From Beijerinckia sp. 28-YEA-48 (GTDB lineage Bacteria; Pseudomonadota; Alphaproteobacteria; Rhizobiales; Beijerinckiaceae): 64,000 nt of DNA. Every line of letters starts with the position of its first letter. The stretch's first letter is position 1. The position numbers were made by a program, and so were the translations under genes. The notes under the pieces are model-generated. The model was given only the letters and a program-made list of their open reading frames with translations, did no database searches and was not told the DNA's origin. Positions 1-64,000 of the stretch are shown one piece after another. The stretch lies in the NCBI RefSeq assembly GCF_900104955.1, contig NZ_FNSI01000001.1, positions 3,444,001-3,508,000 on the forward strand, in the 5' to 3' direction.

Positions 1-1357
1 CCCGTGTCTGCATATCGGAAGCGAAATAGGCGAAGCTGTTGCTGCCATTGTCCGACTTGGCCCGATACATGGCCAGGCTGGCATTGATCAGCAGCTGATC
101 CGCATCGGTCGCGTCAGAAGGATAAAGAGCCACGCCGATCGACGCCTTCATCGGCGCCAGATTGTGCCCCGGCATTTCGAAGCTGGAAATCAAATCGAGA
201 ATGCGGTTGGCGAAATCGTCCGCTTCCGTCGTCGAATGCATGTCCGACTGTAGCAGCGCGAATTCATCGCCACCGAGACGCGCCAGGACATCGCCCTCGC
301 GAACCTGGCTGCTGAGATGATCGGCGAGCGCTTTCAGATAGCGATCACCGGCCGCATGTCCGAGAAGATCGTTGATCTTCTTGAAGCCATCGAGATCGAC
401 CACATAAAGCCCGAACATGTGATCGCCGCGCCGCGAGCGCGTGATCATCTTGCGCATGCTTTCGATGAGCGAGACGCGGTTTGGCAGATCCGTCAACGCG
501 TCGTGATGGGCGACATGGCGCAGATAAGCTTCGGAGCGCTTACGCGCGGTGATATCGAGCGAACTGGTGAGAACGGCCGTGACTTGCCGTTCATCGTTGG
601 TGATCGGCGACTTGGTGGTGACGAAATGCCGGACGACGCCGGCCAGATCGATCATCTCTTCTTCATAGGCGGGCACGGCTTTGCCCGTCTGCAGAACTAG
701 ACGATCGAGCGCCAAATTGCGCGCCACCTGTTCGGACCCGTAGATCGACGTCATCGGCTTGCCGACGAACTTCGCCAGATCCTTGCCCGAAAAAGCTGCC
801 TGATAGGCATTGGCGAAGATCAATGTGCCATCCGAGCCCGTGGCATTGATCATGACCGGCAGGGTATCGATAACCTGCGCCAACCTCTCGGAGGAATCGC
901 GCAGAGCCTGTTGGCGTGACCGCTCGCTGCGCTCCAGCTCGCGTTCGAGCGTGGTGGCGCGGTCAGCCAGCAGTTTTTGATGCTTGTGCAATTTAAGAAG
1001 ATTGCGGGCACGGGTGACGAATTCGTGGTGATCGACCGGCGAATGCAAAAAGTCGGTCGCGCCGGCCTCGAGCGCCCGCAGCCGGAAGCTGCGCTCCTCG
1101 TAGATCGTCAGAACAATGATCGGGATCTCGGCCGCACCCGGAAACTGGCGATAGCGGCGGATGAATTCGGCGCCATCGATCGTCGGCATTTTGAAATCGG
1201 TGATGATCAGATCGGGCTGGCGATCGACAAGCCAATCCAAGGCCTGCAGCGGATCGCCGAAGGTCTCAACCTGCACATTGGGTTCGATTGACGCCGCCAG
1301 TTTCGCAAAAATATTGCGATTGGTGATCCGGTCGTCGACAATCACGATCAGCGACAT
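1..1357 (-). CDS. Response regulator with PAS and GGDEF domains (diguanylate cyclase), partial
   Basis: An open frame reads from an ATG at 1357 off the left edge, about 452 codons. Residues 1-125 are a receiver domain with the acidic pair at D8-D9 and the likely phospho-acceptor D54 (in IITDFKMP). A short coiled linker follows, then a PAS-like sensor segment (about 155-275) and a GGDEF domain with an intact GGDEF motif near residue 362, so it should make cyclic di-GMP. The frame has no stop inside the window, so an EAL domain or other C-terminal part may lie beyond the edge. The receiver implies control by an unseen histidine kinase. No partner kinase is adjacent; the next gene on this strand is ugd, about 400 bases upstream. 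The domain calls are from motifs I read directly; the signal sensed is unknown. Confidence 0.9.
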   Translation of the reverse strand, partial: MSLIVIVDDRITNRNIFAKLAASIEPNVQVETFGDPLQALDWLVDRQPDLIITDFKMPTIDGAEFIRRYRQFPGAAEIPIIVLTIYEERSFRLRALEAGATDFLHSPVDHHEFVTRARNLLKLHKHQKLLADRATTLERELERSERSRQQALRDSSERLAQVIDTLPVMINATGSDGTLIFANAYQAAFSGKDLAKFVGKPMTSIYGSEQVARNLALDRLVLQTGKAVPAYEEEMIDLAGVVRHFVTTKSPITNDERQVTAVLTSSLDITARKRSEAYLRHVAHHDALTDLPNRVSLIESMRKMITRSRRGDHMFGLYVVDLDGFKKINDLLGHAAGDRYLKALADHLSSQVREGDVLARLGGDEFALLQSDMHSTTEADDFANRILDLISSFEMPGHNLAPMKASIGVALYPSDATDADQLLINASLAMYRAKSDNGSNSFAYFASDMQTR

Positions 1358-1751
1358 TCAAAAATCCCGAGTCTGGATTCCTGATCAGCCGACCGCGCCC
1401 GCGTTTCCAACGTGTGCAGCCCGCCCATCAACGCGGGACTGTCCCTCATTTGGATTAAGCAATTGCTATAATGCGCCTGAAGCTTTGTTATCATCCCGGC
1501 AGATGCAGCCATCGGCCGTCTATTTGTCGGGCTCTTCCGAAGCATTCAATAGTAATAACCGAATAATTACTCAAATCTACTTTAAACTACCTATCTATAC
1601 TATCAGTTACTTCCTGCTATTAAGATGACCGGTCAGTTAATTTGCGGACCCTGGTCTAGTCGGATATTTCAATCTCACGGCCACGGCTGTCCCACTGTCG
1701 GCCAAGCCACGTGTTGCATCAGCGCGCGATCAAGCGGAACGCAGATGAAAC
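1358..1751. other. Intergenic stretch, no gene seen
   Basis: About 390 bases lie between the start of the GGDEF gene and the end of ugd. The part around 1540-1630 is AT-rich and probably holds the promoter of the GGDEF gene. Short frames here look like chance readings. I saw no repeat or clear hairpin. Confidence 0.5.
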
Positions 1752-3131
1752 TCATGCTTCCGTGGCGCTCTTCACTTTGCTCTTGGCGCCGGGCTTGCCC
1801 TTGAGCGAAGCACCGCGGCCAACGGCGAAGTAAAGCAACCCGTGCCGGCTGACATCTGCCGGCTCGTAGAGGTTGCGGCCGTCGACGACAATCGGATAAG
1901 CGAGCGTGCGCTTCAGCCAAGCGAAATCGACAACACGAAACTGTTTCCACTCGGTGCAGATCGCGAGCGCATCCGCGCCTTCCACAGCCGACAGCGGATC
2001 GTCGAACAACTTCAAATCGTCCCTCTCGCCATAGATATGACGAACCTCGTGCATGGCCTCCGGATCGAAAGCCTGAACCCGTGCGCCTTGGACCCAGAGC
2101 GCCTCCATCAGCGGGCGCGACGGCGCTTCGCGCATGTCGTCGGTGTTGGGCTTGAAGGCGAGCCCCCACAGCGCGATGGTCCGGCCTGCCAGATTGCCAT
2201 CGAACGCCGCGGAGAGCTTTTGGAAGAGCACGCGCTGCTGATTGGCATTGACGACTTCAACGGAAGCCAGCAGATGCGGCTCATGGTCGACGCTTCTGCC
2301 CATGTGAATGAGCGCGCGAACATCCTTGGGAAAGCACGACCCACCATACCCCGCGCCGGGATAAATGAAGTGATAGCCGATCCGTGGATCAGAACCGATG
2401 CCACGACGCACCTGCTCGATATCGACCTCCAAGCGTTCAGCGAGATTGGCCATCTCGTTCATGAAACTGATCTTGGTAGCGAGCATCGCATTGGCCGCAT
2501 ATTTGGTGAATTCGGCTTCGCGAATTCCCATGAACATGAGCTTATCGTGGTTGCGGTTGTAGGGGGCGTAACATTCGCGCATCGCATCGCGAACGCGCTC
2601 GGAATTCGTGCCGACGACAATACGGGCGGCACGGGTGAAGTCCTCGATCGCGCTGCCTTCCTTTAGAAACTCGGGATTGGAGCAGACATCGAAGTCGACC
2701 TGCACGTTGCGGGCAGCCAAACGGGAAGAGATCGTCTCGCGCACTTTGTCCGCTGTGCCAACCGGTACGGTCGACTTGTCGACGACGATTGCATAGTCCG
2801 CGATGTGATAGCCAATTGTAGCGGCAACCGCGAGCACATGCCGGAGATCGGCGGAACCGTCCTCGTCAGACGGCGTCCCCACAGCAATGAAGATGATATG
2901 GGCGCCGTCGATCGCATTGAGCGCATCAGTGGTGAAGCTGATACGGCCCTGCTCGCTATTCCTGACGATCATCTCGGAAAGGCCGGGCTCAAAAATCGGG
3001 ATGACGCCCTTGCGCAGGGCTTCAACCTTCCGGTTATCAATGTCGACGCAAACAACCTTGTGCCCGACATCCGCCAGACAGGCTGCGGTCACCAAGCCAA
3101 CATAGCCGGAACCGAATATTGCGATCTTCAT
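1752..3131 (-). CDS. ugd: UDP-glucose 6-dehydrogenase
   Basis: A 459-residue protein, of normal length for the family. It oxidises UDP-glucose to UDP-glucuronate with two NAD+, supplying uronic acid for capsule, exopolysaccharide or lipid A decoration. The N-terminus carries the Rossmann motif GSGYVGL directly after MKIAIF, and the active-site cysteine sits in GGSCFPKDV near residue 260. A C-terminal UDP-binding domain follows ([16 protein letters not shown]). I place the start at 3131 because the family begins at MKIAIFG; a reading from 3149 adds six unconserved residues. The tail is basic ([15 protein letters not shown]). It stands alone at the left end of the polysaccharide region and is GC-rich, so it may be native rather than part of the AT-rich cluster. 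Confidence 0.95.
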
Positions 3132-3448
3132 TCCACTGCCTCTCAGCAAACTTGAAAGTATTCTGCCGCACGCCCCGCCAGGCTGCGCACGCGCCTATCT
3201 ACCAGATTAATCGACGCCGCCGATGACGTAGCCCGCGTCTTCTTGATCCGGACGCGCCTGTCAGCCAACGCACTGATATCATTGTCGGGCTACTGCAACG
3301 TGGAGTTACCCCACCCATAAGCTTAGAGACAGCAGCTCGTTATAGGACCAAGCGATTGCTTATCTCAAAAAGAAGCGAGGGCGGTACCGTTTGCGCGAAG
3401 GGCTATCGCCTACGCATGCGACAAAGCTTTCAGGCCAAATAAATACAA
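3132..3448. other. Intergenic stretch, no gene seen
   Basis: About 317 bases between the 3' end of the FkbM gene and the start of ugd. It should contain the ugd promoter. I found no recognisable coding relic, repeat or strong hairpin. Confidence 0.5.
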
Positions 3449-4282
3449 TCAATACTTTTCAAAATAAACAAGCTTATCCTGCCCATAATCCGTCTCTATA
3501 ATGTCTTTTTCCGAAATTTTTATCAAATCCCCATGATAATCTATAGCTCTCGGAGATTTATACCCCTTAAATTTACTCAGAAATCCCTCAGGATCGCTAT
3601 ATCTGGCAGCGTTAAATTCAAGAACTATATTTGGCTTATAATATTCTATCGTTTTTTTCATTCCATCTACGATGGCAATCTCGGCGCCTTCTGCATCAAT
3701 TTTGATGAAATCGACACCACCAAGCTCATCAGCGATGGCATCAACAGTGGTCGACGGCACACGAAAGACGGCGCCCTCATCGGATGGCCAGTTATCTGGA
3801 ACAACGGCTGTGTTTTTCGGCTCATTTTTCGGCTGAAACATTGTGAGTATTTGCTCGTCGATGGCACCCACCGCCTTCTCGAACAGCTTAACCCAATGCA
3901 GACCATTCAAATTGATGGATCTAGCAAGTATTTCAGCAATCCTGGGATTGGGCTCGACTGCAGCTACTTTGCCCGTTGCCCCCACCGCCAGCCCCAGAAG
4001 GAGAGAATAATAGCCAAAATTAGCTCCGACATCGATGGCCTTCATCCCAGGGGTCACTTTCCTGGCCATGAACAAAGTCAGCCAAAGCTCCCAATGGCCA
4101 TCGAGCATGACGTGATGAGCAAACCCATGATCAGATTTACTCAAGTACATTTTTGGGCAGCCAAGGACCCGCGTTAAAACGATATCGTCGCTGATAGAAA
4201 CAGTCTGGACACGCGCCCGGATTTCGCGCTCGGCCTCCTCCCGATCCATCGCCGCGATCTCAGAAGGGAAGAGCAATTTCAT
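3449..4282 (-). CDS. FkbM-family SAM-dependent methyltransferase
   Basis: A 277-residue protein. The SAM-binding loop is AIDVGANFGYYSLLLGL at about residues 82-98, followed by the acidic end of strand two (AVEPNP), and the FkbM signature IKIDAEGAE lies near residue 195. FkbM proteins O-methylate sugars or glycosyl acceptors, and beside glycosyltransferase genes they usually act on surface polysaccharide; the acceptor here is unknown. The gene is visibly AT-richer than ugd, which suggests it arrived with the cluster. No gene is closely coupled to it: about 320 bases separate it from ugd and about 850 from the next gene on the other strand. Confidence 0.88.
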   Translation of the reverse strand: MKLLFPSEIAAMDREEAEREIRARVQTVSISDDIVLTRVLGCPKMYLSKSDHGFAHHVMLDGHWELWLTLFMARKVTPGMKAIDVGANFGYYSLLLGLAVGATGKVAAVEPNPRIAEILARSINLNGLHWVKLFEKAVGAIDEQILTMFQPKNEPKNTAVVPDNWPSDEGAVFRVPSTTVDAIADELGGVDFIKIDAEGAEIAIVDGMKKTIEYYKPNIVLEFNAARYSDPEGFLSKFKGYKSPRAIDYHGDLIKISEKDIIETDYGQDKLVYFEKY

Positions 4283-5127
4283 CGCAATTTTCCTAATATT
4301 GATCGGATTCAGATTTGGCTGTGCAAAGATTACGAGGAGCGTCCCCTATTTCGTTATCGCGATAAGACCAAAACACGTAGAGCTGAATGCATCGATATTT
4401 ATTTTCAGATGAACAATTGCCCCTCTTCATCATTTTCGGATTTCCGGGCCCAATTATAGCTGTAAATACGGATATCAACGAACAGACAGATCAGCTTACG
4501 TTGAAATCTGTCGATGATCTCCTTATTGTTGAATAGCTTAGCTCTGCCTTAAGGACAACAACGCCTCTAGATTTCTATATCTCCAGCGAAGATCATAGCC
4601 TGTAAGGCTTCGTTACGATCAAGACCAATTCACAAGGGCTGAATGCAACTTTGTCTAAAGAAAAGATATGTGTTGGGGCTATCGCTCTAGCCAAACGCCG
4701 GGCGACCGCTCCGGGGCAACGTCCGCCGCTGCCGCGATGTTTATTTTCACATAAGGCCAAGATCACGGTGCGTCCTGGGCTTCCTCGACGGATTAACTAT
4801 TGGAGGCTTGCCAATCTCCTGCACGGACAAATCTCGAGCTAATTCCCTGATAAGCTCAAAGCTCAAAAACTTGATGCTGAAAAGCAGAGCCGGAGGCCTA
4901 ACGCCCCCCCCCCCCACACAAGACAGACATACGACCTAGGACGAACGGAAATCCTGCTGACAAACGAAGTCTTGACGTTGAGAATTGCTGCATCAGTCAG
5001 ATATGTGCTCGCCTCCAAGAACTACGTCGTAGACCCTTGATAGCCGGATGAATACGGTTTAGATTGAAATTCGTTCATCTTGTCATTACTGGCTCAATGA
5101 AAAAACAGTCGATATTTTAGGTAAATA
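4283..5127. other. Long non-coding gap with a 12-C homopolymer
   Basis: About 845 bases of moderately AT-rich DNA between two divergent genes. Only short unconvincing frames are present, such as a 63-codon one at 4651-4842 with no family resemblance that I recognise. The one striking element is a run of twelve C at 4904-4915, about 212 bases before the glycosyltransferase start. The gap could be the remains of a deleted gene or a large regulatory region. Confidence 0.5.
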
Positions 5128-6468
5128 ATGCGAATATTGTATGAAGGTCGCAATTTACTTCTCAGCAATGGAACCGGTATAGCGACATATACACGCAACA
5201 CGGTGAATGCTGTTCAGCAACTCGGCTATTCTACAGATATTATTACTGGCGTGGATTTTACGCCTTCCAGGACAGATTCGACCCGTAACCGCTTGATGTT
5301 CCACGACGAGTCAGAGCGGTTCGAATCTCGTTTGTCCGCGAAGAAAACCGTTCGCAGTTTCAATACCCTCTTGTCGAGCCCTTTCGGCTCTCATGCTGCC
5401 GACATGTCGACAGCGATCCCAGGAAATTTTGTTCTACCTGAGCAGCGCAATATTTCGGCTGCTCTCGATTCTTTCGACCGCCGATACGCCAGTTATAGGC
5501 TTTTCGATGCCGCCTACCATCACGCGATCACCTGGCGGCGACCTCTACAGGTTCGCCTGCCCAGAGATGCTCCGCGTCCCAACATTGTCCACCTCACCCA
5601 CGCGACACCGCTTCGTATATCGGGCTCGCCGACCGTCGTAACGTTGCATGACATCATTCCTATTATTTTGCCGCATGCGACGCTGGAACATTTGCAGCAT
5701 TACCGAATTGTGGTTCAGACAATAATCGATAAAGCCGATCATATTATCACCGTGTCTGAGCGATCTCGCGCTGATATTATTCGCCTCTTTAGAATGGATG
5801 AAAAGCGTATCTCCAATCTCTATCAATCAGTCACCCTGCCGGATACATTCATATCCAAACCTGAAGCAGAAATTGAGCATGAGCTCGATTTCTTGCAACT
5901 CAAGCCTAACGGCTATTTCCTCTATTTTGGTGCAATTGAGCCCAAGAAAAATATCAAGCGCCTCATCGAAGCCTACCGCTGGGCCAACCCGAAACGACCG
6001 TTGATTATTTGTGGCACGCTGGGTTGGGATTACGAGGCCGACTTAGAGGCGATCAACGATAAGCGGTACACGAAGTTTATCATCAACGATAACCGAATTG
6101 AGAAGTTAAATTCCGTTCGGCACATCCCTTATGTTCCTCTTGAGCAGTTAGTCGGGCTCATTCGCGGCGCCCGCGCTGTTCTCTTCCCATCGTTGTACGA
6201 AGGCTTTGGACTTCCCGCAGCGGAGGCGATGCTGCTGGGTAAGCCAGTCCTCGCATCAAACAGCTCATCTCTTCCTGAGATCGCGGGCGACGCTGCTATG
6301 TTAGTTGACCCGATGGATGTTGCACAGATTGCCCGCGCCATTCGCATTCTCGACAGTGATAGTGATATTTGCGCGGAGTTGTCCCGGCGGGGACCGCAAC
6401 AAATGAGCAATTTTTCACCACAGATTTTTCAGCAAAAGCTCCGTGAAATTTATGCCAATTTTCAGTGA
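5128..6468 (+). CDS. Family 4 (GT-B) glycosyltransferase
   Basis: A 446-residue protein that probably transfers a sugar from a nucleotide donor to a growing lipid-linked polysaccharide at the cytoplasmic membrane face. The N-terminal half has the typical opening MRILYEGRNLL, followed by a glycine-containing loop (SNGTGIATYT), and a LHDIIP strand near residue 173. The C-terminal half carries the donor-binding signature FPSLYEGFGLPAAEAM near residue 353, whose two glutamates form the E-x7-E motif, and then the LPEIAGDAA segment. The length fits the family. It lies alone between two large gaps. The donor sugar cannot be read from sequence; mannose or rhamnose transferases look similar. Confidence 0.88.
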   Translation: MRILYEGRNLLLSNGTGIATYTRNTVNAVQQLGYSTDIITGVDFTPSRTDSTRNRLMFHDESERFESRLSAKKTVRSFNTLLSSPFGSHAADMSTAIPGNFVLPEQRNISAALDSFDRRYASYRLFDAAYHHAITWRRPLQVRLPRDAPRPNIVHLTHATPLRISGSPTVVTLHDIIPIILPHATLEHLQHYRIVVQTIIDKADHIITVSERSRADIIRLFRMDEKRISNLYQSVTLPDTFISKPEAEIEHELDFLQLKPNGYFLYFGAIEPKKNIKRLIEAYRWANPKRPLIICGTLGWDYEADLEAINDKRYTKFIINDNRIEKLNSVRHIPYVPLEQLVGLIRGARAVLFPSLYEGFGLPAAEAMLLGKPVLASNSSSLPEIAGDAAMLVDPMDVAQIARAIRILDSDSDICAELSRRGPQQMSNFSPQIFQQKLREIYANFQ

Positions 6469-7018
6469 TCATAAGCTTGTAGAAAAGAAAGATCGTTCCC
6501 GATGATCTATAGCTAGCTCACCTCCTCTTGCAAGTAGTAACGATTAGTCGGCAAACGTTTCATTTTTCGATCAGCATTGACATCGAACAAGTTGCGGTTC
6601 CGACAAGCCCATCGCAGCCAATAGGTGCGCGCGATGCTTTCGCAGCTCGCGGGGAGCGAGCCATCTGTAATCAACTTGCAAAGCGCAACTGCCCCTAGAA
6701 CCGCTCGGCGAAGAACTTCTTCGGCTTAGCGTCCCTGTCCTTGAGCAACTTAAACCGCGTGGCCTCGGAAAGGTCCATACCGCCACACTTGGCCTTCCAG
6801 TTGAAGAGTGCCGCTTTCGATACTCCATGTTGCGCGCGTCACATCGGCGTTCTTTACAGAGCTTTCTGCCAATTCAGAACACCAACGATTTACCGTTCTG
6901 CAAGCAGTGCTCGCTTCATCGGTCGGCCCTCATGATGAGCAGAACTCTTACCCCGAGAGAATAATCAGTAGCAGATCACTGAGCCACGGCGGTGCCTGGA
7001 CGGACTCCGATAGGCCCT
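6469..7018. other. Gap with insertion-sequence remains
   Basis: About 550 bases between two convergent polysaccharide genes. The middle is filled by the eroded IS3-type OrfA described at 6695-6919. The rest (6469-6590 and 6920-7018) holds nothing that I recognise. Confidence 0.6.
6695..6919 (-). pseudogene. Relic of an IS3-family transposase OrfA
   Basis: Reading the minus strand from an ATG at 6919 gives MKR then a broken IVGVL segment, which matches the usual OrfA opening MKR..TEEQI.GVLK, but with two stops and a frameshift. From 6826 to 6695 one frame reads GVSKAALFNWKAKCGGMDLS and then EATRFKLLKD..AKPKKFFAE, which is the OrfA helix-turn-helix and leucine-zipper part, ending in a TAG at 6695. 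Just downstream (about 6590-6690) another frame gives a faint OrfB-like start. No terminal repeats are left that I could identify. This is an old, dead insertion. The family call rests on remembered OrfA patterns, not on an alignment. Confidence 0.7.
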
Positions 7019-10000
7019 TTACTGGTCTGCACCGACGCCCAGCTCGCTCTCAGATAACAGTCTGTTATTGCTAGCCCCCTGAGTCACTATATTCGACACT
7101 ACAGCAAAAACCTCTTCTGGCTTAATGTCGATCAAGCATGGCATGGCTCGCCCACATTGCTCGGCCAGCTCCACGCCGCAGCCCACGCAAGGTACCCGCC
7201 TAGCCACCACGTATCCCGTAGAATCTTGCCCCCATTCATTCCAGTTCACGCGACCGGCATGTACGCTAACGACGGGCGTACCACGCAAGGCTGCAAGGTG
7301 CTTAGGCCCCGAATCGTTGCCCACAAAAACTGAACACAAAGATAAAAGGGTGTCGAATGTTTTGAACGTCATCTTCCCGACGTTGCGGACAACCATTGAT
7401 GGATCAACATCCGCAAGGTCAATATCGTGGAGTACACTTTCGTGGTCGGTCAGCAGCACCACTTTCATTTCAAGCCGAGATATGACCAACCGCGTCAGAG
7501 CTACAAAGTTCAAGATGGGCCAACGTTGGACTTCCAGTCGCGCACCTGTATGAAATACGGCGAAACGTTCATTGGCATGTACCCCCAATGGTGCCAGCAG
7601 CGACCAGTCTAGATCTCTGCGTTCCACGATTGTCGGCTTATAGCGGAGCGTAGCAACCAGCGCCGCAACAAACGACAAAATCATCGCTGAATGCGGCATC
7701 TTCTCCTTTGAGTTTATAGGGTCATGCGTACATACATCCGCGCCGAACGTCATCCACGGAAACTCGCGAGGTTTGAAACCAGCTGTATGACGCGCACAAG
7801 TCAATCGTAGCAAGTTCTGCGTTTCAAACCCAGGCGAGAGATCAATCGCCAGATCAAACTGCTTGGGTTCAAACAACCGACGCAACCGTAGCTGCTCATT
7901 TAGAGAAGCATAGCGGCGCTTTTCAAAAATATCATAAGTCAATTCAACAGTATGAACGTGATCAAAGACGCCAATTGAGTCGAGCAACTCAACATTGCCC
8001 GGGCTAGTTAAACACTCAAACGACGCTTCCGGAAATGCATCGCGCATCTTCAGTATTGCCGGAATCGACTGTGAGGTGTCTCCTAGTTGATCCGCTCGTA
8101 CGATCAGTATTCTTCCTATGGGGTCTGATGCAAGCGTACGGGCAGCCCTGAGCACCACGCTAGGCATTTTAGCAATCCGCTCACTAACAGATGCTGCACT
8201 ATCTGCTCCTGTAAGAGAGACTAACGCCAATGAGCTTTCGGAGTCATGCGAAGCTAGCTCACTTGTATCGACCCAGACTAACTCTTGTACCGCGCGCCAA
8301 CCGGCCTCGTGCTCCTCGAAGTAAAGCTGCATCTCATGCAGCCCTGTCGGCACTTCGGAAAGATCAAGCCAACAATTGTAGATTTTATGCTTCAAACTAG
8401 AGCTTTCGAACCCATGACTGAGTTCGAGCCCTGCTGTATCTGCAACAGTCTTTCCGTCAATTCTCACTCGCAGACGCACAACTTCGACACTCGTAGCCGA
8501 CTGAGCACGGACGAAGTCGACCCGCCGCAAAACTCGATAACTCAAGCCAACCCCTCTTCGCCAACCGGATCCGGCAGCGAGTATAAGAATCTCTTCACGA
8601 TCCGCAGTGCGTCGTTTCGAATGATGTCGCATTTCGATCGCAAGTTCAGGGCTAAGATCGCTCACCCGTAGATCATCGGAAACAGACGCGTCCATTTGGA
8701 CTTCGCGCTCTTCTTGCAAAGCGATCCTGAAGCAAGCGCGTATTCTTGCCGACGCCATGAAAATCTCATCGGTCCGATAACGAGCAAGTATGCTTGGCAA
8801 ACTTTCCACTTCTGGAAGAACCATGACGAGTTCACGTCGGAGAAATTCGTTTTGAGGATCGAGTCGGACACAGCGCTCGAGGAGCCGCACAGCTTGCGGG
8901 AAATTACCAAGGACCTTTGAAATTAGCGCTTTTTCAACGAGGGCATGAGTCGTCGCGATCTCCTCATCAATCCGCTCCATGACTTGGAGCGCAAGGTGGA
9001 ACGCGCCGAGAGACTTCAATTTCTGTGCCAATGACAACAGATCAGCTTCCGTCCGCGATTTGTCAATTCCGCTAGCTTCTACCAGAAGAACAGCAGTCCG
9101 TGTCGCTTGCCCGGCCGCCACATCCAGAAAGCCATCAATATCTTGCGGACGAAACTCTGGGAGACATAGAGCGAACAAGCGCGCCATGGCCATGTCGACT
9201 TGATCGAAAGTTAGCTTCTCTGCGGCACCATAAATTGCCTCCTCAATCTCATAAAAGACAGCAGCATAGGAGCGGCCTCGTTCAATTCGTTCAATGATTG
9301 GATTATTGCCGACAGACAAGAGCTCTTCCAACAACGCTGGATTAACAAGTGGTGATGTAAATCTGGAGGCAGAGGCAACTAGCCATCGCGAGACTGCACC
9401 TGCTAATATAAAGGTCGCGCATAGAAAGAGCTGTTTATATGAGCGATCGGAAGGCATGAAGATGCAGCCGGCCATGCCCTGCGTCACCTCAGCGAGCGAA
9501 CCAACTGCCTCGATCACAGCCTGTCCACGCCCTGCCCTGGTGAACCAAATGGCTTCGTATAATGACCGAATACTAACTGGTAGTTGCTTAGAAAGTAGCT
9601 TGAGTTGAGTAGCCTCCATACCTTTAGGCGGCCAACGAGCTTCGCCTGAAAGGTGCGGAGTAGCCAATTCGCGATCCAGCGTTTCGTGTTTGTCCGACAC
9701 TAAGCAAGCCAGAACAATCTTTCTCAATTGCGCACGATCGCCTACACGCTGAGAGGACATCCGTGTAAACTGGCCTGAAGTTAGTTCTGATACGTCGGAA
9801 TACGGCCATACTCCAGATTCGAGAACGAACTCTGCGTGGGCTTGATAATTTGCGACCCCCCCAACACCTAGGCTTGCAAACTCACAGAATGCTCGACCTA
9901 GTTCCGACATGCCATGCTTAACTAAGTAACTTCCAGCGTGTTGAAACCGTGATCTGTCCGGCGTCTCATCCAAATTGCAGGCAAAGATTGCATGAAAAGC

Positions 10001-10504
10001 ACTCAATGGTGCATCGCCCCCCCCGTCCAAAGCCGGCAAAGGTTCACCGACAATAACAACTTCACTCCGCCAATGAGGAGCATCGGCGATTTCAGGCACG
10101 CTTCGTTCATCACCCAGTGCTCTGCTTCGGCGATAAGCCTGTAGTGCGGATCGAAAGTTTCCTGTAATTTTCAGAAGATGACCAAGCTGGAGCTCGACAT
10201 CTCCGTTGTCTTCAATGGCTATAAGTTCGCTATAAGCACGAAGAGCTGCGGCATGCTTGTTCGCGTCTTTCAGGCAATTTCCAAGTTGGACGAACAACCC
10301 CAAATTCTTAGGGTCCGCGCGAAGAGCGATCTGGTAGGCTTCGGCAGCGGCCTCGAAGTCACGCTTGTCCCGTAGCTCGTCTGCGCGCGCCACCAATGCT
10401 GCAACATTATCGCCTGGATCCCTCTGCGCGGCAGTGTCAACCGACCGCTGTCGGCGCAAGCTAAGCAGCGTAAACTTGGCTGATATGGATCGATACCGTT
10501 TCAT
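7019..10504 (-). CDS. Giant TPR protein with C-terminal family 9 glycosyltransferase domain
   Basis: About 1161 residues from the start I prefer, ATG at 10504 (MKRYRSISAKF); the frame is open to 10603 but its first 33 codons overlap a HAD-phosphatase relic read in another frame. Residues about 40-135 hold TPR helices (AEAYQIALRADPKNLGL). A long helical middle includes more TPR-like helices (RLLERCVRLDPQNEFLRREL). A beta-rich segment follows, then a heptosyltransferase-like GT9 domain over the last 360 residues: ILIVRADQLGDTSQSIPAIL, VFHTGARLEVQRW and FVGNDSGPKHLAALRGTPVV. GT9 enzymes add heptose or similar sugars; with TPRs they may modify protein or polysaccharide. A cysteine-rich stretch near the end (CVGCGVELAEQC) could bind metal. 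The acceptor is unknown. Confidence 0.85.
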   Translation of the reverse strand: MKRYRSISAKFTLLSLRRQRSVDTAAQRDPGDNVAALVARADELRDKRDFEAAAEAYQIALRADPKNLGLFVQLGNCLKDANKHAAALRAYSELIAIEDNGDVELQLGHLLKITGNFRSALQAYRRSRALGDERSVPEIADAPHWRSEVVIVGEPLPALDGGGDAPLSAFHAIFACNLDETPDRSRFQHAGSYLVKHGMSELGRAFCEFASLGVGGVANYQAHAEFVLESGVWPYSDVSELTSGQFTRMSSQRVGDRAQLRKIVLACLVSDKHETLDRELATPHLSGEARWPPKGMEATQLKLLSKQLPVSIRSLYEAIWFTRAGRGQAVIEAVGSLAEVTQGMAGCIFMPSDRSYKQLFLCATFILAGAVSRWLVASASRFTSPLVNPALLEELLSVGNNPIIERIERGRSYAAVFYEIEEAIYGAAEKLTFDQVDMAMARLFALCLPEFRPQDIDGFLDVAAGQATRTAVLLVEASGIDKSRTEADLLSLAQKLKSLGAFHLALQVMERIDEEIATTHALVEKALISKVLGNFPQAVRLLERCVRLDPQNEFLRRELVMVLPEVESLPSILARYRTDEIFMASARIRACFRIALQEEREVQMDASVSDDLRVSDLSPELAIEMRHHSKRRTADREEILILAAGSGWRRGVGLSYRVLRRVDFVRAQSATSVEVVRLRVRIDGKTVADTAGLELSHGFESSSLKHKIYNCWLDLSEVPTGLHEMQLYFEEHEAGWRAVQELVWVDTSELASHDSESSLALVSLTGADSAASVSERIAKMPSVVLRAARTLASDPIGRILIVRADQLGDTSQSIPAILKMRDAFPEASFECLTSPGNVELLDSIGVFDHVHTVELTYDIFEKRRYASLNEQLRLRRLFEPKQFDLAIDLSPGFETQNLLRLTCARHTAGFKPREFPWMTFGADVCTHDPINSKEKMPHSAMILSFVAALVATLRYKPTIVERRDLDWSLLAPLGVHANERFAVFHTGARLEVQRWPILNFVALTRLVISRLEMKVVLLTDHESVLHDIDLADVDPSMVVRNVGKMTFKTFDTLLSLCSVFVGNDSGPKHLAALRGTPVVSVHAGRVNWNEWGQDSTGYVVARRVPCVGCGVELAEQCGRAMPCLIDIKPEEVFAVVSNIVTQGASNNRLLSESELGVGADQ

Positions 10505-10508
10505 CTGG

Positions 10509-10658
10509 TCAAGCACTTTCCCTGAGGACTCTTGCGACAAAAGCATCGAGATTCCCCCTGTTAAAAAGATACGCCCTAACGCCTGTCGTATTTGCGGCAG
10601 CAATGTCGGTGTCGCGGTCCCCTATAAGGAACGATCTGCCGACGTCGGCCGGATACTC
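10509..10658 (-). pseudogene. Tail of a HAD-family (GmhB/HisB-like) phosphatase
   Basis: One minus-strand frame runs from 10658 to a TGA at 10509 and reads RSFLIGDRDTDIAAA then TGVRAYLF..GNLDAFV. This is the last motif of D-glycero-D-manno-heptose 1,7-bisphosphate phosphatases and their HisB relatives (the conserved GD...D acid pair). The upstream part is frameshifted: a neighbouring frame gives AAIEKML, and before about 10700 nothing is recognisable. So only the C-terminal fifth of the gene survives. Its TGA ends four bases before the ATG at 10504 of the TPR-GT9 gene, the spacing expected of a former operon, and a GT9 heptosyltransferase is a sensible partner for a heptose phosphatase. Confidence 0.72.
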
Positions 10659-11364
10659 GCAACATCTTCTCGATCGCTGCTACAGCTGTAGCAGCGCCAT
10701 CCTTGAAAATGCAGTCACTAGCGGCAGCGGTGCAACAGACACTTGGCGAGCCTACACCATTAAGCGCCGCGGAAGATTACGAAGCTTACGCCCAGACACA
10801 GGGGGCCTCTCCGCGATTGAGCGGCATCTGGATCGAAGCCGTTCCGCAGCCAAATATAGAAGAATAGTATTTTCCGTTATAGCCAAGAACGACTTGCCGC
10901 TGGGAATCATATTAATAGCACCGTAGCTTCTGCCACAATCCGGAACAATCTAGATCTTCAATGCCATCATCATAATAATAAGCATGAGCCGCCCCTCATT
11001 TGCTGCGATCTAGTATCGAACGAATATTATACCTACTCCTTGGATACGGCTGCAGAGCGCCGAGGATTATAAACCGTCCTATTGCGATTTACTTTCACTA
11101 GAAACAAAAAAGCACACCAATGATCTTATTTTATCAATTACTATCAATATTATAATAATTATTCAATATTTTAGAATAAAACTATAAATTTACAAAATAC
11201 TTTCGAAATTAAACCATTTGTATTTTGCTAGATTCATCGAATAAAGTATTCAATCTAATTGTATCGTTTGTTTTTTGCCCTGAATGAACCCGTTGCATTC
11301 TTTGCGCTAGAGTTGCAGAACTTCTATTCGCTTTTTGATTTTTCTCAAATGAAACGAGTTATAG
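10659..11364. other. AT-rich intergenic stretch
   Basis: About 700 bases between divergent genes. The left part (10659-10930) is probably more of the decayed HAD gene, but I cannot read it. From about 10970 to 11360 the DNA is strikingly AT-rich, with runs of A and T around 11100-11230, and should contain the promoter of the pyruvyl transferase gene. No gene seen. Confidence 0.5.
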
Positions 11365-12822
11365 ATGAGCTCTAATGCTTCTTGGCTAGCAGATCCAAAG
11401 TGGATTAATGCGGCCAAACTCGTCTATCGTCTCAGCGAGACAAACAAGTTCGTTTTCACAGTCGAGCCGCTGTGCAGGCTGCGAACAAACTGCCTGCCTC
11501 TTGCCTTCGCACACCTAGCTACTATCGACGAGGACCCCTACGCAGTGGTCGCGCCCAAAGATGACATAGATATGCTGCCATTGGCGTGGATAAGACACAT
11601 TGAAAAACTTCATATCCAGTACGCTGACGATGTATTCTTCGCAGCAACAACCCGCCAGACATTAGCAACCATATCTACAGTAGACGATATCCGAAAAGAA
11701 ATGGGATACTGTCTAGAAAGGTGCACCAAGGTTTTAAATGGTATTCGCGTTCGAGCAGACCGTCTACTTGACGGTGATATAGGAATCCCGAGAGATGTTC
11801 CATATTGCTTGATAGTAAACGCGGCACTTGCTGACAATGTTGGGGAAGTCCTACTCGCCAAATCGGCCATCCGCTTGCTCAACGAAGCTGCGCCTCATTT
11901 GCGCTGCATAGTAGCCGACCCAGACGTTGATCGAACCATCGTTGCTAACGCGAGCCTAGTCATAATCGGTCCGGGCGGAATGTTATACGACCTGGACGAT
12001 CACGACGGACTATCAATCAATCTTTCTAACATTTCGTCTTACTTCCGGATCGGCTTCCTAGCTCGCGAATACGGCATCCCCTATGGGGTGCTTGGCGCAG
12101 GCTGCCCTGCAGCGATTACATCTCGTTTGAGTAAGATCTTTTTGCAGGAAGCTCTGCGCGATGCCAAGTTCATTCACCTGCGTGACTCACTCTCTCTAGC
12201 CTCAGTTAGCGACGCCATCAGACTACAATCACCAACAATTGTTGCGCCGGACGTGAGCATCGTTTTCCAAGACGAGATAGCGAAAATTACACAAGAGCCC
12301 TTCCAACAGAAACTTATGATCGCGTGCGGCAGCTTCAATGTTAAATCTATCGCTGAGATTTCTCACAGATGCGATATGGCTCTACGGATCGTCATACAAG
12401 CAACCGAAGATCTTGCATGGTTAAAAGAAAATCAGTCCGAATTAACAGCGCTTGTGCCTTCAGTTGAGATTGTCGACGTACATCAGGCGCCTATTTCCGC
12501 GCTATTCAAAGCAGTGGCAAGCGGCGATTGCCTCCTGTCAACGCGCTTCCACGCAATGATGATCGGTATCATGGCGGGGCTTGAAACCGTCGCTGTAGGA
12601 GTGCGGGACGATAAGCGTCATCGGGTCAAACAGGAGCTCCGTGACAAAGTTAAGCTGACCTTCATCGACAGTCGCGTTACCTCCGACAACGAATTTATAA
12701 GCCTGTGTTGCGGACAATTTATGAATGGAAAGCGGTCTCAACAGGACCCCGGGTACTCCGCAGAGGACTTAGCAGGGTTGCGCCAGCTCTTGCGGACCGC
12801 AACCATATCCGTCAAAATGTGA
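11365..12822 (+). CDS. Polysaccharide pyruvyl transferase family protein
   Basis: A 485-residue protein. The first 140 residues are unplaced. From about 150 the family fold begins: DNVGEVLLAKSAI (the usual N-x-GD/E start), then VIIGPGGMLYD, GIPYGVLGAGCP, HLRDSLSLASV, and near residue 390 STRFHAMMIGIMAGL, the conserved RxH of this family. Members such as CsaB and WcaK add a pyruvate ketal from phosphoenolpyruvate to a sugar in capsule or exopolysaccharide. Beside glycosyltransferases and rfb genes that role fits. It is AT-rich like its neighbours. The N-terminal part is longer than in CsaB and may be an extra domain. No close operon partner; both flanks are long gaps. Confidence 0.8.
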   Translation: MSSNASWLADPKWINAAKLVYRLSETNKFVFTVEPLCRLRTNCLPLAFAHLATIDEDPYAVVAPKDDIDMLPLAWIRHIEKLHIQYADDVFFAATTRQTLATISTVDDIRKEMGYCLERCTKVLNGIRVRADRLLDGDIGIPRDVPYCLIVNAALADNVGEVLLAKSAIRLLNEAAPHLRCIVADPDVDRTIVANASLVIIGPGGMLYDLDDHDGLSINLSNISSYFRIGFLAREYGIPYGVLGAGCPAAITSRLSKIFLQEALRDAKFIHLRDSLSLASVSDAIRLQSPTIVAPDVSIVFQDEIAKITQEPFQQKLMIACGSFNVKSIAEISHRCDMALRIVIQATEDLAWLKENQSELTALVPSVEIVDVHQAPISALFKAVASGDCLLSTRFHAMMIGIMAGLETVAVGVRDDKRHRVKQELRDKVKLTFIDSRVTSDNEFISLCCGQFMNGKRSQQDPGYSAEDLAGLRQLLRTATISVKM

Positions 12823-14102
12823 TCTGCAACCGTTCTAGTATGCTTGAAATTCCCAAGACCTAGGACGAGGCGGATTTACGTTTATGTCTCCGGAAAAATA
12901 CAAGCCCGAAGAGATATTGCCAAACTACGGTAGTCGATGCGCTCCATTCGCAAGGACGACCAAGGCGATCAAACGGCAGCGCAGTTTTTGATCGGGCTGA
13001 TACAGTTCGTGTATTCCCGCCAACAGGACATCTTTGATATAAAAATGAACAGATAGCCGTTTGAGCCGACATTCTCTAGGCTTTGGATTTCGTGTCGAGC
13101 AGCCGGTACTATCAGCGAGCTATCAACTGGTGCCGCAGAACACTTTCTCATCTCACCAAGCCTGTTCGACCTTCACGCAGCAGCTAGGAAACAACTATTA
13201 TGTTCGGTCAACGATTCGTATCTGGTCAAGCCACATACGGCTTTAGCTTTCGACCGGTTGGATCACGACTTCAAAAAAGCGAACGCTAGGACTAATCGCG
13301 ACATACAGTGACTGATCGCTTTTTGTAATTTTTGTTGCGGCCAACCGCACACCAAACTCGTGTGCTAAAGATACTTCAAACGGCCAAAAGACTGACGCTC
13401 TCCAGCCACAGCACTGCGGCGGCGCGCGTTGAAGTGATCTTGGATCCTGGGCGTCGATCTGGAAACACTCGAGCCGCGATGGCGAAAACAACAGTCTGTA
13501 TGGGCCTGACGTCGCGTCCAACAGTCGTAACAATTTGATTTTTGCCGAAGGTATTTCTGTCGGGCCATCGGATGGAGGAGCTGGTCATCGTTGCCACGCC
13601 CAATGGTGTCCTGGTCGTCCACGCGACCGCACCGAGGAAATGTGCAAGATCTTCGATGCGCTTATTCAATTTAATCTATCGGCGCTTGGACCATATTTAA
13701 TACCATCGTTGCGCTATTAGACCCGGTCGACTCATGGAACTCGCGCTTCGGCATTCTGTCCATCTTGATGACTTTTGGCCGCATATTCCCGGTCCCAAGT
13801 TCTAATGCCAGAGCTAAGGGGCCAATATCCTACGGTTCGGACTATTTTTGACATGGGCTTGAAAACGCTATTTCTGGAGCGCAATCATCAACGTCATTTT
13901 GCTGCTTCTTCTTGTTCCAGATGTTGGGTATAGATCAAATAACTTCCGATTCCGCTAGATTACGCAGTCTGATCGACCAGATCGCACCTTGATTGCAGTT
14001 TGACTGTCTCCATAGAGTGGCAAATCATGATCAGATCGGCGCGGGCTCTTCTCTTGTCAAATACTACCCAGCAATTGCCTTCCTAAGCGGACGTTCGGCC
14101 AT
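12823..14102. other. 1.28-kb gap, mostly decayed coding DNA
   Basis: The gap between the pyruvyl transferase gene and rfbC has no intact gene. The part 13380-13680 is a clear ManC relic, and 13060-13310 may be a more eroded piece of the same gene. From 13690 to 14102 I recognise nothing; it should hold the promoter of rfbCBD. Confidence 0.55.
13380..13680 (+). pseudogene. manC: Relic of mannose-1-phosphate guanylyltransferase (ManC/AlgA type)
   Basis: The plus strand reads, in three shifted frames, the end of the nucleotidyltransferase domain of ManC. From 13433: SDLGSWASIWKHSS, then SRNNLIFAEG (the usual DVGSW..LW and D.RN.....G motifs), with the Trp codon before SDLGSW turned into TGA at 13430-13432. 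From 13572, after a frameshift: MEELVIVATPNGVLVV. From 13622, after another: RDRTEEMCKIFDAL. That order and spacing match the family well. A weaker piece at 13060-13310 (FLISPSLFDLHAAARK, then TALAFDRL) may be the preceding part. The C-terminal isomerase domain is absent. GDP-mannose would have fed this polysaccharide locus; this copy cannot. Confidence 0.75.
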
Positions 14103-14681
14103 ATGAGCAAGTTTCGCTTCCAAGCCCTCGGCTTAAAAGGCCCTTTACTCATCAAGACATTTCGCTTCGGCGATACTCGCGGTTACTTCATGGAAACTTA
14201 CAACGCCCAGCTCTTCGCAGAAGGAGGAGTTGATGCTGTTTTCTTGCAGGATAACCAGTCTTTATCGGCCCAAAAGGGGATCATACGTGGACTGCATTTC
14301 CAGCGTCCGCCGACAGCCCAGGCAAAACTGGTACGTGTCCTGCGCGGAGCGATCTACGACGTAGCGATCGACATCCGAATAGGCTCGCCATCTTATGGTC
14401 GATGGTGTTCAGCAACGTTGAGCGCTGAAAATGGTGACCAACTCTTTATACCGCGCGGCTTCGCCCATGGCTTTTGTACTCTCGAAGCAAACACCGAGGT
14501 AGCCTATAAGGTTGATAATCCTTATTCAGCCGAAGATGATAGCGGAATCTTTTGGGCAGATCCGGCATTAGCTATTGATTGGCCTGTCACACAGACAGAA
14601 GCAATCGTGTCGTCAAAGGATGCAGGTCTTCCGCTACTAAACGAGCTTATCAATCCGTTTCATGTTGAGGAAACCTTCTGA
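14103..14681 (+). CDS. rfbC: dTDP-4-dehydrorhamnose 3,5-epimerase
   Basis: A 192-residue protein of standard length (RmlC). It epimerises C3 and C5 of dTDP-4-keto-6-deoxyglucose, the third step to dTDP-L-rhamnose. The conserved segment [11 protein letters not shown] with the catalytic His sits near residue 60, and the [10 protein letters not shown] loop near residue 118. It begins the run rfbC-rfbB-rfbD: its TGA shares one base with the ATG of rfbB at 14681, so the two are translationally coupled. The rhamnose product probably ends up in the O-antigen or exopolysaccharide made by the neighbouring transferases. Confidence 0.95.
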
Positions 14682-15733
14682 TGCGGGTTTTGGTTACTGG
14701 TGGAGCGGGCTTCATCGGCTCAGCCGTCGTGCGTGAACTTGTGCTCAATCAAGAAGCCGAAGTTCTCGTGGTGGATGCACTCACTTATGCCGGTAACCTC
14801 GGAAATCTTTCGGTTGTTGCTCACAATCCACGTTATCGCTTTCTCAAAGCAAACGTTGCGGATGAAGCAGCGATACGACAGGCATTCGCCAGCTTCCGAC
14901 CTAACACGGTCATGCACCTGGCGGCAGAGAGCCATGTCGACCGTTCAATTGATGGACCGCGTACCTTTATCCAAACCAACGTCGTCGGAACGGCTGCGTT
15001 ATTGCAGGCTACCCTTGAATATTGGCAGCAACTAACCGCATCGCAGCAAGCGGCCTTCCGCTTCCATCATATTTCGACAGATGAGGTATTTGGCTCGCTC
15101 GGATCCGAAGGATTCTTCTGCGAGACGACTGCCTATGATCCGCGTTCACCGTATTCAGCATCAAAGGCCGCGGCCGACCATTTTGTACGGGCCTGGTGGC
15201 ATACCTACGGTCTACCGACATTGGTCACTCATTGTTCGAACAACTACGGCCCATATCATTATCCCGAAAAGCTTATCCCACTCATGATTTTAAATGCTCT
15301 GGAGGGACGCGAATTACCGATCTACGGCGATGGCGGAAACATCCGCGATTGGCTGCATGTTGAGGATCATGCGCGGGCGCTCATCGCGGTCATACAGAGA
15401 GGCCAACCAGGCGAGACCTATGCGATCGGGGGTAAGGCTGAACGTACAAACCTCGACGTCGTCAAGGCCGTTTGCTCCCTCATCGACGAGTTCGCTTTCA
15501 ATTCGTCCCGGGGACCCGCTGAACATTTGATCCGTTTTGTGACTGATCGCCCCGGGCATGATCGACGCTACGCCATTGATTGTTCCAAAATCGAGGCTGA
15601 ACTCGGCTGGACACCGCAAGAGAGCTTTGAGAGCGGGCTTACCAAGACTGTGTGCTGGTATCTCGACAACCAAGAATGGTGGCAGCCTATCCGTAGCGGC
15701 GTCTATCGTGGTGAACGTTTGGGCGTTGCATAA
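14681..15733 (+). CDS. rfbB: dTDP-glucose 4,6-dehydratase
   Basis: A 350-residue short-chain dehydrogenase-type enzyme (RmlB) that converts dTDP-glucose to dTDP-4-dehydro-6-deoxyglucose, using a tightly held NAD+. Seen directly: the Rossmann motif [10 protein letters not shown] at residues 7-16, the active-site segment STDEVFG (Thr-Asp-Glu triad of the dehydratases) and [11 protein letters not shown] (YxxxK). Length is normal. It overlaps rfbC by one base at its start and rfbD by one base at its end (TAATG), so the three genes form a tight operon. Confidence 0.96.
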
Positions 15734-16611
15734 TGGCTGGATCCATCCTGCTGTTGGGCGCGGAAGGCCAGCTTGGTCGAGAGCTCACAGCACTCGCGCT
15801 TATACGCCACATTCCACTCGCGCCTCTCAGCCGGACCACGTGCGACATCACTGACCGACAGGCTGTCATATCGGCGATCGCAAATCATCGTCCGAATCTG
15901 ATCGTGAATGCCGCCGCTTATACAGCTGTCGATCGCGCAGAAGCGGAGCCGGAGACCGCGCATACCGTCAATGCCATTGCTCCAGGGTTGATCGCTGCGG
16001 CCGCGGCGGAGGCCGATGTACCCCTATTACATATCTCAACTGATTATGTCTTCGACGGCTTGAAGACTGAGGCTTACAACGAAGACGATTGCGTCACGCC
16101 GCTCGGCGTTTATGGTCGCACCAAAGAGGAAGGAGAACGGCGCATACGCCAAACGTATTCAAGGCATATTATTCTGCGTACAGCCTGGGTCTATGGCACC
16201 TATGGTACTAATTTCTTGAAGACCATGCTCCGGCTTGCCAATGAGCGCGGTGTGATAAAGGTCGTAGCCGATCAACGGGGTTGCCCCACAGCCACAACCG
16301 ATCTCGCCGAAGCTATTCTGACTGTCTACGCAGAGCTTGCAAAAGGTAACGAAAACTGGGGCACGTACCACTTCGCAGGAAAAGGCACTGCAAGCTGGTA
16401 TGAGTTCGCGCAGACGATCATGAGCGAGCGCGCGGCCATTCTGGGAACCGCACCTAGCGTGGAACCAATCACCACGAAAGACTATCCAACGCCTGCGCAA
16501 CGTCCTGCTAATTCTATGCTCAATTCCAGTCGCTTCGGCGCCGCTTTCGATCTTTGGCCGAAGCCATGGCAAGACCGTGTTCGCGAAGCCGTCGCATCTT
16601 TGGTTAGGTAA
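15733..16611 (+). CDS. rfbD: dTDP-4-dehydrorhamnose reductase
   Basis: A 292-residue enzyme (RmlD) that reduces dTDP-4-keto-rhamnose to dTDP-L-rhamnose with NAD(P)H. The N-terminus reads [12 protein letters not shown], the family's cofactor loop; further on [10 protein letters not shown] and YGRTKEEGE give the Ser/Thr and YxxxK catalytic residues. It is the last intact gene of the rfbCBD operon; the next gene, rfbA, starts only ten bases after its stop but is truncated. Confidence 0.95.
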
Positions 16612-16621
16612 TGCAGAGGAG

Positions 16622-16873
16622 ATGAAGAGTATTATCTTAGCAGGGGAAACAGGCACAAGATTGCACCCGGTCACGACGGCCGTCAGCAAACAGCTTCTGC
16701 CTGTCTACCATAAGCCGATGATCTTTTATCAAACGCCAACGCTCCTTTGCGAATTTGCCTTACTCAGATGCAGAGATAATCTAGTTAGCGTCGATTGGAT
16801 TTCGATGCCGGCTTCGCGCCCTCACCCCACCAAATCCGCCAAGATCCGCCCCGCCGCCTTGCCATCGCCATAG
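16622..16873 (+). pseudogene. rfbA: Truncated glucose-1-phosphate thymidylyltransferase
   Basis: From the ATG at 16622 the frame reads [20 protein letters not shown], then [16 protein letters not shown], which is the start of RmlA (normally GGSGTRLHP..., about 290 residues). Homology stops near 16770, after about 50 codons; the frame then runs on through unrelated sequence to a stop at 16873 and into the antisense of the wecB 3' end. The second Gly of the signature loop is Glu. So the gene is broken by a deletion joining it to wecB, and this operon lacks the first enzyme of dTDP-rhamnose synthesis. Another rfbA must exist elsewhere if rhamnose is made. Confidence 0.85.
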
Positions 16874-17943
16874 AGCCCCTGGCCGATCAGCCGCAGCTTT
16901 GCTTGATCGCCGGCGCCAGCCATGGCGCGCTGCACGGCGGTGCAGATCTTCTCGACATCGGTGCCGACAAGCTCGGCCAATCCTGCTTCCACGCCTTCGG
17001 GGCGTTCGGTCACTTCGCGCATGATGACGACGCGTTTGCCGAGCGCTGCGGCTTCTTCCTGCACGCCGCCGGAATCGGTGAGGATGCCTTCGGCGCGATC
17101 GAGGAGGTACATGAAGGAGAGATAGTCGACCGGGGCGATCAGGTGGATGTTCTTCAGGCCGCTCAGGCGCTCGCGCACCACCGTGTCGACATTCGGATTG
17201 AGGTGGACCGGATAGACGATTTCGAGATCGCTGCCGGCGCCGAGTTTCGCCAGGGCGTCGCAGATGCGCTCGAAGCCGCCGCCGAAGCTTTCGCGGCGGT
17301 GGCCGGTGACCAGCAGCAGGCGGCGGGAACGGTCGATGAAGTCGAAGGTCTTGTCGAGCCTGGCGCGCAGGCTCGCATCGCCATGAATACGATCGATCGT
17401 CTGCAAAAGCGCGTCGATCACCGTATTGCCGGTGACGACGATGCGATCGGAGCTCAGATGTTCTTGCAACAGGTTGCGACGCGAAGATTGCGTCGGCGCA
17501 TAAAGATGTTTGGCGACGAGATCGATGGCGCGGCGGTTCATCTCTTCGGGGAAAGGCCGCTGCATGTCGTAGGTGCGCAGGCCCGCCTCGACATGGCCCA
17601 CAGCGATGCCTTTATGAAAGGCGGCGAGCGCTGCCGCCATGGCTGTCGTCGTATCGCCATGCACCAGCACCACGTCGGGCGCGACTTTCTCATAGAGCCC
17701 GTCGATCTTCTCGAAGATCAAAGCCGACAGCGAATTCAGCGTATGGCCGGGGCGCATCAGTTCCAGATCGTAATCCGGCTGAATGGCGAAAATCTCGAGT
17801 ACTTGGTCGAGCATCTGGCGGTGCTGGCCGGTGGCGCAGACCACGGCTTCGACGGCGGGCGAGGCCGCCAGCGTTTGAATGACCGGCGCCATCTTGATGG
17901 CTTCCGGCCTGGTGCCGATGATGGAGAGAATACGAATTGTCAT
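16822..17943 (-). CDS. wecB: UDP-N-acetylglucosamine 2-epimerase (non-hydrolysing)
   Basis: A 373-residue protein from the ATG at 17943 ([17 protein letters not shown]). It interconverts UDP-GlcNAc and UDP-ManNAc, a precursor for ManNAc or ManNAcA in surface polysaccharide. Family motifs: [12 protein letters not shown] at the start, [10 protein letters not shown] with the conserved His-Glu-Ala-Gly, and [17 protein letters not shown] followed by RPEGVEAG at the C-terminal half. A longer reading from 17988 adds 15 unconserved residues. The gene is GC-rich, unlike the rfb genes, and is orientated against them; the deletion that cut rfbA ends just past its 3' end. No wecC follows. Confidence 0.93.
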
Positions 17944-18183
17944 GGTCGCGCTCATTCCGGCTGCTTGGATGCACAGGCCGTAACCCATTGTGATGGCAAA
18001 ACAGTTAAAGCAACCCGTTCAGCAAGCCATTGATCGCGTGGCGGAACAGCTAGGCAGACAAGGGCCTCCCGCCCAGCCCGGGCACAATATCCAGCTTGAT
18101 TTCTGAGGCCCGACAGGTGATGGACATTGAGAAACATGCGCTGCGGGCCAACCGGAGCCGTTTTGAGGGAGGATACAGGACCC

Positions 18184-19013
<830 letters not shown>

Positions 19014-19017
<4 letters not shown>

Positions 19018-19835
19018 CCGACCTCGTCCAGAAGCCCGCCGCCAAGGCCGGCAGCAGAGGTTTTTCCTTCTCGCTTGGCGCCGGCAATGTCGATCGCCTG
19101 ATGAACATCGCTTCGCCGGTGTTCCTTCTGTTGCTCTGGGAAATCGCGGCCCGCCTCGGCTGGATCGACGTGCGCTTCTTCCCGGCGCCGTCGAAAATCT
19201 TCCAGACCATGTTCACGCTGATCGAGAACGGGCAGCTGTGGATCCATCTCAAGGCCAGCATGTATCGCCTGTTCTGGGGCTTCCTGCTGGGCGGCATTCC
19301 AGCCTTGGTGCTGGGCATCAGCATGGGCCTGTCGCGCACGCTGCGCGCCATTTGCGAACCGCTGGTCGCCGCCACCTATCCGATCCCCAAGAGCGCCATC
19401 CTGCCGCTGATCCTGTTGATATTCGGCCTGGGCGAAGCCTCGAAGATCGTCATGGTCGGCATCGGCCTGTTCTATCCGATCCTGATCAACACCGTGGCGG
19501 GCGTGCTCGAAATCCCTAAGATCCATTTCGACGTGTCGAAGAATTTCGGCGCCAGCAAATTGCAGGTGTTCCGCACGGTCGCTCTGCCCGGCGCTTTGCC
19601 GCTGATCATGACCGGCGTCAAACTCGGCGTTGGCATGGGCCTGATCCTGATCTCGTTGGCGGAAATGGTCGGCGCGAAATCCGGCCTCGGCTATATGATG
19701 TGGAACGCCTGGGAAATTCTCTCGGTCGAGACGATGTATGTCGGCTTGATCGTGATCGCGGCGCTCGGCGTTTTGTTCTCGCTCATCCTCAATGAGGTCG
19801 AGCGCTATCTCGTGCCGTGGAAAGCGGCGCGCTGA
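19014..19835 (+). CDS. ABC transporter permease, SsuC/TauC type
   Basis: A 273-residue integral membrane protein with about six hydrophobic segments (for example FLLLLWEIAARLGW near residue 40 and GLIVIAALGVLFSLIL near 245). The cytoplasmic EAA loop that contacts the ATPase reads KNFGASKLQVFRTVALPGALP near residue 177. The family is the BPD_transp_1 permeases for nitrate, sulfonate and taurine. The start overlaps the end of the ATPase gene (ATGA), showing coupling. It should form a homodimer with two copies of the upstream ATPase. Confidence 0.9.
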
Positions 19836-19978
19836 ATACCTCACCGCGCCCGTTGACCAAACGGGCGCGGCGCTGATTGAATGCCAACGCGGATCGGAGC
19901 AGCGCCCGATCCGCGTTTCTGATTCTGGGTTTCTGATTTTCGGCACCCGATCACGGGCGCTGCGTCAAGGAGGGGCTT

Positions 19979-21406
19979 ATGTGCCGGATTTGTAATCTCC
20001 GTCGCCGCGATTTCATGAAGGTGGCTCTGGCCGCCGGTGCCCTGGCGCCTGCTGCTGCCCGCGCACAGGGCGCACCGCCCGCCGCCACGCCGCCAGCTGC
20101 GGCCGATATACGCGAATATGTGATCCGCGGCGGCCAAGTGCTGACCATGGATGGCGCTGGCCGGGATCTGCCGACAGGCGACGTACATGTGCGCGACGGC
20201 GTCATCGTGGCCGTTGGCGAAACAATTGCCGCCCCTGGCGTGCAGGTCATCGATGCGCGCGACATGATCGTCATGCCTGGCTTCGTCGACACCCATTGGC
20301 ATTTGTGGAGCACGGCGCTGCGCGGCGTCATCCGCGCCGATGATCCGAAATTCGGCTATTTCCCGACGACATTGCGGGTCGGCCCCCATTGCACCGCCAA
20401 GGACGCTTATCTCTCGGTACGCCTGGGCGTGGCTGAGGCGCTGATGTCAGGCATCACCACGGTTCACAACTGGTCACACAACACCCGCACGCCCGAACAT
20501 GCCGACGCCGAGATCCAGGCGATGAAGGATACCGGTGTGCGCGGCCGCTTTTCCTATGGCTGGGGCCAGGAATTGCCGCTGACCTCGGCGATGAATGTCG
20601 CCGACCTCGGCCGTGTCCAGCGCCAATGGGGGCAGGATGGCAAATCGCTGACGATCGGCGCCGCCTTGCGTTCGCCGACGCCCGGTGCGCGTGGCTCGAT
20701 CCCGCTCGATGTCCTGAAGGAAGAGATCACCGGCATCCGCAAGCTGGGCCTGCCGATGACCATGCATGGCGGCGCCAAGGGCCTGGTCGACGCCGTCGCC
20801 AGCGTCGACGGTCTCGGCCCTGACATGTTGCTCGTGCATCCGCAAAGCCTGTCGGAGCAAGAACGGCAATTGGTCGCCAGCACCAAATCGCCCTACAGCA
20901 CCGCACCGGTGATCGAAATGTCCTATTCGGCGGTGCGCAGCGGCACCATTCAGTATGAGGAACTCAAGGGGCTGAACGTGCCCATGGGCCTGTCGATCGA
21001 CAGCTCCGGCGCCTCGGCCAATGCCGATTATTTCAACGTCATGCGGGCGCTGATGTGGTCGGATTGGCAGCGCAGCGGTGCGCCGCTCCGTCTGGCACCG
21101 CGCCGGGCGGTTGAACTGGCGACCATCGAAGGCGCCAAGGTATTGGGCTTCGGCGATGTCACCGGTTCGTTGGAAGTCGGAAAGCGCGCCGATATTCTCC
21201 TGGTGCGCAAGACCGACATCAATATGGCGCCCGTCTTTGATCCCTATTACGCGCTGGTTTTCTCGGCGCAGCCGTCAAACATCGACATGGTGATAGCCGA
21301 TGGCCGTATCGTCAGCCGTGGCAGCAAGGCGGTGACGCTCGATGTCGGCAAGATCGTGCGCGAAGCGACCGCCTCGGCGTTGGAAATTCGCGGGCGTGTG
21401 ACCTGA
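19979..21406 (+). CDS. Tat-exported amidohydrolase (cytosine deaminase/atrazine-hydrolase superfamily)
   Basis: A 475-residue protein. The N-terminus has a twin-arginine signal, RRRDFMKVALAAGALAPAAA followed by ARA-QG, so it should fold in the cytoplasm and be exported. The mature part is an amidohydrolase barrel: FVDTHWHLW gives the metal-binding HxH, TMHGGA and LLVHPQ give the later His ligands, and LSIDSSGASAN near residue 345 gives the metal/proton Asp. The C-terminal beta sandwich follows (GSLEVGKRADILLVR). It probably hydrolyses a C-N bond in a cyclic or amide compound outside the cytoplasm. It follows the ABC pair by about 140 bases, on the same strand, so uptake of its product by that transporter is a fair guess. 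Confidence 0.85.
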   Translation: MCRICNLRRRDFMKVALAAGALAPAAARAQGAPPAATPPAAADIREYVIRGGQVLTMDGAGRDLPTGDVHVRDGVIVAVGETIAAPGVQVIDARDMIVMPGFVDTHWHLWSTALRGVIRADDPKFGYFPTTLRVGPHCTAKDAYLSVRLGVAEALMSGITTVHNWSHNTRTPEHADAEIQAMKDTGVRGRFSYGWGQELPLTSAMNVADLGRVQRQWGQDGKSLTIGAALRSPTPGARGSIPLDVLKEEITGIRKLGLPMTMHGGAKGLVDAVASVDGLGPDMLLVHPQSLSEQERQLVASTKSPYSTAPVIEMSYSAVRSGTIQYEELKGLNVPMGLSIDSSGASANADYFNVMRALMWSDWQRSGAPLRLAPRRAVELATIEGAKVLGFGDVTGSLEVGKRADILLVRKTDINMAPVFDPYYALVFSAQPSNIDMVIADGRIVSRGSKAVTLDVGKIVREATASALEIRGRVT

Positions 21407-21435
21407 GGCGGCTTGGCAGGACGTTGAGAAACCTC

Positions 21436-21599
21436 GGTGTCATCCCGGACACGCGCAGCGTGATCCGGGAACCAGGGGCAAGTGGTACAGCATTCAATCG
21501 CAGTAATGTCGCGCGCTTCGGCACAGCGCAACAAGCAACACTCGTCACGCGCCCCTGGTTCCCGGATCACCTGCTTACGCAGGTGTCCGGGATGACACC
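21436..21599. repeat. Composite palindromic repeat, copy 1
   Basis: Two inverted hairpin arms surround a centre of about 70 bases. The left arm (21436-21479) begins GGTGTCATCCCGGACAC and ends GATCCGGGAACCAGGGGC; the right arm (21551-21599) is its inverse. The centre carries the same sequence, inverted, as copies at 36608 and 37940. It lies between two convergent genes. Confidence 0.85.
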
Positions 21600-21617
21600 A
21601 AGGTTGTTCAAACCCTG

Positions 21618-22586
21618 CTAAAGGTTGCGGAACGAATCCGTAGCTTCCACGAGCGCGGCCAGGATGCCGGGCTCGCTCGTGGCGTGGCCGGCATCGGGCA
21701 CGATGCGCAGGAACGACTTGGGCCACGCCTTGTGCAGTTCGAACGCCGTGCGCGCCGGCGTCACCACGTCGTAGCGGCCCTGCACGATGACGCCGGGTAT
21801 ATCGGCGATCACCGGCATGTTGGCGATCAGCTCGCCCTCGGCCAAAAAAGCCTTGTTGACGAAGTAATGCGCCTCGATGCGCGACAGGGCGATCTCGCCG
21901 CGTGTCGCTTGGCCGGTGCGCGGCGTGCGTGGCTTCAAGGTCAGCAATTCGCCTTCCCAGGCACACCAGGTGCGTGCGGCCTCCAAACGCGCCACCGTGT
22001 CGTCGCCCAATAGGCGGCGGTGATAGGCCGCGATGATGTCGTCGCGCTCGGCTTCGGGGATCGGCGCGATGAAACGTTCCCAGCCTTCCGGAAACAAAGA
22101 CGACGCGCCCTCGCGATAGAGCCAGTCGAATTCCAGCTGGCGGGCGGTGAAGGTGCCGCGCAACACCAGCGCCCGCACGCGTTCGCGATGCGCCTGCGCA
22201 TAAGCCAGCGCCAGGGCCACACCCCAGGAGCCCCCCAGGATCAGCCAGTTGTCGACATCGAGCAGCAGGCGCAGACGCTCAATATCAGCGACGAGATGTT
22301 GCGTGGTGTTGGCCTCGACCGCCGCATGCGGCGTCGAGCGGCCACAGCCGCGCTGGTCGAAGAGAACGATACGGTAGACCTGCGGATCGAACAGGCGTCG
22401 ATAATCCGGGTGGCAGCCGCCGCCCGGCCCGCCGTGCAGGAACAGGGCCGGCTTGCCATCGGGATTGCCGCAGACTTCCCAGTAGAGGCTATGGCCGTCT
22501 CCGACCTCGAGCATGCCACTGTCGTAGGGCTGAATCGAAGGATAAAAACTGGCCGTGCGGTGGCCAATGTGCTCGTCAACACTCAT
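21618..22586 (-). CDS. pip: Proline iminopeptidase-like alpha/beta hydrolase
   Basis: A 322-residue cytoplasmic enzyme. It has the oxyanion-loop HGGPGGG near residue 50, the nucleophile elbow GGSWG near residue 118, and the later acid/base pair in QGRYDVVTP and DAGHA near the C-terminus. The pattern ...FDQRGCGRSTPHA is typical of the Pip (S33) family, which cleaves N-terminal proline; relatives also hydrolyse amides and esters. It lies 64 bases after eutA copy 1 on the same strand and may be read with it, although a housekeeping role is equally possible. The spacer carries two perfect 18-base direct repeats (22604-22639). Confidence 0.88.
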   Translation of the reverse strand: MSVDEHIGHRTASFYPSIQPYDSGMLEVGDGHSLYWEVCGNPDGKPALFLHGGPGGGCHPDYRRLFDPQVYRIVLFDQRGCGRSTPHAAVEANTTQHLVADIERLRLLLDVDNWLILGGSWGVALALAYAQAHRERVRALVLRGTFTARQLEFDWLYREGASSLFPEGWERFIAPIPEAERDDIIAAYHRRLLGDDTVARLEAARTWCAWEGELLTLKPRTPRTGQATRGEIALSRIEAHYFVNKAFLAEGELIANMPVIADIPGVIVQGRYDVVTPARTAFELHKAWPKSFLRIVPDAGHATSEPGILAALVEATDSFRNL

Positions 22587-22603
22587 CGGATCTTCTGGGC
22601 TAC

Positions 22604-22639
22604 TCTTGGGCGTGTGGCGTTTCTTGGGCGTGTGGCGTT
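22604..22639. repeat. Tandem duplication of 18 bases
   Basis: Two perfect head-to-tail copies of TCTTGGGCGTGTGGCGTT lie between pip and the end of the first eutA-like gene. Probably a slippage duplication. Confidence 0.9.
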
Positions 22640-22650
22640 CCGTTTCGCCG

Positions 22651-24243
22651 TCAGACTACGGCTTTCGCCCCTAGATTGCCAAGCGACGGATCGCCCAAAG
22701 CGGTATTCGCCCGGCCCAAGGCCGCCGATGTCGGGAAAACCAGCGATTTGATGACGACAGGCACGGCGCCCGAGGTTTCCAGCATGGCGCCGATATCGAC
22801 GAAATCGAATTCCTTGAGCTGAATGCCGTCGATGGATACGACCGGATTGGCGAGTTTGCACTCCTCGCGCAGGTGAATGCCGACGAGGCCGCCGATATCG
22901 CCCTCGCCGACCAGCACCAGCGGATGACCGTGGCCGATCACCGCGCCCAATCCATCGATGACGGCATGGCAATAATCATCGAGCCGCCGGAAGGTGGCCG
23001 AGCCCTGCCAGCGATAACAGAGCGCCACCGCCCGGTCGCCTTCGTGCAGATCGAGGCGGCGCAGCGCCGTTTTGATCGCGGCTGCGATCGCCGCCCGATC
23101 GAGCTCTTCGTCGTCCAGCGGCAGAACCGGCGCGATCACCGGCAGGTTGCGCAGCGGCAATGTCGTGAGCGGGGCGACGAAGATCGTCGCGCCACTGACC
23201 TGGATCGTATATTGCGACGCGCCCACGACCGTGGCGCGGATCCCCTGCTCCGGCTTTTCGACCGGGACGCCCCAGGCCGCGACGTGCCGGACGATCGCCT
23301 GCGCGAGACTGGGGCCAAGATCGCCGAAACCGCCGTTTTGCAGGCCATACACATATTCGGACACACCACCGGAAAAGGTGATGCAGGCTGGCGGCACATT
23401 GTTGCGCAGCGGCTCCAGGCGCAGCAGGGCCGCGGTTTCAGGCGACAGGTTCGGTTGCGTCATGGCTTCGAACAGGCGCTTGGCCATGATCTCGACCATG
23501 GTGGCGCGCTGCTCTTCCGACAACACGCTTCCCACGTCCACGGCGAAGCCAGCCTCCTCGGCAAAGCGGCGACCAGCTTCTTCGAGACGAACCACCTTGC
23601 CCTGCGCGTCGAAAGAGACGATGCGCGCGCCAACGTCGATGGCTGTCATCTCGACCACTTCACCAGCTGCACATACGGCGATCTTCGACGTGCCACCGCC
23701 GATATCGACATTCATCACCCGACGGTTCTCGCGGATCGACCGCGCGGCGGCGCCAGAGCCAAAAGCCGCCAAGGTCGTTTCCAACGCGTCGCCAGCACTC
23801 ACCGACACAAACTTGCCGGCCTGCGCGGCAAACAAATCGCCGATGGCGCGCGCATTGGCGCGGCGCACGGCGACACCCGTCAGGATCAGAGCGCCGGTGT
23901 CGATAGCCGCCGGATCGATGGCGGCCGCCTCATATTGACGATCGATAAAGGCGCCGAGTTTGGCGGCGTCGATCGTCATGTCGTCGGCATAGGGTGTCAG
24001 CAGAACATCGGACTCATGGAACACCTCGCGCTTGGACACGAGATAGCGATTGTCGAGCCGTTCCAGCACGAGCCGCGAGAACACCAGATGCGAGGTGGAG
24101 GAGCCTATATCGACACCGACGCTGACGAGGCGGATCTCATCTTCTTCTTCCAGGGAACGGCGGACGCTGGAAAAGAAAGTCCGCCCGCCCTGGGCCTCGT
24201 CATCATCGCTCATCTGTTCTGTCCGGCCCTTGCTTTCGACCAT
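22651..24243 (-). CDS. EutA-family ASKHA ATPase, copy 1
   Basis: A 530-residue protein. After an acidic N-terminus it reads VSVGVDIGSSTSHLVFSRL (phosphate-1 motif of the actin/Hsp70 fold), ILTGVAVRRANARAI, MNVDIGGGTSKIAV (phosphate-2), ITFSGGVSEYVYG (adenosine loop), VVGASQYTIQVSG, LPLRNLPVI and at the end VPVVIKSLVFP. The same order of motifs is found in EutA, the chaperone that swaps damaged cobalamin out of ethanolamine ammonia-lyase. No eutB or eutC is in the window. It follows bicupin 1 on the same strand after a 98-base spacer with a strong hairpin, and pip follows. Function in this setting is not known; reactivation or metal loading of another enzyme is my inference. Confidence 0.85.
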   Translation of the reverse strand: MVESKGRTEQMSDDDEAQGGRTFFSSVRRSLEEEDEIRLVSVGVDIGSSTSHLVFSRLVLERLDNRYLVSKREVFHESDVLLTPYADDMTIDAAKLGAFIDRQYEAAAIDPAAIDTGALILTGVAVRRANARAIGDLFAAQAGKFVSVSAGDALETTLAAFGSGAAARSIRENRRVMNVDIGGGTSKIAVCAAGEVVEMTAIDVGARIVSFDAQGKVVRLEEAGRRFAEEAGFAVDVGSVLSEEQRATMVEIMAKRLFEAMTQPNLSPETAALLRLEPLRNNVPPACITFSGGVSEYVYGLQNGGFGDLGPSLAQAIVRHVAAWGVPVEKPEQGIRATVVGASQYTIQVSGATIFVAPLTTLPLRNLPVIAPVLPLDDEELDRAAIAAAIKTALRRLDLHEGDRAVALCYRWQGSATFRRLDDYCHAVIDGLGAVIGHGHPLVLVGEGDIGGLVGIHLREECKLANPVVSIDGIQLKEFDFVDIGAMLETSGAVPVVIKSLVFPTSAALGRANTALGDPSLGNLGAKAVV

Positions 24244-24305
24244 AGCGTTTCACAGCTCGACGGAATCGTCGAGCGCCATGAAGACGCGTCCAAATAAGAG
24301 GATCT

Positions 24306-24342
24306 GAGCAAAATCACGTTTCTACCGAAACGTGATTTGCTC
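24306..24342 (-). terminator. Hairpin after bicupin 1
   Basis: GAGCAAAATCACGTTT and AAACGTGATTTGCTC form a stem around a CTACCG loop, with a perfect 10-base core at 24312-24321/24328-24337. It starts at the stop codon of the minus-strand bicupin and precedes eutA copy 1. No long T run follows, so it may be an attenuator or mRNA stabiliser. A related hairpin is at 50587-50622. Confidence 0.55.
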
Positions 24343-25580
24343 TACACAACGGTGTCGCGCTTTTCGGCATCCGTTTTTTCGGTGTTCGGCCGCACATACC
24401 ATTTCGGATCCATACGGCTCGGCACGCCATTGCTGGCGAGCGTTGCCTCATATTCCGCACGCAGATGCGGGTCTTCCTGCCAATAGGGAATGGCCGTGCC
24501 GCCCTTATCGAGATCGATGGCGGTGTAATCGGTGTGCTTAGCGCCTGGGGCTCCTGGATCGCGGCCAGGATTGTGCGGGCCAAACCAGGCCGACAGTCGG
24601 AAGTCATCCTTCGAGACGCTGAAGTGCTGATGGTACCAGCGTGCGCCACCAGGCGCCGCCGTCACCATGCCGATCGGTTCGTAGTCCAGCCGCCGCACTT
24701 CGTCGGCATGACCATCCTGCCATGGCGTCGGCCCGCAACGTTCCGGCCACGAATAGGTGTAGCCCTTGCCTTTCAGGCAGATCAGGATGGCGGCCGAGGT
24801 ATGGGCGTGCGCTTTCGAATAACGGCCGTTCTCATGCTGGCCGATCCAGTAATAGAACTGGTTGTTGGTCATGAACGGTTCGACGCGGCGATAGCCGACG
24901 GAGCGGCGGTTATCGAGCGGCAGGTCGCAGTTAATGACATCGGGAATGAAGTTGGTGCGGCGCATGGCCAGGCCGCGCACCGGATCCGGCTCGATATCGT
25001 CCTTGGCCTTGAAGAAGTCGTCGGCGCCGTTGAAACGATCGCGGAAGACGAAGGGATTGTTGAACACCGCCTCGACATTGTTGAGCATGTTCATGACATT
25101 CGGCGCTGTCGTGCCGCCCAGCAGCAGAGCGCCGCCCGACGTCGCGTTGACGACGCGATACCAGGCATTCATCGGGATCGAAAACATCGAGCCCTTCTGC
25201 CATTCGAAGACATGCTTCTTGGTGTCGCCTTCCTGCCAAACCTCGGTGGTGCCACGCCCTTCGACGACGAGGAAGATTTCCTCGTACATGTGTTTCTCAG
25301 GGTTCAGCGCGCCGCCCGGCGGCACTTCCACCACATAGCAGCCCCATTTGGTCTCGGTGCCGTAAAGTTGAATGAAATGGCCTTTGCCGCCGCGCCGCTT
25401 CCACGGCATCAGCGGCAGGTTCTGCACTTTCGAAATGCCGATGTCGCGGAACACCGGGATCCCTTCCGCCTCCATCCAGGCATCATAAGGGGTCGGTTGT
25501 TTCTGGAACTCGCCGAAGCCCGCCTTCTTGACGCCCGACGGCTCGTGCCAATGAACACCGTCTTTGGAATCGTGTGGCAT
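24342..25580 (-). CDS. Bicupin protein 1
   Basis: A 412-residue protein of two cupin barrels. Domain 1 (about 60-165) has VVEVPPGGALNPEKHMYEEIFLV-type sequence with one His and a Glu pair. Domain 2 (about 235-345) has the stronger metal motif KAHAH followed by a second strand WYHQHF. A 372-residue paralogue lies at 28782-29900. Bicupins of this sort include ring-cleaving dioxygenases such as gentisate 1,2-dioxygenase and metal-dependent isomerases or decarboxylases. The ATG at 25580 has an ideal AGGAGG five bases upstream. It is the first gene of a minus-strand run bicupin - EutA-like - pip, divergent from the mirrored run on the other strand. Substrate unknown. Confidence 0.8.
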   Translation of the reverse strand: MPHDSKDGVHWHEPSGVKKAGFGEFQKQPTPYDAWMEAEGIPVFRDIGISKVQNLPLMPWKRRGGKGHFIQLYGTETKWGCYVVEVPPGGALNPEKHMYEEIFLVVEGRGTTEVWQEGDTKKHVFEWQKGSMFSIPMNAWYRVVNATSGGALLLGGTTAPNVMNMLNNVEAVFNNPFVFRDRFNGADDFFKAKDDIEPDPVRGLAMRRTNFIPDVINCDLPLDNRRSVGYRRVEPFMTNNQFYYWIGQHENGRYSKAHAHTSAAILICLKGKGYTYSWPERCGPTPWQDGHADEVRRLDYEPIGMVTAAPGGARWYHQHFSVSKDDFRLSAWFGPHNPGRDPGAPGAKHTDYTAIDLDKGGTAIPYWQEDPHLRAEYEATLASNGVPSRMDPKWYVRPNTEKTDAEKRDTVV

Positions 25581-25773
25581 GGGTTCCTCCTGCGTAAGAA
25601 TGTCCTCGGCTCGTTACGGCGGCCGGTCTCTGTCGCGCTAGATCGACCATGGGGCGAGCCGTGTCAACAAGCAGCGACCAGTTGACGAAAACATGATACC
25701 GCGCGAGGAAGGCATTAAGATGAAACGCGCACAGCAAGCTGAATTATAATGCTTGTGCCGACCGAGGAACGAC
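25581..25773. promoter_or_regulatory. Divergent promoter region of the mirrored bicupin/EutA module
   Basis: The 193 bases between the two oppositely directed arms must hold both promoters. Ribosome binding sites are clear on both sides (AGGAGG before 25580, GAGGA before 25774). I see no convincing operator palindrome by eye. Confidence 0.5.
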
Positions 25774-27552
25774 ATGGGAGACAACGACAAGAAGCCTGCA
25801 GCGCATAGCCTCGCTGAGCATGCCATGGGACAAGCCTATGACCATGAGCACGACGCTGATGCCGATCACGAGCACGACGATTTCGAGCTCGATGGCCCGC
25901 TGGAAGAAAATCCGCTCTGGATTCAGGACAATGTCCATCTGACCAGCGTCGGCATCGATATCGGCTCGTCCGGCACGCAGGTAATCTTCTCGCGCATTCA
26001 CCTGCGCCGCCTCGCCGAGGATCTGACCAGCCGCTATTATGTCGTCTCGCGTGAGACACTTTACCTCTCGCCCGTGGCGCTGACGCCCTATGCCAGCGAG
26101 ACGCGCATTGATGACGCCAAGCTGCGCGAAATCATCACAGACGCCTACCAGCAGGCCGGCATCGCCGCTGCCGACGTGGACACCGGCGCCGTCATCCTCA
26201 CGGGTGAGGCGCTGCGGCGCGAGAACGCCCAGGCGATCTCAGCGCTATTGTCACAGCAGGGCGGCGAGTTCGTCTGCGCCACCGCCGGCCACCACATGGA
26301 ATCGATGCTGGCCGCCTATGGCTCGGGCGCGGCGCAGGCTTCCCTCGATCTTGGCAAGCGCGTACTCAACATCGACATCGGCGGCGGCACGACCAAGATC
26401 GGCGTGCTCGAAGGCGGCAAGGTGATCTCAACCGCTGCCGTCCATATCGGCGGCCGTCTGCAGGTGACCGAGGGCGGCCGGATCGTCCGTCTTGATCCTG
26501 CCGGGCGCACCCATGCGCGGCGCGCCGGCTTCGACTGGGCGCTTGGCGCTGCGGCCAGCGACGCCGACCTCGATCAGGTGGCCGATGGCATGGCCGAGAC
26601 CCTGATCGCGGCGCTGACGGCACGGCCGCTCCCGCACGATATCGAACATCTCTACCTGACCGACCCGATCGTCGATTTCGGCGATGTGGCGGGCGTAATG
26701 TTCTCCGGCGGCGTCGGCGAATATGTCTATGATCGCGAACAACGCGATTTCCAGGACATGGGCCGCAGGCTCGGCACAGCCATCCGCCAACGTATCGCCG
26801 CTGGGCGTCTGCCCTGGCCGCTGTTGCCGGCCCATGAATGTATCCGCGCCACGGCGCTCGGCGCCTCCGAATACAGCGTCCAGCTCTCCGGCAATACGAG
26901 CTATATCTCCAGCCCTGGCGCGCTGCTGCCACGGCGCAACCTGCAGGTGGTGCAACCGCCGTTCGAACTCGGCGAGGAGGTCGATTCCGCAGCACTCGCG
27001 CGGGCGATTACCGGGCATCTGAAAGCCTTCGATCTCGAAGACATCACCCAGGACGTGGCCTTGGCGCTGCGTTGGACCGGCGCGCCGGCCTATGAACGCA
27101 TCCTCGGTTTTGCCCAAGGTGTCGCGCTGGCACTGGCTGACCGGATCGCCGCTGGCCGTCCGCTCTATCTCATGCTCGATGGCGACGTCGCCCAAACACT
27201 TGGCGCCGTCTTGCGCGAGGATTGCGGCATCGCCAACGAGATATTGGTTATCGACGGCGTGATGCTGGCGGACTTCGACTATATCGATCTCGGCAAGCTC
27301 CGTATCCCCTCCTATACGGTTCCGGTGACCATCAAATCGCTGGTGTTCAGCGAGGACCCGCGCGGTCCCCGCGCCCGCGAAATCATCCATCACCGCGAAC
27401 ACGACGCCGGTCACCACCATCACGGCCATGCGCACGACCATCACCATGGTCACGGGCATCATGATCACGGACACACACATAGCCATGATCATGCACATGA
27501 TCATACACATGGCCATGATCATCATCACCACGACCACCATCGCAAAGGCTGA
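25774..27552 (+). CDS. EutA-family ASKHA ATPase, copy 2, with His-rich tail
   Basis: A 592-residue protein from the ATG at 25774 (GAGGA five bases upstream; the frame is open from a TTG at 25753). It shares all motifs with copy 1: VGIDIGSSGTQVIFSR, ILTGEALRRENAQAI, LNIDIGGGTTKIGV, MFSGGVGEYVYD, ALGASEYSVQLSG and VTIKSLVFS. Unlike copy 1 and ordinary EutA it has metal-binding-looking ends: an N-terminal patch HEHDADADHEHDD, and a C-terminal tail of 54 residues (27388-27549) of which 30 are His, mostly HxH and HDH. Such tails store or deliver Ni, Zn or Co in HypB, SlyD and CobW-type proteins. The ABC ATPase and bicupin 2 follow on the same strand. I infer a metal- or cofactor-loading ATPase; this has not been shown for the family. 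Confidence 0.85.
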   Translation: MGDNDKKPAAHSLAEHAMGQAYDHEHDADADHEHDDFELDGPLEENPLWIQDNVHLTSVGIDIGSSGTQVIFSRIHLRRLAEDLTSRYYVVSRETLYLSPVALTPYASETRIDDAKLREIITDAYQQAGIAAADVDTGAVILTGEALRRENAQAISALLSQQGGEFVCATAGHHMESMLAAYGSGAAQASLDLGKRVLNIDIGGGTTKIGVLEGGKVISTAAVHIGGRLQVTEGGRIVRLDPAGRTHARRAGFDWALGAAASDADLDQVADGMAETLIAALTARPLPHDIEHLYLTDPIVDFGDVAGVMFSGGVGEYVYDREQRDFQDMGRRLGTAIRQRIAAGRLPWPLLPAHECIRATALGASEYSVQLSGNTSYISSPGALLPRRNLQVVQPPFELGEEVDSAALARAITGHLKAFDLEDITQDVALALRWTGAPAYERILGFAQGVALALADRIAAGRPLYLMLDGDVAQTLGAVLREDCGIANEILVIDGVMLADFDYIDLGKLRIPSYTVPVTIKSLVFSEDPRGPRAREIIHHREHDAGHHHHGHAHDHHHGHGHHDHGHTHSHDHAHDHTHGHDHHHHDHHRKG

Positions 27553-27614
27553 TCTGCCGCCGGCTTGCGCCGGCCGCGGACCGAGCGCATAAAACGGACC
27601 GGAGGGAGGACACG

Positions 27615-28736
27615 GTGCTCAGCGTCAGACGGCTCAATACGGAGTATAAAACCCCGAAGGGGCCACCCGTGCGCGCTGCTCAAGACGTGACCTTCGATGT
27701 GCCGAAGGGCAAATTCTTCACGCTGCTAGGGCCTTCCGGCTGCGGCAAGACCACCACCTTGCGCTCCATCGCCGGGCTCGAACGGCCGACGTCAGGCGAG
27801 ATCGAGGTCAACGGCAAACTGGTCTATGCCTCCCAGGGCAATATCTTCGTGGCGCCCAACAAGCGCAACTTCGGCATGGTGTTCCAGTCCTATGCCATCT
27901 GGCCGCATATGAGCGTCTTCGCCAATGCCGCCTTTCCGCTGCAGGTGCGCCGTGACCGGCCTTCGAAACGGCAGATCCAAGACAAGGTGATGGGCGTGCT
28001 GCAGGCGGTGGCGCTCGATCATCTGGCCGAGCGGGACGCCACCAAGCTCTCCGGCGGCCAGCAGCAGCGCCTGGCCCTGGCACGCGCCCTGGTGATGGAA
28101 CCGGAACTGCTGCTGCTCGACGAGCCGCTGTCCAACCTCGATGCCAAATTGCGCGATCGCATGCGCTTCGAGCTAAAGCGCATCCAGCGCGACAATGGCC
28201 TGACGACCATCTATGTCACCCACGACCAGGGCGAAGCGCTGGCGCTGTCCCATGAAATCGCCGTGATGAACGAAGGCCGCATCGTCCAGATCGGCTCGCC
28301 GCACGACATCTACAACCGTCCGCGCACGAAATTCGTCGCCGACTTCATCGGCACCACCAATTTCCTCGAAGGTCGCGTTAAGGGGCTCGATCAGGCCACA
28401 CGGCGCTGGCTGATCGAAACGCCGGCCGGCGATATTCTGGTGAAGAGCGAGGCCGAATTGTCAGCCGGCGCAAAAGCCTCGATCTCGATCCGCCCCGAAG
28501 ATATCGAATTGTCGGAACAGCCCTTCGGCGCGGCCGCCGCCAACAAGCTTGCCGGCACCGCCGACGCTACGGTGTTTCTCGGCGATTTCCTCGACGTTCA
28601 AGTGCGGGTGGGCGAAGCCATGCTGCAATCGCGCTCGCACCCCTCGCTGCACGCGCCCGATGGCGCACCGCTCTATATCCGCATCGACCCGGAGAAATGT
28701 ATCGCTATCGCTGACACCCTCAGCACACACGCCTAG
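27615..28736 (+). CDS. ABC transporter ATP-binding protein, PotA/FbpC type
   Basis: A 373-residue ATPase starting at GTG 27615, four bases after GGAGGGAGGA. Walker A GPSGCGKTTTL, Q-loop VFQSYAIWPHMSV, signature LSGGQQQRLALAR, Walker B LLLLDEPLSNLD and the H-loop YVTHDQ are intact. The last 120 residues are a TOBE-type regulatory domain (ISIRPEDIELSE). Members energise uptake of polyamines, iron(III) or sugars. No permease or binding protein of that type is adjacent, so it is an orphan here, unless it works with a permease coded elsewhere. It sits between EutA copy 2 and bicupin 2, in the same direction and closely spaced. Confidence 0.88.
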   Translation: MLSVRRLNTEYKTPKGPPVRAAQDVTFDVPKGKFFTLLGPSGCGKTTTLRSIAGLERPTSGEIEVNGKLVYASQGNIFVAPNKRNFGMVFQSYAIWPHMSVFANAAFPLQVRRDRPSKRQIQDKVMGVLQAVALDHLAERDATKLSGGQQQRLALARALVMEPELLLLDEPLSNLDAKLRDRMRFELKRIQRDNGLTTIYVTHDQGEALALSHEIAVMNEGRIVQIGSPHDIYNRPRTKFVADFIGTTNFLEGRVKGLDQATRRWLIETPAGDILVKSEAELSAGAKASISIRPEDIELSEQPFGAAAANKLAGTADATVFLGDFLDVQVRVGEAMLQSRSHPSLHAPDGAPLYIRIDPEKCIAIADTLSTHA

Positions 28737-28781
28737 GATTTATTTTAACCCAACACTCAACCAAGAAAGACGGAGAAGGAA

Positions 28782-29900
28782 ATGGCCAAGGACGCAATCG
28801 TATCCGACGATCTCGCCAAGAAATTCGCGACCGAGAAGGATACGCCCTATCTGCGCTGGGTGCGCGAAGAAGGGCTCGATATCATCGGCGCCCATTATGT
28901 CCGCAATCTGCGCACGGTCGAGCTGAAACCCTGGGCGCGGCGTGGCGGCAAAGGCATCTTCATCAATCACGAGGCCTCGCGCACCTCCAACGATTGCTAT
29001 GTCTGTGAGATCGCGCCGGGCAAGAAGCTGGAACCGCAGCGCCAGCTGTTCGAAGAGATGATCCTGGTGCTCGACGGACGCGGCTCGACCAGCGTGTGGA
29101 ACGATGCCGGCAAGAAGATCACCTTCGAGTGGAAGGCCGGCGCTCTCTTCGCCATCCCGCTGAACGCCTGGCATCAGCACTTCAACGGCTCGGGCCAGGA
29201 GCCGGCGCGCTTCGTCTCGGTCACCAATGCGCCGCCGGTGATCAATCTCTATGAAGACATCGATTTCGTCTTCAACACCAAGCATGACTTCAAGAGCCGC
29301 TTCGCCGGCGAGCCTGATTACTTCAGCGCCAAGGGCGAGCAGAAGGGTCTGTTGCTCGAAACCAATTTCGTACCCGATGCGGTGAACCTGCCGCTGATCT
29401 CGGCCAAGGAGCGCGGCGCTGGCGGTGGCCACATCCGTTTCAACATGGCCAAGGGCTCGATGAACAGCCACATCTCGCAATTCCCCATCGGCACCTACAA
29501 GAAAGGCCACTGCCACGGCCCAGGCGCGCATGTGATCATCCTGTCGGGCGAAGGCTATTCGCTGATGTGGCCCGAAGGCGAAGAACCGCGCCGCTACGAT
29601 TGGGAAGTCGGCACCATGATCGTGCCGCCGAACCTGTGGTTCCACCAGCATTTCAACACCGGCACGACGCCGGCGCGCTATCTGGCCTTCAAGCACGAGG
29701 TGGTTTCGATCCGTAACGGCCAGGGCGTGCCCAAGGCTTGGATCAGCCGGCGCATCGGCGGCGATCAGATCGACTATGCCGACGAAACGCCGCTCGTGCG
29801 CGATATGTTCACGCAGGAATTGTCGAAGAACGGCCTGACGCCAAAGATGGACGAGGCCTACAAGACCGAGCTGGAAACGCTGCCGCCAAAGGCCGCTTGA
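28782..29900 (+). CDS. Bicupin protein 2
   Basis: A 372-residue paralogue of the 24342-25580 protein: both have PW.RRGGKG near residue 50, an EE-I-LV--GRG-T-VW strand pair, and FAIP/FSIP-LNAW. In domain 1 the metal His of the other copy is replaced (PQRQLFEE), so domain 1 may have lost metal. Domain 2 keeps KGHCHGPGAH and LWFHQHFNTG, which look like a complete metal site. GGAGAAGGAA directly precedes the ATG. It ends the plus-strand arm EutA copy 2 - ABC ATPase - bicupin 2, and a strong hairpin follows its stop. Likely a metal-dependent dioxygenase, isomerase or decarboxylase acting on the cluster's substrate; not more precise than that. Confidence 0.8.
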   Translation: MAKDAIVSDDLAKKFATEKDTPYLRWVREEGLDIIGAHYVRNLRTVELKPWARRGGKGIFINHEASRTSNDCYVCEIAPGKKLEPQRQLFEEMILVLDGRGSTSVWNDAGKKITFEWKAGALFAIPLNAWHQHFNGSGQEPARFVSVTNAPPVINLYEDIDFVFNTKHDFKSRFAGEPDYFSAKGEQKGLLLETNFVPDAVNLPLISAKERGAGGGHIRFNMAKGSMNSHISQFPIGTYKKGHCHGPGAHVIILSGEGYSLMWPEGEEPRRYDWEVGTMIVPPNLWFHQHFNTGTTPARYLAFKHEVVSIRNGQGVPKAWISRRIGGDQIDYADETPLVRDMFTQELSKNGLTPKMDEAYKTELETLPPKAA

Positions 29901-29923
29901 CGTTAGAGACGACCTGAAACGAG

Positions 29924-29950
29924 AGGGCCCGGTTCACAGAACCGGGCCCT
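29924..29950. terminator. Bidirectional terminator hairpin
   Basis: AGGGCCCGGTT and AACCGGGCCCT form a perfect 11-base stem with a 5-base loop (CACAG) between the convergent ends of bicupin 2 and the Pht5-like gene. A short T stretch follows on the plus side. Confidence 0.85.
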
Positions 29951-29958
29951 TTGCTTAT

Positions 29959-30945
29959 TCAGATCTTGAAGGCTTCCAGCGTTTCTGGTGCGAACAGTTC
30001 TTCCGGCTTCAACAGGCGCGGCGACAGTCCGCATTCATGGTGATAGCGCAGGAAGGTTTCGAGCACTTTGTAGTTGTTGTCGAAACCGTAGGGCCAATAG
30101 TCCTCGCCCATCTCCCGGCGCGCTTCCTCGATGTCATGCGACAGCCAGGGCACCATCGCCTTCAAGGCCGCGGTCTCTTGCAGATCGTGATAGGTGCGGC
30201 GCTGCGCTTCGACGAAGGCCTTGAACAACGATTGGGCGATCCAGCGATTGGCTTCGTAGACCTCGCGGCGGATGGCGACCGTGTGCATGATCGGGAAAAT
30301 CCGGGTCTTGCGGAAATAATCCAGCTCCACCGGACGATAGTCCTCGAACAGGCGCTTGACGTTGACGCCATCATAAGTCGAGGGCTTGCGCGCCGTGTGG
30401 AATGCATCGATCTCGCCATCGCGCAGCATCTGCGCGAGGGTCTTGTCCTCGGCGATCGGCGTCACCTTGATATTGGGCGGCAGGTTGAGCTTGATCTTCT
30501 CGATGCGGCCCGGCTCTTCCTCGCCACCTGTGTGATAGGTGACGCTGTCCATCGGCACGCCATAGTGCTCAGCCAAAATGCCTCTGATCCACACCGGCGC
30601 CGTCATCTGGAATTCCGGCACGCCGATACGCTTGCCGATCAGGTCCTTCGGCTCGCGAATCCCCGACTTGGCGTTGATATAGATCGACGAGTGACGGAAG
30701 AAGCGCGATGGAAAGACCGGGATGGCGACGAAGGGTTTGGGATCGCGGTGGCACGAGACCGTGTAAGACGACAGCGACATTTCCGACACGTCGAATTCAC
30801 GATAGCGCGCCATGCGGAAGAAGGTTTCTTCCACCGGCATATCAAGAAAATTGATGTCGATGCCATCGGGCTGCACCGAACCATCCTGCAGGCCGCGCGT
30901 GCGGTCATAGTTCCAGCAGCCGAGCGTCAGTTTCAATTTCGACAT
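29959..30945 (-). CDS. 4,5-dihydroxyphthalate decarboxylase-like protein
   Basis: A 328-residue protein. The opening KLKLTLGCWNYDRTRGLQDG, the segment FDVSEMSLSSYTV, AIPVFPSRFFRHSSIYIN and KRIGVPEFQMTAPVWIRG match Pht5/4,5-dihydroxyphthalate decarboxylases as I know them; that enzyme turns 4,5-dihydroxyphthalate into protocatechuate. The fold is related to type-2 solute-binding proteins, and no signal peptide is visible, so it is cytoplasmic or, less likely, a binding protein. With the phthalate-dioxygenase-like oxygenase 4 kb away the decarboxylase role is plausible. No dihydrodiol dehydrogenase (Pht4) is in the window. GGGGAGAA precedes the ATG. It reads alone, opposite to bicupin 2. Confidence 0.78.
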   Translation of the reverse strand: MSKLKLTLGCWNYDRTRGLQDGSVQPDGIDINFLDMPVEETFFRMARYREFDVSEMSLSSYTVSCHRDPKPFVAIPVFPSRFFRHSSIYINAKSGIREPKDLIGKRIGVPEFQMTAPVWIRGILAEHYGVPMDSVTYHTGGEEEPGRIEKIKLNLPPNIKVTPIAEDKTLAQMLRDGEIDAFHTARKPSTYDGVNVKRLFEDYRPVELDYFRKTRIFPIMHTVAIRREVYEANRWIAQSLFKAFVEAQRRTYHDLQETAALKAMVPWLSHDIEEARREMGEDYWPYGFDNNYKVLETFLRYHHECGLSPRLLKPEELFAPETLEAFKI

Positions 30946-30975
30946 TATTGTTCTCCCCGACGATTGAAAATCCTG

Positions 30976-31128
30976 GGTGTCATCCCCGACAGCCGCGCAG
31001 CGGCTGAGCGGGGATCCAGAAGCAAGTGGTGGAATGCTGATAGAAATTGTGGCGCGCGGTCATGATGCAAAATTTTACCGCTCGCCCCTGGATTCCCGCT
31101 CGCGCCTTCGGCGCGTCGGGAATGACAC
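30976..31128. repeat. Composite palindromic repeat, copy 2
   Basis: Left arm GGTGTCATCCCCGACAGCCG..., right arm ...CTGGATTCCCGCTCGCGCC.TCGGGAATGACAC, with a diverged centre that still carries TTTTACCGCTCGCCCCTGG. It lies between the 3' end of the reductase gene and the start of the Pht5-like gene. Confidence 0.8.
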
Positions 31129-31148
31129 GGAGCGTTTTTCGAATTCGA

Positions 31149-32153
31149 TCAATAGAACTGATCGAAATGAAGCTGTCTCACAGGCACTTTCGCCTTGATG
31201 AGCATTTTCATCACCGCCTGCGACATGGCCGGCGGGCCGGCGAAATAGACCTCGAAATTGGCCAGGTCCTCGCCAAACAGCGTTTCGGCAATATCGTGCA
31301 CGAAGCCGGTGTGGCCGCTCCAGCCTTCGGCGCCTTCCGGCATGGAGATCGCCGGATGGTAATGAATGCGCGAGCCATAGCCGTCGAGCACGCCGAGGAT
31401 GCCCTCGCCGCAAATGTCCTTGGGGGTGCGACCGCCATAGATGAATTGCACGTTGCGGCCCTGCAAAGCAGCACTTGCCGCAGCACCTCGGGCGATCGAA
31501 ATCATCGGCGACAGACCAGAACCACCAGCGAGGCAAAGAATGTCGCGCGGCGCGTCTTCGCGCAGGTAAGCCATGCCATAGGGACCGTCGATGGTGATCG
31601 TGTCGCCGATCTTCACCTTCTCGAACAGATTGGTTGTCGCCTCACCACCCGGCACGAGCTTGATCTGGAAATGCCACTCGTCACCCAGGTTGGTGACGTT
31701 GCTCATCGAATAGGCACGGGCACCTTCGACACCGGGCAAGCCGAGCAGCGCATATTGGCCAGGAAGAAACAGATTGGATTGCTTCAGGTTGAAGCGGAAT
31801 TCTCTGATGTCGTGGGTCAGATCATCGATGCCCGCCAGAACCGCTTCGGTTTTGCGCGGCAAATGCTGGCTTTTGTAATGATCGCGCAGATTGACCTTGA
31901 TGGTGCAATCGCCTTTCGGTTGCGCCTGGCAACCGAGAAAACGGTTCCGCGCAATGTCGCGTTCGTTGAGGCCCGGCGGATTGGCGCGCAGGTGCTCAAC
32001 CTCACCCGCCAGCAGCTCAAACCGGCAATTACCACAGGAGCCGACATTACATTCGTAGGGAAAGCCTAGTCCTTCGCGCAGGGCGGCACGAGCCAAGGTG
32101 TCATTTTCGCAAACATATTCGATATTCGCATTGCTGATCGTTATCTTGGGCAT
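31149..32153 (-). CDS. Oxygenase reductase: 2Fe-2S ferredoxin fused to FAD/NAD(P)H domain
   Basis: A 334-residue protein. Residues 1-90 are a plant-type ferredoxin with cysteines in PYECNVGSCGNCRFELL and FLGCQA. Residues 95-195 bind FAD (ARAYSMSN is the RxYS motif), and residues 200-330 bind NAD(P)H (LAGGSGLSPMISIAR, VYFAGPPAM). This layout is that of reductases feeding aromatic-ring oxygenases, such as those of benzoate dioxygenase. It is the last gene of the minus-strand operon ferredoxin - GTPase - IclR regulator - reductase, so it should pass electrons from NAD(P)H to the Rieske ferredoxin and on to the divergent oxygenase. Confidence 0.9.
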   Translation of the reverse strand: MPKITISNANIEYVCENDTLARAALREGLGFPYECNVGSCGNCRFELLAGEVEHLRANPPGLNERDIARNRFLGCQAQPKGDCTIKVNLRDHYKSQHLPRKTEAVLAGIDDLTHDIREFRFNLKQSNLFLPGQYALLGLPGVEGARAYSMSNVTNLGDEWHFQIKLVPGGEATTNLFEKVKIGDTITIDGPYGMAYLREDAPRDILCLAGGSGLSPMISIARGAAASAALQGRNVQFIYGGRTPKDICGEGILGVLDGYGSRIHYHPAISMPEGAEGWSGHTGFVHDIAETLFGEDLANFEVYFAGPPAMSQAVMKMLIKAKVPVRQLHFDQFY

Positions 32154-32187
32154 GTACCCCCCATATCCTTTTTATCAGTAGGCCGCA

Positions 32188-33033
32188 TTAATAAGCCGCT
32201 GGGGCCTTGTATCCCAGGCGCGACGAAATCGTGTGCGCCGTATCTAGCAGAAGCGGCAGAAAGCGCGCCAGCACTTCATCATCCATGCGCTGGCGCGGCC
32301 CGGCGATGCCAACAGCAGCGACGACACGGCTCTCAGCATCCCTGATGGGGGCCGCCAGCGAGCGCATTCCCGGTTCACATTGTTCGTCCTCGACCGCATA
32401 GCCGATCCGCCGGATCTCGGCCAGCGCCGCGCGCAGATGCGTTGGATCGACGTCGGTCTGTGGCGTCCGCTGCGTCAGGCCGCCAGCGACGATCGCCTCG
32501 ACCTTGGGTTCCGACATAAAGGCCAGCATGGCCCGCCCTTCCGAGGCGCAGAAGGCCGGCTTGCGCTCGCCCAGATTGGCCCGCATGCGGATCGCCTGGC
32601 TGCTCTCCAGATCGTAAACATAGATAATCTCGGCCCCATCCAGCAAAGCCAGGTGGACGGTTTCGTTGGTGGCTTCGCGCAAAGCGAAAATATGCTGCCG
32701 CGCCTCGGTCGACACATTCATGCGCTGGCGCACCAGCGCGCCGAGCCCAAACAGCGCGATGCCGAGACGGTACTTCTCGTTCTCGCTGTTTTGCTCCAGC
32801 ATGCCTTCCGCCACCAGCGTCGAGGCCAACCGATAGACCGTGCTCTTGGCGACACCGAGCTTGCGCGACAGGGCCGTGACGCCGATTTCGGATTCGCCTT
32901 CCGAGAAGGCCTTCAACAACCGCATCGACATGGCGACCGACGACAGCCGTTGCGGTTCGCGGCGCGCGGCTTTTGTCGACGAGGATTGCGACGCGTCGTC
33001 GATACGAACATCAGTCACACGAACGTCAGTCAT
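32188..33033 (-). CDS. IclR-family transcriptional regulator
   Basis: About 281 residues from the ATG at 33033. That start overlaps the stop of the CobW gene by eight bases (ATGACTGA), which supports it over the open reading from 33132. A helix-turn-helix at about 45-90 (IGVTALSRKLGVAKSTVYRL) is followed by the IclR effector domain (HLALLDGAEIIYVYDLES, ending GIAGPRQRM). IclR regulators respond to aromatic acids and related metabolites. It lies inside the operon it may control; a likely operator is the ACGGAAC-GCT-GTTCCGT palindrome at 34528-34544 between ferredoxin and oxygenase. Confidence 0.9.
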   Translation of the reverse strand: MTDVRVTDVRIDDASQSSSTKAARREPQRLSSVAMSMRLLKAFSEGESEIGVTALSRKLGVAKSTVYRLASTLVAEGMLEQNSENEKYRLGIALFGLGALVRQRMNVSTEARQHIFALREATNETVHLALLDGAEIIYVYDLESSQAIRMRANLGERKPAFCASEGRAMLAFMSEPKVEAIVAGGLTQRTPQTDVDPTHLRAALAEIRRIGYAVEDEQCEPGMRSLAAPIRDAESRVVAAVGIAGPRQRMDDEVLARFLPLLLDTAHTISSRLGYKAPAAY

Positions 33034-34072
33034 GGGCGCGCACTCCGATGGCGTTTTCGGTGACGACCGCGGTAAGGCCGAGACGGGCGAGAAAGTCAGT
33101 GGCGATGGCGCTGGCCGGCGCGCCTTGCGCAATGAATGTCATGCCCACCGGGCGATCGTCGGTTCGAGCGCCCAAGGCTGAACGCGCGATGGCCTCGCCC
33201 GGCATGGTTTGAAGGATTTCGATTGCGCCCTCGGCGCCGCTGCGGGCTGTTCCCTTGACGCGCAGGATCGCGGCCTCGTGGCGGGCAAGCGTCGCCTGCA
33301 GGGCATCGGCCAGCGCTTCATAGGCGATCGGCCCGAATAGCGGCGCGAAGGCGCTCGTCACATCGTTCGAATGATGCGCGTGATCGTGGTGATCATGATC
33401 GTGATGTCCATCGTGGCAGGCCGGCGTGCAAACGTGGCCGTGCGCCAGAGCATTCCCGAGAGCGGCGACGATGGCGGCTGCCGGCGCAGAAGCGCCACCC
33501 GAAGCCAGGATCGCAGCTTGCGGCCGCACGGATCGGATTGCCGCGCGGGCGCGCTCCATCTCCTGGACGGTCGCAATATCGGTTTTGGTCAGCACAATGG
33601 CGCCGGCATGCGCCAGCTGACTCTCGCATTCGGGATGGCGCAACAGCTGCGCGGGGCCACGGCGGGCATCGAATGTGGTGACGACGCCGGCGACATCATA
33701 ACGCTCGGCGATCAGAGCGTGGCTTTGCAGGGATGCAATGATCGGCTGTGGATCGGCGATGCCGGTGGTTTCGATCAACACCCACGAAAAGGGCGCAATC
33801 TCGCGATGCAGGCGCTGCCAGAACAGCCGTTCGAGCGTCGCATTGAGATCTTCACTCGCCGCGCAACAGGCGCAGCCGTTTTCCAGCAGCAGCGGCGCAT
33901 CGCTCGATGTCTCGACCAGCCGATCGTCGAGCCCGACTTCACCCAGCTCGTTGACGATCACCATGGCGCCTGAAAATTCCGGCGCCCGCAGCCATTGCGC
34001 CAGCAGACTGGTTTTGCCGCTGCCGAGGAAGCCGGTGAGGATGAGGATTGGAACCTTTATGCGCTGCGCCAT
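33026..34072 (-). CDS. CobW/COG0523-family GTPase with His-rich linker
   Basis: A 348-residue protein of the G3E class. The P-loop is GFLGSGKTSL near residue 16, the metal-binding motif is ENGCACCAA near residue 66, and the family glutamate region IVNELGEVGLDD precedes it. Between the GTPase and the C-terminal CobW domain lies a linker with 11 His and two Cys (HVCTPACHDGHHDHDHHDH). These proteins move Zn, Co or Fe to client metalloproteins. Its place inside an operon for a Rieske oxygenase system suggests an iron- or cobalt-related job for the enzymes coded around it, but COG0523 proteins are also tied to zinc limitation. GGAGCGGCG precedes the ATG. Confidence 0.9.
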   Translation of the reverse strand: MAQRIKVPILILTGFLGSGKTSLLAQWLRAPEFSGAMVIVNELGEVGLDDRLVETSSDAPLLLENGCACCAASEDLNATLERLFWQRLHREIAPFSWVLIETTGIADPQPIIASLQSHALIAERYDVAGVVTTFDARRGPAQLLRHPECESQLAHAGAIVLTKTDIATVQEMERARAAIRSVRPQAAILASGGASAPAAAIVAALGNALAHGHVCTPACHDGHHDHDHHDHAHHSNDVTSAFAPLFGPIAYEALADALQATLARHEAAILRVKGTARSGAEGAIEILQTMPGEAIARSALGARTDDRPVGMTFIAQGAPASAIATDFLARLGLTAVVTENAIGVRAHD

Positions 34073-34101
34073 CGCCGCTCCAGCTCTGGTTCAGGATGAG
34101 C

Positions 34102-34146
34102 GCGGGATTTTTGCGAAAAACCGGTGCCCACTTTTTCGCATCCCGC
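34102..34146. repeat. Hairpin between ferredoxin and GTPase genes
   Basis: TGCGAAAAA (34112-34120) pairs with TTTTTCGCA (34132-34140); outside, GCGGGA pairs with TCCCGC at 34141-34146 with a TTTT bulge. It lies in the 83-base space inside the operon and may set the relative expression of the two genes. Confidence 0.6.
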
Positions 34147-34155
34147 TTTGGAGGT

Positions 34156-34461
34156 TCAAACTTCGATGTAAACCGTGTCGCCGTCGATCGCGGTCGGATA
34201 GGTCTTAACGGGGATCATGCAGGGCGGTTCGACGACTTCACCGGTCTTGATGTTGAAGACGCCGTTGTGAAAGTCGCATTCGACCGTGTCGCCGATGATC
34301 GGCCCTTCCGACAACGACCCCGGCCCATGCGTGCAGGTGTCGTCGGTCACGTAGAAAGCACCGTTCAAATTGAACACCGCCAGCAACAGATCGCCATTCT
34401 CGACCCGGAGCGCCGTGCCCTCATCGACATCGGAGGTTTTGCACACATCGACTCTCGCCAT
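34156..34461 (-). CDS. Rieske-type ferredoxin
   Basis: A 101-residue protein with a full Rieske motif: CTHGPGSL near residue 43 and CDFHNG near 62 (C-x-H ... C-x2-H), carrying a [2Fe-2S] cluster with two Cys and two His ligands. It matches the small ferredoxins of naphthalene or biphenyl dioxygenases and should shuttle electrons from the reductase at 31149-32153 to the oxygenase at 34664-35950. It is the first gene of the minus-strand operon, so its promoter lies in the 34462-34663 divergent region. Confidence 0.93.
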   Translation of the reverse strand: MARVDVCKTSDVDEGTALRVENGDLLLAVFNLNGAFYVTDDTCTHGPGSLSEGPIIGDTVECDFHNGVFNIKTGEVVEPPCMIPVKTYPTAIDGDTVYIEV

Positions 34462-34527
34462 TGCTCCCGACTTTCCTCTCTCGTTATTGACCTTATGACC
34501 ATAGCAGTGCTATTGATCGCCCTCATA

Positions 34528-34544
34528 ACGGAACGCTGTTCCGT
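34528..34544. promoter_or_regulatory. Putative IclR operator
   Basis: ACGGAAC-GCT-GTTCCGT is a perfect 7-base inverted repeat with a 3-base spacer, in the divergent promoter region of the ferredoxin operon and the oxygenase gene. IclR-family sites are often GGAAC/GTTCC-type palindromes of this size. I saw no second copy in the cluster. Confidence 0.55.
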
Positions 34545-34663
34545 ATAAGAGAACACACCTAAGTAACAGGCCCCGGCACCCCGGTCAACCGACAAATTTG
34601 CTAGAATGGGCCACGCTCAACCGCCCAAGGCGGATCAAAAGAAACAGCTTGGAGGACGCTAAC

Positions 34664-35950
34664 GTGCTGAAAAAAGAACAAAATGACTACCTCTGCCAAA
34701 CCGGGCCAGGCACGCCCATGGGCAATTTCTTCCGCTGCTATTGGCAGCCGGCCCTGTTGAGCGAGGAGCTGCCGGAGCCCGATTGCCCGCCCGTCCGCGT
34801 CAAATTGCTGGGTGAACGCCTGCTCGCTTTCCGCGACAGCGAGGGCAGGCTTGGCCTGATCGACGAGTTCTGCGCCCATCGCGGCGTCTCGCTGTGGTTT
34901 GGCCGTAACGAAGAGTGCGGCCTGCGCTGCCCCTATCACGGCTGGAAGTATGACGTGAACGGCCAGTGCACCGAGGTCCCCTCGGAGCCGGCCGAATCCG
35001 GCTATGCCAAGAAGATCAAGCTGAAGTCCTATCCCTTGATCGAACAGGGCGGCGTGTTGTGGACCTATATGGGCCCGCCGGAAGCGCAGCCGCCGCTGCC
35101 GGAATATGAATTCTCGACCGTGCCGCTGAACCAGACGTTCATGACCAAGCGTATCCAGGAGTGCAACTGGCTACAGGCGATGGAAGGCGGCATCGATTCC
35201 AGCCACGTCTCCTTCCTGCATCGCGGCGATCTGCACAACGATCCGCTGTTCAAGGGCGCCGGCGGCAACAAATACAATATGCAGGACCTGTCGCCGGTCT
35301 TTGAAGTGGTGGAGAGCGATGGCGGCCTGCTCATCGGCGCTCGCCGCAATGCCGAGGACGATCAATATTACTGGCGCATCACGCCTTGGGTGATGCCCAA
35401 TTACTCCGGCGTGCCGCCGCGCGGCGACCATCCGATGCATGGGCATTTCTGGGTGCCGATCGACGACGAGACGTGCTGGGCCTGGTCTTACGACTATCAT
35501 CCGACCCGCGCGCTCACCGATGCTGAAGTCGCGGCGATGAAAGACGGCAAGGGCGTGCATGTGAAATACATCCCGGGCACCTATCGCCCGCTCGCCAACA
35601 AGGACAACGACTATCTGATGGACCGCGCCGGCCAGAAGGCCGGCCGCACCTTCAGCGGCGTCGAGGGCATCGGCATCCAGGATGCGTCGTTGCAGGAAAG
35701 CATGGGGCCGATCTGCGATCGCACCAAGGAAAACCTGGTCGGCACCGACAACGGCATCATCATGGCCCGTCATCGTCTGTTGCGCGCCTCGCGCGCATTC
35801 AACGAAAAGGGCATCGCACCGCCGGGCGTCAATCCGGAGCATCACAAGGTGCGGCAGGCGGCGCTGCTGTTGAAGCGTGACGTCCAATATAAGGACGGCG
35901 CCAAGGAAGCGTTGAAAGCCAAGAAGGGCGTGCGCCAGACCTCGGTCTGA
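34664..35950 (+). CDS. Rieske non-heme iron oxygenase, phthalate 4,5-dioxygenase-like
   Basis: About 428 residues from GTG 34664 (GGAGG eight bases upstream; the frame is open to 34598). The Rieske centre is CAHRGVSLWFGR...CPYHGWKYD, and the mononuclear iron ligands are Asp-His-His in DSSHVSFLH. The opening ending in PMGNFFRCYWQPALL is that of phthalate 4,5-dioxygenase-type (class IA) oxygenases, which add O2 to, or demethylate, aromatic acids. Class IA enzymes normally take electrons from one reductase without a ferredoxin; here a Rieske ferredoxin and a reductase are encoded divergently, and a class IA reductase lies at 62064-63023. The substrate is not shown. Confidence 0.9.
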   Translation: MLKKEQNDYLCQTGPGTPMGNFFRCYWQPALLSEELPEPDCPPVRVKLLGERLLAFRDSEGRLGLIDEFCAHRGVSLWFGRNEECGLRCPYHGWKYDVNGQCTEVPSEPAESGYAKKIKLKSYPLIEQGGVLWTYMGPPEAQPPLPEYEFSTVPLNQTFMTKRIQECNWLQAMEGGIDSSHVSFLHRGDLHNDPLFKGAGGNKYNMQDLSPVFEVVESDGGLLIGARRNAEDDQYYWRITPWVMPNYSGVPPRGDHPMHGHFWVPIDDETCWAWSYDYHPTRALTDAEVAAMKDGKGVHVKYIPGTYRPLANKDNDYLMDRAGQKAGRTFSGVEGIGIQDASLQESMGPICDRTKENLVGTDNGIIMARHRLLRASRAFNEKGIAPPGVNPEHHKVRQAALLLKRDVQYKDGAKEALKAKKGVRQTSV

Positions 35951-35983
35951 CGCAACGCTAGAGGCGCAGTAGCGGAGACAGCC

Positions 35984-36499
35984 ATGCAAAGCGAATCGGC
36001 CAAGATGACGACCGCGCACGAGGCCGGTTACCGCGTGCAATATGCCAACTCGAAACCGAGGGCGGCGAAAGTCATCGCCCTCGATCCAGCCAGCGCTGAA
36101 ATCGTCGAAGAGATTTCAAAAAAGCAGTGGAATGGCGCGGCCTTCTTTACCTCTCTCGCCTTCACGGCGGAGGGGAGCCCTGGTGCCGGCGGCGGCGATC
36201 TAAAAGCCTGGCTGAAAGATCTCGCCGGCCGCACCATGGATCTGGTCGCTGAAGTCGAGCACAGCGATTTCGTCGTGGTGATCACCACGACGGGCGCCGA
36301 TGCCCGCGCCGTTTCAGTGATCGCCGATGCCTGCGCCTTGTTCAACAAGTCGCTGGTCGGGCTGATCGTGCCAGGCCACGACGACAGCGATGCGGCGACG
36401 ACGGAATCGATGAAATATCTGCGGCCCTATACGCGCATGCTCGTCATCGCCAGCGGCACCGACTATATCGAGGCCATGCTGACGGCGCTGCGGGCGTAG
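35984..36499 (+). CDS. Conserved-looking protein of unknown function
   Basis: A 171-residue protein that I do not recognise. It is 33 bases after the oxygenase on the same strand, with a GGAG before the ATG, so it is probably co-transcribed. The sequence alternates beta strands and helices (FVVVITTTGADARAV, SLVGLIVPG, MLVIASGTDYIEAM), like a Rossmann-type alpha/beta domain, with no P-loop, metal motif or signal peptide. The Gly-rich stretch GSPGAGGGDLKAW might be a nucleotide-binding loop. A role with the oxygenase is inferred from position only. Confidence 0.7.
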   Translation: MQSESAKMTTAHEAGYRVQYANSKPRAAKVIALDPASAEIVEEISKKQWNGAAFFTSLAFTAEGSPGAGGGDLKAWLKDLAGRTMDLVAEVEHSDFVVVITTTGADARAVSVIADACALFNKSLVGLIVPGHDDSDAATTESMKYLRPYTRMLVIASGTDYIEAMLTALRA

Positions 36500-36507
36500 A
36501 AGGCTCC

Positions 36508-36551
36508 GTGTCATTCCCGACGTCCGCGAAGTGGCTACGCGGGATGACACC
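36508..36551. repeat. Half unit of the palindromic repeat
   Basis: GTGTCATTCCCGACG...CGCGGGATGACACC, one imperfect arm without its partner, just after the gene ending at 36499. The gap 36500-36833 holds this and copy 3, and no gene. Confidence 0.7.
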
Positions 36552-36607
36552 AGGGCTTCAGCGCGTTCTTTCAGCCGCGTTTTGATGGGCGATTGATCCC
36601 CCACCTG

Positions 36608-36769
36608 GGTGTCATCCCGGACGCCTGCAAAGCAGGCGATCCGGGATCCAGGGCCGCGTGACGCGTGTTGCCCGTTGCCATGCGTTGAAGCACACGACAT
36701 TGCTGTGATTGAAGGCTTTACCGCTCGCCCCTGGTTCCCGGATCACGCTGCGCGTGTCCGGGATGACAC
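36608..36769. repeat. Composite palindromic repeat, copy 3
   Basis: A full unit: left arm GGTGTCATCCCGGACGCCTG..., centre GCGTGACGCGTGTTGCC...GATTGAAGGCTTTACCGC, right arm CTGGTTCCCGGATCACGC...GTCCGGGATGACAC. The centre is in the same orientation as in copy 4 and inverted relative to copy 1. Confidence 0.85.
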
Positions 36770-36833
36770 GAAGGCTTCGGCGTATTCTGTCAGCCGCAAT
36801 GGCCTCTGTTTCGCAAAGCCCGGATATGTATAG

Positions 36834-37859
36834 ATGGCGCGGATCAGGATTTTGCCCATGACCCGTGCGCCTCGCCTCGCTTTTCTCGCTAGCTTCTTTT
36901 CTTCCCTCCTCGCGCCCGCCATGGCGCAGGACGGCGCCGAGGCATTTCGCGGCAAGACCGTCACCTATATCGTCGCGACGGGCCCGGGCGGCGGCTATGA
37001 CGCCCACGGCCGGCTGGTCGCGCGCTTCATGCAGAAATATCTGCCGGGCGCCACAGTGGCCGTGAAGAATGTGCCGGGCGGCGGCCATCTCATTGGCGCC
37101 AACATGCTCTATGCGGCGCGGCCCGACGGATTGACCCTCGGCACGTTCAACACCGGCCTGATTTACGACCAGATCGTCTCCCGCCCCGAGGTTAAATTCG
37201 ATCTGGCGCGCTTTTCTTGGATCGGCAATGCGGTGTCCGATCCGCGCGCCATCGTCCTGTCGACGCAGTCACAGGTGAGGGACTGGAAGGAGCTGACGTC
37301 CCAGCCCCAGCCAATCACCTTCGGCACGGCCAATGTCGGCAGCGCGTCCTCTGTCGAAACAAATCTGCTGGTGAGCGCCCTCAACCTGCCGATCCGCATC
37401 CGGGCCGGACTGACGGGCAGCGAAGATCAGCAGGCCATGCGGCGCGGCGAGATCGCCGGCGCGATCGCGGCACGCGCCGTCTATGAGCCGTTCGTGCGCG
37501 ACGGTTTCGGCCGCATCATCGCCCAGATCGGCGGCAGCGACAAAGACGCGCCGCAACTGTCCTCCTTGATCAGCGATCCCCGCGGCCGGCACATTGTCGC
37601 GCTCATCCAGGCGCAAGCCGATCTGGCGCGCATCACCGCGGCGCCGCCCAATCTAGCCGCCCCTGTTCTCGAAACCCTGCGCACCGCCTATCGCCGCGCG
37701 TTGGAAGATACGGATTTTCGTACCGAGTCCACCAAACTCGGCCGCGTTCTGGAGCCTATTTACGGCGACGATGTACTTAAGGCCCTGCGCCCAGCGCTAG
37801 ATCAAACGCCGGAGGCAGTGGCGCTGATCAAGGACGCGCTCGACGCCCGCAAGCGTTGA
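36834..37859 (+). CDS. TctC/Bug-type solute-binding protein
   Basis: A 341-residue periplasmic protein. A signal peptide ends at AMAQD near residue 31; the start may also be the ATG at 36858. The mature part reads GKTVTYIVATGPGGGYDAHGR, then VKNVPGGGHLIGANMLY, TLGTFNTGLI and FGTANVGSASSVETNLL, the pattern of Bug/TctC proteins that bind carboxylates for tripartite tricarboxylate transporters. No tctA or tctB lies nearby, as is common for this family. An aromatic or dicarboxylic acid ligand would fit the cluster, but this is a guess. Confidence 0.9.
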   Translation: MARIRILPMTRAPRLAFLASFFSSLLAPAMAQDGAEAFRGKTVTYIVATGPGGGYDAHGRLVARFMQKYLPGATVAVKNVPGGGHLIGANMLYAARPDGLTLGTFNTGLIYDQIVSRPEVKFDLARFSWIGNAVSDPRAIVLSTQSQVRDWKELTSQPQPITFGTANVGSASSVETNLLVSALNLPIRIRAGLTGSEDQQAMRRGEIAGAIAARAVYEPFVRDGFGRIIAQIGGSDKDAPQLSSLISDPRGRHIVALIQAQADLARITAAPPNLAAPVLETLRTAYRRALEDTDFRTESTKLGRVLEPIYGDDVLKALRPALDQTPEAVALIKDALDARKR

Positions 37860-37881
37860 CGCGGGGGGGACGAGCGCGCCA

Positions 37882-38166
37882 GCCGTCATTGCAATGACGA
37901 AAGCATCCGCGTTGTGAAGGACGATTGATCACACACCTCGGTGTCATCCCGGACACCTGCGTAAGCAGGTGATCCGGGAACCAGGGGCGCGTGACGAGTG
38001 TTGCTTGTTGTGGTGAAGCGCGCTCGGCGATTGAACGCTGTATCGCTCGCCCCTGGATCCCTGATCACGCTGCGCGTGTCCGGGATGACACCCAGGCTTC
38101 AGGTACTTCTTAATATTCTTCCACGCGCCCTGGATTGCTTCGTCGCTCTGCTCCTCGCAATGACGG
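37882..38166. repeat. Second palindromic repeat family, first locus (arms at both ends)
   Basis: Two arms, GCCGTCATTGC.AATGACGAAAGC near 37882 and CCCTGGATTGCTTCGTCGC...TCGCAATGACGG at 38128-38166, flank copy 4 of the first family. The sequence TCATTGCGAGC/GCTTCGCAATGA is shared with 50333-50450. Confidence 0.6.
37940..38092. repeat. Composite palindromic repeat, copy 4
   Basis: Left arm GGTGTCATCCCGGACACCTGCG..., centre GCGTGACGAGTGTTGCTTGTTG, right arm CTGGATCCCTGATCACGC...GTCCGGGATGACACC. It lies between the convergent Bug-type gene and the small cupin gene; the gap 37860-38188 has no gene. Confidence 0.85.
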
Positions 38167-38188
38167 ACGGCAGACGTTCGTGCGAACG

Positions 38189-38713
38189 CTACGGCTTAGT
38201 GTCGCCGGCGACCCCGGCGCGCGGCACGGGCGTTCCAATGCCCAGCGGCTTGGCGTCCATCAAGACGAAGGCCATGCGGCAGACGTCGGACGAACGGTTG
38301 CGCCAGGCATGATAGGTGCCGCGCTGAACCATGGTGTCGCCCCGGCGCAAAGTCACCATGCGGCCTTCGTCCATCTCCATGTCGATTTCGCCATCGAGCA
38401 CGACGATATAGTCCAAGGTTTCGGTGCGGTGCATGCGCGGATGATTGCCAGGCGGATATTCGGCGATCATGAAGCGCGTGCCATTGACGGGCGGATAGGT
38501 CCCGAGCTTGCGGGCGCCCATGTCTTCGGCGCTCTCGCCAACGGGCATGTCGCAGGGCATGGCATCCGTGCTCCACAGCAATGTCACGAACTGGCCAGGT
38601 GACGAGCTGTTGCGCACATTCTGCGCCGGCCCGTCGAAGAGGGCTTTCGATGCGTTATTGTCATCATGCCCCGTGACCACACGCCGGATCGGCTGCGGTT
38701 TTCTCTCGCTCAT
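38189..38713 (-). CDS. Small cupin protein
   Basis: About 174 residues from the ATG at 38713 (GAGGAAAT directly upstream; the frame opens at 38740). A single cupin barrel covers about 85-165: PPGNHPRMHRTETLDYIVVLDGE contains the His-His-Glu metal motif, and GDTMVQRGTYHAW gives the second His. Such one-domain cupins are metal-binding enzymes or sensors. It is transcribed towards the Bug-type gene. It ends the catabolic region; no close partner on its strand, since hisS is across a repeat. Confidence 0.8.
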   Translation of the reverse strand: MSERKPQPIRRVVTGHDDNNASKALFDGPAQNVRNSSSPGQFVTLLWSTDAMPCDMPVGESAEDMGARKLGTYPPVNGTRFMIAEYPPGNHPRMHRTETLDYIVVLDGEIDMEMDEGRMVTLRRGDTMVQRGTYHAWRNRSSDVCRMAFVLMDAKPLGIGTPVPRAGVAGDTKP

Positions 38714-38803
38714 ATTTCCTCCCAAATTTTTTGGCCGCATTTTGTGCGCGGCTCTTTATTGCCGTCTTGTTTTCAGTCTTGGCAAGCCATTGAGAAACGC
38801 TCT

Positions 38804-38837
38804 GGTGTCATTCCCAACGGTTATCGGGAATGACGCC
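38804..38837. repeat. Short palindromic repeat arm
   Basis: GGTGTCATTCCCAACGGTTATCGGGAATGACGCC, a single hairpin arm of the first repeat family between the small cupin start and the end of hisS. Confidence 0.7.
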
Positions 38838-38913
38838 AAAGGCTTTTCAACGCCTGCTCGAATTCGTTTCCAAGGGAATCAGAACCGAACTCTCACGTTC
38901 TGATTAAACGGTT

Positions 38914-40416
38914 CTAGCTATGCCGTGCCAGCGTTTCGCGCACGGCGCGAACGAGGTCAGCCTCAGCCACCGTCGTCTGCGCTCGTTCTTTCAGCGCCAG
39001 ATATTCGGCGCGATCCATATCCTTGGCCGCGTTGGCGACCTGCGCGCCAAGCACGAGATCCTTGACGATGATCTCGCCTTTCTCGCGTTCGTTCGAGCCC
39101 TGGATGACGGCGCAGACGCTGCGGCGGCGATCGGCATATTTGAGCTGCGCGTTCATGCCGGCTGAACCAAGATAAAGCTCGGCGCGAATGCCTTCGGCAC
39201 GCAAAGTCGAAACAAGGCCCTGATAGCGCGCCACCTGGTCCTTATCGAGAACCAGCACGACGACGGGGCCGCTCAGAGCCTCGCCGGCAACGATCGGCGA
39301 ACGGATCGCCGTCAGCGCGGCCAAGAGGCGCGAGACGCCAACGGAAAAACCGGTCGCTGGCACCGGCTCGCCGCGAAAGCGGGCGACGAGGCCGTCATAG
39401 CGACCGCCACCACCGACGGAGCCAAAACGCATCGGCCGGCCGTGCTCGTCCTTCACCTCGAAGGTCAGCTCGGCCTCGTAGACGGGGCCGGTGTAATATT
39501 CGAGGCCGCGCACCACCGCCGGATCGATCACCACCCGGCCATCGCCATAGCCGGCGGCGCCGAACAGGTCCGACATGGTCTCAAGTTCAGCGACGCCTTC
39601 GAGGCCGCGTGCCGACTCGCCGACGGTCTTGCGCAGCCGTTCCAGGGTGCCGGCGTTGTCGCCAGCCCGCGCGGCGGTGAAATCGATGATGCGCTCGATC
39701 GCCGCAGGCGCGAGTTCCGCCCCCTTGGTGAAATCGCCGGACTCATCCTTACGGCCAGGGCCGAGCAACAGGCGCACGCCTTCCGGTCCCAGGCGATCGA
39801 GCTTGTCGATGGCGCGCAACACGATCAATTTTTTGGCGGTCTGATCCTCGCCAAGGCCGGCGGCTTCGAGCACGCCGTCCAACACCTTGCGATTGTTGAC
39901 CTTGATCACATAGTCGCCGCGCTTGATGCCGAGCTTTTCGATCGTATCAGCGGCCATCATGCAGATTTCAGCATCGGCGGCGACGGAGGCCGAGCCGACC
40001 GTATCGGCATCGAACTGCATGAATTGACGAAAACGACCGGGGCCGGGCTTCTCGTTGCGGAAAACGAAACCAGACCGATAGCTGCGGTAGGGTTTTGGCA
40101 GCCGATCGAAATGTTCGGCGACATAACGCGCCAGCGGCGCCGTCAGGTCATAACGCAGGCTGAGCCACTGGTCGTCATCGTCCTGAAACGAAAAAACGCC
40201 CTCGTTCGGCCGGTCGAGGTCGGGCAAAAACTTCCCCAGCGCCTCGGTATATTCAATGAACGGCGTCTCGACGGCCTCGAAACCATACAGTTCGTAGACT
40301 TCGCGAATCGCCGCCATCATCCGATTGGTGGCGGCAATATCGTTCGGCGTCCGATCGGCGAGGCCGCGCGGCAGGCGCGCTTTGACGGTGGCGGATTTGG
40401 TTTCCTGGTCGTTCAT
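38914..40416 (-). CDS. hisS: Histidyl-tRNA synthetase
   Basis: About 500 residues from the ATG at 40416 ([18 protein letters not shown]); a longer reading to 40620 has no homology. It attaches histidine to tRNA-His. Class II motif 2 is [20 protein letters not shown], the histidine-specific loop is [13 protein letters not shown] and motif 3 is the [11 protein letters not shown] region; the anticodon-binding domain fills the last 100 residues ([16 protein letters not shown]). The length is typical of alphaproteobacterial HisS. A hairpin with AGAACCG/CGGTTCT arms overlaps its stop and may end transcription. Confidence 0.96.
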
Positions 40417-40646
40417 TTGAAATTTTGCGCCTAAATAGGGAGATGACCGGCTTTTAGAGTGGTTTCGGAGGAAGGGAAATCGCTTTTCCTGCCTTTCGCC
40501 GCTTCTCTCCGCTTCTTGCCCCGCCCTTGCCCTGCCCTTGCCGCCCTTGCCTAAAAAGGCCATGTTCGCGGGAGATTCTCCCGGGAATTGCCTGGCTTTC
40601 CATTCTTTGCTGGCAACCATCGCCCCCGATCAAGCAAGAGACGCGC

Positions 40647-42443
40647 GTGCCCCTTAAAGCCCTGTCCGCTCACAGTCGCCCCCTCAGCCGCGCCGCCTTG
40701 GCCGGTCTGGCCATCCTCTGCTTCGCCACCGCCGGCTCCGCCAATGTGCGCCCATCGCGCGCCATAGCGACGCCATTCGAGGTCGGGATGAGCCCGGCGG
40801 GCAATTATCTCGCCGCCCTCTCCGCCGCCTCCCAGAGGGACACGCTGGCAGCCGCGACCTATTTCCGCGAGGTTCTGCGGTTTGATCCGCGCAATCCGGC
40901 TCTGATCGAGCGCGCTTTCATTGCTTCCGTCGCCAATGGCGATATCCCGCAATCGATGACCCTGGCCGAACGGCTGGTGCGCATCGACCCCAAGAACGGC
41001 CTCGCCAATCTGGCGCTCGGCGTGCGCGCCATCAAAACCCGGCAGTTCACCGCAGCGCGCAACTATCTGGCCAAGGGCGGCGGCTTCCGTCAGGGCGAAA
41101 TCACCTCGATCCTGTTGTCGGCCTGGGCCTATGCCGGCGCTGGCGAATACGGCAAGGCGCTCGAGACCGCCGACAAGCTGGCCGACCGCCGTCTGGCTCT
41201 GTTTCGCGACTATCACGCAGGATTGATCGCTGATCTGGGCAAGCGACCGCAGGAAGCGGCGCGCCGGATGAAGGCGGCCTATGACGCGGAAAGCGGCACG
41301 CTGCGTCTGGTCGACGCCTATGCGCGGATCGAATCCAAGCAAGGCCGCAACGACGAGGCGCTGCGCGCCTATCGTGCTTTCGACGAGCAATTGCCCCGCC
41401 ATCCCGTCATCGTTCAGGCGATGCAGCAGATCGCCGCCGGCAAGCCGCTCGACTCCGTCGTCGCCAATGCGACCGACGGCGCCGCCGAAGTGCTCTACGG
41501 TCTGGCCTCGGCCGGTGGCGGCCAGGGCGGCGACGAACTCGCCGCCATCATCTATCTGCGCCTGGCGCTGTGGCTGGAGCCGAACCATGCGTTGGCGATC
41601 ATCAGCCTCGGCGATGCCTATGAGCGCATCAAGCAGGACGAGCGCGCCATCGACGTGTTCGAGAGCATGCCGGCCAATTCGCCGCTGCGCCCCAGCGCCG
41701 ATCTGCAGGTCGCTTTCGTGCTCGACAAGCTCGACCGCAAGGATGAGGCGCTCGACCACCTCAATTCCATCGTCAAGGATCAGCCAAATGATCCCGATGC
41801 GCTGATCGCGCTCGCCAATCTGCAACGGACGCGCAAGCAGTTCAGCGAAGCGGCACAATCTTATACGCGCGCGCTCGCCTCATCGGCGGAACGTGGCAAG
41901 GCCGACTGGACGATCTATTATTATCGCGCCGTCAGCTACGAGCGTTCCAAGCAATGGCCGCTGGCGGAGGCTGACTTCCGCCGCGCGCTCGAAGTGGTGC
42001 CCGACAATCCGGTGGTGCTGAACTATCTCGGCTATTCCTGGGTCGACCAAGGCACCAATCTCGACGAAGCCTTCCGCATGCTCAAGCGCGCCGTCGAACT
42101 GCGGCCGCGCGACGGCTATATCGTCGACAGCCTGGGCTGGGCCTATTACCGCCTCGGCAAATATGACGATGCGGTGCGCGAGCTTGAACGGGCCATCGAA
42201 TTGAAGCCGTCCGATCCGGTGATCAACGATCACCTCGGCGATGCCTATTGGAAAGTCGATCGCAAGCTCGAAGCGCAGTTCCAGTGGAACCACGCGCGCG
42301 ATCTCAATCCCGAGCCGGAAGAACTGCCGAAGATCCTGCGCAAGATCGACAAGGGCATGGACGCGGAAACGGCCACCCCGGTGATCACACCCGCGGTTAC
42401 GCCGGCGATTGGCTCCGAAAAGCCGAAGATGGATGGCGGTTAA
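40647..42443 (+). CDS. Secreted TPR-repeat protein
   Basis: About 598 residues from GTG 40647, chosen because the next residues form a signal peptide (LSRAALAGLAILCFATAGSA-N); the frame is open to 40527. The mature part holds many TPR units: YFREVLRFDPRNPALIERAF near residue 60, ALWLEPNHALAIISLGDAYE near 340 and AVELRPRDGYIVDSLGWAYYRL near 520. No catalytic motif is seen. The protein is likely a periplasmic or outer-membrane scaffold. It lies 30 bases before ispE on the same strand, so it may share a transcript; this order is common in alphaproteobacteria. Confidence 0.88.
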   Translation: MPLKALSAHSRPLSRAALAGLAILCFATAGSANVRPSRAIATPFEVGMSPAGNYLAALSAASQRDTLAAATYFREVLRFDPRNPALIERAFIASVANGDIPQSMTLAERLVRIDPKNGLANLALGVRAIKTRQFTAARNYLAKGGGFRQGEITSILLSAWAYAGAGEYGKALETADKLADRRLALFRDYHAGLIADLGKRPQEAARRMKAAYDAESGTLRLVDAYARIESKQGRNDEALRAYRAFDEQLPRHPVIVQAMQQIAAGKPLDSVVANATDGAAEVLYGLASAGGGQGGDELAAIIYLRLALWLEPNHALAIISLGDAYERIKQDERAIDVFESMPANSPLRPSADLQVAFVLDKLDRKDEALDHLNSIVKDQPNDPDALIALANLQRTRKQFSEAAQSYTRALASSAERGKADWTIYYYRAVSYERSKQWPLAEADFRRALEVVPDNPVVLNYLGYSWVDQGTNLDEAFRMLKRAVELRPRDGYIVDSLGWAYYRLGKYDDAVRELERAIELKPSDPVINDHLGDAYWKVDRKLEAQFQWNHARDLNPEPEELPKILRKIDKGMDAETATPVITPAVTPAIGSEKPKMDGG

Positions 42444-42473
42444 TCCGTCATCCCATAGGCGTTTGCCAGAAGC

Positions 42474-43343
42474 ATGACCGCACTCGTCGAAAAGGCTGCG
42501 GCGAAGATCAATCTGACGCTGCATGTGCGCGGACGGCGTACTGACGGCTGGCACGATCTCGAAAGCCTTGTCGCCTTCTCCGGTACCGGAGACCGGCTGT
42601 CGCTTGAACCGGGCAACGGCCTGTCGCTGACAACAAGCGGCACCACCGCCGATGCGGCCGGACCCGACGACGACAATCTGGTGCTGCGTGCCGCGCGCCA
42701 AGCCCTGGCGGTCTTCCCCGGCCTGCGCGCTGGCGCTTTCCATCTGACGAAAACCTTGCCGGTCGCGGCTGGCCTTGGCGGCGGTTCCTCGGATGCTGCC
42801 GCCGGCCTGCGCCTGCTGGCGCGCGCCAACGACATTCCCCTTGCCGATCCACGCTGGCACGACATTGCCGCCGCCACAGGATCGGACGTGCCGGTCTGCC
42901 TCGATCAACGGGCACGGATGATGCTGGGACGTGGCGACGAGCTTGGGGCCCCGCTGCCCCTGCCCCGGTTGTTCGCGGTTCTGGTCAATCCCGGCGTTCC
43001 TGTCGCGACACCGGCCGTGTTTTCCGCGCTCAGGCTGAAGCCCGGCGAAGAGCTGGGGTACGGCGCGCATCCCACCATCGAGGGACAATCGACAGCGGCG
43101 CTGCTCGGCCAATTGCGCAAGGCCCGCAACGATCTCGAAGATCCCGCTTGCGTTGTGGCGCCGCAGATCAGCTCGGTGCTGGCGGTGCTGGCGGCGGGAC
43201 GCGGCTGCCGGCTAGCGCGCATGTCGGGCTCGGGCGCCACCTGTTTCGGCCTGTTCGAAAATTGTCATGCGGCGGCGCGGGCAGCGGCGGTGATCCGCCG
43301 CGATCATCCTGGCTGGTGGGTTAAATCAACCCTGTTGCGCTGA
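42474..43343 (+). CDS. ispE: 4-diphosphocytidyl-2-C-methyl-D-erythritol kinase
   Basis: A 289-residue GHMP kinase of the non-mevalonate isoprenoid pathway; it phosphorylates CDP-methylerythritol. The opening EKAAAKINLTLHVRGRRTDGWH has the substrate-binding AKINL..RRxDGyH motif, the ATP loop is PVAAGLGGGSSDAAA near residue 100, and the C-terminal GHMP motif is RMSGSGATCFGLF near 258. It follows the TPR gene by 30 bases. The polyprenyl synthase that uses its pathway's product is at 45862-46881. Confidence 0.95.
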   Translation: MTALVEKAAAKINLTLHVRGRRTDGWHDLESLVAFSGTGDRLSLEPGNGLSLTTSGTTADAAGPDDDNLVLRAARQALAVFPGLRAGAFHLTKTLPVAAGLGGGSSDAAAGLRLLARANDIPLADPRWHDIAAATGSDVPVCLDQRARMMLGRGDELGAPLPLPRLFAVLVNPGVPVATPAVFSALRLKPGEELGYGAHPTIEGQSTAALLGQLRKARNDLEDPACVVAPQISSVLAVLAAGRGCRLARMSGSGATCFGLFENCHAAARAAAVIRRDHPGWWVKSTLLR

Positions 43344-43406
43344 GTACTTGCCTCGCGCGCCGATCCATCGGAAGAGACGCGCGGAAAACGAAAAAACGGG
43401 CCCATC

Positions 43407-45563
43407 ATGACGACAGAGATCGCGCGGCGGATCGAGAACCTCATCGCGCAGATGACTCTCAGCGAGAAACTCGGTCAGCTCACCATGCTGGCCGCATCGC
43501 TGGTCGAAACCGGCCCGCCGGGGCCGCATAATCCCGCCACCATGGTGCGGGAAGGCCGCGCCGGCAGCATTCTCAACACCTGGGGCGCCAAGGAAATCCG
43601 CGAGGCGCAGCGCGTCGCCCTGGAAGAAACGCGGCTCAAGATCCCGCTGTTCTTCGCTGTCGACATCTTGCACGGCCACCGCACTATCTACCCAATCCCG
43701 CTGGCGGAGGCCTGCGCCTTCGACCGCGCGCTCTGGCTGCGCACGGCGCAAGAAGCCGCCGAGGAAGCGACGCGTGACGGCATTCAGATGACCTTCGCGC
43801 CGATGCTCGATGTCAGCCGCGATCCGCGCTGGGGCCGTATCTGCGAGTGCGCCGGCGAGGACGCTTTCATCAATGCCGAATATGCGAAAGCGAAAGTCAT
43901 CGGCTTTCAGGACGCGCCGCCCCGGCCCGAACATCGCCTCGCCGCCGTCGCCAAACATTTCGTCGCCTATGGCGCGGTGACCGCCGGGCGCGACTATGCG
44001 GAGGTCGACGTTTCGCAGCGCGCGCTGCACGAAATCTACCTGCCGCCGTTTCAAGCGGCGGTCGAGGCGGGTGTCATGGGCATCATGCCCTCGTTCACCG
44101 ATATCGCCGGCGTGGCGATGACCGCGCATAAGCCGCTGCTGCATGATCTTCTGCGCAAGCGCTGGGGTTTCGAGGGCGTCATCATCAGCGACTACAACGC
44201 CATCGCCGAACTGATCCCCCATGGTGTCGCCGCCGACCTCACCGATGCCGCGACCCAGGCGCTGAAGGCCGGCGTCGACATCGACATGATGGCCGGCGCC
44301 TATGAACAGGGCCTGCCGGTGGCGCTCGAACGTGGCGACGTCAGCATGGACGAGATCGATCGCGCCGTGCGCCGCGTTCTCAAACTGAAATTCGCGCTTG
44401 GCCTGTTCGACAATCCGCTGCGCGGGCTTGAAGATGTTTCGCCGACGCCTGACAGCGATCCCTCGCGCCGCGCCTCGGCGCGCGATGCGGCCCGGCGTTC
44501 GATCGTGCTGCTGCAGAACCGCGACGCTTTCCTGCCCTGGTCGCAAGCACCCCAGCGCATCGCCGTCGTCGGCCCACTCGCCGATACGCCCAGCGAATTG
44601 ATGGGCGCCTGGTGCATGGCCGGCGAAATCGACGAAACCGTGGGTATCCTTGGCGGCATGCGTACCGGCTTCGCCGGCAGCACCATCACCCATGCCGCCG
44701 GCGGCGACTTTGAGGCGACCGATGCGCAAGCCATCGCTGATGCTGTCGCCGTTGCGCAAGCAGCGGATGCGGTGGTGCTATGCATTGGCGAATCCCGCCA
44801 CATCTCCGGCGAAGCGGCGAGCCGCACCAGGCCAGCGCCGCCCGACAGCCAACTGGAACTCGCCCGCGCCATCTTGGCCACCGGCAAGCCGGTGTTGCTC
44901 GTGCTGGTCGGCGGCCGGCCTTTCATCCTGCCGCAATGGCTGGTCGACGGTGCTCAAGCCATCATCGCCGCCTGGTTTCCCGGCACGGAAGGCGGAAACG
45001 CCATTACCGACATTATCAAGGGCGTATGGAATCCCTCGGCGCGCCTGTCGATCTCCTGGCCGGTCGCCGTCGGGCAAATTCCCATTCACTACGGCCTGCG
45101 CACCACCGGCCGGCCGCATGATCCCAAGAACGGCTTTTCGACCGGCTTCCTCGACGCGCCGATCACGCCGCGCTGGAGCTTTGGCGAGGGCCTGAGCTAC
45201 ACGACCTATGAACTGGGCGAGGCCCGTGCCAGCGCCCCGATCCTCGATCGCGATGGCGCGATCGAGGTTTCGCTCGACATCACCAATGCGGGCAAGAAGG
45301 ACGGCGAGACGACGCTCTTCCTGTTCATCCGCGATCCGGTGGCGCAGGTGACGCGGCCGGCGCTGGAGCTGAAGGATTTTCAGAACGTCGTGCTCGCGGC
45401 CGGCGAAAGCAAACGCGCCACGTTCACGCTGCGCGCCAGCCAGTTGTCTTATCCAGACATGGAGATGAAGCCGCGCCTCGACAGCGGCCGCATCGAAATC
45501 CATGTCGGCACGAGCGCGCGTGCTTGCGATCTCAAGCGCTTGGATATCGAGGTGCGTGCTTAA
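43407..45563 (+). CDS. bglX: Family 3 glycoside hydrolase (beta-glucosidase)
   Basis: A 718-residue protein. Domain 1 is the TIM barrel with the substrate loop FFAVDILHGHRTIYPIPL, the KH motif in VAKHFVAYGA, and the nucleophile Asp in VIISDYNAI near residue 263. Domain 2 follows with IVLLQNRDAFLPW and IAVVGPLAD; domain 3 is the fibronectin-type C-terminus (VSLDITNAGKKDGETTLFLF). No signal peptide is visible, so it looks cytoplasmic, unlike E. coli BglX which is periplasmic. It cleaves beta-linked glucose from oligosaccharides taken up by the cell. Confidence 0.92.
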   Translation: MTTEIARRIENLIAQMTLSEKLGQLTMLAASLVETGPPGPHNPATMVREGRAGSILNTWGAKEIREAQRVALEETRLKIPLFFAVDILHGHRTIYPIPLAEACAFDRALWLRTAQEAAEEATRDGIQMTFAPMLDVSRDPRWGRICECAGEDAFINAEYAKAKVIGFQDAPPRPEHRLAAVAKHFVAYGAVTAGRDYAEVDVSQRALHEIYLPPFQAAVEAGVMGIMPSFTDIAGVAMTAHKPLLHDLLRKRWGFEGVIISDYNAIAELIPHGVAADLTDAATQALKAGVDIDMMAGAYEQGLPVALERGDVSMDEIDRAVRRVLKLKFALGLFDNPLRGLEDVSPTPDSDPSRRASARDAARRSIVLLQNRDAFLPWSQAPQRIAVVGPLADTPSELMGAWCMAGEIDETVGILGGMRTGFAGSTITHAAGGDFEATDAQAIADAVAVAQAADAVVLCIGESRHISGEAASRTRPAPPDSQLELARAILATGKPVLLVLVGGRPFILPQWLVDGAQAIIAAWFPGTEGGNAITDIIKGVWNPSARLSISWPVAVGQIPIHYGLRTTGRPHDPKNGFSTGFLDAPITPRWSFGEGLSYTTYELGEARASAPILDRDGAIEVSLDITNAGKKDGETTLFLFIRDPVAQVTRPALELKDFQNVVLAAGESKRATFTLRASQLSYPDMEMKPRLDSGRIEIHVGTSARACDLKRLDIEVRA

Positions 45564-45626
45564 GGCGTTTCCGTCATTGGAGGCTGGGGCGTCCAGTAGA
45601 GCCCACAGTCCACGCAGCCGTCATTT

Positions 45627-45787
45627 GCCCCTGGTTCCCGGATCACCTGCTGCGCAGGTGTCCGGGATGACACGGAGGTTGCAGCAAAGCGGTTCACGTT
45701 GAAGCGCGGGTCTCAGCCATTGACGTTTAGCCTGAAACCTTGGTGTCATCCCGGACGCACCGCAGGTGCGATCCGGGAACCAGGGGC
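45627..45787. repeat. Composite palindromic repeat, copy 5 (arms inverted)
   Basis: Here the order is reversed: CCCTGGTTCCCGGATCACC... (45627-45672) comes first and GGTGTCATCCCGGACGCAC...CCAGGGGC (45742-45787) second, with a different centre. It lies between the convergent bglX and polyprenyl synthase genes; the gap 45564-45861 has no gene. Confidence 0.8.
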
Positions 45788-45861
45788 AAACGCTCAGGTC
45801 TCAAAAATGACTGCACCGCAGGGCCATTTATCCCGCATATGGTGCTGGGATAATAACGGTA

Positions 45862-46881
45862 TCAATGCGCGCGGCTGACGCAGAAATCGACCACGTCGAA
45901 CAAAGCTCGCTTCCACTGCGACGCCGGGAAGAGTTCCAGCGCGTCGCGCGCCATGGCGCCATAGTGGCGGGCGCGTTCGACCGTGTCTTCCAGCGCGCGA
46001 TGTTTCTTCATGGTCGCCAGGGCGGTTTCGAGATCGCCTTCGGCGATTTCACCGCGCTCCAAGGTGCGACGCCAGAAATCGCGCTCGGCTTCCGTGCCGC
46101 GCCGGAACGACAGAACCACCGGCAGGGTGATCTTGCCCTCGCGGAAATCATCGCCGACGTTCTTGCCAAGTTTGGCGGCGGAGCCGCCGTAATCCAGCGC
46201 GTCATCGATCAACTGGAAGGCGATGCCGAGATTGGCGCCATAGCCACGGCAGGCCTCTATATCGGCCTTGGCGCGCCCGGCGAGAATGGGACCGACTTCG
46301 CAGGCGGCGGCGAACAGAGCGGCGGTCTTGGCGCGAATCACCTCAAGATAGGCGTCTTCCGAGGTCTGCGTGTCCTTGGCGGCGGAGAGCTGCATCACCT
46401 CGCCCTCGGCGATGACGGCGGCGGCGCTCGACAGCACGTCGAGGCATTGCAGCGAGCCGACCTCGACCATCATTTTGAACGCCTGACCAAGCAGGAAGTC
46501 GCCGACGAGCACCGAGGCCTCATTGCCCCACAGCATGCGGGCGGCGAGCTTGCCCCGGCGCATGTCGCTCTCGTCGACCACGTCGTCGTGGAGCAGCGTG
46601 GCGGTGTGCATGAATTCGACGGACGCGGCGAGCTTGATATGGCCTTCGCCGCCATAGCCGCAGAGCCCGGCCGTCGCCAGGGTCAGCATCGGGCGCAGGC
46701 GTTTGCCGCCAGACGAAATCAGATGGTTGGCGACCTCGGGGATCATGGCCACGTCGGAGCCGGTCCGCGCCAGGATGGTCTTGTTGACCCCCGCCATGGC
46801 TTCGGCCACCAGGCCATTCAGACGTTCGATACCGCCCGACGACTTTTCTTCCAGGGGAACGACGACACCCAAAGCAACCAC
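45862..46881 (-). CDS. ispB: Long-chain polyprenyl diphosphate synthase
   Basis: A 339-residue trans-prenyltransferase that makes the side chain of ubiquinone (C40-C50) from farnesyl diphosphate and isopentenyl diphosphate. The first Asp-rich motif is LLHDDVVDESDMRRG near residue 97, the second is LIDDALDYGG near residue 224, and GGKRLRPMLT lies near 58. The start is GTG at 46881, with GGAG directly before it, an awkwardly short spacing, so a start a few codons later is possible. It diverges from the DUF2007 gene. Confidence 0.92.
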   Translation of the reverse strand: MVALGVVVPLEEKSSGGIERLNGLVAEAMAGVNKTILARTGSDVAMIPEVANHLISSGGKRLRPMLTLATAGLCGYGGEGHIKLAASVEFMHTATLLHDDVVDESDMRRGKLAARMLWGNEASVLVGDFLLGQAFKMMVEVGSLQCLDVLSSAAAVIAEGEVMQLSAAKDTQTSEDAYLEVIRAKTAALFAAACEVGPILAGRAKADIEACRGYGANLGIAFQLIDDALDYGGSAAKLGKNVGDDFREGKITLPVVLSFRRGTEAERDFWRRTLERGEIAEGDLETALATMKKHRALEDTVERARHYGAMARDALELFPASQWKRALFDVVDFCVSRAH

Positions 46882-47047
46882 TCCAGATCAAACGTGCGGA
46901 TCAAACACGGCCCGCGGACCGCTTGCGGCGCCACAACCCACGTGCGAGGCTCGCGCACTTTTCGCACGGGCGAAGGGTCGTGCGCAACGCGCCAAATGCG
47001 CCCAAGAGGAGCGGAGCCGCCCGATTGGCGATCCGAGGGACGAAGAC

Positions 47048-47272
47048 GTGATCGAGCTTATGCGCACCAATGACATGGTGCTGATTTCGGCCATAGAAGC
47101 CCTCCTGAATGCTGCGGATATCAATCACTTCGTCGCGGACGGCCATATGAGCGTGCTGGAAGGCTCAGCCGGCTTCCTACAGCGTCGGATTCTGGTCCCC
47201 CGCGACGATCTTGAACGGGCCCGCCGCCTCCTGACCGAGGCGGGCTATGGCGGCGAGCTCAAGCATGGCTGA
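47048..47272 (+). CDS. DUF2007 putative signal-transducing protein
   Basis: A 74-residue protein from GTG 47048 (GAGGG about eight bases upstream). A longer reading from 46703 is antisense to the polyprenyl synthase and is not real. The sequence IELMRTNDMVLISAIEALLN, then HMSVLEG and RRILVPRDDLERARRLL, is typical of DUF2007, small PII-like domains of unproven function. In alphaproteobacteria it usually stands between the octaprenyl synthase and the tRNA1(Val) methyltransferase gene, as here. It ends 19 bases before the latter. Confidence 0.85.
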   Translation: MIELMRTNDMVLISAIEALLNAADINHFVADGHMSVLEGSAGFLQRRILVPRDDLERARRLLTEAGYGGELKHG

Positions 47273-47291
47273 ATCGCAATGATTGAAACCC

Positions 47292-48044
47292 ATGACTGAA
47301 ACAGAGGATGCGCTGCTGGGCGGTCGCCTCCGGCTCCTGCAGCCGGCGACCGGCCACCGCGCCGGCACCGACGCCATCCTGTTGGCGGCCGCCTGCCAGC
47401 CGGTGGGCCGGCGCCTCGGCGATTTTGGCGCTGGAATCGGCACGGCCGGCCTTGCCGCCGCGCTGCGGCTGCGGCCCGACACGCTAACGCTGGTGGAGCG
47501 GGATGCGGACATGGCGGCGCTCGCTCGGCGCAATGCCGAGATCAATGCGGTTGCCGGAACGCAGGTCGTCGTCTGCGATCTGCTCAATGCCCGCGCCCGG
47601 CACGCGGCGGGCTTGGACGACAACAGCCTCGATGACGTGATCTGCAATCCGCCCTGGTATGACGGGCGCAGCCACCGCGTTTCGCCTGATCTGAAGAAAG
47701 CCACCGCCCATGCGGTGGAAGGCGGCAGCGACGATATCGTCGTGCCCTGGCTGCGCGCGGCGAGCGCCATGGTGCGCCCCGGCGGCACGCTGACCATGAT
47801 CCATCGCGTCGAGCAGCTGGGGAATATCCTTGCCGCGTGCGCGGGACGCTTCGGCGCCGTGACGGTGATGGCGGTTCATGCGCGCCCGGACCAGGCAGCG
47901 ATTCGCATTCTCGTGCGTGGCATCAAGGGCAGCCGCGCGCCCCTGCGGATCGCGCCGGCGCTGATCCTGCACGACCCCACGGGAGCGTTCACCGTGGAGG
48001 CCGAGGCCATCCATCGCGGCGAAGCCGCCATCGGATGGCCCTGA
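47292..48044 (+). CDS. tRNA1(Val) adenine-N6-methyltransferase-like protein
   Basis: About 250 residues from the ATG at 47292. The SAM-binding loop is GDFGAGIGTAGLAAA near residue 44, and the catalytic NPPW motif of N6-adenine methyltransferases is CNPPWYDG near 119. The likely reaction is methylation of adenine 37 in tRNA1(Val) (TrmN6/YfiC family); specificity is not provable from motifs. It follows the DUF2007 gene closely on the same strand. Confidence 0.87.
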   Translation: MTETEDALLGGRLRLLQPATGHRAGTDAILLAAACQPVGRRLGDFGAGIGTAGLAAALRLRPDTLTLVERDADMAALARRNAEINAVAGTQVVVCDLLNARARHAAGLDDNSLDDVICNPPWYDGRSHRVSPDLKKATAHAVEGGSDDIVVPWLRAASAMVRPGGTLTMIHRVEQLGNILAACAGRFGAVTVMAVHARPDQAAIRILVRGIKGSRAPLRIAPALILHDPTGAFTVEAEAIHRGEAAIGWP

Positions 48045-48064
48045 CTTTTACTTTGACGCGCAGC

Positions 48065-48427
48065 TCAGTAACAGACGCGACGGTTCACCCAGCCCCAACC
48101 CCAAGGGGTCGGCGCCCAGACCCGGCGAATGACGCAACCGCCATAACCGCCATAATAGCCCGGATAGCCGAAGCCATAGACCGGATAGGGGCGATAAAAG
48201 CGCGGGCCGCCATAAAAGCCCGGCCGGAACCCGCCACCGCGGAATCCGCCACCACCGAAACCGCCGCCTCTGAAGCCGCCACCGCCGTGGAAACCACCAC
48301 CGCCATGGAAACCACCGCCACCATGGCCGCCGTGTTGGGCCGACGCCGATTCCGAGAAAGTCACTGCGCCCAAAGCGACGACTGCGGCGATCGCGCCGGC
48401 GCGGGCAATACGTTGTATGAGGGACAT
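48065..48427 (-). CDS. Small secreted Gly/His/Phe-rich protein
   Basis: About 120 residues from the ATG at 48427, with GGAGG six bases upstream; the open reading to 48523 adds nothing. A signal peptide ends at SESASAQ. The mature part begins with repeats of HGGGGF and RGGGFGGGG, then a Tyr/Pro/Gly stretch (RPYPVYGFGYPGYY), and closes with a cysteine-containing CVIRRVWAPTPWGWGWVNRR segment that is common in small rhizobial exported peptides. Function unknown; perhaps an envelope or metal-binding peptide. Confidence 0.82.
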   Translation of the reverse strand: MSLIQRIARAGAIAAVVALGAVTFSESASAQHGGHGGGGFHGGGGFHGGGGFRGGGFGGGGFRGGGFRPGFYGGPRFYRPYPVYGFGYPGYYGGYGGCVIRRVWAPTPWGWGWVNRRVCY

Positions 48428-48729
48428 GACACACCTCCGACTTGGAGTGTTCTCTGGGCAGTGTTCGTTCGGTTTCACGAAACTTGGCCCAGGAAACAAA
48501 GCTCGTCCGTCGCACCTGAACAACTCCTTATGTAGTTGTTCATATGGCGTTCATAAGGCCGCGTTTGACCCTGCACGCACCGGCGACTAGTTTGCGCGCG
48601 ATTTTGCCGCCTGGACCTTTTCCGCTTTTGATGGATCAGAAGCGGAAAGGCTCATGTTTCTTGTTTTGACGCATTTTCTTCGCGCGATCTGGTATCCGCT
48701 GCGCCTGAAAATGCTCTTCTGGGGTTCCC

Positions 48730-49644
48730 ATGTCCGCCGCACTCGATCCGTCCAAGTCCTTCCAGGGCCTCATTCTGACCTTGCAGAAATTCTGGGCGGA
48801 ACAGGGCTGCGTCATCCTGCAGCCCTACGACATGGAAGTGGGCGCGGGCACGTTCCATCCGGCGACCACCTTGCGCTCGCTTGGCCCCAACCCCTGGAAA
48901 GCCGCCTATGTGCAGCCCTCGCGCCGGCCCAAGGATGGGCGCTATGGCGAGAACCCGAACCGGCTGCAGCACTATTATCAATTTCAGGTGATCCTGAAGC
49001 CGTCGCCGCCGGATTTGCAGGATCTCTACCTGCGCTCGCTCGCTGCCATCGGCGTCGACGCCAAAGTGCACGACATCCGCTTCGTCGAGGACGATTGGGA
49101 AAGCCCGACCTTGGGCGCCTGGGGCCTGGGCTGGGAATGCTGGTGCGACGGCATGGAAGTGAGCCAGTTCACCTATTTCCAGCAGGTGGCGGGCTTTGAA
49201 TGCGCGCCGGTTTCCGGCGAACTGACCTATGGTCTGGAACGGCTCGCCATGTATGTGCAGGGCGTCGAGAACGTCTACGATCTCAATTTCAACGGCGGCG
49301 AAGGCAGCGACAAGGTCACCTATGGTGATGTCTTCCTGCAGGCCGAGCAGGAATATTCGCGCTACAATTTCGAATATGCCGATACGGCGCAGCTGTTCCA
49401 GCATTTCCGCGACGCGGAAACCGAGTGCAAGGCGCTCTTGGAAAAGGGTGACAAGGGCAATCGCCATGAGCTGGCGCAGCCGGCCTATGACCAGTGCATC
49501 AAGGCTTCGCACCGCTTCAACCTGCTCGACGCGCGCGGCGTGATCTCGGTGACGGAGCGGCAGAGCTATATCCTGCGGGTGCGCGAGCTGGCCAAGGCCT
49601 GCGGCGCCGCCTGGCTGAACACGGCGGGCGGCGGGGGAGCTTAG
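48730..49644 (+). CDS. glyQ: Glycyl-tRNA synthetase alpha subunit
   Basis: A 304-residue subunit of the bacterial alpha2-beta2 enzyme. The opening [20 protein letters not shown] is the family hallmark, with [16 protein letters not shown] and the class II active-site WEC(W)[14 protein letters not shown] region following. It carries the aminoacylation site; the beta subunit is at 50746. Unusually the two are not adjacent: a CDGSH gene and a repeat-rich gap of about 750 bases intervene. Confidence 0.96.
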
Positions 49645-49758
49645 TCCTCCGCCTGATCTCCGCGGAATCCTGGCTTGCCAAACACGGCCATTGCGCCATT
49701 CTAGATTGGAATCATTCCAGACGGCTTTCCGGCTGGGCAACCAATCCGGGAGAACGCC

Positions 49759-49998
49759 ATGGACCACCCCAACATCGCCCAGAAATCCCCCTATGCGACC
49801 GAGGTCGAGCAGGACAAAACCTATTTCTGGTGCGCCTGCGGCCTCTCGGCCAAGCAGCCGTTCTGCGACGGCAGCCACAAAGGCTCCGGCTTCGCCCCGG
49901 TGCGCTACACCGCCACCAAGGACCAGAAAGTCTATTTCTGTGGCTGCAAACACTCCCTGAATCAGCCCATGTGCGACGGCACCCACGGCAAGATCTGA
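49759..49998 (+). CDS. Double CDGSH iron-sulfur protein
   Basis: A 79-residue protein with two CDGSH motifs: CACGLSAKQPFCDGSHKG and CGCKHSLNQPMCDGTHGK. Each binds a [2Fe-2S] cluster with three Cys and one His, as in mitoNEET-type proteins; in bacteria they are thought to act in redox or iron-sulfur handling. It sits 114 bases after glyQ on the same strand, so co-expression with the synthetase is possible. The second motif has Thr in place of Ser. Confidence 0.92.
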   Translation: MDHPNIAQKSPYATEVEQDKTYFWCACGLSAKQPFCDGSHKGSGFAPVRYTATKDQKVYFCGCKHSLNQPMCDGTHGKI

Positions 49999-50045
49999 GC
50001 GAAATCTGAGGTAGCCGCCAGGCTGACAGAACGCGCCGAAGCCTT

Positions 50046-50169
50046 GGTGTCATCCGGACACGCGCAGCGTGATCCGGGAGCCAGGGACGCGCTTCACCCA
50101 TCGCAAACAGCATGCGTCACACGCCCCTGGATCCCCGCTCAGCCGCTGCGCGGCTGTCGGGGATGACAC
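50046..50169. repeat. Composite palindromic repeat, copy 6
   Basis: Left arm GGTGTCATCCGGACACGC...CCAGGGAC, short centre TTCACCCATCGCAAACAGCA, right arm CCTGGATCCCCGCTCAGCC..GTCGGGGATGACAC. The gap 49999-50745 holds this, the second repeat family at 50333-50450, and a hairpin at 50587-50622; no gene. Confidence 0.8.
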
Positions 50170-50332
50170 GAAGGCTTCGGCCCATCTTGCCACTGACTTC
50201 ATGACCCCAAGGCTCTTCGGATAGAACAAAGCATGAACATAAATCCGCCGCCCTTCCTTCGTATTTTCGCGCCCGATTTCATCGCGGCAGACGCCGCAGG
50301 ACGTGCGGAGGGGCACTTGGATCGCGGGATAA

Positions 50333-50450
50333 CCGTCATTGCGAGCGAAGCGAAGCAATCCAGGAGTCAAAGCGCAGGATCGTGGGCGCAAATGTGCTTG
50401 CGTCAGGGACATTTGTTGACGTTCCCCCACGCGCTCCTCGCAATAACGGG
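50333..50450. repeat. Second palindromic repeat family, second locus
   Basis: CCGTCATTGCGAGCGAAGCG.AAGCAATCCAGG at the left and CGCGCTCCTCGCAATAACGGG at the right are inverted arms around about 55 bases. Related arms are at 37882 and 38128. It lies within the glyQ-glyS gap. Confidence 0.65.
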
Positions 50451-50586
50451 TACAGCGTTCAGCGATGAGGGAGGGGGGTGCCACGCGATTCTGAGGAACA
50501 ACCCCATGCACCGTCACTTTTCGCCAATCTTGCGACAGGCGACGCGCGGACTTGACCCGGCGGCGCGCGTTTGCGAACAGCAGCCA

Positions 50587-50622
50587 AGGCAAATAACGTT
50601 TCGACAGAAACGCCATTTGCCT
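50587..50622. repeat. Hairpin before glyS
   Basis: AGGCAAATAACGTTT and AAACGCCATTTGCCT form an imperfect stem with a CGACAG loop, like the one at 24306-24342. It is about 125 bases upstream of glyS. Confidence 0.5.
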
Positions 50623-50745
50623 GGGATCTTTAGACGCGTCTTTGTGACGTTTGACTAAGTCAAACTGCAAAACGCTTTGGTATCTGGCCGGGCATGCCCG
50701 GCCGTCATTTCGTGAAAGGGGCGGTCTCGCGGTCCGCCGCGTCCA

Positions 50746-52929
50746 ATGCCCGATTTGCTTCTTGAACTGTTCAGCGAAGAAATTCCCGCCCGCATGCAGA
50801 AGCAGGCGTCGGACGACCTCAAGCGCCTGATCACCAACGCGCTGGTCGATCGTGGCATGACCTATGAAGGCGCTGTCGCCTTCGCCACGCCGCGGCGACT
50901 GGCCCTGCATATCGCCGGCCTGCCGGTGCGCCAGCCCGACACGCGCGAGGAAAAGAAGGGGCCGCGCGTCGGCGCCCCCGACGCCGCCGTGCAAGGCTTC
51001 CTCAAGAGCGCCGGCCTCACCTCGCTCGACCAAGCCAAAATCGAGAAGGACCCGAAGGGCAAGGGCGAATTCTATGTGGCGGTGATCGAGCGCAGCGGTG
51101 GTAACACCATTGATGTGCTCGCCGGCATCCTGCCCGGCATCATCAAGACTTTCCCCTGGCCGAAATCGATGCGCTGGGGCGCCGCCTCGACGCGCAGCGA
51201 TGCGTTGCGTTGGGTGCGGCCGCTGCATTCGATCCTGGCGACGTTCGGGCTTGAGACCGAAGAGCCGGAGATCGTCCGCTTCGAAGTCGACGGCATCCAC
51301 GCCGGCAATCTGACGCGCGGCCACCGTTTCCTGGCGCCGGGCGAAATCAAGGTGCGGCGTTTCGATGACTACGTGCCGGCGCTGGAAAAGGCCAAGGTCG
51401 TTCTCGATGCGGAGCGGCGCAAGCAGATCATCCTGAGCGACGCGAAGGAGCTTGCCTTCGCGCAAGGGCTTGAGCTGATCGAAGACGAAGCCTTGCTCGA
51501 CGAAGTCGCCGGCCTGGTCGAATGGCCGGTGGTGCTGATGGGCACGTTCGACGAAGCCTTCCTCGATATTCCCGGAGAGGTGATCCGCGCCACCATCCGC
51601 GCCAACCAGAAATGTTTCGTGCTGCGGGGCCCCGACGGCAAGCTCGCCAATAAATTCCTGCTGACGTCGAACATCGAAGCGAGCGACGGCGGCACCAAGA
51701 TCGCCGCCGGCAACGGCCGCGTGGTGCGGGCCCGTTTGTCCGATGCGTTGTATTTCTGGGAAACGGACCGCAAGGCCCTGCCCGACGTGAAGGACTATGT
51801 CACCGACGCGCAGAAGCTCGGCCTCGATCTCGACAAGCCGCTCGACCAGCGCATGGGCAAGCTCGGGCATCTCAACGTGGTGTTCCACGAGAAGCTCGGC
51901 ACCCAGGGCGCGCGCGTCGCGCGCATCAGGGCGCTGGCCGAACAGCTTGCGCCGCTTGTCGGCGCAGATCCCGCTCACGCCATGCGCGCGGCAGCGCTCT
52001 GCAAAGCCGATCTGATGACCGAAGTGGTCGGCGAATTCCCCGAGACGCAAGGGCTGATGGGCCGGCGCTATGCCGAGCTGCAGGGCGAGCCGGCCGATGT
52101 CTGCGCCGCGTTGGAGGAACATTATAAGCCGCAAGGCCCGACCGACCGCGTGCCGACCAGCGCGGTCAGCATCGCCGTGGCGCTAGCCGACAAGATCGAT
52201 ACGCTCACTGGCTTCTGGGCCATCGACGAGAAGCCCACCGGCAGCAAGGATCCCTTCGCGCTGCGCCGCGCGGCTTTGGGTGTGATCCGGCTGGTGTTGG
52301 AAAATAATGTCCGGTTGAAACTGCTACCGGTCTTTGCCAAAGCGGCCGCGCACATCGCCGTCGGCAATAGCGGCGCTGACAAAGCGCACATCGATCTCCT
52401 CGCCTTCTTCCATGACCGCCTGAAAGTCTATCTGCGCGACAAGGGCGCGCGGCATGATCTGATCGATGCTGTGCTCGCCATGGGCGATGGCTCAGCGAAC
52501 GACGACCTGTTGACGATCGTGCGCCGCGTCGAAGCGCTCGGCTCCTTCCTCGATACGGAAGACGGCAAGAACTTGCTCGCCGGCTACAAGCGCGCCGCCA
52601 ACATCATCCGCGCCGAGGAGAAGAAGGAAAAGGACGCCAGCGCTTTTGAGGCCGCTTATGTCGCCGACGCTTCAGCCAGCGCGCCCGAAGCAGCACTCGC
52701 CGCCGGCATCGACGTGGCCGCCAAGGAAGCGGCGCAGGCCATCGCGCAGGAGAATTACGCCGGCGCCATGGGCGCGCTGTCGAAGCTGCGCGCGCCGGTC
52801 GACGCTTTCTTCACCGACGTGACGGTCAACGATCCCGATGCGGGCAAACGTCTCAACCGGCTGCGTTTGCTCAACGCGTTGCGCCGCGCGGTGCATGGCG
52901 TGGCGGATTTTTCGAAGATCGCTGGTTGA
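50746..52929 (+). CDS. glyS: Glycyl-tRNA synthetase beta subunit
   Basis: A 727-residue subunit, typical for the family. It begins [18 protein letters not shown], the normal GlyS start, with no close Shine-Dalgarno that I can point out. The middle carries the B3/B4-like and HD-type domains of GlyS (SMRWG near residue 140), and the C-terminus the tRNA-binding ALKYD-type anticodon domain. It binds and positions tRNA-Gly for GlyQ. A minus-strand frame over it (50050-52134) is a shadow. Confidence 0.95.
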
Positions 52930-52947
52930 GCCTGCGCGGCAGCCGTT

Positions 52948-53078
52948 GTGTCATACCGGACGCCGAAGGCGATCCGGTATCCAGGGGCAACCGCCTCACC
53001 TGAGCGTGTCGCTGCAAAAGATTTTACCACTCGCCCCTGGTTCCCGGATCGCGCTTTCAGCGCGTCCGGGATGACACC
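52948..53078. repeat. Composite palindromic repeat, copy 7
   Basis: TGTGTCATACCGGACGCCGAAGGC...CCAGGGGC, centre with TGCAAAAGATTTTACCACTCG, then CCCTGGTTCCCGGATCGCG...GTCCGGGATGACACC. It lies between convergent glyS and the nitrilase-family gene. Confidence 0.8.
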
Positions 53079-53093
53079 ACGGCTTCGGTTTCT

Positions 53094-53915
53094 TCAGGCG
53101 ATTTTCCGCTTGTGCTGCGCGACCGGAATCATCGCACGCACTTTCTTCACCCGCTCCGGATCGATCCGCGTCGTCACATAGCCAATGCCATCGGAGGCTT
53201 TGGCGACCACATGACCCCAAGGATCGGCGACCAGCGAATGGCCATAGGTCATGCGCGGTTCATTGCCCTGCATATGCGTGCCGGTCTGGCCGGCGGCGCA
53301 GAAATAGGTTTCCGTCTCGATGGCGCGCGCCCGGCACAGCACCTCCCAATGGTCCTTGCCGGTCTGCAAGGTGAAGGCTGCCGGCAGCGCGATCACCTGC
53401 GCGCCCTTCTCCGCCAGAGCCTGGAAGAGATAGGGAAAGCGCAGGTCGTAGCAAATGGCGCAGCCGATGGTGACGCCTTCGCAGTCATAGGTGACAACCG
53501 CATCGCCAGGGCGGAAAGCAGCGCTCTCATTATACTGCTGGCCATCGGGCGCGGTGATGTCGAACATGTGAATTTTGCGATAGCGCGCCAGTTCGCGGCC
53601 CTCGCGATCAAACGCCACCGTGGTGTTGCCGATGCGCTCTTCGCCATCGATCGCTTCGAGAATCGAACCGCCATGGATGAAGACGCCATGCGTCTTGGCC
53701 ATGGTCTGCAACATCGTATAGGCGGGACCGTCAGGCAGTTTCTCGGCTGCCTCACGCTTCTGCGCCCGCGAGCCGCCCATGAAGTCGAAGACCTCCGGCA
53801 GGCAGATCCAATCCGGCTTTTCCTCGGTGACCGCCTGCTCGATGAGCTTGCGCGCCATCGCCAGATTGGCCGCCTTGTCCGAACCGGAATTCATCTGGAT
53901 GAGAGCGACCTTCAT
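53094..53915 (-). CDS. Nitrilase-superfamily carbon-nitrogen hydrolase
   Basis: A 273-residue protein with the Glu-Lys-Cys triad: Glu in WICLPEVFDF near 41, Lys in YRKIHMFDI near 112, and Cys in IGCAICYDLRFPYL near 152. The profile fits the Nit1/Nit2 group (omega-amidase or deaminated glutathione amidase) rather than true nitrilases. It hydrolyses an amide to acid plus ammonia; probably a repair or housekeeping role. It lies 24 bases after pcaF on the same strand, so both may be read together. Confidence 0.9.
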   Translation of the reverse strand: MKVALIQMNSGSDKAANLAMARKLIEQAVTEEKPDWICLPEVFDFMGGSRAQKREAAEKLPDGPAYTMLQTMAKTHGVFIHGGSILEAIDGEERIGNTTVAFDREGRELARYRKIHMFDITAPDGQQYNESAAFRPGDAVVTYDCEGVTIGCAICYDLRFPYLFQALAEKGAQVIALPAAFTLQTGKDHWEVLCRARAIETETYFCAAGQTGTHMQGNEPRMTYGHSLVADPWGHVVAKASDGIGYVTTRIDPERVKKVRAMIPVAQHKRKIA

Positions 53916-53939
53916 GGGAAGTTCCTTAATCGCCTAAAG

Positions 53940-55145
53940 TCAGTTGACGCTTTCCAGGCCCAACGAAATGCCCTGGCCGACGCCGATGCACATGGTCGCG
54001 AGCGCGCGCTTGGCCTTGCGATCATTCATCTCGATGGCCGCAGACAAAGCGATGCGCACGCCCGACATGCCGAGCGGATGACCGATGGCGATGGCGCCGC
54101 CATTGGGATTGATGTGTTCGGCATCATCCGGCAGGCCGAGATCGCGCGTCACGGCCAGCGCCTGCGCGGCGAAAGCCTCGTTCAGTTCGATCACATCGAA
54201 ATCGGAAATTTTCAGGCCGAGCCGATCCATCAGCTTGCGTGTTGCCGGCGCCGGACCAATGCCCATGATGCGCGGCGGCACGCCGGCGGTCGCCAGGCCC
54301 GTGATCTTGGCCAGCGGCTGCAAGCCGTATTTCTGCACAGCCTTGCCCGACGCGATGAGCACGGCAGCCGCGCCATCGTTGACGCCGGAAGCATTGCCGG
54401 CCGTCACCGATCCGTCCTTGCGGAAGATCGCCTTCAGCGCTGAGAGCTTGTCGAGCGTCGTCGCGCGCGGATGTTCGTCGCGATCGACGACAGTCACATT
54501 GCCCTTGCGATCCTTGATCTCGACCGCAACAATTTCACGCCCCAAGCGGCCGTTCTCGATGGCCTTCGCCGCCCGGTTCTGGCTGCGCAGCGCGAAGGCA
54601 TCCTGATCCGCCCGTGAGATCTGCCGGTCGGCGGCGAGATTCTCCGCCGTCTCGCCCATGGCATCGACACCATATTGGGCGCGCATCTGCGGATTGATGA
54701 AACGCCAGCCGATGGTCGTGTCTTCGACGGCGGCCTGGCGCGAGAACGCTTCCGTCGCCTTGGCCATAACGAAAGGCGCGCGCGACATGCTCTCGACACC
54801 GCTGGCGATGGCGATTTCCATTTCACCCGCGCGGATGGCGCGCGCGGCCGACCCGACCGCATCGAGCCCCGAGCCGCACAGCCGGTTCAAGGTGACGCCG
54901 GGCACCTCGAGCGGGATGCCAGCGAGCAGCAGGCCCATGCGGGCGACGTTGCGGTTATCCTCGCCCGCTTGGTTGGCGCAGCCGGCAAAGACTTCCTCGA
55001 TGGCCGAGACCGGAACCTGCGGCACTTTCGCCACCAGGGTCTTGAGCACATGGGCGAGAAGATCGTCCGGACGAACCGATGAGAGCGCTCCGCCGTAGCG
55101 GCCGACAGGCGTGCGGACACCCGCGCAAAGGAAAACGTCATTCAT
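53940..55145 (-). CDS. pcaF: 3-oxoadipyl-CoA thiolase
   Basis: A 401-residue thiolase. Catalytic Cys is in LNRLCGSGLDAV near residue 90, His in NGGAIAIGHPLGMSG near 355 and the second Cys in ATMCIGVGQG near 385. The signature GCANQAGEDNRNVARM is typical of PcaF/PaaJ, which split 3-oxoadipyl-CoA to succinyl-CoA and acetyl-CoA, the last step of the beta-ketoadipate and phenylacetate routes. It could complete breakdown of protocatechuate made in the cluster upstream, but it lies 15 kb away without other pca genes, so the link is inferred. Confidence 0.88.
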   Translation of the reverse strand: MNDVFLCAGVRTPVGRYGGALSSVRPDDLLAHVLKTLVAKVPQVPVSAIEEVFAGCANQAGEDNRNVARMGLLLAGIPLEVPGVTLNRLCGSGLDAVGSAARAIRAGEMEIAIASGVESMSRAPFVMAKATEAFSRQAAVEDTTIGWRFINPQMRAQYGVDAMGETAENLAADRQISRADQDAFALRSQNRAAKAIENGRLGREIVAVEIKDRKGNVTVVDRDEHPRATTLDKLSALKAIFRKDGSVTAGNASGVNDGAAAVLIASGKAVQKYGLQPLAKITGLATAGVPPRIMGIGPAPATRKLMDRLGLKISDFDVIELNEAFAAQALAVTRDLGLPDDAEHINPNGGAIAIGHPLGMSGVRIALSAAIEMNDRKAKRALATMCIGVGQGISLGLESVN

Positions 55146-55413
55146 CGATCGGCTCCATTTCTTGTCGGCCCAAGACAGGCACCAAGGCAGGTCCCCAAAC
55201 AGGCGCGCTAACGGGCATTCCGGGTGCCTTTTACGGGGCGAGCCAGCCGATGGCCAGAGCCTTCGATCGAGAACCCTTCACAGCGCCGATTGAGAATACT
55301 TCCAATATCAGCCAGACTGAACGACATCCCGCCCGCGATCCGTTAAAGTTGACGCCGCCGCCGATTTGGCCATTGTTGCCCCCGACGGCGGCCGCCCCCG
55401 GCCGGAGATGGAT

Positions 55414-55893
55414 ATGGCTTTGAAGGGTATGGTATTGAAAGGAAAGCCGCAGCCTGCGGCGGCGACGGTTGCCATGCCCGCCGAGACAACCCAGGCGAGT
55501 CGATTCGGCAAAACACGGACGGCGCAGTCGACCGCGTTGATGGAAGACTATGTCGAGCTGATCGCCGACCTTCTCGCCAATCATGGTGAAGCGCGGCCGA
55601 CCGACGTGGCGCGCCGGCTTGGCGTGTCGCACGCGACCGCCATCAAATCGATTGCCCGCCTGAAGCGCGAAGGCCTGGCGACGTCAAAACCCTATCGCGG
55701 TGTCTTCCTGACCGATGCGGGGCACCAGCTTGCCGACCGCGTGCGCGCGCGCCATCGCCTGGTGGTCGACGTACTCCTTGCCATCGGCGTTCCCCTCGAA
55801 GCGGCGGAAGCCGATGCCGAGGGCATGGAACATCATGTATCCGACCTGTCGCTCGCCGCATTTTCCAAATTTTTGAAAGAACACGGCAACTAA
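55414..55893 (+). CDS. mntR: Manganese-responsive regulator MntR (DtxR family)
   Basis: About 159 residues from the ATG at 55414, which has GGAG six bases upstream; an ATG at 55408 is too close to it. A winged helix-turn-helix covers about 45-105 (EARPTDVARRLGVSHATAIKSI), and the metal-binding dimerisation part reads RHRLVVDVLLAIGV, then AEGMEHHVS, giving the His/Glu/Asp ligands of MntR. It should repress manganese uptake genes when Mn(II) is plentiful. No mntH is beside it in the window. Confidence 0.87.
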   Translation: MALKGMVLKGKPQPAAATVAMPAETTQASRFGKTRTAQSTALMEDYVELIADLLANHGEARPTDVARRLGVSHATAIKSIARLKREGLATSKPYRGVFLTDAGHQLADRVRARHRLVVDVLLAIGVPLEAAEADAEGMEHHVSDLSLAAFSKFLKEHGN

Positions 55894-56005
55894 TCGGGTC
55901 TTTCCGACGTTTCAAACACGCCCTTTTGCCAAACCCGCAGCGGGTGTAGTTTACACATGCTGTCACGGTGAGGGCCGACGGCGGCGGACGTTGGAAGGGG
56001 ATACA

Positions 56006-56836
56006 ATGAAAAACATTTTGGTGCCGATCGAAATGCACTCGACGGTCGACTCTGTTCTGCAGACCGCTCTCGTGCTGGCACGAAAATTCGACAGCTATAT
56101 CGAAGGGACGCCATTGGGGCCTGATCTTCCCGATCTTGTGGCCTTCGATATGCCCGTGAGCTGGACGATCAACGATCAAAATTCATGGAAGGAGCTGGCT
56201 GACGAAGCGCATCGCAAGTTCGATGCGACCATGTCGGGAGCCGGAATCGCCAGCAAGGCGGCCAATGGCAGCGGCCCCTCGCAGGCCTGGTCAGGCGATC
56301 ATTCGCTCGGCGACAGCCAGGTGGCGAGCTATGCCCGCGTCTTCGACGTCACCGTGCTTGGCCGGCCGGGATCAGAACGCGGCGACCCACGCATGGCGAC
56401 ATCGGAAGCCGCCCTCTTCGAGAGCGGTCGCCCGATCATGCTGGCGCCCCCGCGGACTCCTTCGACATTCGGCGACACCGTTGTCATCTCCTGGAACCAG
56501 AGCACGGAAACCGCACGCGCCACCGCCTTTGCCATGCCCCTGTTGAAGAAAGCGAAGAAGGTTATCGTCTTGACCATCGAGAACTTCGTTGTCGATGGCC
56601 CCACCGGCGAACAATGCGCCCAGATGCTGGCGCGCCATGGCATCGCTGTCGACGCGGTGAGCCGGCCCGGCGGCAAGAGTTCGGGCGAAGACATTCTCGA
56701 CCAGACGGAAAAGCTTGGCGGCGACCTCCTCGTCAAGGGCGCCTATACGCAGAGCCGGTTGCGACAGATGATTTTCGGCGGCGCCACCGCCCATATCCTG
56801 GCGAAGGCGAAACTGCCGGTGTTCATGGCGAACTGA
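56006..56836 (+). CDS. Universal stress protein (UspA family)
   Basis: About 276 residues from the ATG at 56006 (GGAAGGGG upstream; the frame opens at a TTG, 55991). Two Usp folds are joined: the first opens MKNILVPIEMHSTVD, the second has VVISWNQSTETARATAFAMPLL and ends LLVKGAYTQSRLRQMIFGGATAHIL. The ATP-binding GxxG..S pattern of active Usp proteins is only partly kept in the second fold. Its role in stress survival is general. It is followed by a hairpin terminator. Confidence 0.87.
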   Translation: MKNILVPIEMHSTVDSVLQTALVLARKFDSYIEGTPLGPDLPDLVAFDMPVSWTINDQNSWKELADEAHRKFDATMSGAGIASKAANGSGPSQAWSGDHSLGDSQVASYARVFDVTVLGRPGSERGDPRMATSEAALFESGRPIMLAPPRTPSTFGDTVVISWNQSTETARATAFAMPLLKKAKKVIVLTIENFVVDGPTGEQCAQMLARHGIAVDAVSRPGGKSSGEDILDQTEKLGGDLLVKGAYTQSRLRQMIFGGATAHILAKAKLPVFMAN

Positions 56837-56865
56837 TCTGGCCTGCGAACACTCCCTTAAATCTC

Positions 56866-56898
56866 AAGCCCGGTTCTGATCCTCAGAGCCGGGCTTTT
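56866..56898. terminator. Rho-independent terminator between convergent genes
   Basis: AAGCCCGGTTCTGA and TCAGAGCCGGGCTT pair over 14 bases with a TCC loop, followed by TTTTC on the plus side. It ends the Usp gene and lies at the stop of the minus-strand RibD-like gene. Confidence 0.85.
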
Positions 56899-57443
56899 CA
56901 TTGCTCGCGCGCCTCTGCGGGAACGTAAGTCAGCCTGATCACGTTCTCGCCAAAGCGATCGCTGGCCACGAGGCGCAGCGGCGGCCGCGGACCGGCGAAG
57001 AACGGCTTGCCACTGCCAAGCACGACGGGATGGATATACAGTCGATATTCGTCAACCAGACCAAGGTCGGTCAGGCTTCGCGCGAGCTCCGGTCCGGCAA
57101 CTTCAATTTCCCCCTCCACTTGCGCCTTCAGCCCGCGTATCGCCGCCCCGACGTCATCCACGATAAGAGTGGCATTCGGGCCGACGGACTTCAGCGAGCG
57201 CGACACGACCCATTTCGGTTGGCTCCGCCATGCCGCCGCATAGTCGCGCTTCTCCTCATCCCACTCGGAATGGTCTTCATCCCAATAGCGCATCACCTCA
57301 TACATGCGACGACCGTACACGCAGCCGGCCAGGCCGCGCACGTCGTCAATGAAATGGCGAAAGAGCGCAGGTTCGGGCACAAATGCCATATGGTCCACAT
57401 AGCCATCGAGGGACTGGTTCAAAGCAAACACGAGTTTCGCCAT
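56898..57443 (-). CDS. RibD C-terminal / dihydrofolate reductase-like protein
   Basis: About 181 residues from the ATG at 57443 (GGGGAGGAG ten bases upstream). The start MAKLVFALNQSLDGYVDH and later GCVYGRRMYEVMRYW, IEVAGPELARSLTDLGLVDEY and YIHPVVLGSGKPFF match the YyaP/YwjB-like branch of RibD_C reductases, NADPH-dependent enzymes of unassigned substrate. It is not the folate enzyme itself. It stands alone, with a terminator at its end. Confidence 0.87.
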   Translation of the reverse strand: MAKLVFALNQSLDGYVDHMAFVPEPALFRHFIDDVRGLAGCVYGRRMYEVMRYWDEDHSEWDEEKRDYAAAWRSQPKWVVSRSLKSVGPNATLIVDDVGAAIRGLKAQVEGEIEVAGPELARSLTDLGLVDEYRLYIHPVVLGSGKPFFAGPRPPLRLVASDRFGENVIRLTYVPAEAREQ

Positions 57444-57620
57444 GCTGCAGGATCTCCTCCCCAAATGAGCTGAGGCTATGCAGAAAAGAAGTTGATTACA
57501 ATCTGACCGCTTCGTTGGTGGAACCAAAACCGAGAGGTCCGCTTTCCGGCCTGAACCCAGAAAGCAGATCGTCCTTTAAACCATCCACTCTCGGTCATTC
57601 CCGATTCAGGGGTTCACGGC

Positions 57621-59129
57621 CTAAACGCGCCGCGACGGATTGAACCAAGCGAGCACCGCGCCACAGCCACTGACAACCGCCAGCAGCAGATAGGCATTGC
57701 GGAAGGCGGCGGCGATCTCGCCCATGACGATCTCGCGCCGTTCGCTCGCCAATTCCTGCAAGGCCGTTGGGCCATGATCGAGAATGCCGGCAAACATCCG
57801 CGCTGCGTCCGGATCCGTCATCGACAGAGAGGCAAACAGAACCGTGGCGAACAATGTCGTGCCAAGCGCCGCGCCAACCGTGCGCGCGAGTTGGATCGAC
57901 CCGGAGGCGGCGCCGAGTTTGCGCCGGCCAGCCAGCGTTTGAATCGTCACCTGCACGACGCTCATCACCGTGCCCATGCCAATCGCGGCGATGCCGACGG
58001 CAACGGCCACTTCCATGAACGTCATATGCGCCGAGTTGAAGGCAAAATTGATCATGCTGAGCGAGGTAATGATCAGGCCGACAGACGGCGCGATCATCGT
58101 CAGACCGGTGCGGGTGATGAAGCGGCCGGTGAGCATAGACGTCGCGGCGATCGACCCCGTCGAGATGAGCAGAATCCAGCCGACCTTCTGCAGCGGCGCA
58201 ATACCCATGATGTGCAGATAGAGCGGCATGAAGGCGATGAAGGCCGTCAATGTCGCGCCATGAGCGACGCCGATGAGCTGTGTCATCCAGACGCCGCGCT
58301 GGCGCATCAGGTCGATCGGCAGCAAGGGCGACGGCGTGCTTTTCTCCTGCCGCAGCAGGAAGAACAGCGCCACGGCCGCGAAGACAAGCAGGCCGACGAT
58401 TAGCGGGACTGCCGAAACCTCGAATGTGCGGGCATTCTGCAAGGCCAGCAAGGTCGGAATGACAACGCAGGCAAACAGCACCAGGCCGAGAAAGTCGAAA
58501 TTCCATTCACCCTTGTTGCCGGGCCGCGCCTGCAACCGCATGGTCAATACCACAGCGATGAGCGCCGCCGGGATATTCATGAAAAACACCGAGCGCCAGC
58601 CGAACGTCAAAGTCAGATAGGCGCCCAACAACGGGCCGATGGCGGTGGCGCTGACGGAAATGGCGGCGAGATAGCCCTGATATTTGCCGCGCTGGCGCGG
58701 TGGCACCACTTCGCCGATCAAGGCCTGCGACATGCTCATCAAGCCGCCACCGCCAAGGCCCTGAATGAAACGGGTCAAAGCCAGAATCATCACCGAAGGA
58801 GCGAGCGAATTGAGGACAGCGCCCAGCATATAGATGCCAAGCGCGATGAACATCAGCCGGCGCCGGCCGAAGCGATCGCCAAGATAGCCATAGAGCGGCG
58901 CGGCGATGGTCGAGGCGATCAGATAGCTGACGATGATCCAGGAAATATGCTCGACGTCGCCGAGCGAAGCGGCGATGGCCGGCAAGGCCGTGGCGACAAT
59001 GGTTTGATCGGCGATCGCCAGAAAAATCGGCAGCATGATCGAGGGGAAGACACGCAGGAACATGCCGCGCGTGTCGGCGGGGAAAGCTCCCGAGGTTTCC
59101 TCTGGCGGTAGTGTTGTTGTTGAAGTCAA
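57621..59129 (-). CDS. DHA2-type multidrug efflux MFS transporter
   Basis: A 502-residue protein with about 14 membrane segments. Motif A of the major facilitator family is GYLGDRFGRRRLM near residue 80, and motif C-like glycines are in RFIQGLGGGGLMSM near 114. This is the proton/drug antiporter DHA2 family (EmrB/QacA type), exporting lipophilic compounds. No membrane-fusion partner (EmrA) or TetR regulator is adjacent. It faces modB with about 130 bases between. Confidence 0.9.
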   Translation of the reverse strand: MTSTTTLPPEETSGAFPADTRGMFLRVFPSIMLPIFLAIADQTIVATALPAIAASLGDVEHISWIIVSYLIASTIAAPLYGYLGDRFGRRRLMFIALGIYMLGAVLNSLAPSVMILALTRFIQGLGGGGLMSMSQALIGEVVPPRQRGKYQGYLAAISVSATAIGPLLGAYLTLTFGWRSVFFMNIPAALIAVVLTMRLQARPGNKGEWNFDFLGLVLFACVVIPTLLALQNARTFEVSAVPLIVGLLVFAAVALFFLLRQEKSTPSPLLPIDLMRQRGVWMTQLIGVAHGATLTAFIAFMPLYLHIMGIAPLQKVGWILLISTGSIAATSMLTGRFITRTGLTMIAPSVGLIITSLSMINFAFNSAHMTFMEVAVAVGIAAIGMGTVMSVVQVTIQTLAGRRKLGAASGSIQLARTVGAALGTTLFATVLFASLSMTDPDAARMFAGILDHGPTALQELASERREIVMGEIAAAFRNAYLLLAVVSGCGAVLAWFNPSRRV

Positions 59130-59260
59130 AATCTCGTCCCGATGCCGGACTGCGGCGCATGAACTCTTCTATACGGGCCTGATAGACTGTTACGCCGCGC
59201 CCGCCAATCGCCAGAAAGAAGCCAAGCTTGCGCGGTGCGACTATTGACACTGTCGCGCTA

Positions 59261-59284
59261 CGTTATATCCGATGATATATAACG
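59261..59284 (+). promoter_or_regulatory. ModE-type operator upstream of modB
   Basis: CGTTATAT-CCGATGAT-ATATAACG is a perfect 8-base inverted repeat with an 8-base spacer, very like the CGTTATAT-N-ATAACG sites bound by ModE with molybdate. A TTGACA at 59244-59249 lies just upstream, so binding would block the promoter. Confidence 0.8.
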
Positions 59285-59322
59285 CATATCTCCAAGACAG
59301 AGCATCAAGGCAGAAGTATTTC

Positions 59323-60018
59323 GTGTTCCACCTTTCCGACGTCGAGACCACCGCCATCATCCTGAGCCTGAAGGTCGCCCTTGTGGCGACCTTGGCGAGT
59401 CTGCCGCTGGCGATCGCCGTCGCCTGGCTGCTGGCGCGTTGCCGCTTCCCCGGCAAGGGACTGGTGAACGTGCTGGTGCATCTGCCGCTGGTGATGCCGC
59501 CAGTCGTCACCGGCTATTTGCTGCTGATCACCTTCGGGCGCCGGGCGCCGGCGGGCGAATTTCTCGAAACCTGGCTCGGCCTGGTCCTGTCCTTTCGCTG
59601 GACCGGCGCGGCGCTGGCGGCAGCGGTGATGGCCTTTCCGCTGACCGTGCGCGCCATCCGCCTGTCCCTCGACGCCGTCGATACAAAGCTTGAAGACGCG
59701 GCCGCAACGCTGGGCGCGCCGCCGTTCCTCGTCTTTCTCATGGTCACCTTGCCCCTGGCCCTGCCCGGCGTGCTCGCTGGCACCGTGCTTGGCTTTGCCA
59801 AGGCGCTCGGCGAATTCGGCGCGACGATCACCTTCGTTTCCAACATTCCCGGTGAAACGCAGACCATCGCCTCCGCCATCTATACGACAACCCAGACGCC
59901 CGGCGCGGAAGACGCGACCATGCGGCTGACGATCATCGCTGTCGTCATCGCCGCCGCGGCCCTTGGCCTGTCGGAATATCTGGCGCGCCGCACCTCTGGC
60001 GACGGGAACCGGCGATGA
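59323..60018 (+). CDS. modB: Molybdate ABC transporter permease
   Basis: About 231 residues from GTG 59323, the usual ModB length. The longer reading from ATG 59272 begins inside the operator palindrome, so it is unlikely. Five to six membrane segments are present (for example VALVATLASLPLAIAVAWLL), with the EAA loop EDAAATLGAPPFLVFLMVTL and the ModB sequence GEFGATITFVSNIPGETQT near its end. It overlaps modC by four bases. No modA binding-protein gene precedes it; one must be elsewhere or another binding protein is used. Confidence 0.9.
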   Translation: MFHLSDVETTAIILSLKVALVATLASLPLAIAVAWLLARCRFPGKGLVNVLVHLPLVMPPVVTGYLLLITFGRRAPAGEFLETWLGLVLSFRWTGAALAAAVMAFPLTVRAIRLSLDAVDTKLEDAAATLGAPPFLVFLMVTLPLALPGVLAGTVLGFAKALGEFGATITFVSNIPGETQTIASAIYTTTQTPGAEDATMRLTIIAVVIAAAALGLSEYLARRTSGDGNRR

Positions 60019-60698
60019 ACATCACCTTCGATATCGATCACCGGCAGGGTGAATTTTCGGTCGCGGCTAAAGGCGCGCTGCACGGCCCCGTCAGCGTGCT
60101 GTCGGGCCCGTCGGGATCGGGCAAGACCACTTTGCTCAACATCTTTTCCGGCCTGGTGCGGCCGCAGGCCGGCCGGCTGACCTTCGACGACACCGTCTGG
60201 TTCGACGCCGCCGCGAAAATTTTCGTGCCGCCGCACCGCCGCCGCATCGGCTATGTGTTCCAGGAAGGCCGCCTGTTGCCGCATCTGTCCGTGCGCCACA
60301 ACCTGACCTTCAGCCACTGGTTTCGCCGGCCCACTGGCGTGGCCCCCGCGCTGACGGATGTGACCGACCTGCTCGGCATCACTCCTCTGCTCGATCGCGG
60401 GCCACGCAACCTCTCCGGCGGCGAGCGGCAGCGCGTCGCGCTGGCGCGCGCCCTGCTCGCTTCGCCCGCCCTGCTCCTGATGGATGAGCCCCTGGCTTCA
60501 CTCGACGAAGCGCGGCGCGACGAAGTGCTGCCCTATATCGAAAGCGTGCGCGATCACTTCAAAGTGCCGATCGTCTATGTGACCCATTCTTCCGAAGAGG
60601 CCGAGCGGCTTGGCAATGAGATCGTCAGATTGCGCAACGGGCGGATCGAGGAGATCGAACGGCGCGATACGTCGACCTCACTCGCTCTCGACGGGTAA
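60015..60698 (+). CDS. modC: Molybdate ABC transporter ATP-binding protein, short form
   Basis: A 227-residue ATPase with Walker A GPSGSGKTTLLN, Q-loop YVFQEGRLLPHLSV (typical ModC), signature LSGGERQRVALAR, Walker B LLLMDEPLASLDE and H-loop VTHSSEEA. Usual ModC is about 350 residues with a molybdate-binding MOP domain at the C-terminus; here the protein stops right after the ATPase domain, so transport cannot be inhibited through that domain. The start overlaps modB (ATGA) and the end overlaps the ModE-like gene by 21 bases. Confidence 0.9.
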   Translation: MNITFDIDHRQGEFSVAAKGALHGPVSVLSGPSGSGKTTLLNIFSGLVRPQAGRLTFDDTVWFDAAAKIFVPPHRRRIGYVFQEGRLLPHLSVRHNLTFSHWFRRPTGVAPALTDVTDLLGITPLLDRGPRNLSGGERQRVALARALLASPALLLMDEPLASLDEARRDEVLPYIESVRDHFKVPIVYVTHSSEEAERLGNEIVRLRNGRIEEIERRDTSTSLALDG

Positions 60699-61037
60699 CG
60701 GGCGCAGCTTGGCCGCCAAATCGGTGATTTCATCGGCGAAGCGCCGGCTCGTGTCGCGCTCCATCTCGCGATAGAGGCCGATCAGCTTGTGACCGAATTC
60801 GGTGACTCGCGCATGGCCGCCCCCCTTGCCGCCGAGCTGCGTTTCCAACACCGACATTTCGAACATGCTGTTGACCTCGTCCATCAACAGCCAGGCGCGC
60901 CGATACGACATGCCTAAGGCACGCGCCGCCGACGAGATCGAACCATGGGTATCGATCATTTCCAGCAGTTTGATCTTGCCGTGCCCCAGCTGCTGCTGCG
61001 AACTGAAGTCGATCCTGATCGTTACGCGCGGCGTCAC
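60678..61037 (-). CDS. ModE-like regulator, DNA-binding domain only
   Basis: About 119 residues from GTG 61037; the GTG overlaps the TGA of trmO (GTGA), which supports this start over the reading from 61124. A winged helix-turn-helix with HGSISSAARALGMSYRRAWLLMD and GGKGGGHARVTEFGHKL is the ModE N-terminal domain. The MOP molybdate-binding half of E. coli ModE is missing, as in many alphaproteobacterial relatives. The operator at 59261-59284 is the likely target. How it would sense molybdate is unclear. Confidence 0.87.
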   Translation of the reverse strand: MTPRVTIRIDFSSQQQLGHGKIKLLEMIDTHGSISSAARALGMSYRRAWLLMDEVNSMFEMSVLETQLGGKGGGHARVTEFGHKLIGLYREMERDTSRRFADEITDLAAKLRPLPVESE

Positions 61038-61519
61038 GTTTCCCCCGCTTTGCCCTGAGCCGGCCCGAGCCAATGCGGACAGGTTTCCGGCTTGATATCG
61101 ATCAAAGGCGTGCCATCGATGCAATCAAGACCGCGCACGCTCAGCACATTGCCCTCAACTTTTTCCAATTTGACCAGCGAGGAGGCGATGGGATTGGGGC
61201 GGTTTGGCGAGCGCAGAGCGAATGTGCCGGTCGCCTCGCCGTTCGAGCGCGGCGATTGCAGCAGGAGATCGCGGCGCGCCTCATGCATCCAGTAGAGAAT
61301 CTGCAGATATTCGTGGCCAGCGATGTCGCTGAGGGCATCGCTCCAGCGCGGGTCGACCTCGATCCGGCAGGACGGTCCCTCCAGATCGCCCTTGCGCGGG
61401 CAATCGCGGCGGCTCGGCCAGGGCGTGCGGATGGCGCCGATGAAGAACAGGGCCTCGTCGCCCCGCTCCGGCAGATGCCCCAGGCGTTCGCCGGCACGTA
61501 TTTCCGTCGTCGTCGGCAT
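61034..61519 (-). CDS. trmO: tRNA (N6-threonylcarbamoyladenosine-37) methyltransferase
   Basis: A 161-residue protein of the TsaA/YaeB fold, which uses SAM to methylate t6A37 in threonine tRNA. The family block [15 protein letters not shown] is at about residues 97-111 and [14 protein letters not shown] near 130. It is shorter than E. coli TrmO (235) because the C-terminal domain is missing, which is usual for many bacterial homologues. It overlaps the ModE-like gene (GTGA), an operon link with molybdate regulation that may be accidental. Confidence 0.85.
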
Positions 61520-61682
61520 GAAACCGGCTTCTCCTTGCTTTCGATGGATTTAGCCTATTTCCACTGGCATGCCCACCGGCGCCACACTGCCCCACCAAAA
61601 GCCCTCGGATTACCTGGAAATTGGCTTGACGATGACCGACGAACGGTTCATTTCTGCCCCCGGTCGCGGTTCCCGCGCCCAG

Positions 61683-61759
<77 letters not shown>

Positions 61760-62063
61760 ATTTCATATTTATATCAATAGCTTGTGCGGTGGAGAATTCT
61801 CTGGCCGTTCATGCCATTTTTGCCACGTAAGCATTACGCTTGGCAAAGGCCCTCTTTTCAAAAGCTCAAGAGAGCTCAGCGGCTATTCTGGCGCATGCAT
61901 TTCGGCCTGCAACGCGGCAACCCAAGCGAAATCGATCGAACGGGGGCCAAGCATGCGAAGCCGCTATCGATTGATCGCGTGAAGCTCAAAAGTCATTTCC
62001 GAGAATACTCGTCAGCTATTACGAGCCCGGAATCCGCTCAGTTGCGTCGACAGCCTGTTGGGA
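61760..62063. other. Intergenic stretch after tRNA-Arg
   Basis: About 304 bases between the tRNA and the 3' end of the reductase gene. No gene or repeat that I recognise. Confidence 0.5.
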
Positions 62064-63023
62064 TCAGAGATCGAGAACCAGCAGGTCGCTCTTCGAGCCG
62101 GAGCAGCAGATCATCATGGTCTTGCTCGCCTTGCGCTCGGACTCGGTCAGAATGTTGTCGCGATGGTCCGGCGTGCCGGAAATGACCACAGTCTCGCAGG
62201 AGCCGCAGACGCCTTCCTCGCAGGAATAGCTGACGTCGATGCCCGCATCGCGCAGCACGTGCAGCAGGGTCTTGCCCGGCGGCACGGTGAATTCCTGCCC
62301 GGAACGCTCCAGGCGCACCTTATAGCCGCCGTCGAGGGCCGCGGCCTCCTTGGCGGTGAAATATTCGATGTGCATCTGGCCTTCGGGCAGGTCCTTGGTC
62401 GCCGCTTCATAGGCGTTGAGCATCGGCACCGGGCCGCAGCAGTAGAAATGCGAGCCCGCTGGCGCGGCCGCGACAATGCCCGGAATGTCGAGGAACTTGC
62501 CGTTCGATTCCGCATCGATGTGCAGCTTGACGTTCGGCAGCTTGGTCAATTCGTCGATGAAAGCCACTTCCGGCCGCTCGCGGCAGGAATAGTGCATTTC
62601 CCACGAAGCGCCGAGCTTCTGCAGGCGTTGCGCCATGCACCAGATCGGCGTGATGCCGATGCCGCCAGCGACCAGCACCGTATGGGGCGCCGTCTCGTTC
62701 AGCGGGAAATTGTTGCGCGGGCCGCCCAGTTGCAGAACCGTGCCGACCTTCAGCTGGTCGTGGATGAACTTCGAGCCGCCGCGGCTGGCGCGGTCCTTCT
62801 TGATGCCGACCACATAGGCGTTCGGATCGCCCTCGGCGGTCGTCAGCGAATATTGCCGCATCATGCCGTTGGGCAGATGGATGTCGATATGGGCGCCCGG
62901 CGCGATCGGCGGCATCGGCGCGCCATCGAGACGACGGAACTCATAGAGGTTGGTATCCAGCGCCGCAAAACGGATGGCGGTCAGGCGGACGTCAAAGGAG
63001 CAGACTGTTCGGTCACCGGTCAC
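62064..63023 (-). CDS. Phthalate-dioxygenase-reductase-type (class IA) oxidoreductase
   Basis: A 319-residue protein with the order FMN domain, NAD domain, C-terminal ferredoxin. The flavin motif is RQYSLTTAEGD near 60, NAD(P)H binding is in VLVAGGIGITPIWCMAQ and YCCGPVPMLNAYE, and the [2Fe-2S] Cys are in SYSCEEGVCGSCET with the last in MMICCSG. This is the layout of phthalate dioxygenase reductase and vanillate demethylase VanB, the normal partner of phthalate-type Rieske oxygenases. No oxygenase is adjacent; it may serve the one at 34664-35950, or one outside the window. Confidence 0.9.
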   Translation of the reverse strand: MTGDRTVCSFDVRLTAIRFAALDTNLYEFRRLDGAPMPPIAPGAHIDIHLPNGMMRQYSLTTAEGDPNAYVVGIKKDRASRGGSKFIHDQLKVGTVLQLGGPRNNFPLNETAPHTVLVAGGIGITPIWCMAQRLQKLGASWEMHYSCRERPEVAFIDELTKLPNVKLHIDAESNGKFLDIPGIVAAAPAGSHFYCCGPVPMLNAYEAATKDLPEGQMHIEYFTAKEAAALDGGYKVRLERSGQEFTVPPGKTLLHVLRDAGIDVSYSCEEGVCGSCETVVISGTPDHRDNILTESERKASKTMMICCSGSKSDLLVLDL

Positions 63024-63328
63024 AATTCCGTAGTTTTTGTTCCCGGCGTCTCAGCACCTCGACTGAGTGGATAGTTTGAATGGCCGGGCGTTGTAGCCGC
63101 CGCGCACAAAACAAAAAAATGCCGTTTCGCCAAGAGGCAAATATATCATATTTCGTAATCATTCGATCCAGTTATATTCATTGTAATTGGCACCCACTCC
63201 CCTTCAATGCACCGAGAGGGGCGTCAGATATCCGGTGCACGCTGCTATGTACCGCTACATAGACGCGTGCTGAGAGCCCTTGTCGAATTTGTGCGCTAGT
63301 CACGCTAAAGAACGAGAAGAGGCTGGGG
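63024..63328. other. Intergenic stretch between divergent reductase and oxidoreductase genes
   Basis: About 305 bases, with AT-rich parts around 63100-63180. It should contain both promoters. No repeat or gene recognised. Confidence 0.5.
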
Positions 63329-64000
63329 ATGATCTCTGCAAATGACATGAACGCCGTGCGTGCGCGTGCGTTTGGTGCACCCGACGTATTGACGACGCAA
63401 CGCCAACCCATTCCTGAAGTCGGCGAGAACGAGATCCTGATCAAGGTTGCGGCAGCGGGAATGAATGCTGCAGATTTGTCCCAACGCCGCGGTACCTATG
63501 GCGGTGCTTCGGCCGCAATTCCCTCCATTCTGGGACTGGAGGTATCTGGGCATGTCGTCACCAAAGGCCGCAACGTGACAATGTGGAATGAAGGAGACGC
63601 TGTATGCGCTCTACTGAACGGTGGCGGTTATGCCGAGTTCGCCGTCGCCCATGAATCTCTCTGCCTTCCTGTCCCGAAAGGAATCGGATTGTATGAGGCC
63701 GCCGGGCTACCCGAAGCCGTCGCCACAGTGTGGCTGAATGTCTTTGACCTCGGTAGGTTGATGCCTGGCGAGACCTTGCTGGTACATGGTGGCGCCGGCG
63801 GCATTGGCACCATGGCCATCCAGTTGGCGACGGCTCTTGGCTCGCGTGTTGTGGTGACGGCTGGAAGCGACACGAAATGCGCCGCTTGCATTCATCTGGG
63901 TGCAGTAAAAGCGATTAACTACAAGGAAGCCGATTTTCTTGAGGTACTGCAGCAAGAAAAAATAGGTATCAACGTAGTGCTGGAGATGATCGGAGGCGAC
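63329..64000 (+). CDS. Zinc-less quinone oxidoreductase-like MDR dehydrogenase, partial
   Basis: The frame starts at ATG 63329 (GAGAAGAGG upstream) and runs off the right edge after about 224 codons. It reads AVRARAFGAPDVLTTQRQPI, then VAAAGMNAADLSQRRG, LGLEVSGHVV and LLVHGGAGGIGTMAIQLA (cofactor loop), the pattern of NADPH:quinone oxidoreductases (PIG3/QOR type) of the medium-chain family. It has no structural-zinc cysteine set. Likely NADPH-dependent reduction of quinones or enones. It diverges from the class IA reductase gene. Confidence 0.88.
   Translation, partial: MISANDMNAVRARAFGAPDVLTTQRQPIPEVGENEILIKVAAAGMNAADLSQRRGTYGGASAAIPSILGLEVSGHVVTKGRNVTMWNEGDAVCALLNGGGYAEFAVAHESLCLPVPKGIGLYEAAGLPEAVATVWLNVFDLGRLMPGETLLVHGGAGGIGTMAIQLATALGSRVVVTAGSDTKCAACIHLGAVKAINYKEADFLEVLQQEKIGINVVLEMIGGD

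Follow-up and report, generated by a model that had tools for sequence, protein, structure and literature searches.

The window analysed here, a 64,000-nucleotide stretch of Beijerinckia sp. 28-YEA-48 DNA, contains a mirror-image module in which two ATPases of the EutA family (PF06277), both full-length, accompany two bicupins that are paralogues of each other. On balance, we favour the reading that this module combines an ATP-driven metal-loading or reactivating factor with a gentisate-dioxygenase-like bicupin as its client. The fold class, the conserved histidines and the gene neighbours were observed, and the metal and the reaction are inferred.

Results

A mirrored module of EutA-family ATPases and bicupins

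The features of the module and its neighbourhood are as follows (positions in the window).

22651–24243, minus strand: EutA1, EutA-family ASKHA ATPase (Pfam PF06277), 530 aa when started at the first ATG, with an alternative in-frame ATG at 24213
24342–25580, minus strand: bicupin 1, 412 aa, Cupin_2 above the Pfam cut-off, same pairing in related loci
24624–24809, minus strand: putative metal site in the C-terminal cupin of bicupin 1 (H258, H260 and H317, plus H319)
25581–25773: intergenic region from which the two arms diverge, as given by the ORF coordinates
25774–27552, plus strand: EutA2, EutA-family ATPase (Pfam PF06277), 592 aa, His-rich at both ends; the mechanical ORF begins at TTG 25753
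25774–25899, plus strand: N-terminal extension of EutA2, rich in His and Asp, with 7 His among the 60 residues preceding the first ATP motif
27370–27549, plus strand: C-terminal tail of EutA2, in which 30 of the last 60 residues are His
27615–28736, plus strand: PotA/PhnT-type ABC ATPase with TOBE domain, from family profiles
28782–29900, plus strand: bicupin 2, presumed partner of EutA2, 372 aa, Cupin_2 above the Pfam cut-off
29508–29651, plus strand: putative metal site in the C-terminal cupin of bicupin 2 (H243, H245 and H288, plus H290), aligned with bicupin 1
31149–32153: reductase
32188–33132: IclR regulator
33026–34072, minus strand: CobW-type GTPase with a His-rich stretch (Pfam cobW, 131 bits)
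34156–34461: ferredoxin
34598–35950, plus strand: Rieske oxygenase with LigXa-type C-terminal domain, from family profiles

Bicupin 1 precedes EutA1 on the minus strand, with a gap of about 100 bp, and the divergent bicupin 1/EutA2 arrangement recurs in two other loci (L009 and L018), where the PotA-type ATPase likewise sits between EutA2 and bicupin 2. The open reading frames lie where the first-pass annotation had placed a mirrored set of two EutA-like ATPases, two bicupins and a PotA-type ATPase, and its view that both pairs are paralogous holds, with 42% identity between EutA1 and EutA2 (479 aligned positions, E 5e-114) and 34% between the bicupins (376 positions, E 4e-65). A sigma-70 scan of the module returned 2 sites against 1.9 expected, and since this count is close to expectation no promoter is claimed. 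Elsewhere in the genome are a third full-length EutA-like gene (C1:5681784-5683190) and a third bicupin (C1:1663823-1665016), the latter without EutA nearby.

The Rieske oxygenase, ferredoxin, reductase and IclR regulator suggest an oxygenase-driven catabolic island, and relatives of the Rieske oxygenase occur in loci L006, L007, L017, L019 and L027. Riboflavin/lumichrome catabolism was considered as a template for the pathway; its enzymes include a cupin and a Rieske dioxygenase besides a thiamin enzyme and a xanthine oxidase (PMC12746152). It was dropped because neither “EutA” nor “ethanolamine” appears in the main text of that paper.

EutA and bicupins are paired across genomes and diverge together

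Within the window’s class (Alphaproteobacteria), the bicupin family was found in 12 of 385 genomes; 11 of these carry full-length EutA, and the remaining one (G226) has an incomplete EutA at the end of a contig; this piece scores 26 bits, under the cut-off, and lies 106 bp away from a bicupin. Counting as EutA the 30 matches over 300 bits in the 12 genomes together with this piece, 24 of the 31 EutA-like genes have a bicupin within 500 bp. Weak PF06277 matches were left out; at E up to 0.001 the profile matched in 294 of the 385 class genomes, and among the matches listed those below the 30 reached at most 37.5 bits and were short and mostly mid-profile. The class-wide bicupin search (385 genomes) and the phylum-sample searches (398 genomes) scored the best few candidates per genome; the class-wide EutA search scored no more than four in each genome checked, and rescoring the 12 bicupin genomes with every EutA candidate returned the same 30 matches and the G226 piece. 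The other EutA-bearing genomes in the phylum sample (n = 5) had EutB beside EutA in 5/5 and such a bicupin in 0/5.

Among 19 loci fetched with EutA1, a bicupin was present in 18, and in 16 it was encoded on the EutA1 strand at a distance of up to 500 bp; one locus (L013) has EutA1 and no bicupin within its 7 kb. When the neighbourhoods of EutA homologues were surveyed, as the first-pass annotation had proposed, pairing with a bicupin was found to recur in other genomes, of alpha- and betaproteobacteria, with differing surrounding genes; the module was also found on four rhizobial plasmids. The annotation’s idea of one ATPase for each bicupin did not generalise, as the 12 genomes hold 75 bicupin places (fragments included) against 31 EutA-like genes, 7 of which have no bicupin near. 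We found no report of the pairing in the open-licence PubMed Central literature, a search that could miss a subscription paper. The words “EutA” and “cupin” co-occur in PMC5924519 and PMC7876524, which concern ectoine or compatible solutes, and in PMC3483176, which concerns the ethanolamine microcompartment.

The distances among EutA proteins and among bicupins mirror each other (Mantel r 0.913, 33 full-length pairs within 1500 bp), and 0 of 5000 permutations scored as high (best 0.426). Comparing paralogues within genomes, and ignoring differences under 0.03, the contrasts between EutA and bicupin were concordant in 147 of 148 comparisons from six genomes, which are not independent of each other; the ATPase and the bicupin have thus diverged together, as had been surmised from the module alone. 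A chance neighbourhood is made unlikely by the 24/31 adjacency, the co-occurrence in 12 genomes and these mirrored distances.

The ATPases form a group apart from EutB-linked EutA

EutA1 and EutA2 match PF06277 at 390 and 388 bits, respectively (cut-off 27), over profile positions 3–474 of 475, and both miss the NCBIfam EutA equivalog cut-off of 598 bits, with best models at 325 (EutA1) and 317 (EutA2). The AlphaFold model of EutA1 (pLDDT 75.8, pTM 0.60) has actin/ASKHA fold matches, including actin-like MreB, PPX/GppA phosphatases and the 2-hydroxyglutaryl-CoA dehydratase activator, and the ATP motifs (DxG and DIGGGT columns) are common to bicupin-linked and EutB-linked EutA rows. In a tree of 55 of 58 rows (three incomplete rows were left out), 8 EutB-linked rows are split from 47 others by a branch with support 97/99, in a tree that warns of long branches, L074 foremost. 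EutB was confirmed in 8/8 EutB-linked loci and in 0/42 of the other loci examined. Residues separating the groups in the same 55 rows include K187 (Asn in 8/8 EutB-linked) and A201 (Cys in 8/8 EutB-linked).

To our knowledge, the one role ascribed to EutA so far is the repair of a B12 enzyme. The absence of EutBC that the first-pass annotation had noted extends beyond the module: EutB had no match anywhere in this genome (6.43 Mb, 99.6% complete) or in any of the 12 bicupin-bearing genomes, while the E. coli positive control matched, and a classical EutA serving a hidden EutBC is therefore rejected for this genome. The large subunit of diol/glycerol dehydratase (PF02286), another candidate for a hidden partner, was likewise not found in this genome, and among the 12 genomes it was absent from 11, with a 43-position piece in G306, in a search that had no positive control (0/14 control genomes matched).

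The bicupins are most likely metal-dependent oxygenases

The model of bicupin 1 (pLDDT 80.6) shows two cupin domains and matches the bicupin fold. In the C-terminal cupin, the HxH...HxH histidines are conserved among 46 aligned bicupins (H317 and H319 in 46/46, H258 and H260 in 44/46), and the N-terminal cupin retains H97 (40/46) and E100 (46/46). In a profile comparison, no solved oxygenase scored higher than gentisate dioxygenase 3bu7, and bicupin 1 was aligned with it. PMC4019311 places the three-His site of 3bu7 and of salicylate dioxygenase in the N-terminal cupin, where these bicupins lack one. By NCBIfam, bicupin 2 scored 33.6 bits, far short of the 650 required for 5-aminosalicylate dioxygenase, and bicupin 1 fell in no family. 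The bicupins are most likely mononuclear metal enzymes, namely gentisate-dioxygenase-like oxygenases. The metal could be Ni/Co or Fe(II); the use of Fe(II) by three-His gentisate dioxygenases (PMC4019311) does not point to nickel.

Histidine-rich ends and metal genes accompany some modules

The His-rich ends of EutA2 are a property of its clade: the N-terminal extension holds 6–8 His in 10/10 rows, compared with 0–1 in the EutB-linked rows (n = 8), and the C-terminal extension 12–30 His in 9/10 rows, compared with 0 in the same eight. EutA1-type proteins have no His tail. The 12 bicupin genomes contain 12 NicO genes, of which 4 have an EutA-like gene within 4 kb (three of them from one genus) and 8, both of this genome’s included, are not near EutA. 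NicO-family genes are also present in loci L007 and L016, the Sinorhizobium locus L006 gave no NicO match, and a relative of the CobW-type GTPase occurs in 8 of 34 loci. Four EutA-like genes without a bicupin begin some 80 bp downstream of a UbiD decarboxylase gene, so that the client of an EutA-like ATPase need not be a bicupin, and a NicO gene lies directly 3′ of three of these four. Loading is favoured over plain reactivation because of the His-rich ends and because some modules have genes for Ni/Co transporters and CobW nearby.

Discussion

Alternative explanations

The pairing and the mirrored distances would also be expected from consecutive catalytic steps, if the EutA-like ATPase were an enzyme of the pathway, such as a kinase of the ASKHA fold or another catalyst that uses ATP, and its substrate a small-molecule intermediate that the bicupin makes or uses. 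The fold matches of EutA1 show that this fold class is not limited to chaperones; however, the proteins match EutA along the entire profile, and that family is known to reactivate a partner (PMC5821096); His-rich ends and nearby metal genes are unexpected for a substrate kinase, so we consider this reading rather unlikely. Somewhat less probable still are broader reactivases for enzymes whose cofactors are easily damaged (bicupins and UbiD decarboxylases), working as conformational chaperones with no role in metal delivery. The UbiD-linked genes, the excess of bicupins over EutA-like genes (which fits a shared service) and the tail-less EutA1 types agree with such a role, whereas the NicO genes behind three of the four UbiD-linked EutA genes, the His-rich EutA2 clade and distances that track individual bicupins do not.

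Two further readings seem very improbable. Hitch-hiking of unrelated genes on one mobile catabolic island, with no functional link, would suit a module that is patchy (12/385 genomes) and plasmid-borne in rhizobia, but the pairing is kept across alpha- and betaproteobacteria with different neighbours, and the distances of paralogous pairs mirror each other. Least probable by a shade is that both ATPases act like classical EutA, on a cobalamin enzyme whose gene lies elsewhere: the full-length family match speaks for it, and against it stand EutB in 0/12 bicupin-linked genomes, the lack of a diol-dehydratase large subunit in 11/12 (in the search without a positive control) and the unreached NCBIfam cut-offs.

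Proposed mechanism and comparison with known systems

In the loading or reactivating mechanism that we favour, each bicupin would have one working three-His site in its C-terminal cupin and operate within the oxygenase-driven catabolic island, and each EutA-family ATPase would bind its bicupin as an ATP-driven factor specific to that client. A cycle of opening and closing like that of Hsp70 and actin could let the metal site fill, or let an oxidised or wrong metal be exchanged, by analogy with classical EutA, which removes damaged cobalamin from EutBC. The His-rich ends of the EutA2 clade would hold metal for delivery, and in some lineages NicO transporters may supply the metal or CobW GTPases may assist. 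More tentatively, EutA ATPases may have been recruited outside B12 chemistry as ATP-driven chaperones that insert and exchange the metal of mononuclear cupins, with the His-rich ends storing metal; these would form a class of metallochaperones with the actin/Hsp70 fold that evolved pair by pair with their clients.

The ATPases resemble EutA, the ethanolamine ammonia-lyase reactivating factor, in their full-length match, ATP motifs and a gene adjoining that of the presumed client. They differ from classical EutA in having a bicupin as usual neighbour with no EutB found, in lying on the other side of the 97/99 branch with other conserved residues, and in the His-rich ends of one clade. Like gentisate/salicylate 1,2-dioxygenase bicupins, the presumed clients have two cupins, HxH...HxH without the usual Glu and Rieske-type neighbours in several loci, although their intact three-His site is C-terminal, their scores fall far below NCBIfam cut-offs and an ATPase gene lies alongside. 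Among the fold matches listed, the solved structures closest to the bicupin 1 model are the bicupins oxalate decarboxylase, MncA and quercetinase, at 8–14% identity, and we know of no dedicated ATPase for any of these. HypB, UreE and SlyD are His-rich metallochaperones; EutA2 is similar to such proteins and to CobW GTPases in carrying a His-rich stretch on an NTPase, with Ni/Co transport genes near some modules, but neither HypB nor UreE turned up among its Pfam and NCBIfam matches, which were EutA, weaker actin-like families and EutJ.

If correct, an EutA clade acting on a non-B12 metal enzyme would extend the EutA repair principle to other cofactors and bear on how cupins acquire and retain the correct metal. 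The idea is directly testable, since the genes of enzyme and factor are adjacent and can be expressed jointly or separately. In such bacteria, genes annotated as “ethanolamine ammonia-lyase reactivating factor EutA”, one in Phyllobacterium among them, may be unrelated to ethanolamine.

Layout and family membership of the module

ORF positions bear out the mirror-image layout of EutA-like ATPases and double-cupin proteins (bicupins) that the first-pass annotation had described at 22651-29900, with two arms diverging from a 193-bp gap (25581-25773, ORF coordinates):

Leftward arm, - strand, in reading order: bicupin 1, then EutA1
Rightward arm, + strand, in reading order: EutA2, PotA/PhnT-type ABC ATPase, bicupin 2

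Against Pfam EutA (PF06277), EutA1 scores 390 bits and EutA2 388 bits, both covering positions 3-474 of 475. Both widely miss the NCBI cut-offs for a reactivating factor of ethanolamine ammonia-lyase, with a best-model score of 325 for EutA1 and 317 for EutA2 vs. 598. The paralogy claimed inside the module was likewise upheld, at 42% identity between the ATPases and 34% between the bicupins. The same layout, with EutA2 and bicupin 2 again separated by the ABC ATPase, was found in loci from Roseiarcaceae (L009) and Rhizobiales 62-17 (L018). After EutA1, the window encodes a prolyl-aminopeptidase-type hydrolase (21618-22586, above its NCBIfam cut-off), with relatives in 16 of 24 clustered EutA-bearing loci.

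EutA co-occurs with either EutB or a bicupin

The source genome (6.43 Mb, 99.6% complete) contains no match to EutB, the ethanolamine ammonia-lyase subunit searched as marker of the classical EutA client, as had been presumed from the window; a search without positive control found no diol/glycerol dehydratase large subunit there either. Across the class sample (385 genomes of the window's class, taken to be Alphaproteobacteria on the strength of named relatives), 30 full-length PF06277 matches were spread over 11 genomes, and a partial match of 26 bits beside a contig end was seen in a twelfth (G226, 70% complete). With alignment A1 and E below 1e-60, the bicupin family turned up in 12 of the 385, exactly the 11 with full-length EutA plus G226. 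Such an overlap between two sets of 12 would have a probability of ~5e-23 were genomes independent, which they are not: the carriers represent five families only, and a single origin may account for all eight carriers sampled in f105 and f114, two of these families. Three class-sample relatives from the window's family lack both EutA and bicupin. EutB was found in none of the 12 bicupin-carrying genomes. In the phylum sample (398 genomes), EutA occurred in the source genome and five others, all five with EutB beside EutA and none with a bicupin. Based on these counts, the two samples together contain 17 distinct genomes with EutA, and the partner found in them was EutB or a bicupin, never both.

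A 55-row EutA tree separates eight EutB-linked rows from the 47 others by a branch with support 97/99, and EutB is encoded in 8/8 loci of the former and 0/42 other loci examined. One EutB-linked row, L074, comes from a genome (G547) of the window's own family and forms a very long branch (7.87), and the tree program warns of long-branch joins. Residues separating the groups include Lys187 and Ala201, which are Asn and Cys, respectively, in all eight EutB-linked rows.

Adjacency across loci

The neighbourhood check proposed earlier showed that the pairing recurs in other genomes, with a bicupin no more than 500 bp from the matched part of 24 of 31 EutA-like genes (12 genomes). The remaining seven comprise four that follow a UbiD-family decarboxylase gene, two without a recognised partner (L059 and L062, the latter a 4.7-kb contig) and the source genome's third copy. 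In the UbiD loci (L057, L058, L060 and L061 of G210, G300, G378 and G104; Pfam run on L058 only), the EutA-like gene starts ~80 bp after the decarboxylase gene and, except in L061, is directly followed by a gene of the nickel/cobalt transporter family NicO, which marks UbiD as a candidate second client of the EutA-like proteins. In G306, a bicupin-EutA pair has a UbiD relative (474 bits; L080 3196-4782) a few kb upstream.

The third EutA-like gene (C1:5681784-5683190; L005 7776-9356) adjoins NAD-dependent formate dehydrogenase genes, with a uvrC-like gene, named by eye only, on its other side, and no bicupin was found within the 18 kb read around it. Conversely, no EutA was found within the 20 kb read around a third bicupin (C1:1663823-1665016).

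A separate search with EutA1 returned 19 loci, betaproteobacteria included (Paraburkholderia, Burkholderia, Pusillimonas, Massilia). A bicupin was present in 18: in 16 it shares the strand of EutA and is no more than 500 bp away, and in L011 and L012 it lies 2.2 and 2.9 kb from EutA. L013 had none in 7 kb. In Massilia sp. RYN_540, a thiamine-diphosphate enzyme (L016 5434-7266) is flanked on either side by a bicupin-EutA pair. EutA relatives occur in 25 plasmid records, and the four rhizobial records among them are precisely the four that carry a bicupin.

The notion of one ATPase per cupin thus stood as regards proximity (24 of 31) and failed as a strict one-to-one rule, since the 12 genomes hold 75 bicupin places (fragments included) vs. 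31 EutA-like genes. G113 (2.4 Mb) has 15 bicupin places, mostly on contig 17 (L064) and several in tandem, vs. two full-length EutA-like genes, so that one factor may serve several bicupins.

Paired evolution of ATPase and bicupin

In line with the proposal that ATPase and bicupin evolved together, their distances correlate with r = 0.913 over 33 pairs, a value reached by 0 of 5000 permutations (best 0.426). Because shared species ancestry accounts for part of this correlation, paralogous pairs were compared within single genomes (six genomes), where EutA and bicupin indicated the same relatives in 147 of 148 comparisons.

The bicupin as a likely catabolic oxygenase

The predicted structure of bicupin 1 (pLDDT 80.6) gave fold matches to oxalate decarboxylase, MncA, seed vicilins and quercetinase, and a profile search of solved structures ranked auxin-binding protein 1 best, followed by gentisate 1,2-dioxygenase 3bu7 (E 2e-5). 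Among 46 aligned bicupins, H317 and H319 are present in 46 and H258 and H260 in 44, an HxH...HxH pattern without the usual Glu that resembles 3-His ring-cleaving bicupins. In 3bu7, the site described uses His119, His121 and His160, with His162 nearby, and lies in the N-terminal domain (PMC4019311), whereas the bicupin here keeps its putative intact site in the C-terminal domain. Neighbouring genes encode a Rieske oxygenase, ferredoxin and reductase (window, L006, L007, L019), a molybdenum hydroxylase directly upstream of bicupin 1 (L014, L015), and an amidohydrolase with an HpcH/HpaI aldolase (L014, L015, L019, L020, L022). Judged from this resemblance and these neighbouring genes, the bicupin is likely a catabolic oxygenase.

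Proposed mechanism and metal links

The comparison establishes co-occurrence, adjacency, mirrored distances, ATP motifs, a conserved His site and His-rich ends. EutA is described as removing damaged cofactor from EutBC (PMC5821096); by analogy, each EutA would bind its own bicupin and spend ATP to open it, letting metal enter or exchange. No earlier report of EutA-bicupin pairing was found in the open-licence PubMed Central literature searched.

In the EutA2 branch, metal delivery would fall to the His-rich ends. Across this clade (10 rows), the N-terminal extension contains 6-8 His (10/10 rows) and the C-terminal one 12-30 (9/10), with 30 among the last 60 residues of the window's EutA2; the third copy (L005) has eight N-terminal His and no His tail. 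The respective counts are 0-1 and 0 in the eight EutB-linked proteins and 0-1 and 0-1 in EutA1-type proteins, other rows being intermediate.

As to the metal, analogy with 3-His enzymes suggests Fe(II), while NicO suggests Ni or Co. In the 12 genomes, 14 NicO matches were counted as 12 genes. Four of these have an EutA-like gene no more than 4 kb away, at ~40 bp in three genomes of one genus (G210, G300, G378) and at 3.3 kb in G381; the other eight do not. NicO-family genes were further found in L016 (Massilia) and in L007 (Phyllobacterium), in the latter next to EutA and together with nikR; NicO was not seen in most loci. A relative of the CobW GTPase family is present in 8 of 34 loci (window, L006, L007, L009-L027, L063-L068, L075-L080; L013 counted) and His-rich in seven of the eight. 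In the window, a CobW GTPase with a His-rich stretch (33026-34072) lies near the Rieske oxygenase cluster.
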